The notes under the pieces: generated by a model
Databases searched by the model: none
Told to the model about the DNA's origin: nothing
Seen by the model: the letters and a program-made list of their open reading frames with translations, nothing else
From: Xenophilus aerolatus
Lineage (GTDB): Bacteria; Pseudomonadota; Gammaproteobacteria; Burkholderiales; Burkholderiaceae_C
Assembly: GCA_029968055.1 (NCBI GenBank)
Contig: JASCNX010000005.1
Coordinates: 310,001 to 374,000 of the forward strand
DNA length: 64,000 bases
Reading direction: 5' to 3'
Part shown: in pieces, positions 1 to 64,000 of the stretch
Numbering within the stretch: the first letter of the stretch is position 1
Layout: each line of letters starts with the position of its first letter
Program-made: the position numbers and the translations under genes

Positions 1-346
1 GGTAGGTCAGCACCTGCGGCGCGAAGCGCGCCGGGTCGTCGAGACTGCCGGCGGGCACGGCGACCAGGTCGGGCATGGCAGCGAATCGCAGGGCCACCGG
101 CGTGCCGCACACCGGGCAGAAGGCGTGGATCTTGGTGTTGCCGCTGTCGCCCACCGTCTCCCAGTGCCGCAACTCGCCGGCCACGGCCATGTCGGCGCTC
201 GACGCGAAGGTCAGCCAGGCGCCGTGGCCGGTGCCGCTGCGACGCTGGCAATCGCGGCACTGGCAGTGGTTCTGGAACACGGGCGCGTGCGGCGTGCTGT
301 AGCGGACCGCGCCGCATGCGCATCCACCGGTGTAGGGCTGGGTCAT
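1..346 (-). CDS. GFA (CENP-V/GFA fold) zinc-binding protein, 3' end cut by window
   Basis: The product belongs to the glutathione-dependent formaldehyde-activating (GFA) family of small zinc-binding proteins. Visible motifs are CACGAVRY near residue 9, CQCRDC near residue 28 and CPVCGT near residue 75, the usual Cys pattern for two zinc sites. The ATG at 346 begins MTQPYTGGCACG. About 115 residues are visible and the C-terminus lies beyond position 1. It follows the SRPBCC gene by 13 bp on the same strand and is probably the third gene of the arsR operon. Members of this family often have no known substrate, so formaldehyde activation is not implied here. Confidence 0.85.
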   Translation of the reverse strand, partial: MTQPYTGGCACGAVRYSTPHAPVFQNHCQCRDCQRRSGTGHGAWLTFASSADMAVAGELRHWETVGDSGNTKIHAFCPVCGTPVALRFAAMPDLVAVPAGSLDDPARFAPQVLTY

Positions 347-359
347 CGCGGTCACCGGT

Positions 360-818
360 TCAGGCGGACCTGGGCTTGGCGAAGACGTCGATGCCTTCGC
401 CGGTCTCGAGCAGCGACTTCAGGCTCGACAGCACGATCGGCCAGCCCTTCTGGATGCCGTTGGCCATGCCGCTGCCGGCCTCGAGCTCGTCGTGGGTCAC
501 GGTGAGGCGCACCATGCCCTCGTACTCGACGATGTCGAAGCTCACGCGGCTGCGGCTTGCCGGATCGTTGGCCTGCGAGGCGTTGCCCCAGGTGATGACC
601 AGCCGCGTCGGCGGCGAGATCTCGACCACCTCGCCGACCAGCTCGACGGTGCGTGCCTCGTTGGCGCGCACATGCTGCCAGGGCGACCCGGGCTGCCAGT
701 CGGAGACGTTCTCGTGGCCCCAGTAGCGTCGCGCGATCTCGGGCCGGGTGATCGCCTCGAACACCTTCTCGGGCGTCGAGCGGATGTAGGTCACGTAGAC
801 GAAACAGGTCTTGCTCAT
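360..818 (-). CDS. SRPBCC (AHSA1/START-like) family protein
   Basis: A 152-residue protein of the SRPBCC/AHSA1 ligand-binding family. It opens with the typical VYVTYIRSTPEKVFEAIT strand-helix, has RRYWGHENVSDWQPGSPW in the first third, and ends with a long helix around GWPIVLSSLKSLLETG. The reading frame stays open upstream to 1037, but the ATG at 818 is preferred: it has an AGGAGAG ribosome site and lies 2 bp after the arsR stop. These proteins are commonly paired with ArsR-type repressors. A hydrophobic ligand is likely but cannot be named. Confidence 0.88.
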   Translation of the reverse strand: MSKTCFVYVTYIRSTPEKVFEAITRPEIARRYWGHENVSDWQPGSPWQHVRANEARTVELVGEVVEISPPTRLVITWGNASQANDPASRSRVSFDIVEYEGMVRLTVTHDELEAGSGMANGIQKGWPIVLSSLKSLLETGEGIDVFAKPRSA

Positions 819-820
819 GC

Positions 821-1135
821 TCACTCTCCTTCGAGTTGTTTCTTCAGGTCGTGCAGCAGGCCGAGGCGATGGCGCTCGAACTTGCGCACCCAGCGTTCGT
901 AGACCTCGTGCAGCGGCACCGGGTTGATGAAGTGCAGCTTCTCGCGGCCACGCCACACGGTCGTCACCAGCTGCGCGGCCTCCAGGATGCCCAGGTGCTG
1001 CGTGGTCGACTGGCGCGCCATGTCCAGGTGCTCGCACAGTTCGCCCAGCGTCTGACCGTTGTTCTGGTACAGCAGATCGAGCAGCTTCCTGCGCGTCGGG
1101 TCGGCGAGGGCCTTGAAAACCTTGTCGGCATCCAT
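821..1135 (-). CDS. ArsR-family winged-helix repressor
   Basis: A 104-residue HTH protein starting MDADKVFKALADPTRRKLLDLL, the hallmark N-terminus of the SdpR-like ArsR subgroup. The recognition helix is around MARQSTTQHLGILEAAQLV, followed by the wing (WRGREKLHFINPVPL). No cysteine metal-binding motif is seen, so it is probably not a metal sensor. An in-frame ATG at 1183 exists, but it lies inside the operator palindrome downstream of the -35 box, so 1135 is the realistic start. It heads the operon arsR - SRPBCC - GFA and most likely represses its own promoter. Confidence 0.9.
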   Translation of the reverse strand: MDADKVFKALADPTRRKLLDLLYQNNGQTLGELCEHLDMARQSTTQHLGILEAAQLVTTVWRGREKLHFINPVPLHEVYERWVRKFERHRLGLLHDLKKQLEGE

Positions 1136-1158
1136 TCGGTCGGGTGTGTGTTGTGGCG

Positions 1159-1188
1159 ATGATATGCAGGTAAAAACCTGCATGTCAA
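1159..1188 (-). promoter_or_regulatory. arsR promoter with operator filling the spacer
   Basis: On the minus strand there is a perfect -35 TTGACA (1188-1183), an 18-bp spacer and a -10 TATCAT (1164-1159). The palindrome ATGCAGGTAAAAACCTGCAT (1164-1183: 8-bp arms, 4-bp A loop) occupies the spacer and touches both boxes. Two further flanking pairs match outside one mismatch. A dimeric repressor bound here would block RNA polymerase, so ArsR autorepression is the natural reading. Confidence 0.8.
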
Positions 1189-1237
1189 GCGTGCCGAGGC
1201 GACGCGCGAGCTCGCGCGCCGCGGCAGAGGACGCTGA

Positions 1238-1966
1238 TCAGTCGCGCCCGGCCGCCTCGATGGCGCGCGCCAGCGCCGCCGGGTTGCTGAACCACATCTC
1301 GTGGCTGCCATCGCATTCGACGAGGCGGAACAGCCCGAGCCGCTCCGACAGCCGCGGGTGCCAGGGCAGGCCGTGCGGCATGGCCGTGTCCTGACGGCAG
1401 TTGACGTAGGACTTGCCGACCGGCAGCTCGGCCAAGGGGCGCTGCAGGCGGACCGGCTCGGTGAAGGTGCGGTAGGGGTGCGGGTTCAGCTGCTCGTAGC
1501 TGCTGCGGGCCAGTGTCAGGTCGGCATCGTTGATGAAGGCCTCGCGCCAGATCTCAAAAGGCAGCACCACGGCCTGCTCGGAGGCTGCCGCCACGGCGTC
1601 GAACAGCGCCACGTAGTGCGGCGGCACGAGGTCGTTGAGGCACTGGCCGTCCAGCGGCACGAAGGCGTTGACGTACACCAGGCGACGGATGCGCGAGGCC
1701 GCACGATCGGCGGCGCCCGAGATGACCATGCCGCCGTAGCTGTGGCCCACGAGGCGGACGTCGGTCAGCGACTGCGACTCGAGGAAGTCGACCAACGAGT
1801 CGATGGCGTCCGACAGGCCGATGCGCCTGCGGTCGTCGGCCGCCCGGTTGCCGGCCAGCGTGGGGCAGTGCACGGTGTGGCCGGCCGCGCGCAGGTGCGC
1901 AGCGGTGGCTTCGAGTTCGGCGCCGGTGTGCCAGGCGCCATGGACGAGGACGTAGGTGTCGGACAT
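1238..1966 (-). CDS. alpha/beta hydrolase (salicylate-esterase-like)
   Basis: A 242-residue soluble alpha/beta hydrolase. It begins YVLVHGAWHTG (oxyanion-hole loop), has the nucleophile elbow GHSYGG near residue 80 and a C-terminal CDGSHEMWFSNPAAL segment with the catalytic His. The layout resembles the MES/hydroxynitrile-lyase-like esterases (EstC/SABP2 group). The ATG at 1966 has an AGGAG site (CAGGAGAAACCGCA). It lies downstream of the AraC gene on the same strand and about 100 bp upstream of the arsR promoter. Substrate unknown. Confidence 0.87.
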   Translation of the reverse strand: MSDTYVLVHGAWHTGAELEATAAHLRAAGHTVHCPTLAGNRAADDRRRIGLSDAIDSLVDFLESQSLTDVRLVGHSYGGMVISGAADRAASRIRRLVYVNAFVPLDGQCLNDLVPPHYVALFDAVAAASEQAVVLPFEIWREAFINDADLTLARSSYEQLNPHPYRTFTEPVRLQRPLAELPVGKSYVNCRQDTAMPHGLPWHPRLSERLGLFRLVECDGSHEMWFSNPAALARAIEAAGRD

Positions 1967-2067
1967 TGCGGTTTCTCCTGTCGATGGGATGACCGCACTC
2001 TAGGAAGCCGCGTCGCGCGCGGATGGCCGCTGCGTGCCAGCCGCATGGCCGCGGCCAGCCAGGTGCC

Positions 2068-3036
2068 TCAGCGCCGCTGGCGCAGCTCGGCCGGCGTGGC
2101 GCCCAGGCGCATGCGGCAGCTGCGCACGAAATGCGAGGCGTCGGCCAGGCCCACGCGGCGCCCGATCTCGGCCACCGTCAGGCGGTCGAAGCGTGGGTCG
2201 GCCAGCAGGCGCGCCGCCGCTTCCATGCGGCAGGCCATGAGCTGCTGCGCGAAGGTGTGGCCGCCCCCGGCCAGGGCGCGGTGCAGGGTGCGCTGCGACA
2301 CCTCGAGCGCCGCGGCCACGTCGGCGGCCGTGAGGCCGGCCTCGGCGTGCCGCTCGCGCACGAGCGCCGCGACGCGCTCGCGCAGCGAGGGTGTGGCGGG
2401 CGCGGCCGGCGCGGCCTGTTGCAGGGCCAGGGCCGTCAGTGCGCCCAACTGGTCGGTGAGCAACTGCGCGGGCAGCGGCGGCCGGGCCGCCAACTCGGGC
2501 GTGAGCTGGCGTGCGAAGGCCGAAAGCGCCGCGCCCCAGCCGGATTGCCCGTCGATGCGATGCCCCAGCGCCGCCTGCGCATCGGGCAGCCAGCCCTCGA
2601 TCCAGGCCGGATGCAGCTGCAGCGAGACCGTGTCGGAGTTGTGCGGAAAATGGAATTCGTAGCGCCGGCGCGAGTCGATCAGCACCAGGTCGCCGGGAAG
2701 CAGGCGGGTGCCGTGCTGCTCCTGCGCCGCGCTCCAGGCGCAGTCGGCCTTGCACAGCAGGTAGTAGAAGTTCTCACGGCTGCGCGCGATGGCGGCGCGT
2801 GTGCGGAACACGTCCTGTGCGCTGCCCCGCACGCGGTTGACCGCCACCGCGCCCCAGGGTACCGACTCGAGCGAGGAGCGGAAGGCCGTGCCGGCGCTGC
2901 TGGTGGCCGCCATCTCCAGAAATCCTTCGCAGATGGCACCGATCCAGTAGTCCAGGCGCTGCCGGGGCGCCACGGCATCGGTCGACCAGTGACGCACGGG
3001 CAGCGGGGCGGCGTGGGCTGCGGCGGTGGCGGGCAT
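2068..3036 (-). CDS. AraC-family regulator
   Basis: About 322 residues with an N-terminal AraC-binding-like domain (LDYWIGAICEGFLEM, and HFPHNSDTVSLQLHPAWIEGW) and a C-terminal double HTH: GLTAADVAAALEVSQRTLHR and RLTVAEIGRRVGLADASHFV, ending in the RMRLGATPAELRQ signature. ATGs at 3036 and 3081 are both possible; neither has a strong ribosome site, and 3036 is taken because the upstream residues are basic and low-complexity. Target genes are unknown; the downstream esterase is one candidate. Confidence 0.88.
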   Translation of the reverse strand: MPATAAAHAAPLPVRHWSTDAVAPRQRLDYWIGAICEGFLEMAATSSAGTAFRSSLESVPWGAVAVNRVRGSAQDVFRTRAAIARSRENFYYLLCKADCAWSAAQEQHGTRLLPGDLVLIDSRRRYEFHFPHNSDTVSLQLHPAWIEGWLPDAQAALGHRIDGQSGWGAALSAFARQLTPELAARPPLPAQLLTDQLGALTALALQQAAPAAPATPSLRERVAALVRERHAEAGLTAADVAAALEVSQRTLHRALAGGGHTFAQQLMACRMEAAARLLADPRFDRLTVAEIGRRVGLADASHFVRSCRMRLGATPAELRQRR

Positions 3037-3091
3037 GCCCGGAGTGTGGGTGAGGCGCCGGCGCGCGCGCAAGCGGCGCAACCCCAGGGGC

Positions 3092-3523
3092 TCAGGCGTG
3101 CGGCACCGGGGGCGCCTGCACGCCTGCCGGCAGGCCGATGGCCGAGACGCGGAAGACGTTGTCCTCCGGGTCGGTCAGCACGGCCTGCCACTGGCCGTAG
3201 TAGGTGGCGTACGGCGCCTTGACCACACGGCCGCCGGCCGCCTGCGCGGCCTGCACCGCCGCATCCACCGCGCCGGGGCCATCGAGCATCAGCGTGGCGT
3301 AGGCGACGACGGGCACGCGTTCACTGGCTGCGGGCTGCCGGTCGGCCAGGCCGAGCAGGCCGTAGGCCGGCGCGGCGTTGAAGCCGAACTGGAAGTCGGG
3401 CGTTTCCAGCGCACGGTAGATGGGCGAACGGCTCGCTTGCGCTTCGGGCAGGCCGAGCACGGCGCGGTAGAACTCGAACTGCGCGGGCACGTCGCGGCAC
3501 AGCAGGTTGAACCACAGCTTCAT
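3092..3523 (-). CDS. VOC-family (glyoxalase/extradiol-fold) protein
   Basis: A 143-residue VOC-fold protein. It starts MKLWFNLLCRDVPAQFEFYRAVLGLP (first beta-alpha-beta module) and has YGQWQAVLTDPEDNVFRV in the second module, where the final metal-ligand Glu/Asp usually lies. The start codon overlaps the stop of the upstream oxygenase gene (ATGA at 3523-3520), so the two are translationally coupled. The family includes glyoxalases, dioxygenases and binding proteins; the activity is not readable from sequence. Confidence 0.83.
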   Translation of the reverse strand: MKLWFNLLCRDVPAQFEFYRAVLGLPEAQASRSPIYRALETPDFQFGFNAAPAYGLLGLADRQPAASERVPVVAYATLMLDGPGAVDAAVQAAQAAGGRVVKAPYATYYGQWQAVLTDPEDNVFRVSAIGLPAGVQAPPVPHA

Positions 3524-4485
3524 GCCGCCGCTTTCGGCAAGCCATAGGTCCTGCGGTACATCTCCTGCAGATGCTCGCCGGCCGTGCACGGCGCGAAGCG
3601 CGGCGCCTCGCCGGGCGGCACGGTGCCGGGCACGGCCTCGATGCGGGCGAAGTAGTCGGGCTCGTAGAAGAAGGGGATCGAATAGCGCGGTTCGCCGCCC
3701 GAATGCAGGTTGCGCACACGGTGCGGGTTGGAGTGGTACAGACCGTTGGTCCAGCGCGGGATCATGTCGCCGAGGTTGACGACGAAGCAGCCGGGCATCG
3801 GCGTGGCCGCCACCCAGCTGCCGTCGGGCATCTGCACCTCCAGGCCGCCGTGCGCGTCCTGCGCGAGCAGGGTGATCGCGCCCCAGTCGGTGTGGGCACC
3901 GGCGCCGAAAGTGCGTTCGTCGGCGCCCTCGGGATGGGGCGGGTAGCGCACCATGCGCAGCGTGACCATGGGGTTGTCGCTGGTGGCGTCGAAATGGTCC
4001 TCGGGCAGGTTCAGCGACAGCGCGAGCAGCTGCATCAGCTGGCGCGAGAGCGTGAGCAGGGTGCGGATGTAGGCCTCGCACTGCGCGGGCGCCTCGGGCA
4101 CCTCGGCGGGCCACTGGTTGTGGCCGTAGGTCTGGTAACCGGCGACGACGTAGGGGTGGTCGTCGGGCCAGGCCATGCCGCAGTAGAAGCTTTCCTTGAG
4201 GTCGGGCCGGGCGTCGGCGTCGAGCGTCTGCGCGCCCAGGTTCTCGAAGCCGCGCATCGTGGGCGAGCGGCGCATGTCCAGCGCCTGGCGCGTCGCGGCG
4301 GGCAGGTCGAGCAGCCGGCGCGCCAGCGCGAACTGCTGCGCCACCTGTTCGGCCGGCACGCCGTGGTGCGCGGCGTAGAAGAAGCCCGAGGCCATGGCCG
4401 CCTCGCGCAACTGCACGGCGACTTCGGCGCGGCGCGCGCCGCCGGGCGCGAGCGCGTCGCGCAGGTCGATGACGGGGATGGACAT
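3520..4485 (-). CDS. isopenicillin-N-synthase-like 2-oxoglutarate/Fe(II) oxygenase (A)
   Basis: A 321-residue non-haem iron oxygenase of the IPNS/2OG-Fe(II) superfamily. The N-terminal DIOX_N region (MSIPVIDLRDA; SGFFYAAHHGVP) precedes a jelly roll with iron ligands H198 and D200 (GAHTDWGAITLL) and H255 (HSNPHRVRN), and the cosubstrate-binding R267/S269 (EPRYSIPFF). All catalytic residues are present. It follows the solute-binding gene by 13 bp and overlaps the VOC gene, so all three form an operon. The start at 4485 is chosen by homology to the family N-terminus. It is distinct in sequence from the second oxygenase at 5989. A nucleobase or another small heterocycle is possible, but the substrate is unknown. 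Confidence 0.9.
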   Translation of the reverse strand: MSIPVIDLRDALAPGGARRAEVAVQLREAAMASGFFYAAHHGVPAEQVAQQFALARRLLDLPAATRQALDMRRSPTMRGFENLGAQTLDADARPDLKESFYCGMAWPDDHPYVVAGYQTYGHNQWPAEVPEAPAQCEAYIRTLLTLSRQLMQLLALSLNLPEDHFDATSDNPMVTLRMVRYPPHPEGADERTFGAGAHTDWGAITLLAQDAHGGLEVQMPDGSWVAATPMPGCFVVNLGDMIPRWTNGLYHSNPHRVRNLHSGGEPRYSIPFFYEPDYFARIEAVPGTVPPGEAPRFAPCTAGEHLQEMYRRTYGLPKAAA

Positions 4486-4498
4486 CGGCGGGCCGCGT

Positions 4499-5539
4499 TC
4501 AGGCCTTGAGCTTGCGGTCGCCCGCGGCGGGCAGGAAGCGCTCGGTCCAGATGTCGGCCACGGCGGGCGTGGCCTTGAGGCCGAAGGCATCGACCGTCTC
4601 GGCGATGGTGGCCTGCAGGCGCTCCGGCGTGGCGGCCCCCCAGCCGTGGCTGCGCGTGCCGGCGGTCTTCATGCTGCCGTCGACGATGAGCTTGAGGCGC
4701 TCGAACTCGATCTCTTCGTTGGCCAGCGGCTCGCGTGCCTTGACGGCGGCAGCGCCCGCCTTGGGGTCGGCGATGGCGTCGATCCAGCCGCGCGTGGTGG
4801 CCTTGACGAAGCCCTTCATCGCCTCGGCCTGCTCCATGCTTTTCGCGTTGGCGACCAGGCCGTTGCCGTACGACTTCATGCCGTAGTCGGAGAAGCGGAA
4901 CATCGTGATCTGCTCCGGCCCCATGCCACGGGCCTTCAGGTTGAGCAGGCCGGTGAAATAGAAGTACGCGGAGGCGTCGAAGTCGCCCTTGACGAAGCGG
5001 GTGTCGCCGATGTCCGGCGCGACGTTTTCCCACTTCACGCCCGAGGGGTCGAAGCCCTGCGCCTTGGCGAAGGCGGGAAACAGCTTGCGCGAGGCATTGA
5101 AGGGCTGGCCGAGGATGGTCTTGCCGGCCAGGTCGGTGGGTTTCTTGATGGGGCCGTCCTTGCGCACCAGGATCGAGTTGGGATTGAGGTCGTACTGGAT
5201 CGCGACCGCCGCCAGCTTCGCCTGCGGGTTGTTCACGTTGAACTCGATCATGGTCGCGAGGTCGGCCGACGCGCAGTCGTACGCGCCGCTGCCGACCAGG
5301 CTGATGGCGGCCGCCGAGCCGTTGCCGGTGTCGATGGTGACGTCGACGCCGGCATCCTTGTAGTAGCCGCGCTGCTGCGCCAGCAGGAAGCCGGCGGCCG
5401 TGGCTTCGACTTTCCAGCCGAGGTTGAACTTGAACTTCTGCAGGTTGCCCTGCGCACGGACGAAGGGGGTGGCGGCCAGCAGGGTGGCGGCGCCGGTGGC
5501 GCGCAGGAAGGCGCGCCGGGGAAGGGCGGGACGGGACAT
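4499..5539 (-). CDS. ABC-transporter solute-binding protein, NMT1/THI5-like (first of two)
   Basis: A 346-residue periplasmic binding protein. The N-terminus RRAFLRATGAATLLAATPFV is a twin-arginine-type signal ending near AQG. The mature part has the SsuA/TauA/NMT1 hallmark: FNLGWKVEATAAGFLLAQQ, GYYKDAGVDVTIDTGNGS and a DLATMIEF segment. It is clearly paralogous to the binding protein at 13615-14643 (shared TID-GNGS and DLA-LMEF blocks). No permease or ATPase is adjacent, so it may use the ABC components at 11.8-13.5 kb. It is the first gene of the operon with oxygenase A and the VOC protein. Confidence 0.9.
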   Translation of the reverse strand: MSRPALPRRAFLRATGAATLLAATPFVRAQGNLQKFKFNLGWKVEATAAGFLLAQQRGYYKDAGVDVTIDTGNGSAAAISLVGSGAYDCASADLATMIEFNVNNPQAKLAAVAIQYDLNPNSILVRKDGPIKKPTDLAGKTILGQPFNASRKLFPAFAKAQGFDPSGVKWENVAPDIGDTRFVKGDFDASAYFYFTGLLNLKARGMGPEQITMFRFSDYGMKSYGNGLVANAKSMEQAEAMKGFVKATTRGWIDAIADPKAGAAAVKAREPLANEEIEFERLKLIVDGSMKTAGTRSHGWGAATPERLQATIAETVDAFGLKATPAVADIWTERFLPAAGDRKLKA

Positions 5540-5988
5540 GGCGAAAGCTCTCCGGGTTGGGCAGGACCTGGGACAGCGGGCACGCACCGCGCGGCGCCGC
5601 TGGCGGACGCGTGGGATGCGCGTCCAAGAGCAATTTCCGGGCGACCCTGGGGCCGCTGAACGCTTCTACTCCGTGCACGGATCGTGCAGCTTCCGTGCCA
5701 GTGCTGGCAGGCCAGGACCCGCGCGGTGGGCACCGGCCTTGTGCCCGCTTGCGCCGCCGCGGTGCGCTGCGTTCCATGCCGGGGCGGATGCCCCTGCGGC
5801 GCCATCGGGCTTCGCGAAAAGCTGGCGTCGGGTGCGGCGACAAGGTGAAAATGCACGCAAGAGTAGAAGCGTTCAACCGCTGCATGCATCCCTGACGCGC
5901 GCTACCGCGCGATCTTCGCGGTGCATCAATGGCCGGGAATTGCTCTTGAGGTCTTTCTTCCCCACATGACTTTCAGGAGCAACCCCAC
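5540..5988. promoter_or_regulatory. divergent regulatory region with inverted duplication
   Basis: This 449-bp gene-free spacer separates the leftward binding-protein operon from the rightward oxygenase B. Two boxes occur once for each gene, in opposite orientation and in the same order relative to each gene. Box A is TGAACGCTTCTACTC at 5657-5671 and its exact reverse complement at 5861-5875, with a nearby CGTGCA/TGCACG at 5672-5677 and 5852-5857. Box B is CAAGAGCAATTTCCGG at 5625-5640 and CCGGGAATTGCTCTTG at 5933-5948 (15 of 16 matching as reverse complements). Both promoters therefore probably answer to the same regulator(s). I cannot identify convincing -35/-10 pairs. Confidence 0.65.
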
Positions 5989-6978
5989 ATGACCGAGGCC
6001 ACCTACGCCCTCCACGAACTGAGCAAGGAATCGCGCATGGGCGCGATGGGCTCGGAAACCACCACGCGCGAAGTCCGCCGCATCAGCCTGGCCGACTTCG
6101 ACAACCGCAAGGCCGAGATCGCCGACCAGCTCTGGGATGCGGCCATCGACGTCGGCTTCTTCCAGCTGGCCGACCACGGCGTGCCGCTGGCCGACATCCG
6201 CGCGGCTTTTGCCGAGGCCGAGCGCTTCTTCGCGCTGCCCGATACCGTGAAGGCGCAGTACCCGCTGGCCAACAACGCCGGGTGGGAGAGCAAGGCGCAG
6301 GTGCGGCCTTCGACCGGGACGGCCGACCAGAAGGAGAGCTACCAGATCACGCTGCCGCTGATGGGCAAGCTGTTCCCCACCGAAGAGGAACTGCCCGGCT
6401 TCAAGGCGGCGATGCTGGCTTTCGAGCAGCAGAGCTGGGAGATCGGCATGAAGGTGCTGTCGTGCTTCGCACAGAAGATCGGCTTGCCCGAGTTCTTCTT
6501 CACCCACGCGCACGACAAGTCCAGCCCGGAGTACCAGAGCACGCTGCGGCTGCTGCACTACTACGCGATTCCTGCCGAGGTGCAGGACAAGCTCGACCTG
6601 TGGCGTGCCGGCGCGCACACCGACTTCGACTGCCTGACGCTGCTGTACCAGCGTCAGGGCCAGGGCGGTCTGCAGGTGTGCCCGGGCAAGGAGTTCGAGG
6701 CGCAGGAGTGGACCTCGATCCCGCCCGAAGAGGACCTGATCACCTGCAACATCGGCGACATGCTGATGCGCTGGAGCGACGACGTGCTGCCCAGCAACTT
6801 CCACCGCGTGCGCAACCCGCAGCCGGGCGAGTACATGGGGCCGCGCTACAGCATTGCCTTCTTCTGCCAGGCGAACCGCGACACGCTGATCGAGTCGCCC
6901 TCGGGCAAGTACCCGTCGATCACCGCGGGCGACTACCTCAAGCAGCGCATTGCGGCGAACTTCGCCAAGAAGTATTGA
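5989..6978 (+). CDS. isopenicillin-N-synthase-like 2-oxoglutarate/Fe(II) oxygenase (B)
   Basis: A 329-residue IPNS-family oxygenase. The N-terminal DIOX_N region has VGFFQLADHGVPL; iron ligands are H210 and D212 (GAHTDFDCLTLLYQ) and H272 (PSNFHRVRN); R287 and S289 (GPRYSIAFF) would bind the 2-oxoglutarate carboxylate. The ATG at 5989 is supported by AGGAG at 5976-5980. The gene is monocistronic and divergent from the operon containing oxygenase A, with which it shares duplicated upstream boxes. Two different IPNS-like enzymes under apparently common control suggest successive oxidations of one substrate or of related substrates; this is inference. Confidence 0.9.
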   Translation: MTEATYALHELSKESRMGAMGSETTTREVRRISLADFDNRKAEIADQLWDAAIDVGFFQLADHGVPLADIRAAFAEAERFFALPDTVKAQYPLANNAGWESKAQVRPSTGTADQKESYQITLPLMGKLFPTEEELPGFKAAMLAFEQQSWEIGMKVLSCFAQKIGLPEFFFTHAHDKSSPEYQSTLRLLHYYAIPAEVQDKLDLWRAGAHTDFDCLTLLYQRQGQGGLQVCPGKEFEAQEWTSIPPEEDLITCNIGDMLMRWSDDVLPSNFHRVRNPQPGEYMGPRYSIAFFCQANRDTLIESPSGKYPSITAGDYLKQRIAANFAKKY

Positions 6979-7148
6979 AAGTGCAATCGGGCTGCAGCGC
7001 TTGCTGGGCGGGCGCTGGGGCCGAAATCGTCGCGTTCGCTACTTTCGTTGTGCTGGCTGGGTTTGGGGCTCTTGAGGGGGGCTGATTCCGGCATTGCTGC
7101 CAGTTCGGCCGGCACGATGGGCAGGGGCTCTGGCGGCGGCCGCGGGCC

Positions 7149-7557
7149 TGCGTTCTCCGGCGCAGGCTCGCGCTGACTGGCTTGTCGTGCGGGCTGTGCG
7201 CTCGCTGTCCGTCGACGTGCTCGAGGGACTGCACGGCGCCGCGAATGGCGCCTGCGCCCGCAGGCCCGCGACCACCGCCCTGAACCGCGGCGCTTCACTT
7301 TTTTCTTTCCCTTTTCGAGTGCCCCATCCCCGTTCGCGCTGAGCCTGTCGAAGCGCTGCGCAAGGCTTCGACAAGCTCAGCCCGAACGGGCGGGGAAGGA
7401 TGCCGCCCGATCCACCCCACCGTCCAGGCCGGTGGTGCCGGTGTGCGGGCGCAGGCGCCATTCGCGGCGCCGTGCAGCGCCCAAAGCACGTCGATTCCAG
7501 GCGAGCACATCCGTCGTGCCGCACGACAGTCAGCGCGAGCCTGCGCCGGAGAACGCA
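7149..7557. repeat. 114-bp-arm inverted repeat
   Basis: The left arm 7149-7262 and right arm 7444-7557 are equal in length and are reverse complements over the outer ~31 bp (from TGCGTTCTCCGGCGCAGG inward) and the inner ~33 bp (ending GAATGGCGCCTGCGCCCGCA). A ~35-bp middle section has diverged apart from a shared TCGACGTGCT. The two arms read as related peptides in one frame on opposite strands (SPAQARAD... and HGAANGACAR), so the element could be a pair of degenerate copies of a dispersed repeat. The axis almost coincides with the REP-like palindrome. Confidence 0.75.
7331..7388. repeat. REP-like palindrome
   Basis: Left arm CGTTCGCGCTGAGCCTGTCG continues to 7354, and the right arm 7365-7388 is its reverse complement with two differences (GCTTCGACAAGCTCAGCCCG onward), around a 10-bp loop. 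The core motif GGGCTGAGCTTGTCGAAGC resembles REP-type palindromes I recall from Burkholderiales genomes. It would form a stable hairpin in either transcript and may act as a transcript end or nuclease barrier. Confidence 0.7.
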
Positions 7558-7662
7558 TACCGGCACCGCCGGCCGGGTTCAGAGCCGCAGCGCCTCCTCA
7601 CCCCGAATTCGGCCTCGAAAAAAAACGAGAAGAAAGCGGCGGTGAGCGGGACATCCACGCCG

Positions 7663-8190
7663 TCAGGGCCGCCGAACCTCCATCGGCTGCTTCGACCAGT
7701 ACACCCCCGCCAACTGGTCGAGGCGCACCGTACCGCCCGTCGACGGCGCATGCACGAAGCGCCCTTCGCCCACGTAGATGCCGGCATGCGTGGGCCGGCC
7801 ACGGCCGAACAGCACCAGGTCGCCGGTGCGGATCTCGTCGATGCCCACAGGTTCGCCGAAACCGCTCAGTTGCGCCACCGTGCGCGGCGCCACCAGGCCC
7901 GCGCGGCTGCGGTACACGTAGCTGATCAGCCCGCTGCAATCGAAGCCGCTGTCGGGCGTGTTGCCGCCGTAGCGGTAGGGCGTACCCACCAGGCCCAGCG
8001 CATGGATCGCGATGTCGTCGGACTGCGAGGGCGTGAGCGGCGGGTAGTACGTGGTGCGCGGCACAGCCGGTGCGCGGCTGCCGGTCGGCGGGCTGGCGCA
8101 GCCCGCCAGCAGGGCGCCGCAGAGCAGCGCGGCCAGCAGCGGTGCAGAAGGCAGCAGGAAGGCGGTGCGAAGCGGCAGGACCAGGCGCAT
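7663..8190 (-). CDS. NlpC/P60 (C40) cell-wall peptidase lipoprotein
   Basis: A 175-residue exported peptidoglycan endopeptidase. The signal peptide ends in a lipobox LLAG-C31. The NlpC/P60 domain follows, with nucleophile C85 in FDCSGLISYVY, H135 in THAGIYVG and H147 in FVHAPS, which together form the Cys-His-His triad. Members cleave stem-peptide bonds (gamma-D-Glu to diamino acid). The length is typical of small Spr-like enzymes. It is likely anchored in the outer membrane. It is monocistronic, with a 23-bp stem-loop repeat upstream of its start. Confidence 0.9.
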   Translation of the reverse strand: MRLVLPLRTAFLLPSAPLLAALLCGALLAGCASPPTGSRAPAVPRTTYYPPLTPSQSDDIAIHALGLVGTPYRYGGNTPDSGFDCSGLISYVYRSRAGLVAPRTVAQLSGFGEPVGIDEIRTGDLVLFGRGRPTHAGIYVGEGRFVHAPSTGGTVRLDQLAGVYWSKQPMEVRRP

Positions 8191-8213
8191 GGCAGTGGCT
8201 GATGAGCTGGGAT

Positions 8214-8236
8214 GCTATGAAGTTTATAGCTGCCCG
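8214..8236. repeat. 23-bp stem-loop repeat, copy 1
   Basis: GCTAT - 7-nt loop - ATAGC followed by TGCCCG. It matches the copy at 50079-50101 in both arms and in the TGCCCG tail; only the loop differs (GAAGTTT against GAAATCA). Small repeats of this type recur in Comamonadaceae intergenic regions as far as I recall. Confidence 0.6.
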
Positions 8237-8313
8237 TGCTCGCCTCACCTGCCTTGCGGGCCGAAAAGCGGGTCGATCGTGGGCCGAACGCAACGCGCGG
8301 CGCGGTCGGGTGC

Positions 8314-8811
8314 CTAGCGGCTCTGCCAGAACCCGCGGTGCGTGGCCACCATCTCCTCCGCCACCGCCTCGACCGGGCCGATCACCTCCACCGCCCGTTG
8401 GCCGCGCGCGAACACCTCGCGGCAGGGCAGGCTCAGCGTGGGGTTCTCGGGATGGTCGCCGGTCAGCGCCAGCAGCGCCGTCTCTTCGGCGCCGTACAGC
8501 ACCCGCCCGATGCCGGCCCAATACACCGTGCCGGCACACATGGCGCAGGGCTCGAAGGTGGTCACCAGCGTGCATTGCGCGAGGTAGGCGCCGGGGTAGT
8601 TGGCCGCGGCCGTGCGGGCCAGTGTCGCCTCGGCATGGTTCACCGTGTCGATGTTGCCCTGCTCGGCGAGCACGGTCTCGCCATCGGGCGCCAGCAGCAG
8701 CGCGCCGAAGGGGTGCCGGCCCATCGCCATGGCGCGTCGCGCCACGACGTCGGCGCGGCGCAGGTGGCGGGCGCACTGCTCGGGGGTGAGGGATGGGAGA
8801 GTGGGTGTCAT
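8314..8811 (-). CDS. nucleoside/nucleobase deaminase (CMP/dCMP deaminase fold)
   Basis: A 165-residue zinc deaminase. The catalytic HAE motif is H59/E61 (VNHAEATLA) and the PCxxC zinc ligands are C89 and C92 (FEPCAMCAGTVYWAGIGRV), with the usual YGAEE segment after. The length and the PFGALLL segment place it near guanine deaminase/tadA-like enzymes, but true TadA is usually a separate gene with a different C-terminus, so free base or nucleoside deamination is more likely. The toxin gene ends 4 bp upstream of its start. A link to the oxygenase/transporter genes nearby is conceivable. Confidence 0.87.
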   Translation of the reverse strand: MTPTLPSLTPEQCARHLRRADVVARRAMAMGRHPFGALLLAPDGETVLAEQGNIDTVNHAEATLARTAAANYPGAYLAQCTLVTTFEPCAMCAGTVYWAGIGRVLYGAEETALLALTGDHPENPTLSLPCREVFARGQRAVEVIGPVEAVAEEMVATHRGFWQSR

Positions 8812-8815
8812 GGCA

Positions 8816-9244
8816 TCAGCAGGCGAGCAAGGCGCAGGCCTGCCCGGGTGTGAGCACCGGCAGCTCCCCGATCCGGGAGAGCACCAGCAGGTCCTGGTCG
8901 CCGCTCACGATGGCGTCGGCCGATGCGGCCAGCGCCACGTGGATGAACTTGTCGTCGTCGGCGTCGCGCGAGAAGGCGCGGGCGGCAAGCTCGGCGGGGA
9001 CGTCGACCCAGACGCCGGCGGCGCCCAGGTCATGCAGGATCGCCTTGCGGTCTTCCAGGTCGAGGTAGCGGTCGAACTTGGGGCGCCAGAGCCGGGATTG
9101 CAATTCGGCGAAGGTGGCGTCGGAGAAGAGAAGCCTCCCCTGCGTCAACGCATGGCGCACGATGCGGGCCGGCGGCGAGGTGGTCGACAGGGCGGCGCTG
9201 ATCAGCACGTTGGAGTCGATCACCAGCGCTGCATCAACTCTCAT
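8816..9244 (-). CDS. PIN-domain toxin (type II toxin-antitoxin)
   Basis: A 142-residue PIN nuclease. Acidic residues expected for metal binding are D10 (VIDSNVLISA), E47 (ATFAELQSRL), and the DADDD cluster near 94-98 with SGDQDLL at 115-120. This is the 'putative toxin component, PIN family' type. The start lies inside the antitoxin gene (11-bp overlap, 9234-9244), which implies coupled translation. The ATG at 9244 is the only good start. Such toxins usually cleave RNA; the target is unknown. Confidence 0.88.
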   Translation of the reverse strand: MRVDAALVIDSNVLISAALSTTSPPARIVRHALTQGRLLFSDATFAELQSRLWRPKFDRYLDLEDRKAILHDLGAAGVWVDVPAELAARAFSRDADDDKFIHVALAASADAIVSGDQDLLVLSRIGELPVLTPGQACALLAC

Positions 9245-9485
9245 CGGCGAGCAGTCGATCGATGCCTTCCTGCGTCAGCCCGGCTGCCTCGGCTTTGGCG
9301 GCCGTGCGGTCCAGCGTGTGAGCCAGCCGGTCGGCGTAGAAGGCGCGCATCGCCTCGTAGTCGCTGGGCGACACCAGCACGCCCACGACGCGGTCGTGCC
9401 GCAGCACGCGCACGGGCTCCTTCTGCGCCATGTCGACGAAGGCGCCGAACTGGGTCTTGGCCTGGTTGGCCGTCATGGTCTGCAT
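9234..9485 (-). CDS. Phd/YefM-type antitoxin
   Basis: An 83-residue antitoxin. It starts MQTMTANQAKTQFGAFVDMAQ, the Phd/YefM DNA-binding N-terminus, followed by VRVLRHDRVVGVLVSPSDYEAM, and a C-terminal helical tail (GLTQEGIDRLLADES) that would wrap the toxin. The ATG at 9485 with GGAGG at 9491-9495 on the minus strand is preferred over an upstream TTG at 9497. It is the first gene of the antitoxin-toxin pair and probably autorepresses through the palindrome just upstream. Confidence 0.88.
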   Translation of the reverse strand: MQTMTANQAKTQFGAFVDMAQKEPVRVLRHDRVVGVLVSPSDYEAMRAFYADRLAHTLDRTAAKAEAAGLTQEGIDRLLADES

Positions 9486-9501
9486 GGTTGCCTCCAAAAA
9501 C

Positions 9502-9514
9502 GACTATTTTAGTC
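9502..9514 (-). promoter_or_regulatory. operator/-10 of the toxin-antitoxin operon
   Basis: GACTA-TTT-TAGTC is a 5-bp-arm palindrome 17 bp upstream of the antitoxin start. On the minus strand its centre contains TAAAAT (9511-9506), a plausible -10 box. No -35 with good spacing is seen (TTGACC at 9538-9533 is 21 bp away). Overlap of a palindrome and a -10 box fits antitoxin autorepression. Confidence 0.5.
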
Positions 9515-9534
9515 AAATCGTTCGATTCGATCGG

Positions 9535-10557
9535 TCAACGCCACTGCAACAGCAGCGACCACGGCTGGCGGCTCATGTGGCGGTCGACGCAACCGGGCGC
9601 GCCGGCCGCGCAGCCGGCGGGCAGGTAGCTGGGGTCCAGGCGCCGCGTGCCTGGGGCGAAGTCGAGCCGGCGCAAGGTGACGGACTGCAGCACGTTGCCG
9701 CCGATGGCGTCGAAGCCCTGCGTATCGACCTGCGTGACCACGTCGCAATGCATGGGCAGCGCACCGCCGCCGGCTTCGCGCCGCGCCAGCGCGTCGCCGA
9801 GCTTGTCGAAGGTGTCGAGTTCGGCCTCGGCGCCGCGCGCCTGGCACACGAGGTCGCCCAAGCGCGGCGCGGTGCGCGTGAGGTCGCAGGCGCGCAGCGC
9901 GTACGGCGTGGGCTCGCCGGCATGCTCGCGCTGCGTGGCAGACCAGGCCGCACCGGCATAGTCGGCATGGGCTTCGGAGAAGGCGAACTCCGCGGGCTGC
10001 AGGCCCGCCTCGCGGGCCAGCCAGCTGATGAAGGCCGCTGACCAGGGCGTATCGACCACGGCCACGCGGTCGATCGCGACCTGCAACGCGCGCAGTTCGG
10101 CAGACGACAGGCCCTGGTCGGGGCCCACGCCGAGGCCCTGCAGGTGCGACGCGCTGGCTTGCTGCAGCGCCTGCTGCAGCAGCCGCCGATCGGCCGGGCG
10201 CAGGGCGCCGAAGCGCACCTGATAGGGGATGCGGCCAGTGGTGTCGACCGCCTCCCAGTAGCCGATCACGCGCTGCCAGGGCGACGCCACGCGCAGGGAG
10301 CGCGGTGTGTCCTCGGCCTCGTAGCTGCCGGCCTCGAGCAGGCGGCCCTGGCCGTCGAGCGACGCGCCGCCCCAGGCGGCGTGCTCGCGCTGGGCGAGCG
10401 CGGCCAGCTTCAAGGCGCGTGGCGGCGCGGGCCGCTCGACGCCGGCGCTGCACAGCGCTTCGACGGTCTGCGCCGAAGTGGCGGTCGATCCCAGGACAAG
10501 CGCGGCACCGAGCGACAGGGCCGCCGCGGCGTGGAAAAGAAGAGGGCACGGGCGCAT
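9535..10557 (-). CDS. exported DUF2272-domain protein
   Basis: A 340-residue protein with a Sec-type signal (MRPCPLLFHAAAALSLGAAL, cleavage near TSA-QT). The body matches the DUF2272 pattern: DTPWSAAFISWLAREAGL followed by FAFSEAHADYAGAAW and RLGDLVCQARG, a layout reminiscent of CHAP/NlpC-like folds with a conserved His. C-terminal cysteines (HCDVV, GCAAGAPGC) could form disulfides. It is located in the periplasm or cell envelope; function unknown. It is separated from the esterase upstream by about 54 bp. Confidence 0.8.
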   Translation of the reverse strand: MRPCPLLFHAAAALSLGAALVLGSTATSAQTVEALCSAGVERPAPPRALKLAALAQREHAAWGGASLDGQGRLLEAGSYEAEDTPRSLRVASPWQRVIGYWEAVDTTGRIPYQVRFGALRPADRRLLQQALQQASASHLQGLGVGPDQGLSSAELRALQVAIDRVAVVDTPWSAAFISWLAREAGLQPAEFAFSEAHADYAGAAWSATQREHAGEPTPYALRACDLTRTAPRLGDLVCQARGAEAELDTFDKLGDALARREAGGGALPMHCDVVTQVDTQGFDAIGGNVLQSVTLRRLDFAPGTRRLDPSYLPAGCAAGAPGCVDRHMSRQPWSLLLQWR

Positions 10558-10611
10558 TCGCGGTGGAGCATAGCCCGCCCGCGGTCGGCGGTCGGCGCCC
10601 GCCGCCGCCGT

Positions 10612-11709
10612 TCAGCGCCCGAGGTGCCGGTCGAAGAAGCGCGCGATGTCGGTGAAGGCCTCGCGCGTCTCCGGGGCATCGGGGTTGATGCCGTACTGCG
10701 CGTGCGACTGGCCTTCGTACACGTTCAGGTCGGCCTCGACCCCGGCGCGCCGCAGCTTGCGGTGCGTGCGCACGGTGTTCGACAGGAAGAGGTCGCGCGT
10801 GCCGCTGGTGAGGATGGCGGGCGGAAAGCCGGTGAAGTCGCCGTAGATCGGCGAGAGCTGCGGGTCCTTCAGGTCCCGCCCGTTGGCGTAGAGCAGCGCC
10901 GCGCGGCCCAGCCAGCCGTCCCAGGTGACGAGGATGTTGTCGATCCACTCGGCCGTCTGGTAGGTGTCGCCGATCTTCGCGATGTCCGACCAGGGCGTTC
11001 CGGGTGCGATGGCGCCGGGCAGCGGCACGCCTTCGGCCTTGGCGCGCAGCACCAGCGCCAGCGTCATCGCGCCGCCGGTGGAGGTGCCGAACACGGCCAT
11101 GTTGCGCGGTGCGTTGGTGCGGACCAGTTCCTTCCACACGGCCATGGCGTCGTCCATCGCGGCGGGGTAGGGAAAGTCGGGCGGCATGCGGTAGTCGACC
11201 GAGACCACCTTGTAGCCGCCGTAGCTCGCCAGCAGCATCGCTTCGGGCAAGGCCGACTCTCGCGGCCCGAACACATAGCCGCCGCCGTGCACGTGCATCA
11301 GCAGGCGCCGCTCGTTGCCGGGTGCGATGCTGCGCGGCGTGACGACGAAGGCGTTCACGCCCGCGATGCGCGTGGCTTGCACGTCGACGCGAAGCTTCTC
11401 CTTGAGGGCCGGGATGGCGGCGATCACCGGCGCTGCGCGGCTTTCGACCAGCGCCTTCCATTCGGCGGCGTCGCGCGGCGCGGCGTTGAAGTGCGGCGGG
11501 TAGGGCGCGGCGATCAGTGCCTGCATCTGCGGGCTGACCTCGGCCGTGGGCGGCGGGCTGACCTGCGCTGGAGAGCGGCGCGGCCCGGGCTGGGCGTTGG
11601 CGGTGGCCTGGGCCGCGGCCTTCTCGGCATAGCCCGAAGGCATCTGGGCGCAGCCGCATGCGGCCACCACGGCGGCGAGGGCCGCCAAGTGTCGAAGTCC
11701 TGGGTACAT
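10612..11709 (-). CDS. alpha/beta hydrolase, hormone-sensitive-lipase type, probable lipoprotein
   Basis: A 365-residue esterase. The start MYPGLRHLAALAAVVAACGC gives a signal with a possible lipobox (VAA-C). It has HGGGYVFG (oxyanion hole), the nucleophile motif GTSTGG, Asp in SGTRDLF and His in GQSHAQYG: a full Ser-Asp-His triad of the HSL/bacterial family IV type. An upstream ATG at 11772 would add a non-signal extension, so 11709 is chosen. Probably hydrolyses short acyl esters in the envelope. Confidence 0.87.
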   Translation of the reverse strand: MYPGLRHLAALAAVVAACGCAQMPSGYAEKAAAQATANAQPGPRRSPAQVSPPPTAEVSPQMQALIAAPYPPHFNAAPRDAAEWKALVESRAAPVIAAIPALKEKLRVDVQATRIAGVNAFVVTPRSIAPGNERRLLMHVHGGGYVFGPRESALPEAMLLASYGGYKVVSVDYRMPPDFPYPAAMDDAMAVWKELVRTNAPRNMAVFGTSTGGAMTLALVLRAKAEGVPLPGAIAPGTPWSDIAKIGDTYQTAEWIDNILVTWDGWLGRAALLYANGRDLKDPQLSPIYGDFTGFPPAILTSGTRDLFLSNTVRTHRKLRRAGVEADLNVYEGQSHAQYGINPDAPETREAFTDIARFFDRHLGR

Positions 11710-11791
11710 CGTCTGACTCGTGAAATGGACGACGATGTTCGCGCGCCCCGCCGAGGGGCGGCACCCGATCAAACCCGTGTAGGACGGAAGG

Positions 11792-12559
11792 TCAGCCGCC
11801 CTGCGAGCCGCGGTGCGCCCAGCCGGTGGTGCGCTTCTCGATGGCGCTGAAGAGCTCGTACATGACCATCGCCATGGCGCCCACCACCATCAGCCCGGCA
11901 AAGGCCAGGCCCATCTGCATGGCCGAGCCGGCGCTGATGAGCAGGTAGCCGATGCCTTCATTGGCGGCCGTCATTTCCGACACGGTGGTGCCGACGAAGG
12001 CCAGCGTGATCGCGACCTTGAGCGAGGCGTAGAAGTAGGGCATGGAGCGCGGCAGGCCGATCTTCATGAGCACGTCCCAGCGCTTGGCGCCGAGCACGCG
12101 CAGCACGTCTTCCAGCTCCGGCTCCAGGGTGGCCAGCCCGGTCGCTATGTTGACCATGATCGGAAAGAAGCTGATCAGGAAGGCCGTGAGGATGGCCGGC
12201 CCGATGCCGATGCCGAACCACACCACGAGGATGGGCACGAAAGCCGCCTTGGGCAGCGCGTTGAAGGCGGTCATCAGCGGATACATCGCCGCGTAGGCCA
12301 GCCGCGAGCTGCCGATCACGAAGCCCAGCAGCACGCCCACCACGATCGCGAGGCCGAAGCCCGCCATCGTCACCCAGAAGGTGCGCCAGGCGTGGCCCGC
12401 GATGATGGTCTTGAACTCCCAGAACTGCGTCCAGATGCGCCAGGGGCTGGGGAAGATGAAGTCCGAGACGTTGAAGGCCGAGCAGATGATCTGCCACAGC
12501 ACCAGCACGGCCACCAGCAGCAGCCAGGGCGACCAGCGTTCGAGTTGCTTGTTGTTCAT
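11792..12559 (-). CDS. ABC transporter permease (SsuC/TauC type)
   Basis: A 255-residue inner-membrane permease of the BPD_transp_1 family with about six membrane segments (first at residues 12-30). It has the EAA loop LEDVLRVLGAKRWDVLMKIGLPRSMPY, which contacts the ATPase. It is the third gene of the importer and lies after the ATP-binding gene; a hairpin repeat separates them. With the ATPase and binding protein it forms a complete import system for a small molecule of the sulfonate/nitrate/pyrimidine-type class. Confidence 0.93.
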   Translation of the reverse strand: MNNKQLERWSPWLLLVAVLVLWQIICSAFNVSDFIFPSPWRIWTQFWEFKTIIAGHAWRTFWVTMAGFGLAIVVGVLLGFVIGSSRLAYAAMYPLMTAFNALPKAAFVPILVVWFGIGIGPAILTAFLISFFPIMVNIATGLATLEPELEDVLRVLGAKRWDVLMKIGLPRSMPYFYASLKVAITLAFVGTTVSEMTAANEGIGYLLISAGSAMQMGLAFAGLMVVGAMAMVMYELFSAIEKRTTGWAHRGSQGG

Positions 12560-12589
12560 GGATGAGATCTTTGGGAGGCCGAAGAAGAC

Positions 12590-12702
12590 GGGCAGCCGAA
12601 CGCAGAGGGCGCAAAGATTTCGCAGAGGGCGCAGAAGGAATTCATTTGTCTTTTCTTCTGCGCCCTTTGCGGAGCCTTTGCGCCCTCTGCGTTCGGCTGT
12701 CC
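12590..12702. repeat. 47-bp-arm hairpin element, copy 1
   Basis: Left arm 12590-12636 and right arm 12656-12702 match as reverse complements at 42 of 47 positions around a 19-bp loop. The arms carry the module CGCAGAGGGCGCAAAG, repeated in degenerate form (CGCAGAGGGCGCAGAA). On the minus strand the element starts about 10 bp after the stop codon of the ATPase gene and precedes the permease gene. Two related copies lie at 18988-19109 and 47502-47619. Confidence 0.85.
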
Positions 12703-12712
12703 GATCCCGAAT

Positions 12713-13531
12713 TCATGCGACCGCGGTCGTCTTGCGGATCGCCCCGATGTGGCTGCGCAGTTCGTGCACGATGTCGCTGAACTCCTTGGTGTAGGTCACC
12801 TCGAGGTCGCGCGGGCGGGGCAGTTCGATCTCGCGGCGCACGACGAAGCGGCCGGGCGATTTGCTCATGACGTACACCGTGTCGGCCAGGAACACCGACT
12901 CGCGCAGGTCGTGCGTGACCAGGATCACGTTGAAGCGCTGCTCGGTCCAGAGGTCGCGCAGGATGCACCACAGCTCCTCGCGGGTGAACGCGTCGAGGGC
13001 GCCGAAGGGCTCGTCGAGCAGCAGCATCTTGGGCTCGTGGATCAGCGCGCGGCAGATCGATGCGCGCTGCTGCATGCCGCCCGAGAGCTGCCAGGGAAAC
13101 TTGTCCTCGTAGCCGCCCAGCCCCACCTTCTGCAGCAGGCGGCGGGCGCGCTCCTCGTACTCCTTGCGCTTGCTCTTGAAGCTGGAGCGGTAGGGCTCCA
13201 CGATCTCCAGCGGCAGCAGCACGTTGTCGACCGTGGTGCGCCACGGCAGCAGCGAGGGCGCCTGGAAGGCCATGCCCGAGATCTTGAGCGGGCCGGTCAC
13301 CGGCTGGCCGTCGATCCGGATCCTGCCCATCGAGGGCATCTTCAAGCCCGTCGTGAGCTTCATGAAGGTGGACTTGCCGCAGCCCGAGGGGCCGACGATG
13401 GCGATGAACTCGCCCTGCCTGACCTTCAGGTCGATGGCTTCGACCGCGAAGTGGTTCTCGCGCAGCAACTGCTCGTTGTAGGCGAGCCAGACGTCCTGGA
13501 AGTCGACGAAGGGGGTGTCGGTGTCTGCCAT
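12713..13531 (-). CDS. ABC transporter ATP-binding protein (SsuB/TauB type)
   Basis: A 272-residue ATPase. Walker A GPSGCGKST near residue 50, signature LSGGMQQR, Walker B MLLLDEPFGALD and the switch His in LVTHDLRESVFLAD are all intact. The frame stays open far upstream, but the ATG at 13531 (MADTDTPFVDFQDVWLAY) is the family start, 83 bp after the binding-protein gene. It energises the importer with the permease at 11792 and possibly serves both NMT1/THI5-like binding proteins. Confidence 0.93.
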   Translation of the reverse strand: MADTDTPFVDFQDVWLAYNEQLLRENHFAVEAIDLKVRQGEFIAIVGPSGCGKSTFMKLTTGLKMPSMGRIRIDGQPVTGPLKISGMAFQAPSLLPWRTTVDNVLLPLEIVEPYRSSFKSKRKEYEERARRLLQKVGLGGYEDKFPWQLSGGMQQRASICRALIHEPKMLLLDEPFGALDAFTREELWCILRDLWTEQRFNVILVTHDLRESVFLADTVYVMSKSPGRFVVRREIELPRPRDLEVTYTKEFSDIVHELRSHIGAIRKTTAVA

Positions 13532-13614
13532 GGTTCGGATATGAAAAGGGCCTGCGACGCCCGGGGGGCAGGCGCAGGCCGCTACAAGAACAAGACCAAT
13601 TCCGTGCGGCGGAC

Positions 13615-14643
13615 TTACTTCTTGAGGATGGCCAGTTCGGCCGCGGGCGGCAGCAGCGCGCCGGTCCACACGGCATCGGGGCTCACGCGGGTCTTGGTGG
13701 CGAAGGCGTCGGACACCTGCGAGGCCATGAGCGACAGGCGGCCCGGGTTGACCACGCCGAAGCCCTCGGCCCGGGCGTCGGGGCTGTTGATGACGGTGTC
13801 GATGGCCAGCTGCAGGCGGCGCGTCTCGAGCTTGCTGTCGATGATGCCGTCGCGCGCCTTCACCGACTCGATGGCGACGGCCGGGTTGGCGATGACTTCC
13901 TTCGCGCCCTTGGTGAAGGCCGAGAGGAAGGCCTTCACGACCTCGGGCTTCTCCTTGATGAGCTTGGGCGAGGCGATGATGACGTTGCCGTACAGCTTCA
14001 CGCCGTAGTCGGGGTAGGGCAGCACCACCACGTCGGCGGCCTTGGCGCCGCGCGCCTCGAGGTTGAGCAGCGAGGTGAAGGTGAAGCCGGTGATGGCGTC
14101 GATGTCGCCACGCATGAGCATGGTCTCGCGCAGCGTCGGGTCCATCGCCGTCCAGTTCACGGTGCCGATGTTGTTGGCCTTGGCGAAGATCGGGAAGGCG
14201 CGGCGGCCGGCGTCGAACACCGGCGCGCCCAGCTTCTTGCCGGTGAGGTCGCCGGGCTTCGTGATGCCGCTCTTCTTGAGCGCCATGACCGAGGCCGGCG
14301 TGTTGTTGTAGACCATCATCACCGCGACCGGCTTGTTCGGGCTGTCGGGGTTGTTGGCGTGGAACTCCATCAGCGCCGCCAGGTCGGCGAAGCCCATCTC
14401 GTAGGCGCCCGAGGCCACGCGCGTCACCGTGCCGCCGGAGCCGTTGCCGGCGTCGATGGTCACGTCGATGCCGGCGTTCTTGAAGTAGCCCTTGGCGGCC
14501 GGGTGCAGGAAGAGGGCGGCCGGGCCTTCGAAGCGCCAGTCGAGCTGGAACTTGATCGGCGTGGTCTGCGCCTGGGCCGTGCCCAGCCCGAAGCAGAGGG
14601 CGGAAGCGGCAAGGAAGGACTGGAGGAGTTGTCGCTTGTTCAT
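13615..14643 (-). CDS. ABC-transporter solute-binding protein, NMT1/THI5-like (second)
   Basis: A 342-residue periplasmic protein with a Sec signal cleaved near AQA-QT. The mature start FQLDWRFEGPAALFLHPAAKGY, TIDAGNGSGG and DLAALMEFHANN match the NMT1/THI5-SsuA family. It heads the ABC operon (binding protein, ATPase, permease). It is paralogous to the protein at 4499-5539, especially in the ligand-pocket TID-GNGS block, so related ligands are likely. A sigma-54-type promoter about 30 bp upstream suggests that expression responds to nitrogen status. Confidence 0.92.
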   Translation of the reverse strand: MNKRQLLQSFLAASALCFGLGTAQAQTTPIKFQLDWRFEGPAALFLHPAAKGYFKNAGIDVTIDAGNGSGGTVTRVASGAYEMGFADLAALMEFHANNPDSPNKPVAVMMVYNNTPASVMALKKSGITKPGDLTGKKLGAPVFDAGRRAFPIFAKANNIGTVNWTAMDPTLRETMLMRGDIDAITGFTFTSLLNLEARGAKAADVVVLPYPDYGVKLYGNVIIASPKLIKEKPEVVKAFLSAFTKGAKEVIANPAVAIESVKARDGIIDSKLETRRLQLAIDTVINSPDARAEGFGVVNPGRLSLMASQVSDAFATKTRVSPDAVWTGALLPPAAELAILKK

Positions 14644-14674
14644 CGGTCACTCGGATAAGGAATGTCACGATTCA

Positions 14675-14690
14675 AGCAATAAGGGTGCCC
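14675..14690 (-). promoter_or_regulatory. sigma-54 promoter candidate for the ABC importer
   Basis: The minus strand reads GGGCAC-CCTTA-TTGCT, against consensus TGGCAC-N5-TTGCW: one mismatch outside the invariant GG/GC pair, which have the correct 12-bp register. Transcription would begin near 14664, 21 nt before the start codon. GCAC-N7-GTGC at 14691-14705 and GCGCC-N5-GGTGC at 14720-14734 resemble NtrC half-site pairs. They lie unusually close to the promoter, so the activator assignment is weaker than at 50.1 kb. Confidence 0.6.
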
Positions 14691-14792
14691 GCACGCCATT
14701 GGTGCGAATCCTGACCGACGCGCCAAAGCGGTGCGGTTTGTCGCAGCGTGCTTTCGGGTGAAAACCCGCAGGGTCGTCAGTTTTCCGTCATG

Positions 14793-14829
14793 AAAAAACG
14801 CCCCGGCGCGTGCACCGCGGCGGGGCGTT
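14793..14829 (-). terminator. intrinsic terminator of maeB
   Basis: On the minus strand, AACGCCCCG (14829-14821) pairs with CGGGGCGTT (14805-14797), followed by a run of T to 14793. It lies 16 bp after the maeB stop codon. Confidence 0.85.
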
Positions 14830-14844
14830 GCAGGCGGCAGCGCA

Positions 14845-17145
<2,301 letters not shown>

Positions 17146-17196
17146 CCAGACTCTCCTTGGTTCTTGGAACGGGACATCTGCTCGTACAAAGCAGAA

Positions 17197-17226
17197 GGAG
17201 AGGCTACCGCAAAGCGGCACCTCTCC
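17197..17226 (-). terminator. hairpin between garR and maeB
   Basis: GGAGAGG/CCTCTCC arms enclose a second small stem (CCGC-AAA-GCGG). On the minus strand it comes after garR and before maeB. There is no long T run behind it, so it may be a weak or Rho-assisted terminator, or a processing hairpin. Confidence 0.4.
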
Positions 17227-17254
17227 CGGGTGGTGAAACTACGAAAGCGGAAGT

Positions 17255-18169
17255 TCAGCGATGCGTATCGGGCATCACCGGATGTTGCGTCAGGGCTTCC
17301 AGGGCGCGCACCAGGGCCGAATGGTCGTCCTGCCCGTGCCCGAGGGCGGCGCAGGCGTTCATGAGCTGCGCCGCGCCGGCCGTCTGCGGCAGCGCGACGC
17401 CCAGGCTGCGCGCGCTCTGCAGCGCGAGGTTCAGGTCCTTCTGGTGCAGCGCGATCCGAAAGCCGGGCGCGAAGCTGCGCTTGATCATGCGTTCGCCGTG
17501 CACCTCCAGGATGCGGCTGGACGCGAAGCCGCCCATCAGCGCCTGGCGCACCTTGGCGGGGTCGGCGCCGGCCTTGCTGGCGAAGACCAGCGCCTCGCCC
17601 ACGGCCGCGATGTTCAGCGCGACGATGATCTGGTTGGCGACCTTGGTAATCTGGCCGGCGCCGACTTCGCCCACGCGCGTCACGTTCTTGCCCATTTTCT
17701 CGAGCAGCGGGCGCACGGCCTCGAAGGTGGCCTCCTCGCCGCCGCACATGATGGTCAGGCTGGCCGCCTTGGCGCCGACCTCGCCGCCCGAGACGGGGGC
17801 ATCGACGTAGCCACAGCCCAGCGCGGCGATGCGGGCCGCGAAGTCCTGGGTGGCAATCGGGTCGATGGAGCTGCAGTCCACGACCGTCTTGCCGCGCGAC
17901 AGCGCCGATGCCACGCCGTTCGTGCCGAAGAGCACCTGCTCCACGTCGGGCGTGTCGGGCACCATGATGAAGATCACGTCCGCGTGGCGTGCCACCTCGG
18001 CCGCGCTGGCGCAGGCTTCGGCCCGGCCGGCGATCGCTTCGGGCACGTCGCCACGCGTGTTCACGAAGAGGGTGTGTCCGGCATCGATCAGGTGGCCGGC
18101 CATGGGCGTGCCCATGATGCCCAGGCCGATGAAGCCGATGCGGCGGGGGGTGTTCGTTGCGTTGCTCAT
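17255..18169 (-). CDS. garR: 2-hydroxy-3-oxopropionate (tartronate semialdehyde) reductase
   Basis: A 304-residue beta-hydroxyacid dehydrogenase. N-terminal Rossmann fold IGFIGLGIMGTPMAGHL; substrate motif DAPVSGGEVGAK near residue 125; catalytic Lys in GQITKVANQIIV. It reduces tartronate semialdehyde to D-glycerate. It is last in the gcl-hyi-garR operon, 13 bp after hyi, which fixes the role among HIBADH-family members. The ATG at 18169 is preferred over a frame that stays open far upstream within hyi. Confidence 0.93.
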   Translation of the reverse strand: MSNATNTPRRIGFIGLGIMGTPMAGHLIDAGHTLFVNTRGDVPEAIAGRAEACASAAEVARHADVIFIMVPDTPDVEQVLFGTNGVASALSRGKTVVDCSSIDPIATQDFAARIAALGCGYVDAPVSGGEVGAKAASLTIMCGGEEATFEAVRPLLEKMGKNVTRVGEVGAGQITKVANQIIVALNIAAVGEALVFASKAGADPAKVRQALMGGFASSRILEVHGERMIKRSFAPGFRIALHQKDLNLALQSARSLGVALPQTAGAAQLMNACAALGHGQDDHSALVRALEALTQHPVMPDTHR

Positions 18170-18182
18170 GGGGTCTTTCTCT

Positions 18183-18962
18183 TCAGGCGGTGAGGGCCTG
18201 GCGCCAGCCGAGGCCTTCGAGGGTGGTGGTGCGCGGCTTGTATTCGCAGCCGATCCAGCCCGTGTAGCCGATCGCGTCGATGTGCCGCAACAGCCACGGG
18301 TAGTTGATTTCGCCCGTGCCGGGCTCGCCCCGGCCCGGGTTGTCCGCGAGTTGGATGTGGCCGATGCGTGCGAGGTGCGTCGAGAGCGTGCTGCCCAGTT
18401 CGCCTTCCATGCGCTGGGCGTGGTAGATGTCGTACTGGATGCGCAGGTTGTCCGAGCCGACCGCGTCGAGCAGGGCGAGCGCCTGATCGGTGCGGTTGAG
18501 GAAGAAGCCGGGAATGTCGAAGGTGTTGATCGGCTCGACCAGCAGCCTGAGCCCGGCCTGCTCCAGCGCGCGCGCGGCGAAGCGCAGGTTCTCGATGAGC
18601 GTGGGCTGCACGTCCTGCCGGGTGGCACCGGCCGGCAGCCTGCCCACCAGGCAGTTCAGCTGCGGGCACCCGAGCGTGGTGGCGTAATCGATGGCCCGGC
18701 CCACGCCCTCGCGGAACTCGGCCACGCGGTCGGGATGGCAGGCGATGCCGCGTTCGCCTGCGTCCCAGTCGCCGGCAGGCAGGTTGTGCAGCACCTGCAC
18801 CAGGCCGTTGGCCTTCAGCGCCGCGGCCAGTTCGTTCTTGTCGAAGGCATAGGGAAACAGGTACTCCACCGCCTCGAAGCCCGCGCGCGCGGCGGCCTCG
18901 AAGCGCTGCATGAAGGGCAGCTCGGTGAAAAGCATGGTGAGGTTGGCAGCGAATTTGGGCAT
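18183..18962 (-). CDS. hyi: hydroxypyruvate isomerase
   Basis: A 259-residue TIM-barrel sugar-isomerase-family protein starting MPKFAANLTMLFTELPF, the characteristic Hyi start, with metal-binding acidic residues around VEPINTFDIPGFF and IQYDIYHAQ and the C-terminal GCEYKPR. It interconverts hydroxypyruvate and tartronate semialdehyde. A TTG at 18974 could extend it by four residues; the ATG at 18962 gives the usual ~258-residue length. It sits between gcl and garR, with hairpin copy 2 between gcl and hyi. Confidence 0.93.
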   Translation of the reverse strand: MPKFAANLTMLFTELPFMQRFEAAARAGFEAVEYLFPYAFDKNELAAALKANGLVQVLHNLPAGDWDAGERGIACHPDRVAEFREGVGRAIDYATTLGCPQLNCLVGRLPAGATRQDVQPTLIENLRFAARALEQAGLRLLVEPINTFDIPGFFLNRTDQALALLDAVGSDNLRIQYDIYHAQRMEGELGSTLSTHLARIGHIQLADNPGRGEPGTGEINYPWLLRHIDAIGYTGWIGCEYKPRTTTLEGLGWRQALTA

Positions 18963-18987
18963 GGGGTTTGTCAAAGCGTGTTGGATG

Positions 18988-19109
18988 CGGACATCCGGAC
19001 GCAGAGGACGCAGAAGTCACGCAGAGGACGCAAAAGAACATCCAATTTTTTTTTGCATTCCTTTTGCGTCCTCTGCGAAACCTTTGCGTCCTCTGCGTCC
19101 GGATGTCCG
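18988..19109. repeat. 49-bp-arm hairpin element, copy 2
   Basis: Left arm 18988-19036 and right arm 19061-19109 match except for about five positions. The arms read CGGACATCCGGACGCAGAGG then GACGCA-type modules; the 24-bp loop contains a run of nine T. On the minus strand it starts 9 bp after the gcl stop codon and precedes hyi. Confidence 0.87.
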
Positions 19110-19118
19110 ATTCCGTAT

Positions 19119-20912
<1,794 letters not shown>

Positions 20913-20938
20913 GCACTTGTCTCCTTGAACATGGCTGC

Positions 20939-21006
20939 ACTGTAGGAACCAGCGGCCGGATGCAGAAGCGCCGCGGACGCCATAAAACCTATTCCGGGAT
21001 GGAATA
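20939..21006 (-). promoter_or_regulatory. gcl promoter and LysR-type binding box
   Basis: TATTCC-GGGAT-GGAATA (20990-21006) is a 17-bp inverted repeat containing a T-N11-A core. On the minus strand a -10-like TACAGT lies at 20944-20939, which would put the start site near 20932 and the box centre at about -66. That is the classic recognition-site position for LysR activators. The -35 is weak, as expected for an activated promoter. Confidence 0.65.
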
Positions 21007-21042
21007 AGTGGCTACGATGCGGCACTCGGACAAGGGGATGCG

Positions 21043-21951
21043 ATGGACCGGCTGCAGGCAATGGAGATGTTCGTGCGCGTGGTGGAAACCGGCAGCTTCT
21101 CGAAGGCTGCACGCGAGTTCAGCACCACCCAGCCCACCGTGACCAAGCAGGTGGCGGCCATCGAGGAACGGCTGAAGGTGCGGCTGCTCAACCGCAACAC
21201 GCGCGGCGTGAGCCTGACGGAGCCCGGCGCCCTCTACTACGACAAGTGCAAGGCGATCGTGCGCGAGGTGGAGGAGGCCGACAGCGTCGTGCGCCTGCGG
21301 CAGACCCAGGCGCAGGGGCTGCTGCGCATCGGCACCTCGGTGGCCTTCGGCCGGCGCGTCGCGGTGCCGCTGGCGCTGGCCTTCATGAAGCGCAATCCGC
21401 AGGTGCAGGTGGACCTGAGTTTCGAGGACCGCTATGTCGACCTGGTCGCGCAGGGCATCGACGTCGCGATCCGCATGGGCAAGCTGGCCGATTCGTCGCT
21501 GGGGGCGCGCTTCCTCGGCACCAACCCCTGGGTCATGGTGGCGTCACCGGCCTACCTGCGCCGCGCCGGCGCGCCGCGCCGTGCGCAGGACCTGAGCGCC
21601 CACACGGCGCTGATCTACAGCAGCGTGGTCGGTGACGACGTGTGGCGACTGCGCACCCCGCGGGGCGAGGCGCTCAGCGTGCCGGTCACCGGGCGCCTGC
21701 GCTCCAACAACCTGTCGGCCGTGCTGGCCGCGGCGCGCGACGGCATGGGCATCGCGCTGATGCCGCGCTATGTCGCCAGCGATTCGCTGGCACACGGCAA
21801 GCTGCTCGAGGTGCTGCCGGACCACCCGCTGCCCGAGCAGGAGATCCATGCGGTGTTCCCGTCGCCCAAGCTCGTGCCGGGCAAGGTGTCCAGCTTCGTG
21901 GCCTTCCTGCAGGGCCACTTTGGCGAAGGCTGGTGGGCGGCGCAGGCCTGA
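21043..21951 (+). CDS. LysR-family regulator of the gcl operon
   Basis: A 302-residue LTTR. The N-terminal winged HTH is MDRLQAMEMFVRVVETGSFSKAAREFSTTQPTVTKQ (recognition helix near residues 29-36); the effector domain follows from about residue 90. The ribosome site AAGGGG precedes the ATG. It is divergent from gcl across 130 bp containing a T-N11-A inverted repeat, so it probably controls glyoxylate use. The co-inducer is unknown. Confidence 0.9.
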   Translation: MDRLQAMEMFVRVVETGSFSKAAREFSTTQPTVTKQVAAIEERLKVRLLNRNTRGVSLTEPGALYYDKCKAIVREVEEADSVVRLRQTQAQGLLRIGTSVAFGRRVAVPLALAFMKRNPQVQVDLSFEDRYVDLVAQGIDVAIRMGKLADSSLGARFLGTNPWVMVASPAYLRRAGAPRRAQDLSAHTALIYSSVVGDDVWRLRTPRGEALSVPVTGRLRSNNLSAVLAAARDGMGIALMPRYVASDSLAHGKLLEVLPDHPLPEQEIHAVFPSPKLVPGKVSSFVAFLQGHFGEGWWAAQA

Positions 21952-21972
21952 AGCCGGCCGGCGCCTCGGTGT

Positions 21973-23046
21973 TCAGGGCGCCGGGGGCGCGTTGCCGTCT
22001 TCCTCGTTCGAGGCGGCGAACAGGCTCCACACGGCCATGAAGAGTGCCGCGATCACCGGGCCGATGACGAAGCCGTTGATGCCGAAGATGGCCATGCCGC
22101 CGATGGTGGAGATCAGCACGATGTAGTCGGGCATCTGCGTGTCCTTGCCCACCAGCAGCGGGCGCAGGAGGTTGTCGACAAGGCCGATCACGAACACGCC
22201 GACGAAGATCAGCACCAGCCCTTTCCAGATCACGCCGGTGGCGATGAACCAGATCGCCACCGGTGCCCAGATCAGCGCGGCGCCGACGGCCGGCAGCAAC
22301 GACAGGAAGGCCATCACCACCCCCCACAGCAGGGCGCCCTGCACGCCCAGGAACGCGAAGGCCATGCCGCCCAGCAGGCCCTGCGCGGCGGCCACGGCCA
22401 CGTTGCCCTTGATGGTCGCGCGGATCACGGTCGTGAACTTGTTGAGCAGGTAGTGCGTGTGCGGTCTGGCCAGCGGCAGGGCGTTGCGGATCGTCTTGGA
22501 CAGGTCGCCGCCGTCGCGCAGCAGGAAGAACAGCAGGTAGAGCATCACGAAGAAGCTCACGATGAAATCGAAGGTGTTCTGCCCGATCGACAGCGCTTGC
22601 TGTCCGATCGCCTGGCTGGCCTGCGCGGCCCCGGCCGAGAGCTTGGACAGCATCGCTTCCATGTTGCCCAGGCCGAAGCGGTCGAGCAGGCCGAGCAGCC
22701 ACTTGGGCAGGGCGTTCACCACCTGCTGGAAGTAGGCCGCGAAATTCATGTCGCCCGAACGCACGCGCTGCGCGATCTCGGACACGTCCTGCACCAGCGA
22801 GGCGGTGATCATGATCAGCGGCAGGATCACGATCACCAGCACGATGCCCAGCGTCGCCAGGGCGGCCAGGGTGCGCCGCTTGCCCATCTTGCCCAGGAAC
22901 CAGCGGTACAGCGGGGTGAACAGGATCGCCAGCGCCATGCCCCAGAACACCGCGCCGAAGAACGGCGTCAGGATCCAGCAGAAGGCCGCCGTGACGGCGA
23001 AGAGCAGGGCGAGGAAGACGCCGCGCTGGAGCGAGGGGGAGTTCAT
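21973..23046 (-). CDS. AI-2E family (PerM/YdiK-like) membrane transporter
   Basis: A 357-residue inner-membrane protein with about seven to eight hydrophobic segments. It starts with a paired segment (ALLFAVTAAFCWILTPFFGAVFWGMALAILFTPLY) and has the family's conserved central block GLLGGMAFAFLGVQGALLWGVVMAFLSLLPAVG and the C-terminal VDNLLRPLLVG and GPVIAALFMAVW. The family was named from TqsA, but many members export other solutes or ions. It is convergent with the LysR gene. Confidence 0.9.
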   Translation of the reverse strand: MNSPSLQRGVFLALLFAVTAAFCWILTPFFGAVFWGMALAILFTPLYRWFLGKMGKRRTLAALATLGIVLVIVILPLIMITASLVQDVSEIAQRVRSGDMNFAAYFQQVVNALPKWLLGLLDRFGLGNMEAMLSKLSAGAAQASQAIGQQALSIGQNTFDFIVSFFVMLYLLFFLLRDGGDLSKTIRNALPLARPHTHYLLNKFTTVIRATIKGNVAVAAAQGLLGGMAFAFLGVQGALLWGVVMAFLSLLPAVGAALIWAPVAIWFIATGVIWKGLVLIFVGVFVIGLVDNLLRPLLVGKDTQMPDYIVLISTIGGMAIFGINGFVIGPVIAALFMAVWSLFAASNEEDGNAPPAP

Positions 23047-23106
23047 GGTGGGCCGAATGTAGCCGAGGCGCGTGGGGGCATGCCGTCAGCGGACGCGCCG
23101 GGCCGG

Positions 23107-23136
23107 TTGCGTGGACGGCGGGCGCGGGCCTAACAT
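23107..23136 (+). promoter_or_regulatory. promoter candidate of the aldo/keto reductase gene
   Basis: TTGCGT (23107-23112), an 18-bp spacer and TAACAT (23131-23136). Transcription would start near 23143, which rules out the ATG at 23135 as the translation start and favours 23159. Confidence 0.45.
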
Positions 23137-23158
23137 GGGACGCACCCCGACGACCATC

Positions 23159-24013
23159 ATGGCTGCCAGCAACAACCCACGCCCCTTCGCCATGCCGAAG
23201 CTCGGCCTCGGCACCTGGGGCATGGGCGAGGACGCTTCCCGGCGCCAGGCCGAGGTCGGTGCCGTGCGGGAGGCGCTGAGCCTCGGCTACCGGCTGATCG
23301 ACACGGCCGAGATGTACGGGGAAGGCGGTGCCGAATCGGTGGTCGGCACGGCGCTCGCCGGTGCACTGCGTGCCGGTGCGCTGCGCCGCGACGACCTGGT
23401 GGTCGTGAGCAAGGTCTACCCGCACAACGCCACGCGCCGCGGCACGCCGGCCGCCTGCATGCGCAGCCTCGAGCGCCTGGGGCTCGAACGCATCGACCTC
23501 TACCTGCTGCACTGGCGCGGGTCCGTGCCGCTCGCGGAGACGGTCGGGGCGCTGCAGGACCTGCAGTCGCGCGGCCAGATCGGGCGCTGGGGCGTCAGCA
23601 ACTTCGATGTGGACGACATGGAAGAGCTCTGGGCGCTCAAAGGCGGGAAGGACTGCGCCGCGAACCAGGTCTATTACTCGCTCGGCGAGCGCGGGCCGGC
23701 ACACAGCCTGCTGCCGTGGCTGCAGGCCCGCGGCGTGCCGCTGATGGCCTACAGCCCGATCGACCAGGGCGCGATCGCCCGCGACGCGCAGCTTGCGGCG
23801 CGGGCCGCGGAACTGGGCATGAGCGCCGCGCAGCTGGCGCTCGCCTGGCTGGCGGCGCAGCCCGGCGTGGTGCCGATCCCGAAGGCGGTGCGCTCGGAGC
23901 ACCTGCGCGACAACCTGTCGGCGCTCGATCGGGTGCTGGACGAGAGCACGCGGGCCATGCTCGCCGCCCGCTACCCCGTGCCCGCGCGCAAGCCGCCGCT
24001 GGCGATGATCTGA
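23159..24013 (+). CDS. aldo/keto reductase
   Basis: A 284-residue NADPH-dependent (alpha/beta)8 barrel reductase. The catalytic tetrad is D48 and Y53 (LIDTAEMYGEG), K85 (VVSKVYP) and H118 (LYLLHWRG). The cofactor region IPKAVRSEHLRDNLSAL is typical of the AKR 2,5-diketogluconate-reductase-like group. The start is set by the promoter position; in-frame ATGs at 23072 and 23135 also exist. It reduces an aldehyde or ketone, substrate not predictable. It is convergent with the NCS2 permease gene. Confidence 0.9.
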   Translation: MAASNNPRPFAMPKLGLGTWGMGEDASRRQAEVGAVREALSLGYRLIDTAEMYGEGGAESVVGTALAGALRAGALRRDDLVVVSKVYPHNATRRGTPAACMRSLERLGLERIDLYLLHWRGSVPLAETVGALQDLQSRGQIGRWGVSNFDVDDMEELWALKGGKDCAANQVYYSLGERGPAHSLLPWLQARGVPLMAYSPIDQGAIARDAQLAARAAELGMSAAQLALAWLAAQPGVVPIPKAVRSEHLRDNLSALDRVLDESTRAMLAARYPVPARKPPLAMI

Positions 24014-24056
24014 GCCGCGCTCTTCCTGCAGCGCGGGCCGGTGCGCCCGCGGGCTG

Positions 24057-25544
24057 TCAGTGCGCCTCGGCCTGCTTGGCCGCCGCGATCGCGGCCTGTT
24101 CGTCGAACTTCGCGCCGTTGAGGAACATGTTCAGCAGCACCGCGCAGATGGACGTGAGCAGGATGCCCGACTCGATCAGCGAGTGGATGCCGTGCGGCAT
24201 CCATTGCTTGAAGTTGGGCGCGAGCAGGGGAATCATCCCGACGCCGATGGACACGGCCACGATCATGGCGTTGTGGCGGTTGTTCTTGAAGTCCACGCCG
24301 CCGAGGATGCGGATGCCGGTCGCGAGCACCATGCCGAACATGACGATGCCCGCGCCCCCCAGCACCACGGTGGGCAGCGATTCCACCAGCGCCGCCATCT
24401 TGGGCAGCAGGCCCAGCACGATGAGGATGATGCCGCCCGCGACGCAGACGAAGCGGCTCTTCACCCCCGTCACCGCCACCAGCCCGACGTTCTGCGAGAA
24501 GCTGGTGTAGGGGAAGGTGTTGAACACGCCGCCGATCAGCGTGCCCAGGCCATCGGTGCGCAGGCCGCGCGCCAGGTCCTGCTGGCCGATCCTGCGCTCG
24601 GTCATCTCGCCCAGCGCGAGGAACATGCCGGTGGACTCGATCATCACGACGATCATCACCAGCGTCATGGTCAGGATCAGGAAGGGGTCGAAATGCGGCA
24701 TGCCGAAGTGGAAGGGCAGCACCACGTCCACCCACGGCGCCTTGCCGACCTTCTCGAAGGTCATGAGCCCCATCGCGGCGGCCACGACGGCGCCGATCAC
24801 GATGCCCAGCAGCACCGAGATGTTGGCGACGAAGCCCTTGGCGAACTTCACGATCAGCAGGATCGACACCAGCACCAGCGCCGAGATGCCGACGCCGCTG
24901 AGGTCGGCGTACTTGGGGTTGGGCACCGTCGGCACGATCGCCAGGCCCTTGGGCGCGGGCGGCAGCGAGGAGCCGGGCGAGGTCACCTCGGCCAGCCACT
25001 TGGCGTAGACCGGATCGACCACCGCCGGGGCGGTCGGGCCGACCGGGTTGCCGAAGATCCAGTTGATGCCCACGCGCATCAGCGTGATGCCGATGACCGC
25101 GATGATCGTGCCCGTCACCACCGGCGGAAAGAAGCGCAGCATGCGGCTGACCAGCGGCGCGATGAGGATCGAGACGATGCCGGCCCCGATGATCGAACCG
25201 AACAGCAACTGCGCGCCGGCCTGGCCCGGGTTGGCATTGGCAATGGCCACCATGGGCGCGACCGAGGCGAAGGTCACGCCCATCATCACTGGCAGCTTGA
25301 TGCCGAACCACTGCGTGGCGCCCAGGGCCTGGATCAGCGTGGCGATGCCGCAGCAGAAGAGGTCGGCCGAGATCAGCAGCGCCACCTCGTCCGGGCTGAG
25401 CTTGAGCGCCCGGCCGACGATGAGCGGCACGGCCACCGCCCCGGCGTACATGACCAGCACGTGCTGCAGGCCGAGGGCCGTCACTCTGCCCAGCGGCAGG
25501 CGCTGGTCGACGGGGTGGACGGGGGTGGACGCGGACGCACTCAT
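24057..25544 (-). CDS. NCS2 family nucleobase:cation symporter (xanthine/urate type)
   Basis: A 495-residue permease with about 14 membrane segments. It has the early QHVLVMYAGAVAVPLIVG segment, and the family motif around MIESTGMFLALGEMTERRI and GLGTLIGGVFNTFPYTSFSQNVG. The latter block is found in purine (xanthine/urate) members such as PucJ/UacT rather than uracil permeases. The start at 25544 has AGGAGAG. It is divergent from the LysR gene at 25676, which may regulate it. Purine specificity is inferred. Confidence 0.9.
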   Translation of the reverse strand: MSASASTPVHPVDQRLPLGRVTALGLQHVLVMYAGAVAVPLIVGRALKLSPDEVALLISADLFCCGIATLIQALGATQWFGIKLPVMMGVTFASVAPMVAIANANPGQAGAQLLFGSIIGAGIVSILIAPLVSRMLRFFPPVVTGTIIAVIGITLMRVGINWIFGNPVGPTAPAVVDPVYAKWLAEVTSPGSSLPPAPKGLAIVPTVPNPKYADLSGVGISALVLVSILLIVKFAKGFVANISVLLGIVIGAVVAAAMGLMTFEKVGKAPWVDVVLPFHFGMPHFDPFLILTMTLVMIVVMIESTGMFLALGEMTERRIGQQDLARGLRTDGLGTLIGGVFNTFPYTSFSQNVGLVAVTGVKSRFVCVAGGIILIVLGLLPKMAALVESLPTVVLGGAGIVMFGMVLATGIRILGGVDFKNNRHNAMIVAVSIGVGMIPLLAPNFKQWMPHGIHSLIESGILLTSICAVLLNMFLNGAKFDEQAAIAAAKQAEAH

Positions 25545-25648
25545 GGCGACTCTCCTGGTCGGGGTGGAGCGGGATGCAGCAGGAAGCGCTCGCAAGAATA
25601 GGCCTTAGCCCCGGATCGAAAAAGAAGCACAATTCAATAAATCAATCG

Positions 25649-25660
25649 GATCGATCGATC
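25649..25660. promoter_or_regulatory. GATC palindrome between NCS2 permease and LysR gene
   Basis: GATCGATCGATC is a perfect 12-bp palindrome 16 bp before the LysR start, embedded in an AT-rich stretch (25630-25664) that is unusual for this GC-rich window. It could be the LysR autoregulatory site or part of the divergent promoters. Confidence 0.4.
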
Positions 25661-25675
25661 AATCACGGCGCTGTC

Positions 25676-26569
25676 ATGAGCATCAAGTCGTCGCTGCCGG
25701 AGCTGCGCGTCTTCATGGCGCTGGCCGAGAGCGGGCATTTCACGCGTGCGGCGGAGCGCCTGGGCATGTCGCAGTCCTCGCTCAGTGCCGCGCTGGGCAA
25801 GCTCGAGCGGCTGTTGGGTGCCCGCCTGTTCGATCGCCATACGCGCGCCTGCCGGCTCACCGACGCGGGCATCGCGCTGCTGCCGGCGGCACAGCGGCTG
25901 GTGGCGGACTGGGACCACCTGGTCGCCGACGCGCGGGACTTCACCCGCTTCGCGCGCGGCCGGGTGGCCATCGCCGCGCCCAACGCCCAGTGCGCACTGC
26001 TGCTGCCGCCGGTCATCCGCAGTTTTCGCGACAGCCATCCGGGGGTGCGCGTGGAATTGCACGACGTGCCCGAACACGAGGTCCATGCCCTGGTGCGCAG
26101 CGGCGCCGCCGACCTGGGCATCGCCACGCAGACCGACGCGCGCAGCGACCTGGTGGCAACGCCGCTCAACACCGACGAGTTCATCGCCGTGATGGCGCCT
26201 TCGCACCCGGTCGCGGCGCGCCGCAGCCTCGAGTGGGCGCAGATCGCGCGCGAGGACGTGATCGGCTACCTGCCCGGCAACCCGGTCCGGCGCCTGCTGG
26301 AGGAAAAGCTGGCCGAACGCGGCATCGTGCTGAACTACACCTTCGAGATCGCCCTGCCGTGGACCATGATGGGCCTGGCGCGCGAGGGGCTGGGCGTGGC
26401 GGTGGTCACGATGGCGCTGCGCCCGCTGGCGCAGTGGCACGGGCTGGAGGTGCGAACGGTGGGGCGGCCGCAGTTCGCCCGCACCATGACGCTGCTGCGC
26501 CCGCCCGGCAACTCGATGTCGCCAGCGGTCGGGGCGTTCCGCGACCTGCTGGTGTCCATGGCGGGCTGA
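25676..26569 (+). CDS. LysR-family regulator next to the NCS2 permease
   Basis: A 297-residue LTTR: N-terminal HTH LPELRVFMALAESGHFTRAAERLGMSQSSLSAALGKLERLLG, effector domain from about residue 90 (GRVAIAAPNAQCALLLPPVI). The ATG at 25676 fits the family; an upstream ATG at 25574 would add a non-family tail read through the promoter region. It is divergent from the permease, which it probably controls in response to a purine or related metabolite. Confidence 0.88.
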   Translation: MSIKSSLPELRVFMALAESGHFTRAAERLGMSQSSLSAALGKLERLLGARLFDRHTRACRLTDAGIALLPAAQRLVADWDHLVADARDFTRFARGRVAIAAPNAQCALLLPPVIRSFRDSHPGVRVELHDVPEHEVHALVRSGAADLGIATQTDARSDLVATPLNTDEFIAVMAPSHPVAARRSLEWAQIAREDVIGYLPGNPVRRLLEEKLAERGIVLNYTFEIALPWTMMGLAREGLGVAVVTMALRPLAQWHGLEVRTVGRPQFARTMTLLRPPGNSMSPAVGAFRDLLVSMAG

Positions 26570-26588
26570 GGCGCCCGGCGCTGCGTGC

Positions 26589-27197
26589 TCAGTCCGCCGG
26601 GGGCCGGAGCGCCGACTTCGGACGGAAGGCCTTGCAGACCTCGTCGTCGGTCTGGAGGTAGGGCCCGCCGATCAGGTCGATGCAGTACGGAACGGCGGCG
26701 AAGATGCCCGGCACCGCCTGCGATCCGTCGGCATGCTTCAGGCCTTCGAGCGTCTCGGCGATGGCCTTGGGCTGGCCGGGCAGGTTCAGGATGAGGGTCC
26801 GGTCGCGGATGACGGCGACCTGCCGCGAGAGGATCGCCGTGGGCACGAAGCGCAGGCTGATCTGCCGCATCTGCTCGCCGAAGCCGGGCATCTCCTTGTG
26901 CGCCACGGCCAAGGTGGCCTCGGGCGTCACGTCGCGCAGGGCAGGCCCGGTGCCGCCGGTCGTCAGCACCAGCGAGCAGCCGGCGTCCACCAGCTCGATC
27001 AGCGTCTGGCTGATGCGCGCCTGCTCGTCGGGGATGAGGCGCGGCTCGAAGGTGATGGGGTTCTTCAGCGCCCGGGCCAGCCAGTCCTTCAAGGCGGGGA
27101 GGCCCTTGTCTTCATAGACGCCGGTCGACGCCCGGTCGCTCACCGAGACGATGCCGATCTTCACCGGGTCGAAGGAGGACGCTGGCACCGCGCTCAT
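26589..27197 (-). CDS. mogA: molybdopterin adenylyltransferase
   Basis: A 202-residue MoaB/MogA-fold protein. VKIGIVSVSDRAS at the N-terminus, the nucleotide/pterin motif LVLTTGGTGPALRDVTPEAT and the C-terminal LNLPGQPKAIAETLEGL are diagnostic. It activates molybdopterin with ATP before Mo insertion. That matches the window's Mo-dependent nitrate reductase. Its ATG overlaps the darP stop (27194-27197). Confidence 0.93.
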   Translation of the reverse strand: MSAVPASSFDPVKIGIVSVSDRASTGVYEDKGLPALKDWLARALKNPITFEPRLIPDEQARISQTLIELVDAGCSLVLTTGGTGPALRDVTPEATLAVAHKEMPGFGEQMRQISLRFVPTAILSRQVAVIRDRTLILNLPGQPKAIAETLEGLKHADGSQAVPGIFAAVPYCIDLIGGPYLQTDDEVCKAFRPKSALRPPAD

Positions 27198-27850
27198 GCG
27201 TCCTCCTCGCGCGACTCGGCGGCGGCCTGCTCGCCGTGGTCGGCATCGCCATGCGCGGCAAGCTGCGCGCGCACGATCTGGAACACCTCGCGGTACGCCT
27301 TGCCCTGGCGCGGCGCCTCGCCGGGCTTGCCGGCCAGGAGGTCCTTGCGGGCCTGGCGCACCAGGGCGCGCAGCTGCTGCGCGTCGGTGGCCGGGTGGGT
27401 CTCGATCCAGCCGCCGAGGGCGTCGTCGTCGGCGATGAGGCGGTCGCGCCATTGTTCGGCCTGGTGCAGCAGGGCCGTGTCCTGCGCCGGGCCGCGGGCC
27501 TGTTCGTCGAGGGCGATGCGGGCGGCATCGAGCGTGGCGGCGTCGAGCTTGCGCATCAGCTTGCCGATGTACTGGATCTGCCGGCGCCGACCCTCGAAGT
27601 TGGTGATGCGCCGGGCCTCCGCCAGCGCGTCGATCAGGCTGTCGGGCAGCGCCAGCCGCGCGAGAAGCTCGCCGCGCAAGGCCATGAGCGCCTCGCCCAG
27701 CGCCTGCAGGTCGGCGCTCTCGCGCTTGAGGTCGGTCTTGCTGGCCTCGATGCCGCCCTTGAGTTCGCGCTTGAGCTCCTGGTCGAGTTCGCTGCCTTCG
27801 GCCACGAACTGGCCGCGGACGAAGTAGCCTTTTTTGGGTTTGCGGGGCAT
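27194..27850 (-). CDS. darP: DarP (YjgA) ribosome-associated assembly factor
   Basis: A 218-residue highly charged helical protein of the DUF615/YjgA family. MPRKPKKGYFVRGQFVAEGSELDQELKRE precedes LVDSLI-like helices (LPDSLIDALAEARRITNFEGRRRQIQYIGKLMR), the conserved core. It promotes 50S subunit maturation in related bacteria. The ATG at 27850 starts the basic family N-terminus; an in-frame ATG at 27883 would add eleven residues. It is divergent from pmbA and coupled to mogA. Confidence 0.9.
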   Translation of the reverse strand: MPRKPKKGYFVRGQFVAEGSELDQELKRELKGGIEASKTDLKRESADLQALGEALMALRGELLARLALPDSLIDALAEARRITNFEGRRRQIQYIGKLMRKLDAATLDAARIALDEQARGPAQDTALLHQAEQWRDRLIADDDALGGWIETHPATDAQQLRALVRQARKDLLAGKPGEAPRQGKAYREVFQIVRAQLAAHGDADHGEQAAAESREEDA

Positions 27851-27912
27851 GTCGGGGAATGGAATGAGCCGCCCGTCCTTCATTGGAGGGCGTCGCTATC
27901 ATTGTCCCCCAC

Positions 27913-29283
27913 ATGACCTCTTCTTCCTCCCGTGCCGACAGCGGCTTCGCCTACAGCCGCGATTTCTTCGAAAACCTGGTCGACACCGCGCTGGCCCATG
28001 CCAAGAAGCTGGGGGCCACCGACGCGGGTGCCGAAGCCTCCGAGGGCTGCGGCCTGTCGGTGTCGGTGCGCAAGGGCGAGCTGGAGAACGTCGAGCGCAA
28101 CCGCGACAAGTCGCTGGGCGTGACGGTCTACGTGGGCAACCGGCGCGGCAACGCGAGCACGTCCGACTTTTCCGAAGCGGCGATCGCGCAGACGGTGCAG
28201 GCCGCCTACGACATCGCGCGCTTCACGGCCGAGGACCCGGTGGGCGGCCTGCCCGACGAAGCCGACATCGCCAGGGAGCATCCCGAGCTCGACCTGTTCC
28301 ACCCCTGGGCGGTGACGAGCGAAGAGGCTGCGAGGCTGGCGCTCGAATGCGAGTCGGCCGCGCTGTCGACCGACCGGCGCATCACCAACAGCGAAGGCGC
28401 CGGCGTCTCGGCGCAGCAGAGCCACTTCTTCAGCGCCCACACGCACGGTTTCCGCGGCGGCTATGCCAGCTCGCGCCATTCGATTTCGGTGGCGCCCATC
28501 GCCGGCAAGGGCGACGACATGCAGCGCGATGCCTGGTACAGCTCCATGCGCTCGGCCGACGAGCTGGCCAGCCCCGAGGCCGTGGGCCGCTACGCCGCCG
28601 AGCGGGCCTTGAGCCGGCTGAAGTCGCGCAAGATCAAGACCACCGAATGCCCCGTGCTCTTCGAGTCGCCTCTGGCGGCCGGGCTGCTCGGTGGCCTGGT
28701 GCAGGCCACCAGCGGCGGCGCACTGTACCGGCGCAGCACCTTCCTGCTCGACTCGCTGGGCAAGCCGGTGCTTCCGAAGCACATCGACGTACTGGAAGAC
28801 CCGCATGTGCCGCGCGGCAAGGGCAGCTCGCCCTTCGACGACGAGGGCGTGGTCACGCGCCGGCGCAAGGTGGTGGAGGCCGGCCGGCTCGAAGGCTATT
28901 TCCTGTCGACGTACTCGGCCCGCAAGCTGGGCATGAAGACCACCGGCAACGCCGGCGGTTCGCACAACCTCACGCTGAGTTCGCGCCTGACGAAGCCCGG
29001 CGACGACCTGGACGAGATGCTGCGCAAGCTGGGCACGGGCCTGTTCGTCATCGAGCTGATGGGCCAGGGCGTGAACTACGTGACGGGCGACTACTCGCGC
29101 GGCGCGAGCGGCTTCTGGGTCGAGAAGGGGCGCATCGCCTATCCGGTGCAGGAGATCACCATCGCCGGCAACCTCAAGGACATGCTGATGGGCATCGAGG
29201 CCGTGGGCGCCGACGCCTACAACTACGGCGCCAAGACCACCGGGTCGCTGCTGGTCAACCGGATGAAGGTCGCCGGGTCCTGA
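27913..29283 (+). CDS. pmbA: metalloprotease PmbA/TldE subunit
   Basis: A 456-residue TldE-like subunit of the TldD/TldE protease, which in enterobacteria matures microcin B17 and degrades CcdA. The family core is visible (DAGAEASEGCGLSVSVRKGELENVERN; TVYVGNRRGNASTSDFS; FESPLAAGLLGGL; GGSHNLTLSS). TldE lacks the HExxxH zinc motif found in TldD, and none is seen here. A -10-like TATCAT lies at 27897-27902, only 10 bp before the ATG, so the leader is very short. It is divergent from darP, an arrangement common in proteobacteria. Confidence 0.94.
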   Translation: MTSSSSRADSGFAYSRDFFENLVDTALAHAKKLGATDAGAEASEGCGLSVSVRKGELENVERNRDKSLGVTVYVGNRRGNASTSDFSEAAIAQTVQAAYDIARFTAEDPVGGLPDEADIAREHPELDLFHPWAVTSEEAARLALECESAALSTDRRITNSEGAGVSAQQSHFFSAHTHGFRGGYASSRHSISVAPIAGKGDDMQRDAWYSSMRSADELASPEAVGRYAAERALSRLKSRKIKTTECPVLFESPLAAGLLGGLVQATSGGALYRRSTFLLDSLGKPVLPKHIDVLEDPHVPRGKGSSPFDDEGVVTRRRKVVEAGRLEGYFLSTYSARKLGMKTTGNAGGSHNLTLSSRLTKPGDDLDEMLRKLGTGLFVIELMGQGVNYVTGDYSRGASGFWVEKGRIAYPVQEITIAGNLKDMLMGIEAVGADAYNYGAKTTGSLLVNRMKVAGS

Positions 29284-29329
29284 CGCAGAGCCGGCCCGTC
29301 ACGGCCCGGCGCGTGGGCCTGCGAGCGGT

Positions 29330-29788
29330 TCAGCGCGCCAGGGCCGCGCGCACCCGCTCGATGGCCTGGCGGTAGGGCAGGACAAAGCCGTCCAGCGGCT
29401 CGTCGGCCGACAGCCAGCGGAAGGCGAAGACCAGGCCTTCCTCCTCGGGGCTGCCGACGGCGACGTGGTCGAAGCGCTCGGGCCAGGCAGCGTCGCTGCG
29501 CATCAGGAACAGGTGCCAGCGCTGGTCGTGGTCATGGCGGTTGCCTTCCTCTCCGCCGGCGCAGAAGCGGTCCAGCGTGCCCAGGGGCTCGAGCGGGCCC
29601 TCGAAGCGGATGCCCGACTCCTCGAGGAGCTCCCGGCGCACGGCTTCCTCGGGACTTTCGCCGGGCTCGATGGTGCCTTTGGGCAGCTGCATGCCGCGGT
29701 CGCCGGGGTGGTCGAACACCAGCAGTCGCCCCCGCGAGTCCACAAGGCATGCGCAGGCCTTGCCGATCGGCTCGATGGCCTCGGGCAT
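29330..29788 (-). CDS. NUDIX hydrolase
   Basis: A 152-residue NUDIX protein. The box runs GTIEPGESPEEAVRRELLEE then SGI, a full GX5EX7REUXEEXGU match starting near residue 38. QRWHLFLMRSD follows. Such enzymes hydrolyse nucleoside diphosphates linked to other moieties; the exact substrate (dinucleoside polyphosphate, ADP-ribose or other) is not clear. It lies 8 bp after yqeY on the same strand. Confidence 0.92.
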   Translation of the reverse strand: MPEAIEPIGKACACLVDSRGRLLVFDHPGDRGMQLPKGTIEPGESPEEAVRRELLEESGIRFEGPLEPLGTLDRFCAGGEEGNRHDHDQRWHLFLMRSDAAWPERFDHVAVGSPEEEGLVFAFRWLSADEPLDGFVLPYRQAIERVRAALAR

Positions 29789-29796
29789 GGCGTCGT

Positions 29797-30246
29797 TCAG
29801 CCGCCGGCCAGGGCCGCCTTGACGGCCGCGCTGACCTGCCCCATCTCGGCCTTGCCGGCCAGGCGGGTCTTGACCACACCCATGACCTTGCCCATGTCGC
29901 CGGGGCCCTTGGCACCGAGTTCCGCCACGATGGCCTTGACCTCGGTCGCCACCTCGTCGGCGCTCATGCGCTGGGGCAGGTAGGCCTCGATCACCTTGAT
30001 CTCGGCGGCCTCCTTGTCGGCGAGTTCGGTGCGGCCGGCCTGGGTGAAGGCGGCGATCGAGTCCTTGCGCTGCTTGATCATCTTGTCGATCACGCCCACG
30101 ATCGCGGCGTCGTCCAGCTCGATGCGCTCGTCGACTTCCTTCTGCTTCACGGCGGCGAGCAGCAGGCGGATGGTGGCCAGCCGTTCGGCTTCCTTGGCGC
30201 GCATCGCGGCCTTCATGTCGTCGCTGATCTGTTGCTTGAGGCTCAT
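29797..30246 (-). CDS. yqeY: YqeY/GatB-domain protein
   Basis: A 149-residue helical protein: MSLKQQISDDMKAAMRAKEAERLATIRLLLAAVKQ is the family start, with the C-terminal GDMGKVMGVVKTRLAGKAEMGQVSAAVK that resembles the GatB tail domain. It is thought to relate to tRNA-dependent amidotransfer, but its role is not settled. It follows rpsU, as in many proteobacteria (rpsU-yqeY-dnaG region), and here a terminator hairpin separates them. Confidence 0.93.
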   Translation of the reverse strand: MSLKQQISDDMKAAMRAKEAERLATIRLLLAAVKQKEVDERIELDDAAIVGVIDKMIKQRKDSIAAFTQAGRTELADKEAAEIKVIEAYLPQRMSADEVATEVKAIVAELGAKGPGDMGKVMGVVKTRLAGKAEMGQVSAAVKAALAGG

Positions 30247-30280
30247 GGGGTCTTCCTTCAGGTGGCCCGGATGACGGGCG

Positions 30281-30320
30281 AAAAACGAAAAGGCCGCGAC
30301 AGGTTACCCGGCGCGGCCTT
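30281..30320 (-). terminator. intrinsic terminator after rpsU
   Basis: On the minus strand AAGGCCGCG (30320-30312) pairs with CGCGGCCTT (30298-30290), followed by TTCGTTTTT to 30281. It would end or attenuate the rpsU transcript ahead of yqeY. Confidence 0.8.
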
Positions 30321-30351
30321 CAGGTCACTGGCGGGGCCAGTGCCGGCGTGA

Positions 30352-30564
30352 TCAGTACAGCTTCTTGGGCAGCTGCATGCTGCGCACGCGCTTGTAGTGG
30401 CGCTTGACGGCCGCGGCCTTCTTGCGCTTGCGCTCGGCGGTCGGCTTTTCATAGAACTCGCGGGCACGCAGGTCGGTCAGCAGGCCGAGCTTCTCGATCG
30501 TGCGCTTGAAGCGGCGCAGGGCGACGTCGAAGGGCTCGTTTTCTTTAACGCGGATGGTGGTCAT
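30352..30564 (-). CDS. rpsU: 30S ribosomal protein bS21
   Basis: A 70-residue basic protein: [20 protein letters not shown], then [20 protein letters not shown] and a C-terminal LPKKLY. It is the full length for S21 and is needed for initiation on many mRNAs. It has its own promoter (-10 TATAAT at 30679-30674) and a terminator downstream. Confidence 0.97.
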
Positions 30565-30673
30565 GAATGCAAACAGTCTGTTGAATTTGGCCGGGGAAGA
30601 TCGGGCCCCGCGCCGGGTGTCCTCAACTGGAATCGTGTGTGGCCCGCTGAGGGAAGGCCGAAGTTAGCCCGCG

Positions 30674-30679
30674 ATTATA
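30674..30679 (-). promoter_or_regulatory. -10 box of rpsU
   Basis: On the minus strand a consensus TATAAT lies 110 bp upstream of rpsU, after an A6 run and a weak -35 (TGGACC region near 30699). The transcript would have a roughly 100-nt GC-rich leader. Confidence 0.6.
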
Positions 30680-30712
30680 GCTTTTTTGCGGCAGGGTCCA
30701 GGCCCGCGCGCG

Positions 30713-31960
30713 TCAGCCGGCCTGCAGCGCATGTGCGCACGCGTGGGCGCTCGCCCACGCCCACTGGAAGTTGTAGCCGCCCAGCCAGCCGGTCACGTCG
30801 ACCACCTCGCCGATGAAGTGCAGGCCGGGCTGCCGGGTGGCTTCGAGCGTCTGCGACGAGAGCTCGCGCGTGTCGACACCGCCGGCCGTCACCTCGGCCT
30901 TCTTGTAGCCTTCGGTGCCGTCGGGCGTGATTTCCCAGCGCGCGATGCGCTCGGCCAGTCGCGCCAGCGCCTTGTCGGCCGCTTCGTTGATCGGGCGCTG
31001 CAGGGCCGGGTCCTCGCCCACCCAGGCGTCGGCCAGGCGCGAGGGCACGAGCGTCGCCAGTTCGTTGGCGATGCGCCGGCGCGAGTCGCGCTTGGCGGCA
31101 TTCAGCGCGGCGCCCACGTCCACGCCCGGGGCGAAGTCGATCGCCAGCGGCGTGCCGGGCTGCCAGTAGCTGGAGATCTGCAGCACGGCCGGGCCGGAGA
31201 GGCCGCGGTGGGTGAACAGCAGGTCCTCCACGAACTGCATGCGCGACTTCTTTGTGCCGGTGGCGATTTCCACCGGCAGCGCCAGGCCTGCGAGGCCGGC
31301 GTAGGGCGCCCAGGCCTCGCCGCCGAAGGTCAGCGGCACCAGGGCCGGACGCGGCTCGACCACGCGCAGGCCGAACTGCTTCGCGATCCGGTAGCCGAAA
31401 TCGCTTGCGCCGAGTTGCGGGATCGACAGGCCGCCCGTGGCGATCACCACCTGCCGTGCCACGACGCGGCCTCGATCGCTGTCGATCTGATAGCTGCCCG
31501 GGCCTTCACCTGCGGCGCTGGGGGCCGAAAAGGCGACCGAACGCACGGCACAAGGCTGCCAGCGCTCGACGCCGCCCTCGGCGCATTCGGCCAGCAACAT
31601 GTCGATGATCTGCTGCGAGGGACCGTCGCAGAAGAGCTGGCCCTTGTGCTTCTCGTGCCAGGCGATGCCGTGCCGGTCGACCAGGGCGATGAAGTGCTGC
31701 GGCGTGTAGCGCGCCAGCGCCGAACGGCAGAAATGCGGGTTGTCGCCCACGAAATGCCGCTGCGGCGCACGCGGGTCCAGGTCGCGGTTGGTGAAGTTGC
31801 AGCGCCCGCCACCCGAGATGCGCACCTTCTCGGCCACCCGCTCGCTGTGGTCGATCAGCAGCACCTTCAACCCGCGTTGTCCGGCTTGCGCGGCGCAGAA
31901 CAGGCCTGCGGCGCCGGCACCGACGACCACCGCGTCGAAACGATGCACGGCGGCGCTCAA
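30713..31960 (-). CDS. BaiN/HI0933-family FAD-dependent oxidoreductase
   Basis: A 415-residue flavoprotein. The FAD-binding start DAVVVGAGAAGLFCAAQAGQRG is followed by the family signature KVRISGGGRCNFTNRD; ATGGLSIPQLGASDFGY and the C-terminal TAGGVDTRELSSQTLEA and GEVVDVTGWLGGYNFQWAWASG-like end complete the family pattern. Physiological substrate unknown. It is a single gene that ends just before the rpsU promoter. Confidence 0.92.
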   Translation of the reverse strand: MSAAVHRFDAVVVGAGAAGLFCAAQAGQRGLKVLLIDHSERVAEKVRISGGGRCNFTNRDLDPRAPQRHFVGDNPHFCRSALARYTPQHFIALVDRHGIAWHEKHKGQLFCDGPSQQIIDMLLAECAEGGVERWQPCAVRSVAFSAPSAAGEGPGSYQIDSDRGRVVARQVVIATGGLSIPQLGASDFGYRIAKQFGLRVVEPRPALVPLTFGGEAWAPYAGLAGLALPVEIATGTKKSRMQFVEDLLFTHRGLSGPAVLQISSYWQPGTPLAIDFAPGVDVGAALNAAKRDSRRRIANELATLVPSRLADAWVGEDPALQRPINEAADKALARLAERIARWEITPDGTEGYKKAEVTAGGVDTRELSSQTLEATRQPGLHFIGEVVDVTGWLGGYNFQWAWASAHACAHALQAG

Positions 31961-32062
31961 AGCGCGCCTGCCCCGTGGGCCGTGGCGACCGGTGGCGGGT
32001 CCTTCAGGCGGCCCACGCCGCGCGCCACCGCACCCGCGCGAGGGCCGAAGCCGCCGCGCACC

Positions 32063-33196
32063 TCAGCCTTTCCAGACAAAGGGGAACTTCAACTGCTTGA
32101 AGAAGCCGTTGGGCACGTAGTCGCCCACCACGCCGTAGCGCTCGGGCCAGAGCCGGTCGCTCTTCACGGCGGTGCCGAAGAGGTAGTCCAGGAAGGCGTA
32201 GTGCGCCGCATAGTTCTTGTCGATCGCCTCGTCGTCCTGGCTGTGATGCCAGTGGTGGAAGTTGGGCGTGACGATGAGGTAGCGCAGCGGCCCCAGGCGC
32301 ACGCTCACGTTGCAGTGGTTGAACACCGCCTGGAAGCCGACCACGACGATGTACGCGTCGATCACTTCCTTGGAGAAGCCCAGCACGTAGATCGGCGCCA
32401 GCACCAGCGTGCGGGTGATGAGCAGCTCCAGGATGTGCTGGCGCGAGCCGGCCATCCAGTCCATGCTCTTGACGCTGTGGTGCACGGCGTGCAGGCGCCA
32501 CAGCAGCGGCACCTCGTGGTAGGCGCGATGCGTCCAATACTGCACCAGGTCGGCCACCAGGATGATCAGCAGCAGCCCGGCCCAGAAGGGCAGGTTGGCG
32601 ATCCAGCCGCGCACGCCGTCGTTGGCCGCCCAGCCGAAGAACTTGTGCACCATCAGGTTGGTCGCCAGCAGCACGAAGCCGACGATCATGTGGTTCACGA
32701 TGAAGTGGTGGAAGTCGGTCTGCCACTCGGCACGGAAGATCGGCTGGTCCTTGCGGTGCGCGAACAGCTTCTCGATGAAGATGAAGATCAGCGACGAACC
32801 CAGCAGGTCGAGGATGAACCAGTCCAGCCCGATGTAGGGCGTGCCGTCGGGGAAGTTCGGGTCCACATTGACCTTGTGGCCGCCCAGCAGCGCGGCCGCC
32901 GCCACCAGCAGGAACGCGAAGGACGAGAGCCAGCGCGTGCGGTTGAAGACGATGTTCACCAGCGCCAGCGCGCCCGCAATGACCATGGCCGTGAGCAGCA
33001 CGTAGCGCATCAGGTCCACGTTGTAGCTCTTGCGCAGCTCCGGCGTGGTGAGGTACTGCGGGAAGTGGAACGCCAGCACCCCCAGGAAGCACAGGATCGC
33101 CAGGGTGAGCGCGATCACGCCGGTGACCAGGCCCTTGCCGCGTTCCAGCTCCCCGTGGCTTTCTGCCAGGTGGTTGAGTTTGTCGATGTCCAGCAT
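32063..33196 (-). CDS. sterol desaturase/fatty-acid hydroxylase family membrane protein
   Basis: A 377-residue integral membrane protein with several hydrophobic segments in the first half. The di-iron histidine clusters are HRAYHE, HAVHHSVKSMDW and NFHHWHHSQDDEAID, with a further His in NYAAHYAFLDYLFGTA. These are the standard eight-His motifs of the FA_hydroxylase superfamily. It is likely to hydroxylate or desaturate a lipid or isoprenoid (perhaps a hopanoid, ornithine lipid or carotenoid); the substrate is unknown. An unusual N-terminal domain of about 150 residues precedes the catalytic part. Confidence 0.9.
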   Translation of the reverse strand: MLDIDKLNHLAESHGELERGKGLVTGVIALTLAILCFLGVLAFHFPQYLTTPELRKSYNVDLMRYVLLTAMVIAGALALVNIVFNRTRWLSSFAFLLVAAAALLGGHKVNVDPNFPDGTPYIGLDWFILDLLGSSLIFIFIEKLFAHRKDQPIFRAEWQTDFHHFIVNHMIVGFVLLATNLMVHKFFGWAANDGVRGWIANLPFWAGLLLIILVADLVQYWTHRAYHEVPLLWRLHAVHHSVKSMDWMAGSRQHILELLITRTLVLAPIYVLGFSKEVIDAYIVVVGFQAVFNHCNVSVRLGPLRYLIVTPNFHHWHHSQDDEAIDKNYAAHYAFLDYLFGTAVKSDRLWPERYGVVGDYVPNGFFKQLKFPFVWKG

Positions 33197-33248
33197 GTCC
33201 GTCCCTCGCCCGTGTCGTCGGGCCCGGGCAGGATTCTAGGCGCGACCC

Positions 33249-34391
33249 TCAGGCCGCAGAAGAAGCGCGCCGCATCTGCAGGCCGGCCAGCAGCCCCGGC
33301 GTCAGCAGCAGTTGAGGCAGCGCGCGCAGCGCCGGCAATGCCAGATAGCCGTGCAGATGGTGGAAGTCCGGGTCCGTGTCCAGCAGGTCCCGCAGCGCCG
33401 CCGGATCTTCGGGCAGCGTGCCGGCGACCGCGCGCTCGGCCAGTCGCGCGCTCAGGTAGGCCAGCGCGAAATCGGCGGCGCGGCCGGGCGGGGCGGCATC
33501 GACCGGCGTCACGAGCAGGCGGTCGATCCACGCCACATCGTCGATCAGGTCGGGCGGGAGCTGCCAGGCCTGCATCAGCAGGCGACCGAGTTCGCCGGCC
33601 GGCAGGCCGAGCACCTGCTGCTGATCGCGCACGCGCGGCAGCAAGGCGTCCGGCTGCGCCAGCCGTTCGCCCGGGTAATGCCGTGCCTGCAGCAGCACGG
33701 CGGCGAGATGGCCGGTGAAGGACAGCAGCACCAGCGTGGACGCACCGGCCGGATCGGGCCACGACAGGCGTTGCGCGAGTTGCTGGCCCAGTTCGCTGCC
33801 CAGCGTGCCGGCCTCGCCCAGCGCCTCGAAGCTGCGCGCTGCCCGCGGGTCGTCGGACTTGAAGGACTCGTCCAGCAGGTAGCGCAGGCAGATGTTGCGC
33901 ACCGCGGTCATGCCCAGGAGCGTGATCGCCTGGCCGATCTTCGTCACCGTGCCTGCCAGCCCGTAGGCCGGCGAGTGCACCCGTGCCAGCACCTTCGCGG
34001 CCACCAGCGGCTCGTTGCGGACCAACTCGGCCAGATCGGTCGAGCTGGCCCTCCAGACGAAGTCGTGGGACAGCAGCTGGTGCAGGGCGCGCGGCGGGCG
34101 CGGAATGGAGTGCAGTGCCTGCACATGTCGCTCGAGCACCGGCCCGGGCAGGTCACGCGGCGTTTCCCACCGGAACTGCGCGAGCGCATCGGGCAATGCC
34201 CGCGGCGCGAAGTAGGGGGGAAGCTCGGCGGTCGGCGCTGGCGAAGCCGGCAGCGGCGTGGCGGGCGCAGGCGCCGCCGCAGCGTCGACACGCGCGCGGG
34301 GCGACGCAGCGCGACGGCGGCGTCCAAAGGCCCAACCGGCAGCGGCCAGGCCGGCGGCCCCTGCTGCAAATCCCATCCAGCTTCCCGTCAT
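33249..34391 (-). CDS. HDOD-domain protein with N-terminal membrane anchor
   Basis: A 380-residue protein. The N-terminus MTGSWMGFAAGAAGLAAAGWAFG is a probable membrane anchor, followed by a Pro/Ala-rich linker (30-70) and an HDOD domain (LHSIPRPPRALHQLLSHDF; VRNEPLVAAKVLARVHSPAYG; ITLLGMTAVRNICLRYLL). HDOD proteins are non-catalytic HD relatives used in signalling. No GGDEF, EAL or receiver domain is attached. The partner is unknown. Confidence 0.85.
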   Translation of the reverse strand: MTGSWMGFAAGAAGLAAAGWAFGRRRRAASPRARVDAAAAPAPATPLPASPAPTAELPPYFAPRALPDALAQFRWETPRDLPGPVLERHVQALHSIPRPPRALHQLLSHDFVWRASSTDLAELVRNEPLVAAKVLARVHSPAYGLAGTVTKIGQAITLLGMTAVRNICLRYLLDESFKSDDPRAARSFEALGEAGTLGSELGQQLAQRLSWPDPAGASTLVLLSFTGHLAAVLLQARHYPGERLAQPDALLPRVRDQQQVLGLPAGELGRLLMQAWQLPPDLIDDVAWIDRLLVTPVDAAPPGRAADFALAYLSARLAERAVAGTLPEDPAALRDLLDTDPDFHHLHGYLALPALRALPQLLLTPGLLAGLQMRRASSAA

Positions 34392-34509
34392 GTGCGTCCT
34401 TCATCGTGGCTCGGAGGCGGTCGGCGGACCGGCGTCGCGGCCTCGCCCGGCCGGCGCCGGTCTCTTCGATATCGGCACGTGCGCGGGAAAGTTGAGCGGG
34501 ACGCCGCCT

Positions 34510-35502
34510 TCAGTCGACCTGCGCGCCCGACTGGCGCACCAGTTCGCCCCATTGGCCCGACTCGCGGACGCCGAAGGCGGCGAGCTCGTCGCCGTGGGTG
34601 TTGATGCCCTCCAGCCCCTGGGTGGTGAGCCGCGCCTGGGTCTCGGGCGCGGCCAGTGCCGAGCGCGTCGCCTCGCGCAGCCGCGCCAGCACCGGCGCCG
34701 GCGTTGCGGCCGGTGCGTAGACCATGAACCAGGCCACCAGGTCGAAGGGCTGGCCGGTCTGCGCCTGAAGCGTCGGCACGTCCGGCGCGGCCTGGCTGGG
34801 CCTGGCGCTCGACACGCCCAGCGCCCGCAGCTTGCCGGCCTTGATCTGCGGCAGCACCGCGGCCGGGTGGTAGAACATGAACTGCACCTGCCCGGCCATC
34901 ACGTCCGACAGGCCGACCGCGCCGTCCTTGTACGGCACGTGCACCATCTGGCCGCCCAGGGCGCGGCGCAGGAGGTCGCCCGCCAGATGGCCCGAGGTGC
35001 CGTTGCCGGCCGATGCGAAGCTGATGCCGGGCGCGCGCGCCGAGGCGGCGCGCAGGTCCTGCAGCGACTGGAAGGGCGAGCCTGCCGCGACGACCAGCAG
35101 CGTCGGCGTCTGGCCCACGAAGCCCAGCGGCGCGAAGTCGCGCGCGGCGTCGTAGGGCAGCTTGCGGTAGAGGGCCGGATTGATCGCGTGCGTGCCGACC
35201 GTGCCCATGACCAGCGTGTAGCCGTCGGCCTGCGCGCGCGCCACGGCCTCGGTGCCGATCACGCCCCCGCTGCCGGCACGGTTCTCGACCACCACCGTCT
35301 GGCCCAGTTGCCGGCCCATCGCCTCGGCCACCACGCGGGCCACGGTGTCGGTGGAGGTGCCGGGGCCGAAGGGCACGACCATGCGCAGCGGGCGCGTCGG
35401 GAAGTCGGCGGCCGACTGGGCCTGCGCGGCCCAGGGCAGCATCGCGGCCAGTGCCGGCCAGGCGGCGCGCAGCAGGGCGCGACGAGCGGATTGAAAGCGC
35501 AT
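34510..35502 (-). CDS. Bug/TctC-type solute-binding protein (next to dioxygenase)
   Basis: A 330-residue periplasmic protein of the Bug family. The signal ends near AQA-QS; FPTRPLRMVVPFGPGTSTDTVARVVAEAMG and NRAGSGGVIGTEAVARAQADGYTL are the family blocks, as is HVPYKDGAVGLSDVMAGQVQFMF. Bug proteins bind carboxylates and other small solutes, often without adjacent tctAB genes, and none are seen here. It lies 77 bp after the intradiol dioxygenase and probably shares its transcript, so an aromatic acid or breakdown product is a reasonable ligand guess. Confidence 0.9.
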   Translation of the reverse strand: MRFQSARRALLRAAWPALAAMLPWAAQAQSAADFPTRPLRMVVPFGPGTSTDTVARVVAEAMGRQLGQTVVVENRAGSGGVIGTEAVARAQADGYTLVMGTVGTHAINPALYRKLPYDAARDFAPLGFVGQTPTLLVVAAGSPFQSLQDLRAASARAPGISFASAGNGTSGHLAGDLLRRALGGQMVHVPYKDGAVGLSDVMAGQVQFMFYHPAAVLPQIKAGKLRALGVSSARPSQAAPDVPTLQAQTGQPFDLVAWFMVYAPAATPAPVLARLREATRSALAAPETQARLTTQGLEGINTHGDELAAFGVRESGQWGELVRQSGAQVD

Positions 35503-35579
35503 CGATGTCTCCTCGTGGTGTCGTTCAGGCCGGCCGGAGTGCGCGATGGGCCGGCAGCACTTGCGCCCGGCGCAGCAGT

Positions 35580-36473
35580 TCAGTCCCGCTGCGGCGCGAG
35601 GCGGAAGTCGTACTGCGCGGTCCAGTAGGGCGTGGCCATCGTTCGGCCGTCCTCCGCCGTGCCGGCCGGCTTCTGCGCAAAGGGGACGATCAGCGCCGGC
35701 CGCACGCCGAACACCACGTCGGTGTCGAGGTACGGGCTGTCGGAGACGAACAGGTGCGTGGTCACCGGCACGTGGCCCGGCGCCGAGACGATCATGTGGA
35801 TGTGGCCGGGCCGGTTGGGGTCGCGGCCCAGGCGGTCGATCATCCGACCCACCGGCCCGTCCATCGGGATCGGGTAATAGCTCGGGCGGATCGACCAAAA
35901 CCAGTAGCGACCCTCGGCGTCGGTGCGGATGCGGCCGCGGGCGAGCATCTGGTCGTTGCCCGCCATCTGCATGTCGTAGACGCCTTCGCCGTCGCCCGAC
36001 CAGATGTCCAGCAGCGCACCGGCCAGCGGCCGGCCTTCGGTGTCGAGCACGCGGCCGCTGTAGAAGGCCGGCTCGCCCGGCACGCCTTCGCCGAGGTCGT
36101 CGCCCAGCGCACGCTCCGGCGCGCCTTCCCAGTAGTACGGGCCCTGGACCGTGGCCTCGGTCGCGGGCGTCGCGCCGGTGGCGGAGGCGCGCGACTGGGC
36201 CAGCGCCACCACCAGCATCGACACGCCCAGCGTGTCCGACAACAGGATGAATTCCTGCCGCTTCGGGTCGCAGGTCTTGCCGGTGGCGGTGAGGAACTCG
36301 ATGGCCTGGATCCATTCCTCGGGCTTGAGGTCGACGGCGCGCACGAAGTCGTGCAGGCGCGTGACCAGCTCGCTCATGATGTGCTTGAAGCGCGGGTCGG
36401 TGGCGCCTTCGAGGGTGGCGAGGACTTCGCGCGTGAGTTCGGGCGCGCAGGCCTGGGGCGTGTGGGTGCTCAT
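35580..36473 (-). CDS. intradiol ring-cleavage dioxygenase (catechol/hydroxyquinol 1,2-dioxygenase family)
   Basis: A 297-residue Fe(III) dioxygenase. A helical N-terminal dimerisation domain (residues 1-105, with PRFKHIMSELVTRLHDFVRAVDL) precedes the catalytic beta-sandwich. Iron ligands are Y166 (GVYDMQ), Y200 (IRPSYYPIP), H224 and H226 (RPGHIHMIV). The N-terminal domain and GRDPNRPGHIHM favour catechol or hydroxyquinol over protocatechuate as substrate; the choice is uncertain. It heads an operon with the Bug protein and is divergent from the LysR gene. Confidence 0.9.
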   Translation of the reverse strand: MSTHTPQACAPELTREVLATLEGATDPRFKHIMSELVTRLHDFVRAVDLKPEEWIQAIEFLTATGKTCDPKRQEFILLSDTLGVSMLVVALAQSRASATGATPATEATVQGPYYWEGAPERALGDDLGEGVPGEPAFYSGRVLDTEGRPLAGALLDIWSGDGEGVYDMQMAGNDQMLARGRIRTDAEGRYWFWSIRPSYYPIPMDGPVGRMIDRLGRDPNRPGHIHMIVSAPGHVPVTTHLFVSDSPYLDTDVVFGVRPALIVPFAQKPAGTAEDGRTMATPYWTAQYDFRLAPQRD

Positions 36474-36553
36474 GGGGTTGTCTCCGTCGTGGTCATGGGC
36501 GTCGTTCGCGGGCCGGTAGCATCGGCCTCCCGCCCGCGTGCGCCGCGATCTTC

Positions 36554-37477
36554 ATGGAACTGCGTCATCTCCGCTATTTCGCTGCCCTGGCCGAGTGCCT
36601 GAACTTCACGCGCGCCGCGCAGCGGATGCACGTCACGCAGTCCACGCTCTCGCACCAGATCCGCCAGCTCGAGGAGGAACTGGGGCGCCCGCTGTTCGAC
36701 CGCATCGGGCGCAAGGTGCTGCTGACCGAGGCGGGCGAGTCCTTCCTCGGCTATGCCGCCAAGGCGCTGCGCGAGGTGGACCAGGGCCTCAACGAATTGC
36801 GCAGCGGCTCGGCGGCGCTGAGCGGCGAGCTGCGCATCGGCGCCACGCCCACCTTCAGCATGGAGTTCCTGCCCGAATGCCTGGCGCGCTTCATGGCCCG
36901 GCATCCGGAGGTCAAGATCGTGGCCGAAGAACTTTCGGCGCAGGACATCGCCAGCGGCCTGCTGGCCGAGCGGCTGGACCTGGGCGTGTCGTACCAGCCG
37001 GCCGAGACCGACGCGCTGTGGTTCGAGCCCCTGCGCAGCGAGGAGATGGTGCTGGTGGTCGGCCGCTCGCACCCCTTCGCGCAGCGCCGGCGGGTGCGCA
37101 TGGTCGAACTGCACCGCCAGCCGCTGGTGCTGCTCACGCCGGGCTTCGCCACGCGCAGGCTGCTCGACGAGTGCTTCCGCCACTGCGGCGCCGAGCCGCT
37201 GGTGGCGGTGGAGATGAATGCGGTGATGCCGATGCTCGGCCTGGTCGCGCGCACGGGGCTGGCCACCATCGTGTCCGAACATGCTCTCGCGGTGCGTGAC
37301 GACCTCGTGGCCGTGCCCCTGGAAGAGCCGACCCCAGTGCGCACCCCCGGTCTGCTGTGGAAGCAGCGCCCACGCCAGAGCGCCGCCCTGCGCGCGCTGG
37401 CGGCCGAGATCCGCCGCATGGCGCTGCGGCGCAGCCGCCGTGCGGCCGACCCCGACGACGCCAGCGGCGCAGCCTGA
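36554..37477 (+). CDS. LysR-family regulator (CynR/CbbR-like)
   Basis: A 307-residue LTTR: MELRHLRYFAALAECLNFTRAAQRMHVTQSTLSHQIRQLEEELG is the HTH, and GELRIGATPTFSMEFLPECLARF starts the effector domain. It is divergent from the dioxygenase (80-bp spacer) and convergent with the CoA-transferase gene, so the dioxygenase operon is the likeliest target. An arginine-rich C-terminal tail (RRSRRAADPDD) is unusual. Confidence 0.9.
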   Translation: MELRHLRYFAALAECLNFTRAAQRMHVTQSTLSHQIRQLEEELGRPLFDRIGRKVLLTEAGESFLGYAAKALREVDQGLNELRSGSAALSGELRIGATPTFSMEFLPECLARFMARHPEVKIVAEELSAQDIASGLLAERLDLGVSYQPAETDALWFEPLRSEEMVLVVGRSHPFAQRRRVRMVELHRQPLVLLTPGFATRRLLDECFRHCGAEPLVAVEMNAVMPMLGLVARTGLATIVSEHALAVRDDLVAVPLEEPTPVRTPGLLWKQRPRQSAALRALAAEIRRMALRRSRRAADPDDASGAA

Positions 37478-37494
37478 GCACCGCGCCATGGCCC

Positions 37495-38646
37495 TCAGCG
37501 CCCGGCCTGCAGGCGCTCGCGCACCGGGCCCAGCACCTCGTCGTTGTCCTGGCCCAGCAGCGGCGGGGCGCTCACCTCGAGGCTGCGCTCGCCGTCGAAG
37601 CTCACGGGCGAGCGCACCGTGCGCCAGCGCCCGCCCTCGGGGTGCGGCGCGTCGATGGTCAGCTGCAGGTGCCTGGCCTGCGGGTCGTCCAGCGCCTCGC
37701 TGGTGTCGTACATGGGCGCATGCGGCACGTCGAGCGCTTCCAGCCGCGTACACCAGTGCGAACGCGGGTGCTGCGCAAAGGCCTCGCCCAGGATACGGAT
37801 CAGCTCGTCCTGGTGGGCGATGCGGCCCTCGCGGGTGGCGAAGCGTTGGTCCTTGAAGATGTCGGGCCGCTCGATCGCATTGGCCAGGCCCTGCCAGAAC
37901 TTCTCGGGCGAGGACATGTGCAGCGCGATCCATTCGCCGCCCTGGCACTCCAGCACGTAGGACTGCGACACGCTGGGCCGGCTGAAGGGGCCCATCACCT
38001 CGCCTTCGGAGAAGTAGTGCGTGAAGGCGTCGAGGTTGAAGTGGCACATCGCCTCCAGCATCGACACCTCGACGCGGCGGCCGACGCCGGTGCGCTGGCG
38101 TTCCAGCAACGCGCCGAGGATGCCGTAGGCGGCGTAGAAGCCGGTCATCGCGTCGGCCAGCGCCGGCCCCACCACGCGCGGGTTGGCTGGGTTGATCAGC
38201 AGCCGCAGGTAGGCGCTCGCGGCCTGTGCGACCGTGTCGTAGGCGGGGCGGCCGGCGGCCGGGCCGTCCTGGCCGAAGCCGCTGATCGCGCAGTACACCA
38301 GGCGCGGGTTCAGGCCGTGCAGCCGCTCCCAGCCGGCGCCCAGCCGCTCGGCCGCGCCGGGCCGGAAGTTCTGCAGGTACACGTCGGCGCCGCGCACCAG
38401 TTCGTCGAAGGCGGCGGCGTCCTCGGCATTCTTGGTGTTGAGCGTGATGCTCTTCTTGTTGCGGTTGTAGGTCTGGAAGTGCGGGCTGTACAGCCCGCCG
38501 CGGAAGGCGCGGAACGGGTCGCCGCTGCCCGGCTGCTCGATCTTGATCACCTCGGCGCCCAGGTCGGCGAGCAGCATGCCCGCCGCCGGGCCGGTGATGA
38601 AGGTGCCCTGTTCGAGCACCGTGACGCCTTCGAGTACTTTGGCCAT
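37495..38646 (-). CDS. CaiB/BaiF (class III) CoA-transferase
   Basis: A 383-residue family III CoA-transferase. LEGVTVLEQGTFITGPAAGMLLADLGAEVIKIEQPGSGDP is the family start; NRNKKSITLNTKN and GFGQDGPAAGRPAYDTVAQAASAY follow, as does the catalytic-Asp region around SMLEAMCHFNLDAFTHYF. It moves CoA between carboxylic acids. It is third in the citryl-CoA-lyase - Bug - CoA-transferase operon, suggesting that an imported acid is activated and then cleaved. Confidence 0.92.
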   Translation of the reverse strand: MAKVLEGVTVLEQGTFITGPAAGMLLADLGAEVIKIEQPGSGDPFRAFRGGLYSPHFQTYNRNKKSITLNTKNAEDAAAFDELVRGADVYLQNFRPGAAERLGAGWERLHGLNPRLVYCAISGFGQDGPAAGRPAYDTVAQAASAYLRLLINPANPRVVGPALADAMTGFYAAYGILGALLERQRTGVGRRVEVSMLEAMCHFNLDAFTHYFSEGEVMGPFSRPSVSQSYVLECQGGEWIALHMSSPEKFWQGLANAIERPDIFKDQRFATREGRIAHQDELIRILGEAFAQHPRSHWCTRLEALDVPHAPMYDTSEALDDPQARHLQLTIDAPHPEGGRWRTVRSPVSFDGERSLEVSAPPLLGQDNDEVLGPVRERLQAGR

Positions 38647-38668
38647 GAACGATGAGTGTGGAAGCGGG

Positions 38669-39634
38669 TCAGTCGAGCCGGATGTTGCGGGCCTTGACGA
38701 TGCGGCCGTAGATGTCCGAATCGCGCCGCACCATGGCGGCCATCTCGTCGCGGCTCGCGCCCAGCGGCTCGGAATTGAGGTCGGTGATGCGCTTGCGCAT
38801 CTCGGGGTCCTGGCTGGCGGCCAGGAAGGTGGCGTGCAGGCGCTCGACGACGGCCGGCGGCGTGGCGGCCGGTGCCCACAGTCCGTGCCACGACATCATC
38901 GACAGCTGAGGCACCTGCTCGGCGAAGGTCGCCACGTTGGGCATGGCCGGATGGCGTGCCGGGCCCGAATAGGCCAGCGCCTTGACCTTGCCCGAGGCGA
39001 TGAGCGGGTAGGCCGAGGCCATCGGCTCCAGCACCAAGTCCACCTGGCCGCCGATCAGCTCGGGCACGGGCGTCGTGCGGTAGGGCACGTGGATCATGTT
39101 GGTCTTGGTCTCGTCCTTGAACCATTCCATGATCAGGTGCGAGGGGCTGCCGGCGCCGTACGAGGCGTGCGTGATGGTCCCGGGTTTCGCACGCGCCTGT
39201 TCCAGCAGCGCCTGCAGCGAGTCGGCCTTGAAGCCCGGGCCGGCGATCAGCACCAGGCCCTGGCGCATGGTGGTGGCCAGCGGCACCAGGTCCTTCTCGG
39301 TGTCGAAGGGCAGCTTGCCGTAGATCGACGGGTTGATGGTGAAGGCCGTCGACACGTTGTAGAGCACCGTGTAGCCGTCGGCCGGCGCTTTCGCCACGGC
39401 GTCGGTCGCCAGATTGCCCGCCGAGCCGGGCTTGTTGTCGATCACGAAGGGCGTGTTGAGCTTGCGCGAGGCGTACTCGCCGTACATGCGCGCGAACACG
39501 TCGGGCGGCGTGCCGGCCGCGAAGCCGACCACGATGCGCACCGGCTTGTTGGGCCACGCCGGTGTCTGGGCATGGGACGGGGCGAGGGCGGCCAGGGCCA
39601 GCCCGCCGGCCGCGAGGGCTGCTGCGAAGTTCAT
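38669..39634 (-). CDS. Bug/TctC-type solute-binding protein (next to lyase)
   Basis: A 321-residue periplasmic protein. Signal MNFAAALAAGGLALAALAPS with cleavage near SHA-QT, then WPNKPVRIVVGFAAGTPPDVFAR, DNKPGSAGNLATDAVAKAPADGYT and HVPYRTTPVPELIGGQVDLVLE. The start at 39634 is preferred over an upstream frame in the leader. It lies between the lyase and CoA-transferase genes (45 and 22 bp spacings), so it probably captures the acid these enzymes process. Confidence 0.92.
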   Translation of the reverse strand: MNFAAALAAGGLALAALAPSHAQTPAWPNKPVRIVVGFAAGTPPDVFARMYGEYASRKLNTPFVIDNKPGSAGNLATDAVAKAPADGYTVLYNVSTAFTINPSIYGKLPFDTEKDLVPLATTMRQGLVLIAGPGFKADSLQALLEQARAKPGTITHASYGAGSPSHLIMEWFKDETKTNMIHVPYRTTPVPELIGGQVDLVLEPMASAYPLIASGKVKALAYSGPARHPAMPNVATFAEQVPQLSMMSWHGLWAPAATPPAVVERLHATFLAASQDPEMRKRITDLNSEPLGASRDEMAAMVRRDSDIYGRIVKARNIRLD

Positions 39635-39678
39635 GGGTTGTCTCCTGTGTTGTTGGTCTTGCCGGATGCGCGTTCGGG

Positions 39679-40476
39679 TCAGCCGCCGCCGCATGCGGGC
39701 GGCCCGTCGTACACCACCTCGCGCGTCGCCTGGTACGACAGCGCGAAGCCGATGCCCTGCTGCAGCTCTTCATTGAGGTGCGCGATCAGCCCGGCGGTGC
39801 GGGCGAGGATGGGCACGCCCTTGAGGGCGGTCACCGGGTAGCCGACGTCGAGCAGCACGGCCGGGATGGCGGCCGACACGTTGAGCTTGAGCTCGCGGCC
39901 GAGCACCGCCGGCAGCACCGCCTCGACCGCCTCGGCGATGGCGACGAAGCGCCCGCGCACGCCGTTGGCCTTTGCCACGCCGAACAGCGCGTCGACCCGC
40001 GCGTCGCGTTCCTTGTGCAACGGGTGGCCGTAGCCCGGCACCGGCTGGCCCTTCTCGCGCCAGCCGCGCACCACGGCTTCGGCGGCGGCGGCCAGGTCGC
40101 CGTCGCTGCCGGCGCGCTGGTCGACCTCCACGAACATGCGCCCGGCCGTCTCCGACGCGCCGAGGATCACCGACCCGCAGCCCAGGATGCCGGCCGCCAC
40201 GGCGCCCTGCAGCGCGTCGGGCGCAGCGGCCAGGGTCATGCGGCTGGCCTGCACGCTCGGTACGAGGCCGTGCTCGGCGATGGCCACGAGCGTGGCGTTG
40301 AGCACGGCCGAGGCGGCCGCGCTCGGCATCTCGCCGGTGACCAGCAGGTGGAAGTAGTCGGCGAAGCCGATGCGCCCGATGAGGTCCTTGCTCAGGTCGC
40401 GGCCGCGCACCGTGATGCTGTGCGCGTCCGAGGTCGAGATGGCGGTGCGAACCACCGTGGCCTTGCCGATCTTCAT
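39679..40476 (-). CDS. citryl-CoA-lyase-like protein (citrate-synthase fold)
   Basis: A 265-residue protein matching the C-terminal, catalytic part of citrate synthase; it lacks the N-terminal half. It has the family segments DLIGRIGFADYFHLLVTGEMPS, VSIL-like GCGSVILGASETAG and PGYGHPLHKERDARVDALF (active-site His region). Such short proteins are annotated as citryl-CoA lyases and cleave 3-hydroxy-3-carboxyacyl-CoA to acetyl-CoA and a keto acid. Starts at 40515 or 40566 are also open; 40476 (MKIGKATVVRTA) is the family start. Operon neighbours support a catabolic role. Confidence 0.82.
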   Translation of the reverse strand: MKIGKATVVRTAISTSDAHSITVRGRDLSKDLIGRIGFADYFHLLVTGEMPSAAASAVLNATLVAIAEHGLVPSVQASRMTLAAAPDALQGAVAAGILGCGSVILGASETAGRMFVEVDQRAGSDGDLAAAAEAVVRGWREKGQPVPGYGHPLHKERDARVDALFGVAKANGVRGRFVAIAEAVEAVLPAVLGRELKLNVSAAIPAVLLDVGYPVTALKGVPILARTAGLIAHLNEELQQGIGFALSYQATREVVYDGPPACGGG

Positions 40477-40633
40477 GTTCAGGTCCGTTGCGAATCGGCG
40501 CGAACGGTAGCCCATGGAGGCGGGGGTCAGGAAATGATGTTTTTCGATGCTTTGGATCGATGGCATCGATCGACTGAGCGGCTCGGCCGCCAGGGCCGAG
40601 CACGGTGCCGCGTGGAGCGGCGCGTGCGGTGCG

Positions 40634-41440
40634 TCAGGTCCCGAAGTCGCGCGCCGGCGCCGGCTGGGCGAGTGCCTGCACGCCCAGCAGCACGTCGCCC
40701 ACGACGATCACCGAGGGGCTGCCCAGACCGGAGGCAGCGAGGTCGGCGTTCAGCGCGCCAAGCGTGCTCAGCAACTGCTGCTGGTGCGGCAGCGTGGCGT
40801 GCTGCACGACCGCCACCGGCGTCGACGCCGGCAGGCCGCCTTCGAGCAGCGCCGTACGGATGTGCGCGGCGCCCGCCACGCCCATGTACACCACCAGGGT
40901 CAGCCGGGCGTCGCGCGCCGCGGCGGCGAGCTGGCGCCAGTCGGTGGCGTCGTGGCGGGCGCGCTCGCCGGCCTTGGCGTGGCCCGTGACGAACACCACC
41001 CCCTGCGCATGGTCGCGGTGCGTCAGCGGCACCCCCAGCGCCGTCACGGCGGCCAGGCCGGCAGTGATGCCGTTGACCACGCGGCACGCGATGCCGGCCT
41101 CGCGCAGGTGCTCCACCTCCTCGCCGCCGCGGCCGAAGATGAAGGGGTCGCCGCCCTTCAGGCGGACCACGTGCTCGCCCTCGCGCACGGCGGTGATCAT
41201 CAGCTTCTCGATGAAAGCCTGCGGCGTGCTCTTGCATCCTCCCCGCTTGCCCACGTGCACGATGCGTGCGCCGGGGCGCGCCCAGGCCAGGATCTCGTCG
41301 TTGACCAGGTCGTCGACGAACAGCACGGTGGCGGCCTGGATCGCCTTGACGGCCTTGAGCGTGAGCAGTTCGGGGTCCCCGGGGCCCGCACCCACCAGGG
41401 TGCAGCTGCCGACGGACACGGGGGCGGACGGAGTGGTCAT
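40634..41440 (-). CDS. cobA: uroporphyrinogen-III C-methyltransferase (SUMT)
   Basis: A 268-residue SAM-dependent methylase: LVGAGPGDPELLTLKAVKAI (SAM site), VHVGKRGG, and RLKGGDPFIFGRGGEEVEHL are diagnostic of SUMT. It makes precorrin-2 for sirohaem, the cofactor of nitrite and sulfite reductases. It overlaps ybiB (41437-41440) at the end of the nitrate operon, so its product probably feeds a nitrite reductase encoded elsewhere. It lacks the CysG dehydrogenase/ferrochelatase domain. Confidence 0.95.
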   Translation of the reverse strand: MTTPSAPVSVGSCTLVGAGPGDPELLTLKAVKAIQAATVLFVDDLVNDEILAWARPGARIVHVGKRGGCKSTPQAFIEKLMITAVREGEHVVRLKGGDPFIFGRGGEEVEHLREAGIACRVVNGITAGLAAVTALGVPLTHRDHAQGVVFVTGHAKAGERARHDATDWRQLAAAARDARLTLVVYMGVAGAAHIRTALLEGGLPASTPVAVVQHATLPHQQQLLSTLGALNADLAASGLGSPSVIVVGDVLLGVQALAQPAPARDFGT

Positions 41441-42345
41441 GCGAGGCTCGCGAGGTGGACGATGTGCCGCACTTGGGCGGCGATGGGATCGGGCACCGGC
41501 AACGCGCCGGCCAGCACGCGGCGCGTGTAGTCGGCGGTGGCGTCGACGTCGATGGCCGCGGGCAGGCCCGGCACCTCCGCCTGCGTGCCCGGCGCCTGGG
41601 CCTGCAGCACGCAGGGCGCGCCGCGCACGAAGCCGTCGATCTGCGGCGTGCGGCGCGGGTCGCTCACCACCTCGCCTTCGAGCCCGCGCGAAAGCAGGGC
41701 GGTCATGCCCAGCAGCGCGAACAGCTCGGTCATCACGGCGGCGAAGGCCGGGTGCGTGTAGCTACCCACCACGACCTGCGGGCCGTCGACGGGCTGCATG
41801 AGCTTGACCACGCTGTGCCCCGCGTTGCGCAGGCCGACCACGCGGCGCACGTCGAGCAGGCGCTTGAGGCCCGGGTTCAGCAGCGCCGTCTCGACCACGG
41901 CGACTTCGCCATTCGCTATTTTGCGGATGGCTGGCTGCGCAGGCACGTCGAGCGCCGCGAGCACGGCCGACGCCAGGACGCGGCTGGATTCGGTGGCGCT
42001 GCCGTGCACCAGCACCGGCAGGCCCTCGCGCGCCAGCAGCAGCGCCAGCAGGGGCGTGAGCACCGGCAGCCTGCGCGCGCCGTTGTAGCTGGGCAGCACG
42101 ATCACGGGCCGATCGCTCGCGGGCAGCCTGGCCAGGCGCGCGTGGGTGGCGTCCAGGAAGCCTGCCATCTCCTGCGTGGTCTCGCCCTTCACACGCATTG
42201 CGAGGCAGAACGCGCCCACCTCCAGGTCGGTGACCTGGCCGTCGAGGATCTGGCCGAAGAGGTCGGCCGCCTGCGCGCGCTCCAGCGGCTTGGCGCCGCG
42301 TGCGCCGCGGCCGATGTCCTTGATGTAGTGCGCGATGCTGCCCAT
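41437..42345 (-). CDS. ybiB: YbiB-like (TrpD2) protein of the anthranilate phosphoribosyltransferase fold
   Basis: A 302-residue protein of the TrpD/glycosyl-transferase-3 fold. IKDIGRGARGAKPLERAQAADLFGQILDGQVTDLEVGAFCLAMRVKGET is the N-terminal helical domain; VLPSYNGARRLPVLTPLLALLLAREGLPVLVHG the start of the alpha/beta part. It is the YbiB/TrpD2 branch, which has lost the phosphoribosyl-transfer motif and in E. coli binds nucleic acid. Here it lies between nitrate reductase and cobA, coupled to cobA by a 4-bp overlap. Its role in nitrate use is unclear. Confidence 0.88.
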   Translation of the reverse strand: MGSIAHYIKDIGRGARGAKPLERAQAADLFGQILDGQVTDLEVGAFCLAMRVKGETTQEMAGFLDATHARLARLPASDRPVIVLPSYNGARRLPVLTPLLALLLAREGLPVLVHGSATESSRVLASAVLAALDVPAQPAIRKIANGEVAVVETALLNPGLKRLLDVRRVVGLRNAGHSVVKLMQPVDGPQVVVGSYTHPAFAAVMTELFALLGMTALLSRGLEGEVVSDPRRTPQIDGFVRGAPCVLQAQAPGTQAEVPGLPAAIDVDATADYTRRVLAGALPVPDPIAAQVRHIVHLASLA

Positions 42346-42437
42346 GGGGGTGCCGATTGTCCCGCAGGCCTTATGCCCGATCGCGGGGTGGCTTATGCCG
42401 ACCGGCGGGGGAATGCGGGCATTCATGGCCGTGCCGC

Positions 42438-45332
42438 TCAGGCTGCTTCGGGCAGGGCCGCCGGCACCGCCCGCACCATGCGCTGCAGCTCGGGCACGCA
42501 GGAGCCGCAGTTGGTGCCGCACTGGAGCGTGCCCTGCAGCTGCGCCAGCCGCGCCGCGTCGCTGCCGGCGCAGCGTGCCAGCGTGCCGGCGATGGCGGTC
42601 TCGCTCACGCCGAAGCAGCTGCACACCGTCCTGCCGCGCGCCGCGACCGCCACCGGCGCTGTCGGTTCGAAGGACAGCAGCTGGCGGCCGAAGTCCTGTG
42701 CAGGCAGTTGGTCCTGCAGGAGGGCCTTGATCCAGGCCTCGGCGCGCGTGTCGCCGGCCAGCAGCAGTCCCACCACATGGGCGGCGTCGCCGGCGGCCGC
42801 CCCGCGCTGCAGCCGCACGGCACGGCGCTGCCGGCGCGCGGCATCGGCATAGCGCAGGGTGTCGGCGCCGCCCAGGCCCAGCAGGCGTTCGATCTCGGCG
42901 AGCACGGCATCGGGCGGCGCCTCGTGCGCGGCCACACGCAACAGCACGCCGGTGGGCTGCGCCGCGCCGTCCTTCAGCGCACCCGGCGCGCCGAAGGACA
43001 CGCAGCTGAAGAAAGGCAGCGATTCGACCTGTGCACGCAGTGCCACGCGCGCCGCCAGCGCCTGCCCGGGCGGCAGCCAGGCCATGCCCAGCATCGTCCA
43101 GGGCAGCTCGGCGCGCGCGATGCGCACGGCCGTGTGCTTGAGTTCCGGCTGCTTGGAGACGGGGCAGTGCTCGGGCGTGGTGAGGCCGTTGACGCCGGCC
43201 ATCGGCCGGCCGTCGCTGCCACGTCCGCCGATGAACTCGGGGCCCCAGTGCATCGCCATGAAGGCCTGCGACGGGGCCAGCTCGGCGCTGGCCGCCACCG
43301 GAACGACCAGGCGGCCGTGGCGCGAGCTGACCTCGATCAGTTGGCCCTCGGCATAACCGCGGCGCGCCAGGTCCTGGGGGTGCATCTGCAGCACCGGCTC
43401 GGGCACGTGGCCGAACAGGCGCCCCAACGTGCCGGTGCGGCTCATGCCGTGCCACTGGTCGCGCAGCCGGCCGGTGTTGAGCGAGAAGGGATAGTTCTCC
43501 TCGCGCGGCTCGGCGACCGGCCGGTAAGGGGTGGCAACGAAGCGGGCGCGGCCATCCGGGGTGGGGAACACACCGTCCTCGTAGAGGCGCGCCCGGCCCA
43601 ACGGGCGTGCGGCGGCCGGCGACGCGGCCGCGTCGCCCTCCGCCGGGCCGCCGCAGATCGTGTCCGCAGGACACGGCCACTGCTGCGGCGCGGCCTCGAG
43701 CAGGCTGTAGCTCAGGCCGGTGATGTCCAGGTCGCGCCCGCGGGTCGATTCACGGTGCTCGTTCCAGACCTGCTCCGGCCGCTCGTAGGGAAAGAGCGTG
43801 CCGGTGCCCAGCGCCCGCCGTGGCAGCCGCGCCTCGAGCCGCCGCGCGAACTCCACGCCGATGGTCCAGTCGTGCCGTGCCGTCCCGGCCGCCGGCACGG
43901 CCGCGCGCACGCGCGAGATGCGGCGCTCGCTGTTGGTCACGGTGCCTTCCTTCTCGCCCCAGGTGGTCGCGGGCAGCAGCAGGTCGGCAAAGTCGCAGGT
44001 GGCCGTGGTGGCGAAGGCCTCCTGCACGACCACGAACTCGGCGCGTTCGAGCGCACGGCGCACCGTCGCCTGGTCGGGCATCGACTGCGCGGGGTTGGTG
44101 CAGGCGATCCACAGCGCCTTGATCTCGCCGTCTGCGGCGGCGCTGAACATCTCGATCGCGCTCCTGCCGGGCACGGCAGGGATGTCCTGCACGCCCCACA
44201 TCGCCGCCACTTCGGCGCGGTGTGCGGCGTTCGCCATGTCCCGGTGCGCGGGCAGCAGGTTCGACAGGCCGCCCACTTCGCGCCCGCCCATCGCGTTGGG
44301 CTGGCCGGTGAGCGAGAAGGGCCCGGCACCGGGGCGGCCGATCTGCCCGGTCGCCAAGTGCAGGTTGATGAGCGCCGCGTTCTTCGCCGTGCCGCTGGAG
44401 GACTGGTTCAGCCCCATGCAGTACAGGCTCAGCGTGGCGGGCGAGGAGGCGAAGAGGCGCGTGGCGTGCACCAGGTCGTCCACCGTGATCCCGCAGGTCT
44501 GCGCGACCTTCTCGGGCGAGCAGTGCGCGACGAGCGCGGCCAGCGCGTCGAAGCCGCTGGTGTGGGCGGCGATGTAGCCCGGGTTCGTCCAGCCCTCGCG
44601 CAGCATCAGGTGCAGCATGCCGTGAAAGAGCATCACGTCGGTGCCCGGCAGCAGCGGCAGGTGCAGGTCGGCGATCTCGCAGGTGTCGGTGCGGCGCGGG
44701 TCGGCCACCACGATCCGCATCGCCGGGTTGGCGCGCTTGGCGTCCTCGATGCGGCGGAAGAGGATGGGATGCGCCCAGGCCGTGTTGCTGCCGACGATGA
44801 ACAGGCAGTCGGCATGCTTCACGTCGTCGTAGCAGGCGGGAGGCGCGTCGGCGCCCAGCGTCTGCTTGTAGCCCGCCACCGCGCTGCTCATGCACAGCCG
44901 CGAGTTGGTGTCGAGGTTGTTGGTGCCGATGAGGCCCTTGGCCAGCTTGTTGAAGACGTAGTAGTCCTCGGTCAGCAGTTGGCCCGAGAGGTAGAAGCCC
45001 ACGGCGTTGGGGCCGTGCGCGCGGATGATGCCGGCGAAGCGGTCCGCGGCGAGGTCCAGCGCCTCGTCCCAGCCGAAGGGGATGGGCGCGGTGCCGCGCG
45101 CGCTGCGCTGCATCGGCTGCAGCAGGCGCACTTGGCGCATCACCTCGGCCGAGGCCGTGAGGTGCAGCGTCGAGCCCTTGGTGCACAGCCGTCCGAAGTT
45201 GGCCGGGTGCTCCGGGTCGCCGCGCACGCCGGTGATCTGGCCGTCGCGGGATTCGATCAGCACACCGCATCCGACGCCGCAGTAGGGGCAGGTCGATCGG
45301 GTCTCATTGAGCGGGCGGGTCATGGTCGCCAT
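42438..45332 (-). CDS. nasA: assimilatory nitrate reductase catalytic subunit with C-terminal BFD-type [2Fe-2S] domain
   Basis: A 964-residue cytosolic molybdoenzyme that reduces nitrate to nitrite. The [4Fe-4S] ligands are C15, C18, C22 and C50 (CPYCGVGC ... GRLC), followed by the bis-MGD folds and the molybdopterin dinucleotide C-terminal domain (PFSLNTGRLRDQWHGMSRTG). A BFD-like domain at the end (VCSCFGVSETAI ... CGTNCGSC) adds a [2Fe-2S] centre, as in Klebsiella-type NasA. The ATG at 45332 overlaps the reductase stop (TGATG), so translation is coupled. Electrons probably come from the flavoprotein encoded upstream. Confidence 0.95.
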   Translation of the reverse strand: MATMTRPLNETRSTCPYCGVGCGVLIESRDGQITGVRGDPEHPANFGRLCTKGSTLHLTASAEVMRQVRLLQPMQRSARGTAPIPFGWDEALDLAADRFAGIIRAHGPNAVGFYLSGQLLTEDYYVFNKLAKGLIGTNNLDTNSRLCMSSAVAGYKQTLGADAPPACYDDVKHADCLFIVGSNTAWAHPILFRRIEDAKRANPAMRIVVADPRRTDTCEIADLHLPLLPGTDVMLFHGMLHLMLREGWTNPGYIAAHTSGFDALAALVAHCSPEKVAQTCGITVDDLVHATRLFASSPATLSLYCMGLNQSSSGTAKNAALINLHLATGQIGRPGAGPFSLTGQPNAMGGREVGGLSNLLPAHRDMANAAHRAEVAAMWGVQDIPAVPGRSAIEMFSAAADGEIKALWIACTNPAQSMPDQATVRRALERAEFVVVQEAFATTATCDFADLLLPATTWGEKEGTVTNSERRISRVRAAVPAAGTARHDWTIGVEFARRLEARLPRRALGTGTLFPYERPEQVWNEHRESTRGRDLDITGLSYSLLEAAPQQWPCPADTICGGPAEGDAAASPAAARPLGRARLYEDGVFPTPDGRARFVATPYRPVAEPREENYPFSLNTGRLRDQWHGMSRTGTLGRLFGHVPEPVLQMHPQDLARRGYAEGQLIEVSSRHGRLVVPVAASAELAPSQAFMAMHWGPEFIGGRGSDGRPMAGVNGLTTPEHCPVSKQPELKHTAVRIARAELPWTMLGMAWLPPGQALAARVALRAQVESLPFFSCVSFGAPGALKDGAAQPTGVLLRVAAHEAPPDAVLAEIERLLGLGGADTLRYADAARRQRRAVRLQRGAAAGDAAHVVGLLLAGDTRAEAWIKALLQDQLPAQDFGRQLLSFEPTAPVAVAARGRTVCSCFGVSETAIAGTLARCAGSDAARLAQLQGTLQCGTNCGSCVPELQRMVRAVPAALPEAA

Positions 45333-46648
45333 CAGGTCTCGCATTCGGCCGCCAGCGCCCGCGGCGCTTGCGCGGGCACCGGACCGGACACCGGCGTGAC
45401 GGTCCTCGGGGCGGGCTGGATCGGCTGCGCCGGAGGGCCGAACATCAGTTGGTCGCGCAGGTCCGCCACCGGGCGGCGTTCGCGCATCAGGTCCAGGTAC
45501 CAGCTGCCTTCGCCCGCATCGCCGTAGAGGCACACGCCCACCAGACGGTCGTCCTCGAGCACCAGCTTGCGGTAGATGCCGCCGGCCGGGTCGCGCAGCA
45601 CGATCGTGTCGGTCCCTTCGCCGCCCATGAAGTCGCCGGCCGAAAAGAGCTCGATGCCGGTCACCTTCAGCCGCAGCGGCGTGAGCGAGCCGCCGTAGCG
45701 GCCGATGCCCATCTGCGCCAGGTGGGTGGCCGCGACGCGGCCCTGCTCGTAGAGCGGTGCCACCAGGCCGTAGGCGATGCCGCGGTGCTGCGCGCATTCG
45801 CCCACGGCATAGATGCGCGGGTCGGTCACGGTCTGCAGCGTGTCGTCGACCACGATGCCGCGCTCGCAGTGCAGGCGCATCTGCTGCGCCAGGGCCACGT
45901 TGGGTCGGATGCCCACGGCCATCACCACCAGGTCCCCAGCGACTTCGCTGCCATCGCCGAAGCACACGGCCTGCACGCGGCCGGTGCCGTCGTCCTGCAA
46001 GGAGCCGGTGCGCGCGCGCAGGCGGAAGGCGATGCCGCGCTGTTCCAGCGCGCGCTGCAGCAGCGCGCCGGCTTCGGCATCGAGCTGCTTGTCCATGGGC
46101 CACGCGTTGCTGTGCACCACCGTCACCTGCATGCCGCGCTGCGCCAGCCCGTTGGCCGCCTCGAGCCCGAGCACGCCGCCGCCGATCACCACCGCGCGGC
46201 GGTGCGTGCGGGCGGCCGCGATCATGGCCTCGGTGTCGGCGATGTCGCGATAGGCGACCACGCCCTGCAGGCCGGCCCCCGGCACGGGCAGCATGAAGGG
46301 GTTGGAGCCGGTCGCCAGCAGCAGGCGGTCGTAGGCGGCCTCGATGACGCGGCCGTCGTCGGCCTCGGCCCGCACCGTGCGGCGGGCGCGGTCCACCGCG
46401 CTCACGCGGCAGCCCGTGTGCAGCGTGATGCCGTGCTGCGCGTACCAGTCACGGGGATGCAGGACGATCTGCTCGATGGTCTTCTCGCCCGCCAGCACCG
46501 GCGACAGCATGATGCGGTTGTAGTTGGGATGCGGCTCGGCACCGAAGACGGTGATGTCGTACAGCCCGGGCGCGAGCCGCAGCAGTTCCTCGACCGTGCG
46601 CATGCCGGCCATGCCGTTGCCGACTACGACGAGCTTCATCTTGCGCAT
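45332..46648 (-). CDS. NAD(P)H-dependent FAD oxidoreductase, nitrate-reductase electron donor
   Basis: A 438-residue pyridine-nucleotide-disulphide-type flavoprotein similar to the N-terminal half of NirB. FAD site KLVVVGNGMAGMRTVEELL; NYNRIMLSPVLAGEK is a NirB/NasB signature; NAD site AVVIGGGVLGLEAANGLA; second FAD motif IYAVGECAQHRG. It lacks the NirB [2Fe-2S], sirohaem and [4Fe-4S] domains, so it is not a nitrite reductase. It lies between the ABC genes and nasA, overlapping nasA by 3 bp, and fits an NasC/NasB-like role of passing electrons from NAD(P)H to NasA. Confidence 0.9.
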   Translation of the reverse strand: MRKMKLVVVGNGMAGMRTVEELLRLAPGLYDITVFGAEPHPNYNRIMLSPVLAGEKTIEQIVLHPRDWYAQHGITLHTGCRVSAVDRARRTVRAEADDGRVIEAAYDRLLLATGSNPFMLPVPGAGLQGVVAYRDIADTEAMIAAARTHRRAVVIGGGVLGLEAANGLAQRGMQVTVVHSNAWPMDKQLDAEAGALLQRALEQRGIAFRLRARTGSLQDDGTGRVQAVCFGDGSEVAGDLVVMAVGIRPNVALAQQMRLHCERGIVVDDTLQTVTDPRIYAVGECAQHRGIAYGLVAPLYEQGRVAATHLAQMGIGRYGGSLTPLRLKVTGIELFSAGDFMGGEGTDTIVLRDPAGGIYRKLVLEDDRLVGVCLYGDAGEGSWYLDLMRERRPVADLRDQLMFGPPAQPIQPAPRTVTPVSGPVPAQAPRALAAECET

Positions 46649-46673
46649 GGCCGGGTCTGCGTGTCGACCGCGT

Positions 46674-47480
46674 TCAGGCGGCCTGCGTCTCGACGTGCGC
46701 CTGGCGCGTGTACAGGAAGTCGATCACGGCCTTGCGGTAGTGCACGTAGTCGCGGTCCTCGGCCAGTTCCACGCGGTTGCGCGGGCGCGGCAGGTCCACG
46801 TGCAGCACCTCGCCGATGGTGGCGGCCGGGCCGTTGGTCATCATGACGATCTTGTCCGAGAGCAGCACTGCCTCGTCCACGTCGTGCGTGACCATCACCA
46901 CCGTGCTGTGCGTCTTCTGCACGATGGCGAGCAATTCGTCCTGCAGCTTGGCGCGCGTGAGCGCATCCAGGGCGCCAAAGGGCTCGTCCATCAGCAGCAC
47001 CTTGGGCTCCATGGCCAGCGCACGGGCGATGCCCACGCGCTGCTTCATGCCACCGGAGATCTCGCCGGGGCGCTTGTGCGTCGCATGCGTGAGGCCCACC
47101 AGCGCCAGCGCCTCGTCGGTGCGCTGCTTGAGCTGCGGCTTGCCCTCGTTGCGACCGAAGACGCGCTCGACGCCCAGGTAGATGTTTTCGAAGCAGGTGA
47201 GCCAGGGCAGCAGCGAATGGTTCTGGAACACCACCGCGCGCTCCGGGCCGGGACCCGAGATCTCCTTGTTGGCGCACAGCAGCACGCCCTGTGTGGGCCG
47301 GGTCAGGCCGGCGATCAGGTTCAGCAGCGTGCTCTTGCCGCAGCCCGAGTGGCCGATCAGCGCGACGAACTCGCCCTTGGCCACGTCGAGCTCGATGTCG
47401 CGCAGCGCGACGAAGCGGCCCTTGGGGGTCTTGAACGCCTGCTCGACGTTCTGGATCTGGATGTACTTGGAATCGGTCAT
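46674..47480 (-). CDS. nrtC: nitrate ABC transporter ATP-binding protein
   Basis: A 268-residue ATPase: Walker A GHSGCGKST, signature ISGGMKQR, Walker B VLLMDEPFGALD and His-loop VMVTHDVDEAVLLSD. It lacks the NrtA-like C-terminal domain of cyanobacterial NrtC, so it is an NrtD/NasD-type single-domain ATPase. The ATG at 47480 has AGGAG upstream. Hairpin copy 3 separates it from nrtB. It powers nitrate/nitrite import. Confidence 0.93.
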   Translation of the reverse strand: MTDSKYIQIQNVEQAFKTPKGRFVALRDIELDVAKGEFVALIGHSGCGKSTLLNLIAGLTRPTQGVLLCANKEISGPGPERAVVFQNHSLLPWLTCFENIYLGVERVFGRNEGKPQLKQRTDEALALVGLTHATHKRPGEISGGMKQRVGIARALAMEPKVLLMDEPFGALDALTRAKLQDELLAIVQKTHSTVVMVTHDVDEAVLLSDKIVMMTNGPAATIGEVLHVDLPRPRNRVELAEDRDYVHYRKAVIDFLYTRQAHVETQAA

Positions 47481-47501
47481 GGGAATGCTCCTCAGAGATA
47501 C

Positions 47502-47619
47502 GGATACCGGACGCAGAGGACGCAAAGGTTTCGCAAAGGGCGCAGAAAAATCAGAAAAGATGTCTTGGACTCTTTTGCGACTTCTGCGAAACCTTTGCGA
47601 CTTCTGCGTCCGGAAGTCC
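47502..47619. repeat. hairpin element, copy 3
   Basis: Left arm about 47502-47548, right arm about 47573-47619. The arms share the CGGACGCAG...GCAAAGGTTTCGCA core but are less perfect than in copies 1 and 2. On the minus strand it begins 5 bp after the nrtB stop codon and ends shortly before the nrtC ribosome site. Confidence 0.8.
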
Positions 47620-47624
47620 GAATT

Positions 47625-48557
47625 TCAGGACTTCACTTCCTCGAACGTGAAAGCCGATGCGAGCTTGATCAGCGCGTACTCGAGCACGAGCCCGACGATG
47701 CCGATGACGAAGATCGCGATGATGATGTTCTTGACGTTGAGGTTGTTCCACTCGTCCCACACCCAGAAGCCGATGCCCACGCCGCCGGTCAGCATCTCGG
47801 CAGCGACGATCACCAGCCAGGCGGTGCCGACGGCCAGGCGCACGCCGGTGAGCATGTAGGGCAGCACGGCGGGGAAGAGGATCTTGGTGACGATCTTCCA
47901 TTCGGAGAGGTTGAGCACGCGCGCCACGTTCATGTAGTCGCTGGGCACGCGCTGCACGCCGACCGCGGTGTTGATGATCATGGGCCAGATCGAGCAGATG
48001 AAGATGGTCCAGATGGCGGCCGGGTTGGCGCCCTTGAAGACCAGCAGACCGATCGGCAGCCACGCCAGCGGCGAGACCGGGCGCAGCAGGCTGATGAGCG
48101 GGTTGAACATGCGCGACAGGAACGAGAAGCGCCCGATGGCGAAGCCCGCCGGGATGCCCACCAGCGCCGCCAGCCCGAAGCCCAGTGCCACGCGCTTGAG
48201 CGAAGAGAGCACGTTCCAGCCAACGCCCTGGTCGTTCGGGCCGTTGCTGTAGAACGGGTCGCTGAACACTGTGACCGCCTGCTTCCAGGTCTCGGCCGGG
48301 CCGGGGAAGGAGCCGCCGCTCTGCAGCGACACGGCCTCCCAGATCAGCAGCAGCAGGCCGAAGCCCATGGCCGGCGGCAGCACGCGCAGCCAGAGGCCGC
48401 TGAAGTCCCGGGCGGCCTTCTGCGCTGGCGCGGCGGCGGCCTCCTGGGGTGGGGTGTCGATGGGCACGGCCTTGAGCAAAGGCTTGGCCGGGGCGGCGGC
48501 AGGCATGTCGGTGCGGGTGTCCGCATCGAGCGGGAGGTGGAAAACGGCGGCGACCAT
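47625..48557 (-). CDS. nrtB: nitrate ABC transporter permease
   Basis: A 310-residue permease with about six membrane segments after a ~50-residue cytosolic N-terminus (Pro/Ala rich). The EAA loop is DYMNVARVLNLSEWKIVTKILFPAVLPY, and the segment SPLAWLPIGLLVFKGANPAAIWTIFICSIWP is the NrtB signature. It comes 39 bp after nrtA. The ATG at 48557 is used; an internal Met at residue 18 is an alternative. Confidence 0.93.
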   Translation of the reverse strand: MVAAVFHLPLDADTRTDMPAAAPAKPLLKAVPIDTPPQEAAAAPAQKAARDFSGLWLRVLPPAMGFGLLLLIWEAVSLQSGGSFPGPAETWKQAVTVFSDPFYSNGPNDQGVGWNVLSSLKRVALGFGLAALVGIPAGFAIGRFSFLSRMFNPLISLLRPVSPLAWLPIGLLVFKGANPAAIWTIFICSIWPMIINTAVGVQRVPSDYMNVARVLNLSEWKIVTKILFPAVLPYMLTGVRLAVGTAWLVIVAAEMLTGGVGIGFWVWDEWNNLNVKNIIIAIFVIGIVGLVLEYALIKLASAFTFEEVKS

Positions 48558-48596
48558 GGGGGACTCCGTGAGGTTTGTGAGGTGTGAAGAGGGCGA

Positions 48597-49847
48597 TCAG
48601 CCCATCTGGACCTTGAAGGACTCGGCGTACTTCTTCGGGTCCTTGCCGTCCCAGACCACGCCGTCCATCAGCTTGCTGCTGCGCATCGGGCTGGCGGGCA
48701 CGGGGGTCTTGGTGGCGGCGGCGGCCTGCTTGTACAGGTCGATTCGGTTGATCTCGGTGGCGACCTTCAGGTAGTCGGGATGCTCCTTGAGCAGGCCCCA
48801 GCGCTTGTGCTGCGTGAGGAACCACATGCCGTCCGAGAGGTACGGGAAGGTCACCGCGCCGTCGGCGTAGAACTTCATGTGGTTGGGGTCGTCCCAGTTC
48901 TTGCCCAGGCCGTTGGTGTAGCGGCCCAGGATGCGCTGGTTGATCGCGTCGACGCTGGTGTTGACGTAGCTCTTGTCGGCGATGGTCTCGGCCATCTTGT
49001 TCTTGTTCTGCAGGCCGGCATCGATCCACTTGCTCGCCTCGAGGATCGCGGCCGTCACGGCGCGCGCCGTGTTGGGGTACTTCTTCGTGAACTCGGCCGT
49101 GGTGCCCAGCACCTTCTCGGGGTGGTCCTTCCAGATGTCCTGCGTGGTGATGGCGGTGATGCCGATGCCGTCCATGATGGCGCGCTGGCCCCAGGGCTCG
49201 CCCACGCAGAAGCCGTCCATGTTGCCCACGCGCATGTTGGCCACCATCTGCGGCGGCGGCACCACGATGGACTTGGCGTCCTTCATCGGGTTGATGCCGC
49301 TGGCCGCCAGCCAGTAGTAGAGCCACATCGCGTGCGTGCCGGTGGGGAAGGTTTGCGCGAAGGTGTATTCGCGCTTCTCGGCGGCCATCAGCTTGGCGAG
49401 CGAGGGGCCGTCCACCGCGCCCTTGTCGGCCAGCTTCTTTGACAGCGTGATGGCCTGGCCGTTGTTGTTGAGGGTCATGAGCACAGCCATGTCCTTCTTG
49501 GGGCCGCCGATGCCGACGTGCACCCCGTACACCAGGCCGTAGAGCACGTGGGCGAAGTCCAGCTCGCCGTTGACCAGCTTGTCGCGCACGCCGGCCCAGC
49601 TCGCCTCCTTGCTGGGCACGATTTTCACGCCGTACTTCTTGTCGATGCCCAGCACCGAGGCCATGACGACGCTGGCGCAGTCGGTCAGGGGGATGAAGCC
49701 GATCTTCACCTCCTCCTTCTCGGGCTTGTCGGAGCCCTGCGCCCAGACGGCGGCGCGCAGGGCAGGGTCGATGCCGACGGCGCCGGCGGCCGCGGCCTTG
49801 AGCACGGTGCGGCGGCTGAGCTTGCTGGGGATGAGGGATTCGGTCAT
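48597..49847 (-). CDS. nrtA: nitrate ABC transporter substrate-binding protein
   Basis: A 416-residue periplasmic nitrate-binding protein. The N-terminus LSRRTVLKAAAAGAVG is a twin-arginine signal. Family blocks are IGFIPLTDCASVVMASVLGIDKKYG, PPQMVANMRVGNMDGFCVGEPWGQRAI and DKSYVNTSVDAINQRILGRY. The ATG at 49847 is chosen over an open frame running to 50030 because the leader there contains the terminator and ANTAR hairpins. It is the first structural gene of the nas operon. Confidence 0.95.
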   Translation of the reverse strand: MTESLIPSKLSRRTVLKAAAAGAVGIDPALRAAVWAQGSDKPEKEEVKIGFIPLTDCASVVMASVLGIDKKYGVKIVPSKEASWAGVRDKLVNGELDFAHVLYGLVYGVHVGIGGPKKDMAVLMTLNNNGQAITLSKKLADKGAVDGPSLAKLMAAEKREYTFAQTFPTGTHAMWLYYWLAASGINPMKDAKSIVVPPPQMVANMRVGNMDGFCVGEPWGQRAIMDGIGITAITTQDIWKDHPEKVLGTTAEFTKKYPNTARAVTAAILEASKWIDAGLQNKNKMAETIADKSYVNTSVDAINQRILGRYTNGLGKNWDDPNHMKFYADGAVTFPYLSDGMWFLTQHKRWGLLKEHPDYLKVATEINRIDLYKQAAAATKTPVPASPMRSSKLMDGVVWDGKDPKKYAESFKVQMG

Positions 49848-49895
49848 GGGGCCAACTCCAGTCGAGGAAGGGATGGGCGAAGCGGAAGACGAAAA

Positions 49896-49967
49896 CAAAA
49901 AAGGCGTCCTCAGCACGCAGGGGCCGTCGCATGTCGCGAGCAGCCCTTGCGGGTCGAGGACGCCTTT
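49896..49967 (-). terminator. leader terminator of the nitrate operon (NasR-controlled)
   Basis: On the minus strand AAAGGCGTCCTC (49967-49956) pairs perfectly with GAGGACGCCTTT (49911-49900), followed by a T run to 49897. It lies between the sigma-54 promoter and nrtA, so default transcription would stop before the structural genes. Its 5' arm includes the hexaloop and 3' strand of the second ANTAR hairpin, making the two structures mutually exclusive. Confidence 0.88.
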
Positions 49968-50002
49968 GTCCGGGTCGGTGGGCCGCACCCGCCTTTGGAT
50001 GC
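49958..50002 (-). promoter_or_regulatory. ANTAR dual-hexaloop RNA (NasR target)
   Basis: On the minus strand hairpin P1 (50002-49985) is GCATCC-AAAGGC-GGGTGC and P2 (49971-49958) is GGAC-AAAGGC-GTCC, separated by 13 nt. Both loops are six nt, with A at position 1 and G at position 4, the ANTAR recognition rule, and they are identical. P2 shares its 3' side with the terminator stem. NasR binding would hold P2 and allow read-through. Confidence 0.85.
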
Positions 50003-50041
50003 CGCCTGCCTGGGACCGTCGCCGGTCCATGGGAGTGTTGA

Positions 50042-50058
50042 TTGCAAACGCCGTGCCA
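50042..50058 (-). promoter_or_regulatory. sigma-54 promoter of the nitrate operon
   Basis: The minus strand reads TGGCAC-GGCGT-TTGCAA, a match to all conserved sigma-54 positions with the GG and GC doublets 12 bp apart. Transcription would start near 50032, giving a ~185-nt leader that contains P1, P2 and the terminator. Confidence 0.9.
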
Positions 50059-50078
50059 GGGATCGAAAGCTGCGGTCC

Positions 50079-50101
50079 GCTATGAAATCAATAGCTGCCC
50101 G
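50079..50101. repeat. 23-bp stem-loop repeat, copy 2
   Basis: GCTAT-GAAATCA-ATAGC followed by TGCCCG, the same arms and tail as the copy at 8214-8236. It lies between the NtrC-like sites and the sigma-54 promoter. Confidence 0.6.
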
Positions 50102-50161
50102 CCCACGCAACATGGGCCCTGCAGGCCGATTTCGCTTGAGACGGAGCCGGGCGCACTCGCA

Positions 50162-50195
50162 GCACGCATGTTGTGCGGCGCACCAAATCAGGTGC
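50162..50195. promoter_or_regulatory. tandem NtrC-like enhancer sites
   Basis: GCAC-N7-GTGC at 50162-50176 and GCACC-N6-GGTGC at 50180-50195 resemble the NtrC consensus TGCACC-N5-GGTGCA (the second is 1 bp longer). Their centres fall at about -137 and -156 from the predicted sigma-54 start, the usual enhancer distance. They lie just downstream of the nasR stop codon. Confidence 0.65.
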
Positions 50196-50200
50196 AGGAC

Positions 50201-51559
50201 TCAGTGCCCGGGCAGGAACTCGGCCATCGCGAGCACCGATTCGGCGACCTCCACCAGCCGCCGGTTCTGGTTCATCGCGGTCTGGCGCAGCATCTTGTGC
50301 GCCTCTTCCTCGCTGAGGCGCCGGTGCGCCATCAGCAGGCCCTTGGCGCGCTCGACCACCTTGCGTTCGTTCAGGCTGGCGCGCACCGTGGCCAGCTCGT
50401 CGCTCATCGCCTGCAGGCGGCGCGACTGCTCCTGCACCATGTCGAGCACGGAGCGCTCGAGGTGCCGGCCATAGCGCGAGCCGGCCGTGCCCGAGGCATC
50501 GGCGAGTTCGTCGCCGCCCGGCACCGGCGCGGCGTCGAAGAAGCCCGCCGGCATCGGCGCGTCGGCTCCCGTGCCCTGGGCCTGCACCGTGGCCAGCAGC
50601 GCCTCGTATTGGGCGAGCTCGGCGCGTGCCTGCGCCGTCTTGCGCTCGCACAGGCCGCGCAGTTCGTCGGCCAGGCGGTCCTCCACCCGTCGCATGGCGT
50701 CGATGCGGCGCGTGCAGCAGTCGAACCACACGGGCCCGAGGTCGGGCACGAGCGTGCCGCCGGGCGCCGCGCAGCCGATGCGCCGCAGGCGCTCCAGCTC
50801 GGCCGTGCCGGCCCCGTCCTGCAACTGCTGCCAAAGCGCGCGCAGTGCCTCGTCGGCGAATTCGGTGAAGACCTCGAAGCAGCGCTCCTGCGATTCGATC
50901 AGGTGCAGCCACTGCTGGCGCTGGGCGTCGTCGTTGCGACCGCGCGTGAAGGCGGCGGCGCCGAAAGCGCGCTCCTGGCCCGCCAGCTCCTTGCCCTGCA
51001 TGAAGTTGAACATCGCGACCAGCCAGCGCGAGATCTGCGGGTCGGTGGCGCCATCGGCGGCCTCGAAGACCAGCGCCAGCAGTCCGGCGATCAGCTTCAC
51101 GAACGCGGCGGTGGCCTCGGCAGGCGGCATCTTCAGGGTCGCGATGCGGGCGCGCAAGGCGGGCAGGCCGTCCAGCCCCGGCAGCACCCACGCCACGCGG
51201 CTGAACAGGCGCGCGCCGTTGCCCAGGTGCTGCGGCTCGTGCTGCAGCGCGTCCAGGGCGCTACGCACCTCCTGTGCGACGGTCTCGCAGGCGGCGATCT
51301 GCTGCAGGCGCTGTTCGGCGAAGCGCGTGCCGCCGGAGCCGATGAAGACATTGGAGATGCCGCGCTCCTTCTGCAGCGCGTGCACCAGCAGGCCGATGGT
51401 GCCGACCAGCGCGCTGGTGCGGCTGAGCTGGTCGAGTTCATCGATCTCGCAACGGCGTGCGGCGACGAGGAAGGTGAGGCCGGAGGTCATGAGGAGGTCG
51501 TGCAGTCGTGGAGCGATCCGCCCGTCGCGCGGCCGCTGGCTGTACCGTGCAAATTCCAT
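50201..51559 (-). CDS. nasR: NasR-type nitrate-responsive antiterminator (NIT + ANTAR)
   Basis: A 452-residue cytosolic regulator. Residues ~40-300 form a NIT nitrate/nitrite-sensing helical domain ([30 protein letters not shown] is its signature start). The C-terminus (~385-445) is an ANTAR RNA-binding domain ([40 protein letters not shown]). It would bind the paired hexaloop hairpins in the nrtA leader and prevent termination when nitrate is present. It is directly upstream of its target on the same strand. The ATG at 51559 lies 40 bp from the divergent tsaD; a Met at residue 24 is an alternative. Confidence 0.93.
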
Positions 51560-51587
51560 GCCCCGAGTTGGGGCGGTGCGCGCTCCC

Positions 51588-51593
51588 TACACT
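51588..51593 (+). promoter_or_regulatory. -10-like box of tsaD
   Basis: TACACT ends 6 bp before the tsaD ATG, so transcription would begin at or next to the start codon, giving a leaderless mRNA. No good -35 is seen at 17 bp. Confidence 0.4.
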
Positions 51594-51599
51594 AGCCGC

Positions 51600-52637
51600 A
51601 TGCGAATCCTGGGCATCGAATCCTCCTGCGACGAGACCGGCGTGGCGCTGGTGGAGAGTGGCGCCACCGGTGTTCCGCGTCTCCTTGCCCACGCGCTGCA
51701 CAGCCAGATCGCCATGCACCAGGCCTACGGCGGCGTGGTGCCCGAACTGGCCAGCCGGGACCACATCCGCCGCGTGCTGCCCCTGACCGAGCAGGTGCTC
51801 GGCGATGCGGGCGTGGGCCGCGATGCGATCGACGTGGTGGCCTACACGCGCGGGCCCGGGCTGGCCGGCGCGTTGCTGGTCGGCGCGGGCGTGGCCTGCG
51901 CGCTCGGGATGGCGCTGGAGCGGCCCGTGCTGGGCGTGCATCACCTCGAGGGGCACCTGCTGTCGCCCTTCCTCAGCGCCGATCCGCCCGAATTTCCGTT
52001 CGTCGCCCTGCTGGTGTCGGGCGGCCACACGCAGCTCATGCGTGTGGAAGGGGTGGGGCGCTACGAGATCCTCGGCGAGACCATCGACGATGCAGCCGGC
52101 GAGGCCTTCGACAAGAGCGCCAAGCTGATGGGCCTGCCGTACCCGGGCGGGCCCTGGCTGGCGAAGCTGGCCGAGGGCGGCGACCCCGAAGCCTTCAGGC
52201 TGCCGCGCCCCTTGCTGCACAGCGGCGACCTGGATTTTTCCTTTGCGGGGCTCAAGACGGCCGTGCTGACCCAGGCGAAGAAGCTGGGCGACCAGTTGGA
52301 GGCCCGCAAGGCCGACCTCGCGGCCTCGACCCAGGCCGCGATCGTGGAGGTGCTGTTGCGCAAATCGCTGGCCGCCCTGGACGAGACCGGCATGAACCGC
52401 CTGGTGGTCGCCGGAGGCGTGGGCGCCAACCGGCTGCTGCGCAGCCAGCTCGACGCCGCCTGCGGCCGGCGCCGGGTGCGCGTGCACTACCCCGAGCTGC
52501 ACCTGTGCACCGACAACGGCGCCATGATCGCCATGGCCGCGGCGATGCGGCTGCAGGCGGGGCTGGAGCAGGCGAGCGCGCGCTACGCCTTCGACGTCAG
52601 GCCGCGCTGGGCATTGGACTCGCTGCCAGCGGCGTAG
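51600..52637 (+). CDS. tsaD: tRNA N6-threonylcarbamoyltransferase subunit
   Basis: A 345-residue Kae1/TsaD protein needed for t6A37 in ANN-decoding tRNAs. It starts [18 protein letters not shown], has the metal-binding [11 protein letters not shown] (H115/H119), the nucleotide loops [10 protein letters not shown] and [10 protein letters not shown], and the C-terminal [11 protein letters not shown] with the third metal ligand Asp. The frame is open upstream to 50487 but antisense to nasR; the ATG at 51600 is the family start. No ribosome site is visible, which fits a leaderless message. Confidence 0.97.
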
Positions 52638-53325
52638 CGGCGCCGCGCACGCCGGCGGGCAGCGGCAGCACGTCGAGCATCTTGCGCCACAGGCGCGACC
52701 ACTGCGGCCAGTCGTGCCCGCCTTCGGTGGTGAAGACGCGGTCCTGGGGCAGCGCGTCGGCCAGAAGCTGGTGGTTGGAGGCGAAGCGGTCGGCCAGGCC
52801 GAAGCCGAGGTACAGGGGCGGCAGTTCCTTCGGCGGCATGGCGTGCGCGTACTGCTGCAGCCAGGGCCACAGGCGCCGGTCGACCTCCTCGTCGGGCAGC
52901 GGGCCGGTGGGCGCCTTCCAGGCGCGCAGGCCGCCGGCCTTGTGGATCTCGGCCGCCAACGGGCGACGGCCCAGGTAGGGGGCCAGCGCCACGATGCCCT
53001 GCACCGAGCCGGGCCGGGCCAGCTGGTGGATCAGGGCGCCGAAGCCGCCGATCGAAATGCCGACCAGCCAGATCGACTCGTAACCGAGCGCGCGGGCCGG
53101 CTCGATCACGTCCTTCTGCATGTGCTCGGTGAAGGTCTGGTCGTAGTAGTAGGACACGTTGGCATCCACCAGCATGACGTCGGCCGCCACTTCGCGCTCC
53201 TGGATCGCACTGACGAAGCCCTCGCGCTCGAACTCATCGGGCGCGAGGAAGGCACCGGGGAGAAAGACCAGCAAGACATCGGAACGCTGGCCGTCCGCGC
53301 GCGTTACCTTGAGGTGTGTATCCAT
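52597..53325 (-). CDS. alpha/beta hydrolase
   Basis: A 242-residue protein with a beta-strand start [17 protein letters not shown], nucleophile elbow [16 protein letters not shown] and the C-terminal [15 protein letters not shown] containing the likely catalytic His. It resembles small cytosolic esterases/thioesterases. Its 3' end overlaps the tsaD end by 41 bp in convergent orientation. Substrate unknown. Confidence 0.82.
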
Positions 53326-53461
53326 AGGTATCCTAGCCGGCGTGGATACCTTTGTTTGCTACCTAGCAAAACCATTGTCCGAACGCCGAAAGTGGTGGGC
53401 AAATGTCAGAAATCGCCGCGATCATGTGACGGATTTCTCACTAATTTTGCGTTCGGAAAAG

Positions 53462-53492
53462 AAAAAGGCCGGAAACGACGTGTTACCGGCCT
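53462..53492 (-). terminator. intrinsic terminator of hsp20
   Basis: On the minus strand AGGCCGG (53492-53486) pairs with CCGGCCT (53472-53466) and is followed by TTTTT to 53462. Confidence 0.8.
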
Positions 53493-53510
53493 GAATGAAC
53501 TCAAAAGTTT

Positions 53511-53885
53511 TCAGCTGATCGCGAGATTCACCACCTTGCTGATCGGCTCGAGCTTGGCCAAGCGCAGCGTGAGCACGCCGTTTTCGAGCTTGGCTTCGCT
53601 CGCGGCAGCGTCGATGTCCTGCGGCAGCTCATAGGCGGCCTTGAACTGGCGCGGGGCCTCGGCACGGGTCTCGATGCGGACCACGGCGCCTTCGATGCCG
53701 ATCTGCAGGTCCTCACGCGCAACGCCGGGCACGTCCAGGCGCAGCGTCCAGGCCTTGTCGTCCTGCTCGACGTTCAGGGAGCGGCGTGCGCTGTCGAAGG
53801 TGTCGTTGACGAAACGCTCGAAGTTGCGGTCGAAGGCGCGGGGCGAGACGAATGCGCGGCTGCGCAGGGCGGGTGTGAAGAACAT
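53511..53885 (-). CDS. Hsp20/alpha-crystallin small heat-shock protein
   Basis: A 124-residue ATP-independent holdase. The alpha-crystallin domain spans roughly residues 35-124 (WTLRLDVPGVAREDLQIGIEGAVVRIETRAEAP; the later ENGVLTLRLAKLEPISKVV matches the conserved GVLTLxLPK). It lacks the C-terminal IxI extension beyond the domain apart from VVNLAIS. The ATG at 53885 has AGGAG upstream. Expression is probably heat-inducible, but I could not confirm a sigma-32 promoter; a TTTTGAAA lies about 80 bp upstream. Confidence 0.88.
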   Translation of the reverse strand: MFFTPALRSRAFVSPRAFDRNFERFVNDTFDSARRSLNVEQDDKAWTLRLDVPGVAREDLQIGIEGAVVRIETRAEAPRQFKAAYELPQDIDAAASEAKLENGVLTLRLAKLEPISKVVNLAIS

Positions 53886-54011
53886 GGTGGCAATCTCCTG
53901 GAATGAACACGGAGGGGACATGGAATGTGTGTCCCTTACACTGCGCGGCCTTTCAAAACGTGAGCGCCGCTTGAGCACCATCTAGGGCGTGCCGCGTGGC
54001 GTTTCAAGGGA

Positions 54012-55301
54012 ATGACTCCTCGCTTTATTTCGCGCCGTGCGCTCTTGAAAACAGGCGCCGCGGCGCTATGCCTTCCGGCCCTGGCCCATGCGGACGGGAG
54101 GGGTGCCCGGGCGCCCATCCAGCTGGCCCTGGTCGAAAGCCTCAGCGGCCCCTTCGCGAACACCGGCGAGGCGGTCTTTCGCAACCTGCTGTGGGCCACG
54201 GAGCGCGTGAACCAGCGTGGCGGCGTGCCGCTGCCCGGTGGCGCGCGCCCGTTGCGCATCGACCGCTACGACAGCAAGGGCCAGACGGAAGAGGCGCTGT
54301 CGGCGCTGCGCTCGGCCATGGACGACGGTGCGGCCGTGGTCATGCAGGGCAATTCATCCGCGACGGCCGCAGCCATCCTCGACGCGCTGGCCAAGCACAA
54401 CGAACGCAGCCCCCGCGCACGCCAGGCCCTCTTTCTCAACTATTCGGCGGTGGACCCGATCCTCACCAACGAGCGTTGCAGCTACTGGCATTTCCGCTTC
54501 GATGCGCATGCCGACATGCGCGTCACGGCGCTGATAGAGGTGCTCCGGGACGACCGTGCCGTGCAGCGTGCCTACCTCATCGGCCAGGACTACAGCTTCG
54601 GCCAGGCCGTGCTGCGCGAGAGCAAGCGGCAGATGGCGCAACTGCGGCCCGACATCCAGGTCGTGGGCGAGGAACTGCACCCGATGGGTCGGGTGAAGGA
54701 CTTCGCGCCCTATGCCGTGAAGATCAAGGCCAGCGGTGCGCAGGCGGTGATCACGGGCAACTGGGGCAACGACCTCACGCTGCTCGTCAAGGCGGCGCGC
54801 GAGGTCGGCTTCGATGGCAAGTTCTACACCTTCTACGGCAACGCGCTGGGTGCGCCCGCCGCTCTCGGCGAGGCCGGCGTGGGCAAGGTCATCGCGGTGG
54901 CCGACTGGCTGCCGAACGTGCCGACGCCGGAGTCGGCGGCCTTCTACCGCGCGTTCCGCCAACGCTTCCCGCAGCCTGCGGACGATTACGTGCACATGCG
55001 CATGCAGCTCATGGTCGAGGCGCTGGCACAGGCCATCGGCCAGGCCCGCACGACCGACGCACAGGCGGTGGCGGCGCGGCTCGAGCACGCCCGCGTGAGC
55101 CTGGGGGGGCGCAGTGGGCATATGCGCGCGTCGGACCACCAGTTCCAGCAGCCGCTGGTGGTCGGCGTGATGGACCGGCAGGGCGCGCCGGGCGTGCCCT
55201 TCGATGTCGAGGGGTCGGGCTACGGCTTTCGCGTCGTCAAGGACATTCCGGCGGACCTGACCGAGATGCCCACGAGCTGCCGCATGCAGCGGCCGGTCTG
55301 A
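54012..55301 (+). CDS. LivK-like (type I periplasmic) ABC solute-binding protein
   Basis: A 429-residue exported protein with a twin-arginine signal (ISRRALLKTGAAALCLPALA). The mature part is a Peripla_BP_6 fold: IQLALVESLSGPFANTGEAVFRNLLWATERVNQRGG, RAYLIGQDYSFGQAVLRE, and HMRMQLMVEALAQAIGQA. It resembles amino-acid or amide/urea-binding proteins. No permease or ATPase is nearby, so it is an orphan. The ribosome site is poor (AAGGG only 1-2 nt from the ATG). Confidence 0.87.
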   Translation: MTPRFISRRALLKTGAAALCLPALAHADGRGARAPIQLALVESLSGPFANTGEAVFRNLLWATERVNQRGGVPLPGGARPLRIDRYDSKGQTEEALSALRSAMDDGAAVVMQGNSSATAAAILDALAKHNERSPRARQALFLNYSAVDPILTNERCSYWHFRFDAHADMRVTALIEVLRDDRAVQRAYLIGQDYSFGQAVLRESKRQMAQLRPDIQVVGEELHPMGRVKDFAPYAVKIKASGAQAVITGNWGNDLTLLVKAAREVGFDGKFYTFYGNALGAPAALGEAGVGKVIAVADWLPNVPTPESAAFYRAFRQRFPQPADDYVHMRMQLMVEALAQAIGQARTTDAQAVAARLEHARVSLGGRSGHMRASDHQFQQPLVVGVMDRQGAPGVPFDVEGSGYGFRVVKDIPADLTEMPTSCRMQRPV

Positions 55302-55431
55302 CGATTTCCGAGCACCTGTTCGTGAATCTTTTTGTTTCAAAAAAGTCCTGCGATGTGTCGTGCGCGTACAGCATGTCAGCTTGTGGGCGAGCTGCCATCT
55401 TCCAACCCGTCCTCGTCAGGATCCCTTGACC

Positions 55432-56598
55432 ATGCGCCAAGCCGTTGAACAACTCGAAGCCTCCAAGATCCGCGAGGTGGCCAACGCCGGCCTCGGGCGC
55501 GAGGACGTCCTGGCCTTCTGGTTCGGGGAAAGCGACGAGGTGACGCCGGAGCCGATCCGCCGCGCGGCCATCGAGTCGCTGGAGCGCGGCGAGACCTTCT
55601 ACGCCCACAACCTGGGCCTGCCGGAACTGCGCGCCGCCATCGCCCGCTACATGTCCGGCCTGCATCCCGCCCTCGGTGGGGAGCGCATCGCCGTCACCTC
55701 GGGTGGGGTGAGCGCGCTGATGCTGGCCGTGCAGGCGTTGGTCGACGCCGGTGACGAGGTGGTCGCGGTCACGCCCGTGTGGCCCAACCTGACGGCGCAA
55801 CCGGCCATCCTGGGTGCCCGGGTGCGGTGCGTGCCCCTGCAGCCGGTGGGCGGCCAATGGACGCTGGACCTGCAGGCGCTGCGTGCGGCGGTCACGCCGG
55901 CGACGCGCCTGCTGATCGTCAATGCGCCGAACAACCCCACCGGCTGGACGCTGACCCGCGAGGAGCAGGCCGAGATCCTTGCGCATTGCCGTGGCACGGG
56001 CACCTGGATCCTGGCGGACGAGGTGTACGAGCGGCTCTATTTCGAGCCGACATCGAAAGGCTGCGCCCCGAGCTTCCTCGACGTCGCGGCGCCCGACGAC
56101 CGGCTGGTGGTGGCGCACAGCTTCTCCAAGAGTTTCCTCATGACCGGCTGGCGCCTGGGCTGGCTGGTGCTGCCGCCCGCGCTCATCGAGGCAATGGGCA
56201 AGCTGATCGAGTTCAACACCTCCTGCGCGAGCGTGTTCACCCAGCGCGCCGGCCTGGCCGCGCTGGCGCACGAGGCGGACATCACGCCGCGCGTCGTGGC
56301 CCACCTCAAGACCTGCCGCGACACCCTGCTGCCGCTGCTGGCCGCACTGCCCGGCGTGGAGGTGGCGCCCGCCCGCGGCGGCATGTACGCCTTCTTCCGG
56401 CTGGCCGGCTTTGCCGATTCGCTCGAGGTGGCCAAGCGCCTGGTGGCGGAGGCCGGCCTGGGCCTGGCGCCGGGGAACGCCTTCGCGCCCGAGGCCCAGG
56501 GCTGGCTGCGGTGGTGCTTCGCATCGCGCGATCCCCAGCGGCTGGTGGCGGGCGTGGAGCGGCTGAAGGGGTGGCTGGCCGCACAGCCGGGGGGCTGA
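55432..56598 (+). CDS. pyridoxal-phosphate-dependent aminotransferase (class I/II)
   Basis: A 388-residue fold-type I enzyme. NNPTGWTLTREEQAEILAHC is the conserved NNPTG loop; the cofactor Lys is in HSFSKSFLMTGWRLGWLV; the Asp that pairs with the pyridine N is in LADEVYERLYFE. The C-terminal domain includes GMYAFFRL. It is most like aspartate/aromatic-type aminotransferases; the substrate is not assigned. The ATG at 55432 is preferred over 55360. Confidence 0.9.
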   Translation: MRQAVEQLEASKIREVANAGLGREDVLAFWFGESDEVTPEPIRRAAIESLERGETFYAHNLGLPELRAAIARYMSGLHPALGGERIAVTSGGVSALMLAVQALVDAGDEVVAVTPVWPNLTAQPAILGARVRCVPLQPVGGQWTLDLQALRAAVTPATRLLIVNAPNNPTGWTLTREEQAEILAHCRGTGTWILADEVYERLYFEPTSKGCAPSFLDVAAPDDRLVVAHSFSKSFLMTGWRLGWLVLPPALIEAMGKLIEFNTSCASVFTQRAGLAALAHEADITPRVVAHLKTCRDTLLPLLAALPGVEVAPARGGMYAFFRLAGFADSLEVAKRLVAEAGLGLAPGNAFAPEAQGWLRWCFASRDPQRLVAGVERLKGWLAAQPGG

Positions 56599-56628
56599 CC
56601 CGATGCCGGGGCCGGGGCGGCCGCGGTA

Positions 56629-56634
56629 TATAAT
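56629..56634 (+). promoter_or_regulatory. -10 box of rpsO
   Basis: A consensus TATAAT lies 91 bp upstream of rpsO and 31 bp after the aminotransferase stop. No -35 match is visible at 17 bp. Confidence 0.55.
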
Positions 56635-56724
56635 CCCAAGGCTTTGCATGCCGCAAGGCGCACGGCGCGTTCAGTTCCAGCGCGCGCCGCAAGTCAAACA
56701 TCTTTGGAACGGGAAACTTTCAAA

Positions 56725-56991
56725 ATGATCGCAGCCGACAAGAAGGCGGACATCGTCAAGGACAACGCACGCGCCGCCAACGACACGGGCAGCCCCGAAG
56801 TGCAAGTGGCCATCCTGACCGCCCGCATCAACGAACTCACCCCCCATTTCAAGACGCATGCCAAGGACCACCATGGTCGCCGTGGCCTGCTGCGCATGGT
56901 GAGCCGCCGCCGCAAGCTCCTGGACTACCTCAAGTCCAAGGACGCCGAGCGCTACACCGCCCTGATCGCCAAGCTGGGTCTGCGCAAGTAA
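56725..56991 (+). CDS. rpsO: 30S ribosomal protein uS15
   Basis: An 88-residue protein: [49 protein letters not shown] is the S15 signature with the 16S-binding helices; it is full length. It binds the central domain of 16S rRNA early in 30S assembly. It is followed by a strong terminator and then pnp, the conserved rpsO-pnp order. Confidence 0.97.
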
Positions 56992-57008
56992 GACCCGCCT
57001 CGTGCGTG

Positions 57009-57043
57009 AAACGCCTGAGTTAGCCCGCTAGCTCAGGCGTTTT
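57009..57043 (+). terminator. intrinsic terminator after rpsO
   Basis: AAACGCCTGAG (57009-57019) pairs with CTCAGGCGTTT (57032-57042); the T run is short (TTTT then G). It lies 17 bp after rpsO and separates it from pnp. Confidence 0.85.
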
Positions 57044-57080
57044 GTACTTCGGAGACCGCAAAACAGAGCGAAGCTGTGTC

Positions 57081-57117
57081 ATTCCAAGGGGGCCCCGCCC
57101 GGGCCCCGCTGGAATGG
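57081..57117 (+). promoter_or_regulatory. pnp leader stem-loop
   Basis: CATTCCA (57081-57087) pairs with TGGAATG (57111-57117); inside it GGGGCCC (57090-57096) pairs with GGGCCCC (57102-57108). The hairpin lies 70 bp before the pnp start. In enterobacteria a leader stem cut by RNase III lets PNPase repress its own mRNA, and this may be an equivalent. Confidence 0.55.
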
Positions 57118-57186
57118 CATCGTGTTCTGGATTGCGCTCCAACCCCCGCGGGTCCTGTGTGGCCTGCTATCGAAAAAGGAGCAAAC

Positions 57187-59508
57187 ATGAGCCTCTTCAA
57201 CAAGATCACCAAGTCCTTCCAGTGGGGCGACAAGACCGTCGTCATGGAAACCGGCGAAATCGCCCGCCAGGCCACCGGTGCCGTGCTGGTCGACATCGAC
57301 GGCACCGTGGTGCTGGCCACGGTGGTGGCGTCCAAGTCCGCCAAGCCCGGCCAGGACTTCTTCCCGCTGACCGTCGACTACATCGAGAAGACCTACGCCG
57401 CCGGCAAGATTCCCGGCAGCTTCTTCAAGCGTGAAGCCAAGCCCAGCGAACTCGAGACGCTGACCTCGCGCCTGATCGACCGCCCGATCCGCCCGCTCTT
57501 CCCCGAGGGCTTCCTGAACGAAGTGCACGTGGTGATCCACACCGTGTCGCTCAACCCCGAGGTCGACGCCGACATCGCCGCCATGATCGCCGTGAGCGCC
57601 GCGCTCTCGATCTCCGGCATCCCCTTCAGCGGCCCGATCGGCGCCGCGCGCGTCGGCTACATCAACGGCCAGTACGTGCTGAACCCGAGCCGCAGCGCTC
57701 GCGTCGACTCGCAGATGGACCTGGTCGTCGCCGGCACCGAAGCCGCCGTGCTGATGGTCGAATCGGAAGCGTTGCAACTGCCCGAAGACGTGATGCTCGG
57801 CGCCGTGGTCTTCGGCCACGAGCAGGGCAAGATCGCCATCAACGCCATCCACGAGCTGACCCGCGATGCCGGCAAGCCGCTGTGGACCGAAAACGGCACC
57901 TGGGCGCCCGAAGCCAAGGACGAAGCCTTCGAAGCCAAGATCAAGGGTCTGGCCGAAGAAAAGCTGCGCGCCGTCTACCAGATCCGCAGCAAGCAGGCCC
58001 GCACGCAGGCCCTGCGCGAAGCCAACGCCAGCGTCTTCGAGGCGCTGAAGGCCGAGGGCGCCGAGTACGACGCCGGCAAGGTCAGCGACCTGCTGTTCGC
58101 CATCGAGGCCAACATCGTGCGCAGCCAGATCCTCGAAGGCGAGCCGCGCATCGACGGCCGCGACACCCGCACCGTGCGCCCGATCGAGATCCGCAACTCC
58201 GTGCTGCCCCGCACCCACGGCTCTGCGCTGTTCACGCGCGGCGAGACGCAGGCGCTGGTCGTGACCACGCTGGGCACCGAGCGCGACGCGCAGCGCATCG
58301 ACGCGCTGGCCGGCGAGTTCGAGGACCGCTTCCTCTTCCACTACAACATGCCTCCCTTCGCCACCGGCGAAGTCGGCCGCATGGGCTCCACCAAGCGCCG
58401 CGAAGTCGGCCACGGCCGCCTGGCCAAGCGCGCTCTGGTGGCGTGCCTGCCGAGCAAGGAAGAGTTTCCCTACACCGTGCGCGTGGTGTCGGAGATCACC
58501 GAGTCGAACGGCTCCTCGTCGATGGCTTCGGTCTGCGGCGGCTGCCTGTCGATGATGGACGCCGGCGTGCCGATGAAGGCGCACGTCGCCGGTATCGCCA
58601 TGGGCCTGATCAAGGACGGCAACAAGTTCGCCGTGCTGACCGACATCCTGGGTGACGAAGATCACCTGGGCGACATGGACTTCAAGGTGGCCGGCACGAC
58701 CAACGGCATCACGGCCCTGCAGATGGACATCAAGATCCAGGGCATCACCAAGGAGATCATGCAGGTGGCGCTGGCTCAGGCCAAGGAAGCGCGCATGCAC
58801 ATCCTGGGCAAGATGCAGGAAGCGATGGGCGAGGCCAAGGCCGAAGTGTCGAGCTTCGCACCCAAGCTCTACACGATGAAGATCAACCCCGAGAAGATCC
58901 GCGACGTGATCGGCAAGGGCGGCGCGGTGATCCGCGCGCTGACCGAGGAAACCGGCACGCAGATCAACATCGACGAGGACGGCACCATCACCATCGCCTC
59001 GACCGACAGCGCCAAGGCCGACGAGGCCAAGCGCCGCATCGAGCAGATCACCGCCGAAGTGGAGATCGGCAAGGTGTACGAAGGCCCCGTCACCAAGATC
59101 CTGGACTTCGGCGCGCTGATCAACCTGCTGCCCGGCAAGGACGGCCTGCTGCACATCAGCCAGATCGCCCACGAGCGCGTCGAGAAGGTCACCGACTACC
59201 TGTCGGAAGGCCAGATCGTGAAGGTCAAGGTCCTCGAGACCGACGACAAGGGCCGCGTCAAGCTGTCGATGAAGGCGCTGAGCGAGCGTCCGGCCGGCAT
59301 GCCCGAGTACGGCGACCGCCCGCCGCGCGATGACCGGGGCGAAGGCCGCGGCGAGCGCCGCGAGCGCGGGGACCGGGGCGACCGCGGTGATCGCGGCGAC
59401 CGTGCGCCGCGCGAGGAGCGCCGCCCGCGCGAAGAGCGCAACGAGCAGCCGCCGGTCGACGCGGCGCAGCCGCAGGACGCTGGCCGCGGCGAGCCGCACC
59501 AGGGCTGA
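57187..59508 (+). CDS. pnp: polyribonucleotide nucleotidyltransferase (PNPase)
   Basis: A 773-residue 3'-5' phosphorolytic exoribonuclease. Two RNase PH domains (the first with [26 protein letters not shown]; the second with [18 protein letters not shown] and the catalytic-loop [13 protein letters not shown]), a KH domain (~560-615, [20 protein letters not shown]) and an S1 domain (~620-700, [24 protein letters not shown]). The C-terminal tail (705-773) is rich in Arg, Asp and Glu ([11 protein letters not shown]), probably disordered and RNA- or RNase E-binding. The ATG at 57187 has AAGGAG. Confidence 0.97.
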
Positions 59509-59593
59509 CCTGACGCCCCGCGGCAGCGCGGGGCTTCCCTCTTTTTTACAGCGTCTTGCGCCCGTCCCGCGGGCGTTGGAGCACGAAAAGACC

Positions 59594-60580
59594 ATGAAAG
59601 CCATCGAGATCACGTCCTACGGTGCCCCCGAGGTGCTGCGCCTGGCCGAGCGGCCCGACCCGGTCGCGGGCGTTGGCGAAGCGCTGATCCGCGTGGGCGC
59701 CAGCGGCGTCAACCGGCCCGACGTCCTGCAGCGCACCGGCAACTATCCGGTGCCGCCGGGTGCGTCCGACCTGCCTGGCCTCGAAGTCGCCGGGGAGATC
59801 GTGGCCGGCGATGCGCAGGCGCTCGCCGCTGCCGGGCTGTCGATCGGCGACCGCGTGTGCGCGCTGGTGGCCGGTGGCGGCTATGCGCAGCTGTGCGTGG
59901 CGCCGGTGGCCCAGTGCCTGCCGGTGCCCACGGGCTGGAGCGACATCGAGGCGGCATCGCTGCCCGAAACCTTCTTCACCGTCTGGAGCAACGTGTTCCA
60001 GCGCGGGCGGCTGCAGCGCGGTGAAACCCTGCTGGTGCAGGGCGGCACCAGCGGCATCGGCGTCACGGCGATCCAACTGGCCAAGGCCCTGGGCGCGACG
60101 GTGATCGCCACCGCCGGCAGCGATGCCAAGTGCGAGGCCTGTGTCGCGCTCGGTGCCGACCACGCCATCAACTACCGCAGCAGCGATTTCGCTGCCGAAG
60201 CCAAGCGCCTGACCGACGGCCGCGGTGTCGACGTCGTGCTGGACATGGTGGCAGGGGACTACGTCGCGCGCGAGATCGACTGCCTGGCCGAGGACGGCCG
60301 CCTGGTCATCATCGCCGTGCAGGGTGGCGTCAAGAGCGAGTTCAACGCCGGGCAGGTGCTGCGCCGCCGGCTGACCATCACCGGCTCGACCCTGCGTCCG
60401 CGCCCGGTTGCGTTCAAGGGCGCGATCGCCCAGGCCCTGCGCGAGCAGGTTTGGCCGCTGCTGTCGGCCGGCCAGGTGAAGCCGGTGATCCACAGCACCT
60501 TCGCGGCGGCCGATGCGGCCAAGGCCCACACGCTGATGGAGTCGAACCAGCACGTCGGCAAGATCGTGCTGACCTGGTGA
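59594..60580 (+). CDS. NAD(P)H:quinone oxidoreductase (zinc-free MDR family)
   Basis: A 328-residue medium-chain reductase of the QOR/PIG3 type: [43 protein letters not shown], and the NADPH motif [23 protein letters not shown]. No zinc ligands are seen. It reduces quinones or enones with NADPH. It follows pnp by 85 bp and precedes tpiA by 7 bp, so it is co-transcribed with tpiA. Quinone specificity is inferred. Confidence 0.93.
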
Positions 60581-60587
60581 GCCCGAG

Positions 60588-61343
60588 ATGACCCATCCCA
60601 AGAAGAAGCTGATCGCCGGCAACTGGAAGATGAACGGCAGCCTCGCGGCGAACGCGGCGCTGGTGGCGGCGCTTCGCGAGAGCGTCGGCACGCCGTCGTG
60701 CGACGTGGCCGTGTGCGTCCCCGCACCGTATCTGGCGCAGGTGCAGGGCCTGGTGGACGGCTCGCCGCTCGCGCTGGGTGCGCAGGACGTGTCGGCCCAT
60801 GCGCAGGGCGCCTACACCGGCGAGCAGTCGGCCGCCATGCTCAAGGACTTCGGCGTGCGCTACGCCATCGTCGGCCACTCGGAGCGCCGCCAGTACCACG
60901 GCGAGAGCGACGACACCGTGGCGGCCAAGGCCGCCGCGGCCCTGGCTGCGGGCATCACGCCCATCGTGTGCGTGGGCGAGACGCTGTCGGAGCGCGAGGC
61001 GGGCCACACGCAAGAGGTGGTGCGTCGCCAACTGGCCGCGGTCATTCACGCCAACGGCCACTGCATCAGCGAGATCGTGGTCGCCTACGAGCCGGTCTGG
61101 GCCATCGGCACCGGCAAGACGGCCACGCCCGAGCAGGCCCAGGCGGTGCACGCGGTCCTGCGCACCCAGTTGCACCATGCGGCCGGCGATCTGGCGGGGC
61201 GCATCCGCATCCTCTACGGCGGCAGCATGAACGCGGCCAACGCCGCGTCGCTGCTGGCCCAGGCCGACATCGATGGCGGCCTCATCGGCGGCGCCTCTCT
61301 GAAGGCCCCCGACTTTCTGCAGATCATTGCGGCGGCGCGCTGA
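60588..61343 (+). CDS. tpiA: triosephosphate isomerase
   Basis: A 251-residue TIM barrel. The catalytic residues are N12 and K14 (AGNWKMNGS), H96 (VGHSERRQ) and E167 ([11 protein letters not shown]), with the phosphate-binding [10 protein letters not shown] near the C-terminus. It interconverts dihydroxyacetone phosphate and glyceraldehyde 3-phosphate. Followed by secG (41 bp), the usual proteobacterial arrangement. Confidence 0.97.
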
Positions 61344-61384
61344 ACACGGCGCGACTCGACCGAGCGAACAAGGAGTATTGACGA

Positions 61385-61801
61385 ATGAACGTGATGTTGA
61401 ACATTCTGGTGGGCGTGCAGATGCTCGCGGCGATCGCGATGGTCGGGCTCATCCTGCTTCAGCACGGCAAGGGTGCGGACATGGGCGCGGCCTTTGGCAG
61501 CGGCAGCGCGGGCAGCCTCTTCGGTGCCAGCGGCAGTGCGAACTTCCTGTCGCGCACCACGGCGGTGCTGGCGGCCGTGTTCTTTGCCTGCACGCTGCTG
61601 CTGGCCTACTTCAGCCATGCCCGCCCAACGAGCGGCGGCAGCCTGCTGGATCGCGCGCCGGTGACTGCCCCTGCGCCCGCGCCGGCCGCGCCCGCGCCCG
61701 ACTCGGCCTCTCAGATTCCTTCGGGCGGCGCGGCATCGAGCGCACCTGCAACGCCGGCGACGAGCCCGGCGCAAAACCCTGCGCAAATCCCCTCGAAGTG
61801 A
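61385..61801 (+). CDS. secG: protein translocase subunit SecG
   Basis: A 138-residue membrane protein with two transmembrane segments (about residues 4-24 and 58-76) flanking the conserved loop LQHGKGADMGAAFGSGSAGSLFGASGSANFL. The C-terminal ~60 residues are a Pro/Ala/Ser-rich cytosolic tail, common in betaproteobacteria. Part of SecYEG. It lies between tpiA and tRNA-Leu, upstream of nuo. Confidence 0.95.
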   Translation: MNVMLNILVGVQMLAAIAMVGLILLQHGKGADMGAAFGSGSAGSLFGASGSANFLSRTTAVLAAVFFACTLLLAYFSHARPTSGGSLLDRAPVTAPAPAPAAPAPDSASQIPSGGAASSAPATPATSPAQNPAQIPSK

Positions 61802-61869
61802 TCGGCGCGCGCGGTCGACTTTCTATAGTGCGCCGCAGCATGCAAGAGCGTTTTTCAGGGTAAACTCTA

Positions 61870-61931
61870 AAGCTGTCCGGAAAGCCAAATCGCCTTGCTC
61901 AACAAGGTTCCTCATGCCATCCGGGCAGCTT
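61870..61931 (+). other. nested stem-loop before tRNA-Leu
   Basis: AAGCTGTCCGGA (61870-61881) pairs with TCCGGGCAGCTT (61920-61931) with one G-T wobble; inside it CCTTG (61893-61897) pairs with CAAGG (61903-61907). There is no T run, so it is not a standard terminator. It could be a tRNA 5' leader structure or a processing site. Confidence 0.45.
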
Positions 61932-61937
61932 CAAACC

Positions 61938-62022
61938 GCGGTCGTGGTGAAATTGGTAGACACGCTATCTTGAGGGGGTAGTGGCGAAAGCTGTGCGAGT
62001 TCGAGTCTCGCCGACCGCACCA
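61938..62022 (+). tRNA. tRNA-Leu (anticodon GAG)
   Basis: An 85-nt class II tRNA. The acceptor stem GCGGTCG pairs with CGACCGC, with discriminator A and an encoded CCA end. The anticodon stem CTATC/GGTAG closes a TTGAGGG loop (GAG, reading CUC/CUU). The long variable arm (TGGCGAAAGCT region) and the GTTCGAGTC T-loop are typical of tRNA-Leu. It lies between secG and nuoA. Confidence 0.95.
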
Positions 62023-62095
62023 GATTGCACCCGCAGAAGACTTCCTTCGGAAGGCCTTTCTGCGGTACGCAGACGGTGAAAGAAGAACGCTCCCG

Positions 62096-62455
62096 ATGAA
62101 CCTCGATTCCTACCTTCCCGTCCTGCTCTTCATTCTGGTCGGTATCGCTGTAGGCATCGCGCCTCAGGTTCTCGGTTACGTGCTCGGGCCCAACCGCCCC
62201 GACGCAGCGAAGAATTCCCCTTACGAATGCGGCTTCGAGGCTTTCGAGAATGCCCGCATGCAATTCGATGTCCGCTACTACCTGGTGGCCATCCTCTTCA
62301 TTCTTTTCGATCTCGAAATCGCGTTCCTCTTTCCCTGGGCCGTGGCGCTCAAGGACGTGGGCCCGCTCGGCTTCTGGGCCGCGGTGGTGTTTCTCGCGAT
62401 CCTCGTCGTGGGCTTCGCCTACGAGTGGAAGAAGGGTGCCCTTGACTGGGAATGA
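62096..62455 (+). CDS. nuoA: NADH-quinone oxidoreductase subunit A
   Basis: A 119-residue membrane subunit of complex I with three transmembrane segments. [39 protein letters not shown] is the conserved region, including the acidic residues in the second segment. First gene of the nuo operon; it ends 26 bp before nuoB. Confidence 0.97.
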
Positions 62456-62481
62456 GCTGAACGCGGCAGGAGTGTGTGGCC

Positions 62482-62964
62482 ATGGCCATTGAAGGTGTTT
62501 TCAAGGAAGGCTTCATCACCACGTCGTACGACTCGGTGGTGAACTGGGCCAAGACCGGCTCGCTGTGGCCCATGACGTTCGGCCTCGCATGCTGCGCGGT
62601 CGAGATGATGCATGCGGCTGCCGCGCGCTACGACATCGGCCGCTTCGGCGCCGAGGTGTTTCGCGCCAGCCCGCGCCAGTCCGACCTCATGATCGTGGCC
62701 GGCACGCTGTGCAACAAGATGGCACCGGCGCTGCGCAAGGTCTACGACCAGATGGCCGAACCGCGCTGGGTGCTGTCGATGGGCTCGTGCGCCAATGGCG
62801 GTGGGTACTACCACTACAGCTACTCGGTCGTGCGGGGCTGCGACCGGATCGTGCCGGTCGACGTCTACGTGCCGGGCTGCCCCCCGACGGCCGAAGCGCT
62901 GATCTACGGGATCATCCAGCTGCAGCAGAAGGTGCGCCGCACCAACAGCATTGCCCGTGCCTGA
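62482..62964 (+). CDS. nuoB: NADH-quinone oxidoreductase subunit B
   Basis: A 160-residue peripheral-arm subunit that carries cluster N2. Cysteine ligands are in [11 protein letters not shown], the Cys after [13 protein letters not shown], and [11 protein letters not shown]. The ATG at 62482 ([10 protein letters not shown]) has AGGAG 9 bp upstream; a GTG at 62476 is too close to it. Confidence 0.97.
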
Positions 62965-62979
62965 TCGGAGCCACGCCCC

Positions 62980-63588
62980 ATGACGTCGTTTGCTGTCGAT
63001 CCGCAGGTCCTCAAGGACACGATCTCTCTGGCGCTGGGCGACAGGCTCAAGCGCATCTCCGTCGCACTCGGGGAAGTCACCGCCGTCGTGGACGCGGCCC
63101 ACTACCTCGAAGCGATGCAGATCCTGCGCGACGCGCCGGGCTGCCAGTTCGAGCAGCTCGTCGACATCTGCGGCGTCGACTACTCCTCGTACCGTGACGA
63201 GTACTGGGAAGGCCTGCGCTACTGCGCCGTGTCGCACCTGTTGTCGGTGTCCCTCAACCAGCGCGTGCGTGTGAAGGTCTTCTGCCCGGACGACGACTTT
63301 CCCGTCGTGCCGTCGGTCAACGCGCTGTGGAACTCCGCCAACTGGTTCGAGCGCGAAGCCTTCGACCTCTACGGCATCGTCTTCGACGGCCACCCCGACC
63401 TGCGCCGCATCCTGACCGACTACGGTTTCATCGGCCATCCCTTCCGCAAGGACTTCCCGCTGTCGGGCCACGTGGAGATGCGCTACGACGCGGACCTACA
63501 GCGCGTGGTGTACCAGCCGGTGACGATCGAACCCCGCGAGGTCACGCCGCGCGTGATCCGCGAAGACAACTACGGAGGCCTGCACTGA
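62980..63588 (+). CDS. nuoC: NADH-quinone oxidoreductase subunit C
   Basis: A 202-residue peripheral-arm subunit (30-kDa family). [13 protein letters not shown]-like [43 protein letters not shown] is the family signature. It is separate from nuoD, as in most betaproteobacteria (fused in E. coli). Confidence 0.97.
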
Positions 63589-63615
63589 GGGGCGCCGCGC
63601 CCCTGGTGATCGAAC

Positions 63616-64000
63616 ATGGCTGAAATCAAGAACTACACGCTGAACTTCGGTCCGCAGCACCCTGCGGCCCACGGTGTGCTGCGCCTCGTGCTCGAGCTCG
63701 ACGGCGAAGTCGTCCAGCGCGCCGACCCGCACATCGGCCTGCTGCACCGTGCCACCGAGAAGCTCGCCGAGCACAAGACCTACATCCAGTCGCTGCCGTA
63801 CATGGACCGTCTCGACTACGTGTCGATGATGTGCAACGAGCATGCGTACTGCCTGGCCATCGAGAAGCTGCTCGGCCTCGAGGTGCCGATCCGCGCCCAG
63901 TACATCCGCGTCATGTTCGCGGAGATCACGCGCCTGTTGAACCACCTCATGTGGCTCGGCTCGCACGGCAACGACTGCGGCAGCTCGACCATCCTGATCT
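63616..64000 (+). CDS. nuoD: NADH-quinone oxidoreductase subunit D (cut by window end)
   Basis: The first 128 residues of the 49-kDa subunit. [25 protein letters not shown] and [22 protein letters not shown] are the conserved start of the quinone-chamber subunit. The rest of the gene lies beyond position 64000. Confidence 0.96.

Follow-up and report, generated by a model that had tools for sequence, protein, structure and literature searches.

The question raised by this locus is how transcription of a nitrate transport and assimilation operon beginning with nrtA is controlled from the short region that separates it from nasR, the gene of a nitrate-responsive antiterminator. An earlier note on the same DNA had proposed control at two levels, with low nitrogen governing initiation and nitrate governing read-through. 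Our analysis of the window (the whole 64,000-nt stretch of Xenophilus aerolatus DNA) and of related genomes indicates that the nrtA leader is very likely a NasR antitermination leader of the nasF type. Its mechanism is very probably NasR-dependent and of an ordinary kind, the principle being already known. The main interest lies in a natural series of rebuilt leaders and in a proposal concerning the Rfam narK RNA.

Anatomy of the nasR-nrtA region

On the minus strand the elements follow one another in the order nasR stop codon, two NtrC-like sites, sigma-54 box, three hairpins (P0, P1 and P2), terminator, T tract and nrtA, with 44 bp between the T tract and nrtA. The features of the region and of the operon are:

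50201-51559, minus strand: nasR, NIT-ANTAR nitrate-responsive antiterminator, 452 aa as an ORF (Pfam, structure match)
50180-50195, minus strand: NtrC-like half sites GCAC-N8-GTGC, one base longer than N7
50162-50176, minus strand: NtrC-like site GCAC-N7-GTGC
50043-50058, minus strand: putative sigma-54 promoter TGGCACGGCGTTTGCA
50013-50028, minus strand: P0, 5' hairpin GGACCG-GCGA-CGGTCC with a GNRA tetraloop, in slot 1 (RNAalifold, covariation)
49985-50002, minus strand: P1, candidate recruitment hairpin GCATCC-AAAGGC-GGGTGC with hexaloop AAAGGC (covariation)
49958-49971, minus strand: P2, candidate antiterminator hairpin GGAC-AAAGGC-GTCC with hexaloop AAAGGC (conserved downstream of nasR)
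49956-49967, minus strand: terminator 5' arm AAAGGCGTCCTC, made of the P2 loop and 3' strand plus TC (sequence, fold)
49900-49911, minus strand: terminator 3' arm GAGGACGCCTTT (sequence, fold)
49892-49899, minus strand: T-rich tract of the terminator TTTGTTTT (sequence)
48597-49847, minus strand: nrtA, nitrate ABC transporter substrate-binding protein, start codon at 49845-49847 (Pfam NMT1_2, 1.7e-101, scored on the longer ORF 48597-50030)
47625-48557, minus strand: nrtB, ABC permease (Pfam BPD_transp_1, 8.3e-23)
46674-47525, minus strand: nrtD, nitrate ABC transporter ATPase (NCBIfam TIGR01184, 339.1 bits against a cut-off of 291.8)
45332-46648, minus strand: NirB-N-terminal-like FAD/NAD(P)H subunit
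42438-45335, start approximate, minus strand: nasA-like assimilatory nitrate reductase with molybdopterin domains and a C-terminal BFD-like domain, within the ORF 42438-46103

The NIT-ANTAR gene does lie immediately upstream of the leader, as had been noted, and it was wrongly called divergent: nasR and nrtA are codirectional. The NasR protein displays the NIT (Pfam, 2.3e-61) and ANTAR (2e-20) domains, matches the Klebsiella oxytoca NasR structure 4AKK (3.5e-53) and is the sole ANTAR match in the whole genome; no NCBIfam model matches it. Its start may be later than that of the ORF, since in many relatives the alignment begins near residue 24. Of the nine RNA-contact residues of EutV, placed by eye on an ungapped match (the numbering is offset by two in the chain used for alignment), six are kept, namely R142, K143, E160, M172, N173 and R177; the altered ones are K147 (R), Y164 (H) and R175 (N), one of these changes being conservative. 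The histidine in place of the stacking residue Tyr164 and the asparagine in place of R175 count against a nasF-type leader here. In one relative (L172, G904:C1:32498-33688) nasR is matched in two same-strand pieces, covering query residues 23-208 and 251-449, which may represent a gap or a frame change.

Two hairpins with identical AAAGGC hexaloops, and a terminator whose 5' arm is built from the loop and 3' strand of the second, had been reported from the sequence, and both are confirmed here at the stated positions; P0, the third, 5' hairpin of the leader, had been missed. Both hexaloops have A1 and G4 with a C-G closing pair under the loop, and the terminator stem comprises 12 bp. The window was scanned for pairs of C-G-closed A1/G4 hexaloop hairpins with stems of at least 4 bp, separated by 40 nt or less, the second of which overlaps a terminator: this arrangement occurs once, in the nrtA leader, and in none of 200 dinucleotide-shuffled windows. 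The fold energy of the leader is 5.1 s.d. below that of shuffles, none of 200 being as low. Folding, which the earlier note had suggested as a check, yields mutually exclusive states: the predicted energy of the terminator state is -79.8 kcal/mol, versus -64.7 kcal/mol with P1 and P2 forced, and an RNA ending about 30 nt past P2, where the terminator 3' arm is not yet made, is predicted to form P0, P1 and P2 together. By these predictions, therefore, P2 could form first and would then be displaced unless held.

These features closely recall known ANTAR targets. PMC3369931, PMC3369936, PMC7496416 and PMC8934654 describe the dual-hexaloop mechanism, its linker constraint and predicted ANTAR targets 5' of nitrate transporters and, among others, in Burkholderia. 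With the K. oxytoca NasR/nasF system, as presented in PMC7496416 and PMC3369936, the locus shares the NIT-ANTAR protein, the A1/G4 hexaloops, the C-G closing pairs (a feature known from the SELEX results of PMC7496416), the P2/terminator overlap and the nitrate-assimilation operon. It differs from nasF, which was compared by description, in the extra 5' hairpin P0, the nrtABD operon and the position of nasR directly upstream. The EutV/eut leaders of Enterococcus faecalis share the dual-hexaloop antiterminator and the protein the six contact residues assigned by eye (PMC3369931, PMC8934654); in contrast to the NasR of the window, EutV is a two-component REC-ANTAR protein answering to ethanolamine. 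The P1-P2 linkers of eut leaders span 5-12 nt according to PMC3369931, whereas that of the window has 13 nt when P1 is taken as a 6-bp stem, and fewer if the stem extends as predicted. Among the matches listed in the open-licence literature none describes a NasR leader in Variovorax or in front of a Comamonadaceae nrtA, an absence that amounts to weak evidence; relative to those matches, the window offers a fully laid-out candidate nitrate switch in a lineage, the Comamonadaceae, for which none was listed.

Conservation, covariation and the proposed switch

The NasR scan of relatives provided the best 80 of 138 confirmed loci, which together with the window make 81 nasR-downstream regions. The P2 core is found in 79 of these. 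In the two others the contig breaks off early, after 75 nt in L024 and 267 nt in L026, and the latter may genuinely lack the leader. When the genome of the window is searched with a covariance model of the leader, a single place stands above noise (86.7 bits, the next scoring 15.8).

The motif TGGCAC-N5-TTGC is the sigma-54 consensus used for promoter assignment, and nasF of K. oxytoca has an Ntr/sigma-54 promoter. The window combines this motif with an upstream NtrC-type site, and the genome encodes RpoN (1.5e-126) and NtrC (over its cut-off), which points to a promoter of the same type. The near-consensus box reported earlier holds good, a similar box being recognized 5' of P2 in 76 of the 79 regions. 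Of the two NtrC-like sites claimed alongside it, that at 50162-50176 stands: its N7 spacing recurs in 58 of the 79 upstream regions, the site lying in many of them 107-118 bp before the -24 box. The pair at 50180-50195 departs from this spacing by one base, which counts against it, the N8 spacing being found in seven regions; N6 occurs in five and N12 and N14 in 10 each.

For covariation we used 62 distinct leaders of the window's type. In P1 four of seven pairs are changed on both sides, with 92.6% of cells paired, and in P0 two of the four counted pairs, with 92.5% of cells paired; these counts ignore the relatedness of the sequences. RNAalifold drew the P0, P1 and P2 helices unprompted. The covariation score of the whole structure is 0.207, against 0.140 in shuffles and at most 0.130 with slid partners, and for the percentage paired, the cells changed on both sides and this score alike none of 500 shuffles reaches the observed value. 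The number of pairs changed on both sides (6 versus 4.7 in shuffles, equalled or exceeded in 103 of 500) is not distinct from chance, nor is that of further pair types (17 versus 15.6, equalled or exceeded in 119 of 500). The covariance support that had been looked for in close relatives is thus obtained for P1; P2 cannot be assessed in this way because it is invariant in all 62 leaders, and its stem varies with pairing kept only across the order (e.g. CGAC/GTCG, CAAC/GTTG and GAGC/GCTC).

The overlap of P2 with the terminator, whose conservation along with that of the hexaloops the earlier note had asked of related genomes, is kept by a compensatory change outside the P2 stem. Position 3 of the P2 loop is A in 64 regions and C in 15, and the facing base of the terminator 3' arm is T in all 64 of the former and G in 14 of the latter, the exception being L081 (61 and 5 of these were counted by script, the other 13 by eye). 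These observations bear on an alternative in which the terminator is constitutive and merely attenuates read-through from nasR, the pairing of the hexaloops being a by-product. Since nasR lies upstream on the same strand, its transcripts would indeed also meet the terminator; but the loop identity, the C-G closing pairs and the compensatory change between loop position 3 and the arm are all conserved, and ANTAR genes co-occur with matches to the narK RNA in a wider genome set (below). We regard this alternative as scarcely credible.

A NasR switch is accordingly our preferred account of the overlap, and two-level control is supported by the protein domains, the six retained EutV contact residues, the presence of RpoN and NtrC, the conserved promoter and NtrC-type site, the P1 covariation, the P2/terminator overlap and the predicted folds. 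With this anatomy and its conservation established, we infer promoter use, NasR binding and read-through as follows. When nitrogen is limiting, NtrC-P would activate sigma-54-dependent transcription from a start some 12 bp past the TTGC box, and P0, P1 and P2 would form in the first 100 nt or so of the transcript. If nitrate is absent, the 3' arm, once transcribed, would pair with the loop and 3' strand of P2; the resulting terminator would halt transcription about 45 nt short of nrtA. If nitrate or nitrite is present, NasR would sit on the P1 hexaloop and then take P2 as it emerges; the terminator would thereby be blocked and the nrtABD-nas operon transcribed. P0 is likely to be structural and probably does not bind NasR here, because it is capped by a GNRA tetraloop and has no A1/G4 hexaloop.

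Hairpin slots and linkers across the order

To the 81 regions we added 93 further nasR-type regions, chosen among the matches listed in overlapping sets of 399 order, 369 class and 299 family genomes. The resulting 174 regions comprise 110 distinct leaders with P1, P2 and terminator, 14 duplicates and 50 regions in which the strict script made no call. The latter do not enter the linker counts. Among them are regions cut off by a contig end (L024, L026), leaders missed by the pattern and recognized by eye, such as L087 and L090, and NIT-ANTAR genes that show no leader in the 600 nt examined (e.g. L092, L093, L095 and L097).

The position of the recognition loop, measured from the -24 box to the start of the P1 A1/G4 loop, falls into two classes: slot 1, at 34-44 nt in 44 leaders, and slot 2, at 57-68 nt in 54; two fit neither, and 10 of the 110 without a recognized sigma-54 box were left out. 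On a quick, midpoint-rooted NasR tree (152 of 174 rows after thinning of near-copies, with a long-branch warning elsewhere in the tree) a single clade of 58 rows (SH-aLRT 98) holds all 42 slot-2 leaders present, and for the 12 thinned slot-2 leaders the nearest kept copy falls in it. Its members are Xenophilus, Pseudacidovorax and Variovorax, with a few unnamed or Burkholderiales rows. Within this clade slot 1 is occupied by P0, whose loop starts at 33-39 nt; other genera carry an A1/G4 hexaloop in the first slot, where the window has P0. In leaders with 18-30-nt linkers the loop of a middle hairpin starts at a median of 61.5 nt (32 leaders), and that of P1 in the window's clade at a median of 62 nt. 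Hence, the hairpin slots appear to correspond and the recognition loop to have changed slot. Slot 1 is probably the ancestral position because it is spread outside the clade.

Four members of the clade have a called leader outside slot 2. In L034 and L041 P0 is absent and in L035 apparently so, P1 directly following the promoter in all three; in L071 the script assigned the P0 loop as P1. An A1/G4 loop in the position of P0 is seen in four of the 54 slot-2 leaders (L057, L066, L070 and L077), as a relic or intermediate would be; L025 is not counted among them as its loop falls outside P0. It could be argued from these four, together with L071 outside the 54, that P0 is a live third recognition hairpin, making the leader a triple-hairpin target whose first hexaloop is also read by NasR, and in the window P0, with its C-G closing pairs, can also be read as a hexaloop GGCGAC with G4. 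We consider this quite improbable: the P0 loops of the other 50 leaders are not A1/G4, for 25 of the 54 a 4-nt loop, for instance GNRA or TTCG, is the best drawing, L034, L041 and L035 keep P1, P2 and the terminator arm in spite of the lack of P0 (apparent in L035), and Met172 of EutV may exclude tetraloops, as suggested in PMC8934654.

The P1-P2 linkers span 8-133 nt in the 110 distinct leaders, 46 of them being at least 18 nt long. The distant same-order relatives L098, L100 and L101 have linkers of 63, 133 and 49 nt, far above the range reported for eut leaders. Linkers of at least 18 nt fold better than their dinucleotide shuffles (34 cluster representatives, combined p 3e-12, mean z -1.55), and in a Polaromonas-type set of 13 sequences both the first and the middle hairpin show compensatory pairs, the latter being changed on both sides at one of four pairs. 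Such structure argues that intervening hairpins shorten the physical distance. Against it stands the possibility that NasR, unlike EutV, simply has no distance limit and tolerates long linkers as such, which we hold to be a tenable though somewhat doubtful explanation: once folded, the linkers keep an unpaired stretch no shorter than that of shuffles (combined p 0.72), and L141 and L094 have 16-nt linkers without a predicted hairpin. The stricter proposal that spacer hairpins keep the unpaired length constant is not supported by that same shuffle control, and only the above-chance linker structure stands. A single origin of all short linkers was likewise unsupported, with nine changes on the tree and some unrelated short-linker leaders; the claim of an origin is therefore restricted to the slot-2 hexaloop.

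An open question, as posed in PMC8934654, is what makes the presence of two hexaloops, and the spacing between them, important if a single ANTAR dimer can bind just one of them at once. The natural variants bear directly on it: they vary the spacing over this whole range, insert spacer hairpins, move the hexaloop between hairpins and lose P0.

The leader and the Rfam narK RNA

At gathering threshold Rfam recognizes neither the window leader nor any of the loci of 20 relatives. At a loose threshold the leader matches RF03032, the narK RNA, over the full model length with 22.7 bits (gathering score 43.2); the microRNA family RF03671 (26.4 versus 100) and others matched a shorter stretch, scoring the terminator stem alone, and were taken as chance. 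The RF03032 consensus has GGCaCAgcucUUGC at its 5' end and contains GGCaCA...UUGC, a hairpin GGcagCC-AACGGC-GGcugCC and CGAC-AAAGAC-GUCG, the last unmarked as a helix. The window leader shares the promoter-like block, a hairpin with a C-G-closed hexaloop (AACGGC in the model) and the P2-like block; the model differs from it in having a single annotated hairpin, in not marking P2 as a helix and in lacking the terminator.

RF03032 matches 45 of the 399 order genomes at E <=0.001, three of them over the gathering score. The best 30 of the 45 matches (L178-L207), inspected with loose criteria and hexaloop stems of at least 3 bp, all have a P1 A1/G4 hexaloop; P2 is found in 29, both hexaloops in 29, a sigma-54-like box in 25 and an overlapping terminator stem of at least 8 bp in 23. 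The hexaloops and the box partly follow from the model, whereas the terminator and the ANTAR gene constitute independent evidence because they are absent from it. An ANTAR domain is encoded in every one of the 45 matched genomes, compared with 188 in the full set of 399 (Fisher 8e-17, kinship ignored), and the ANTAR gene, taken as one per genome, lies at most 500 bp from the match in 28 of the 45, at most 3 kb in 36 and at most 10 kb in 40. Most ANTAR frames in these genomes have about 200 aa and are NasT-like by length alone. Ten downstream ORFs were classified by eye: most look like nitrate transporter binding proteins, two like MFS transporters and one is NirB-like; the ORF downstream of the match in L202 fits none of these classes.

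RF03032 thus looks like the same kind of element as the NasR leader. Speaking against a simple equation, the search of the 399 order genomes at E <=0.001 yields no match in the genome of the window or in G049, G133, G350 and G377, all of which have NasR genes. The model probably misses the window because it has room for a single hairpin between promoter and P2, where the window has two. On balance, we lean towards the view that narK RNA is not a separate class: its 5' block would be sigma-54 promoter DNA and its 3' block the P2 hexaloop of NasT/NasR ANTAR leaders. As part of the same proposal, the recognition hexaloop would be movable across the order, standing in slot 1 (at about 38 nt, counted from the -24 box) in the majority of the other sampled genera and having moved to slot 2 (about 62 nt), probably once, in the Xenophilus/Variovorax/Pseudacidovorax clade. 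The first hairpin would have been left there as an often tetraloop-capped relic, and intervening hairpins may set the physical P1-P2 distance. RF03032, whose Rfam record in the form examined states no mechanism, would thereby become a testable ANTAR target. The open-licence literature yielded no mention of narK RNA, narK motif or RF03032; this is weak evidence, as the original motif description lies outside that scope.

A further Rfam family shows a similar layout. RF00625, the Pseudomonas sRNA P11, presumably linked to NasT of P. aeruginosa, overlaps a narK RNA match at L180:1488-1597 with 40.2 bits, below its gathering score of 70. Its consensus shows the same kinds of element: a sigma-54-like box in UUGGCAC...CUGC, a hexaloop-like hairpin tipped CAACGauG and GGACAAAGGCGUCC; among the matches listed in the open-licence literature none mentions P11. 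Elsewhere in the window there are two divergent xanthine (NMT1) riboswitch matches over their gathering score of 36, at 5623-5676 on the minus strand (50.6 bits) and 5856-5950 on the plus strand (41.2 bits), spaced about 180 bp apart.
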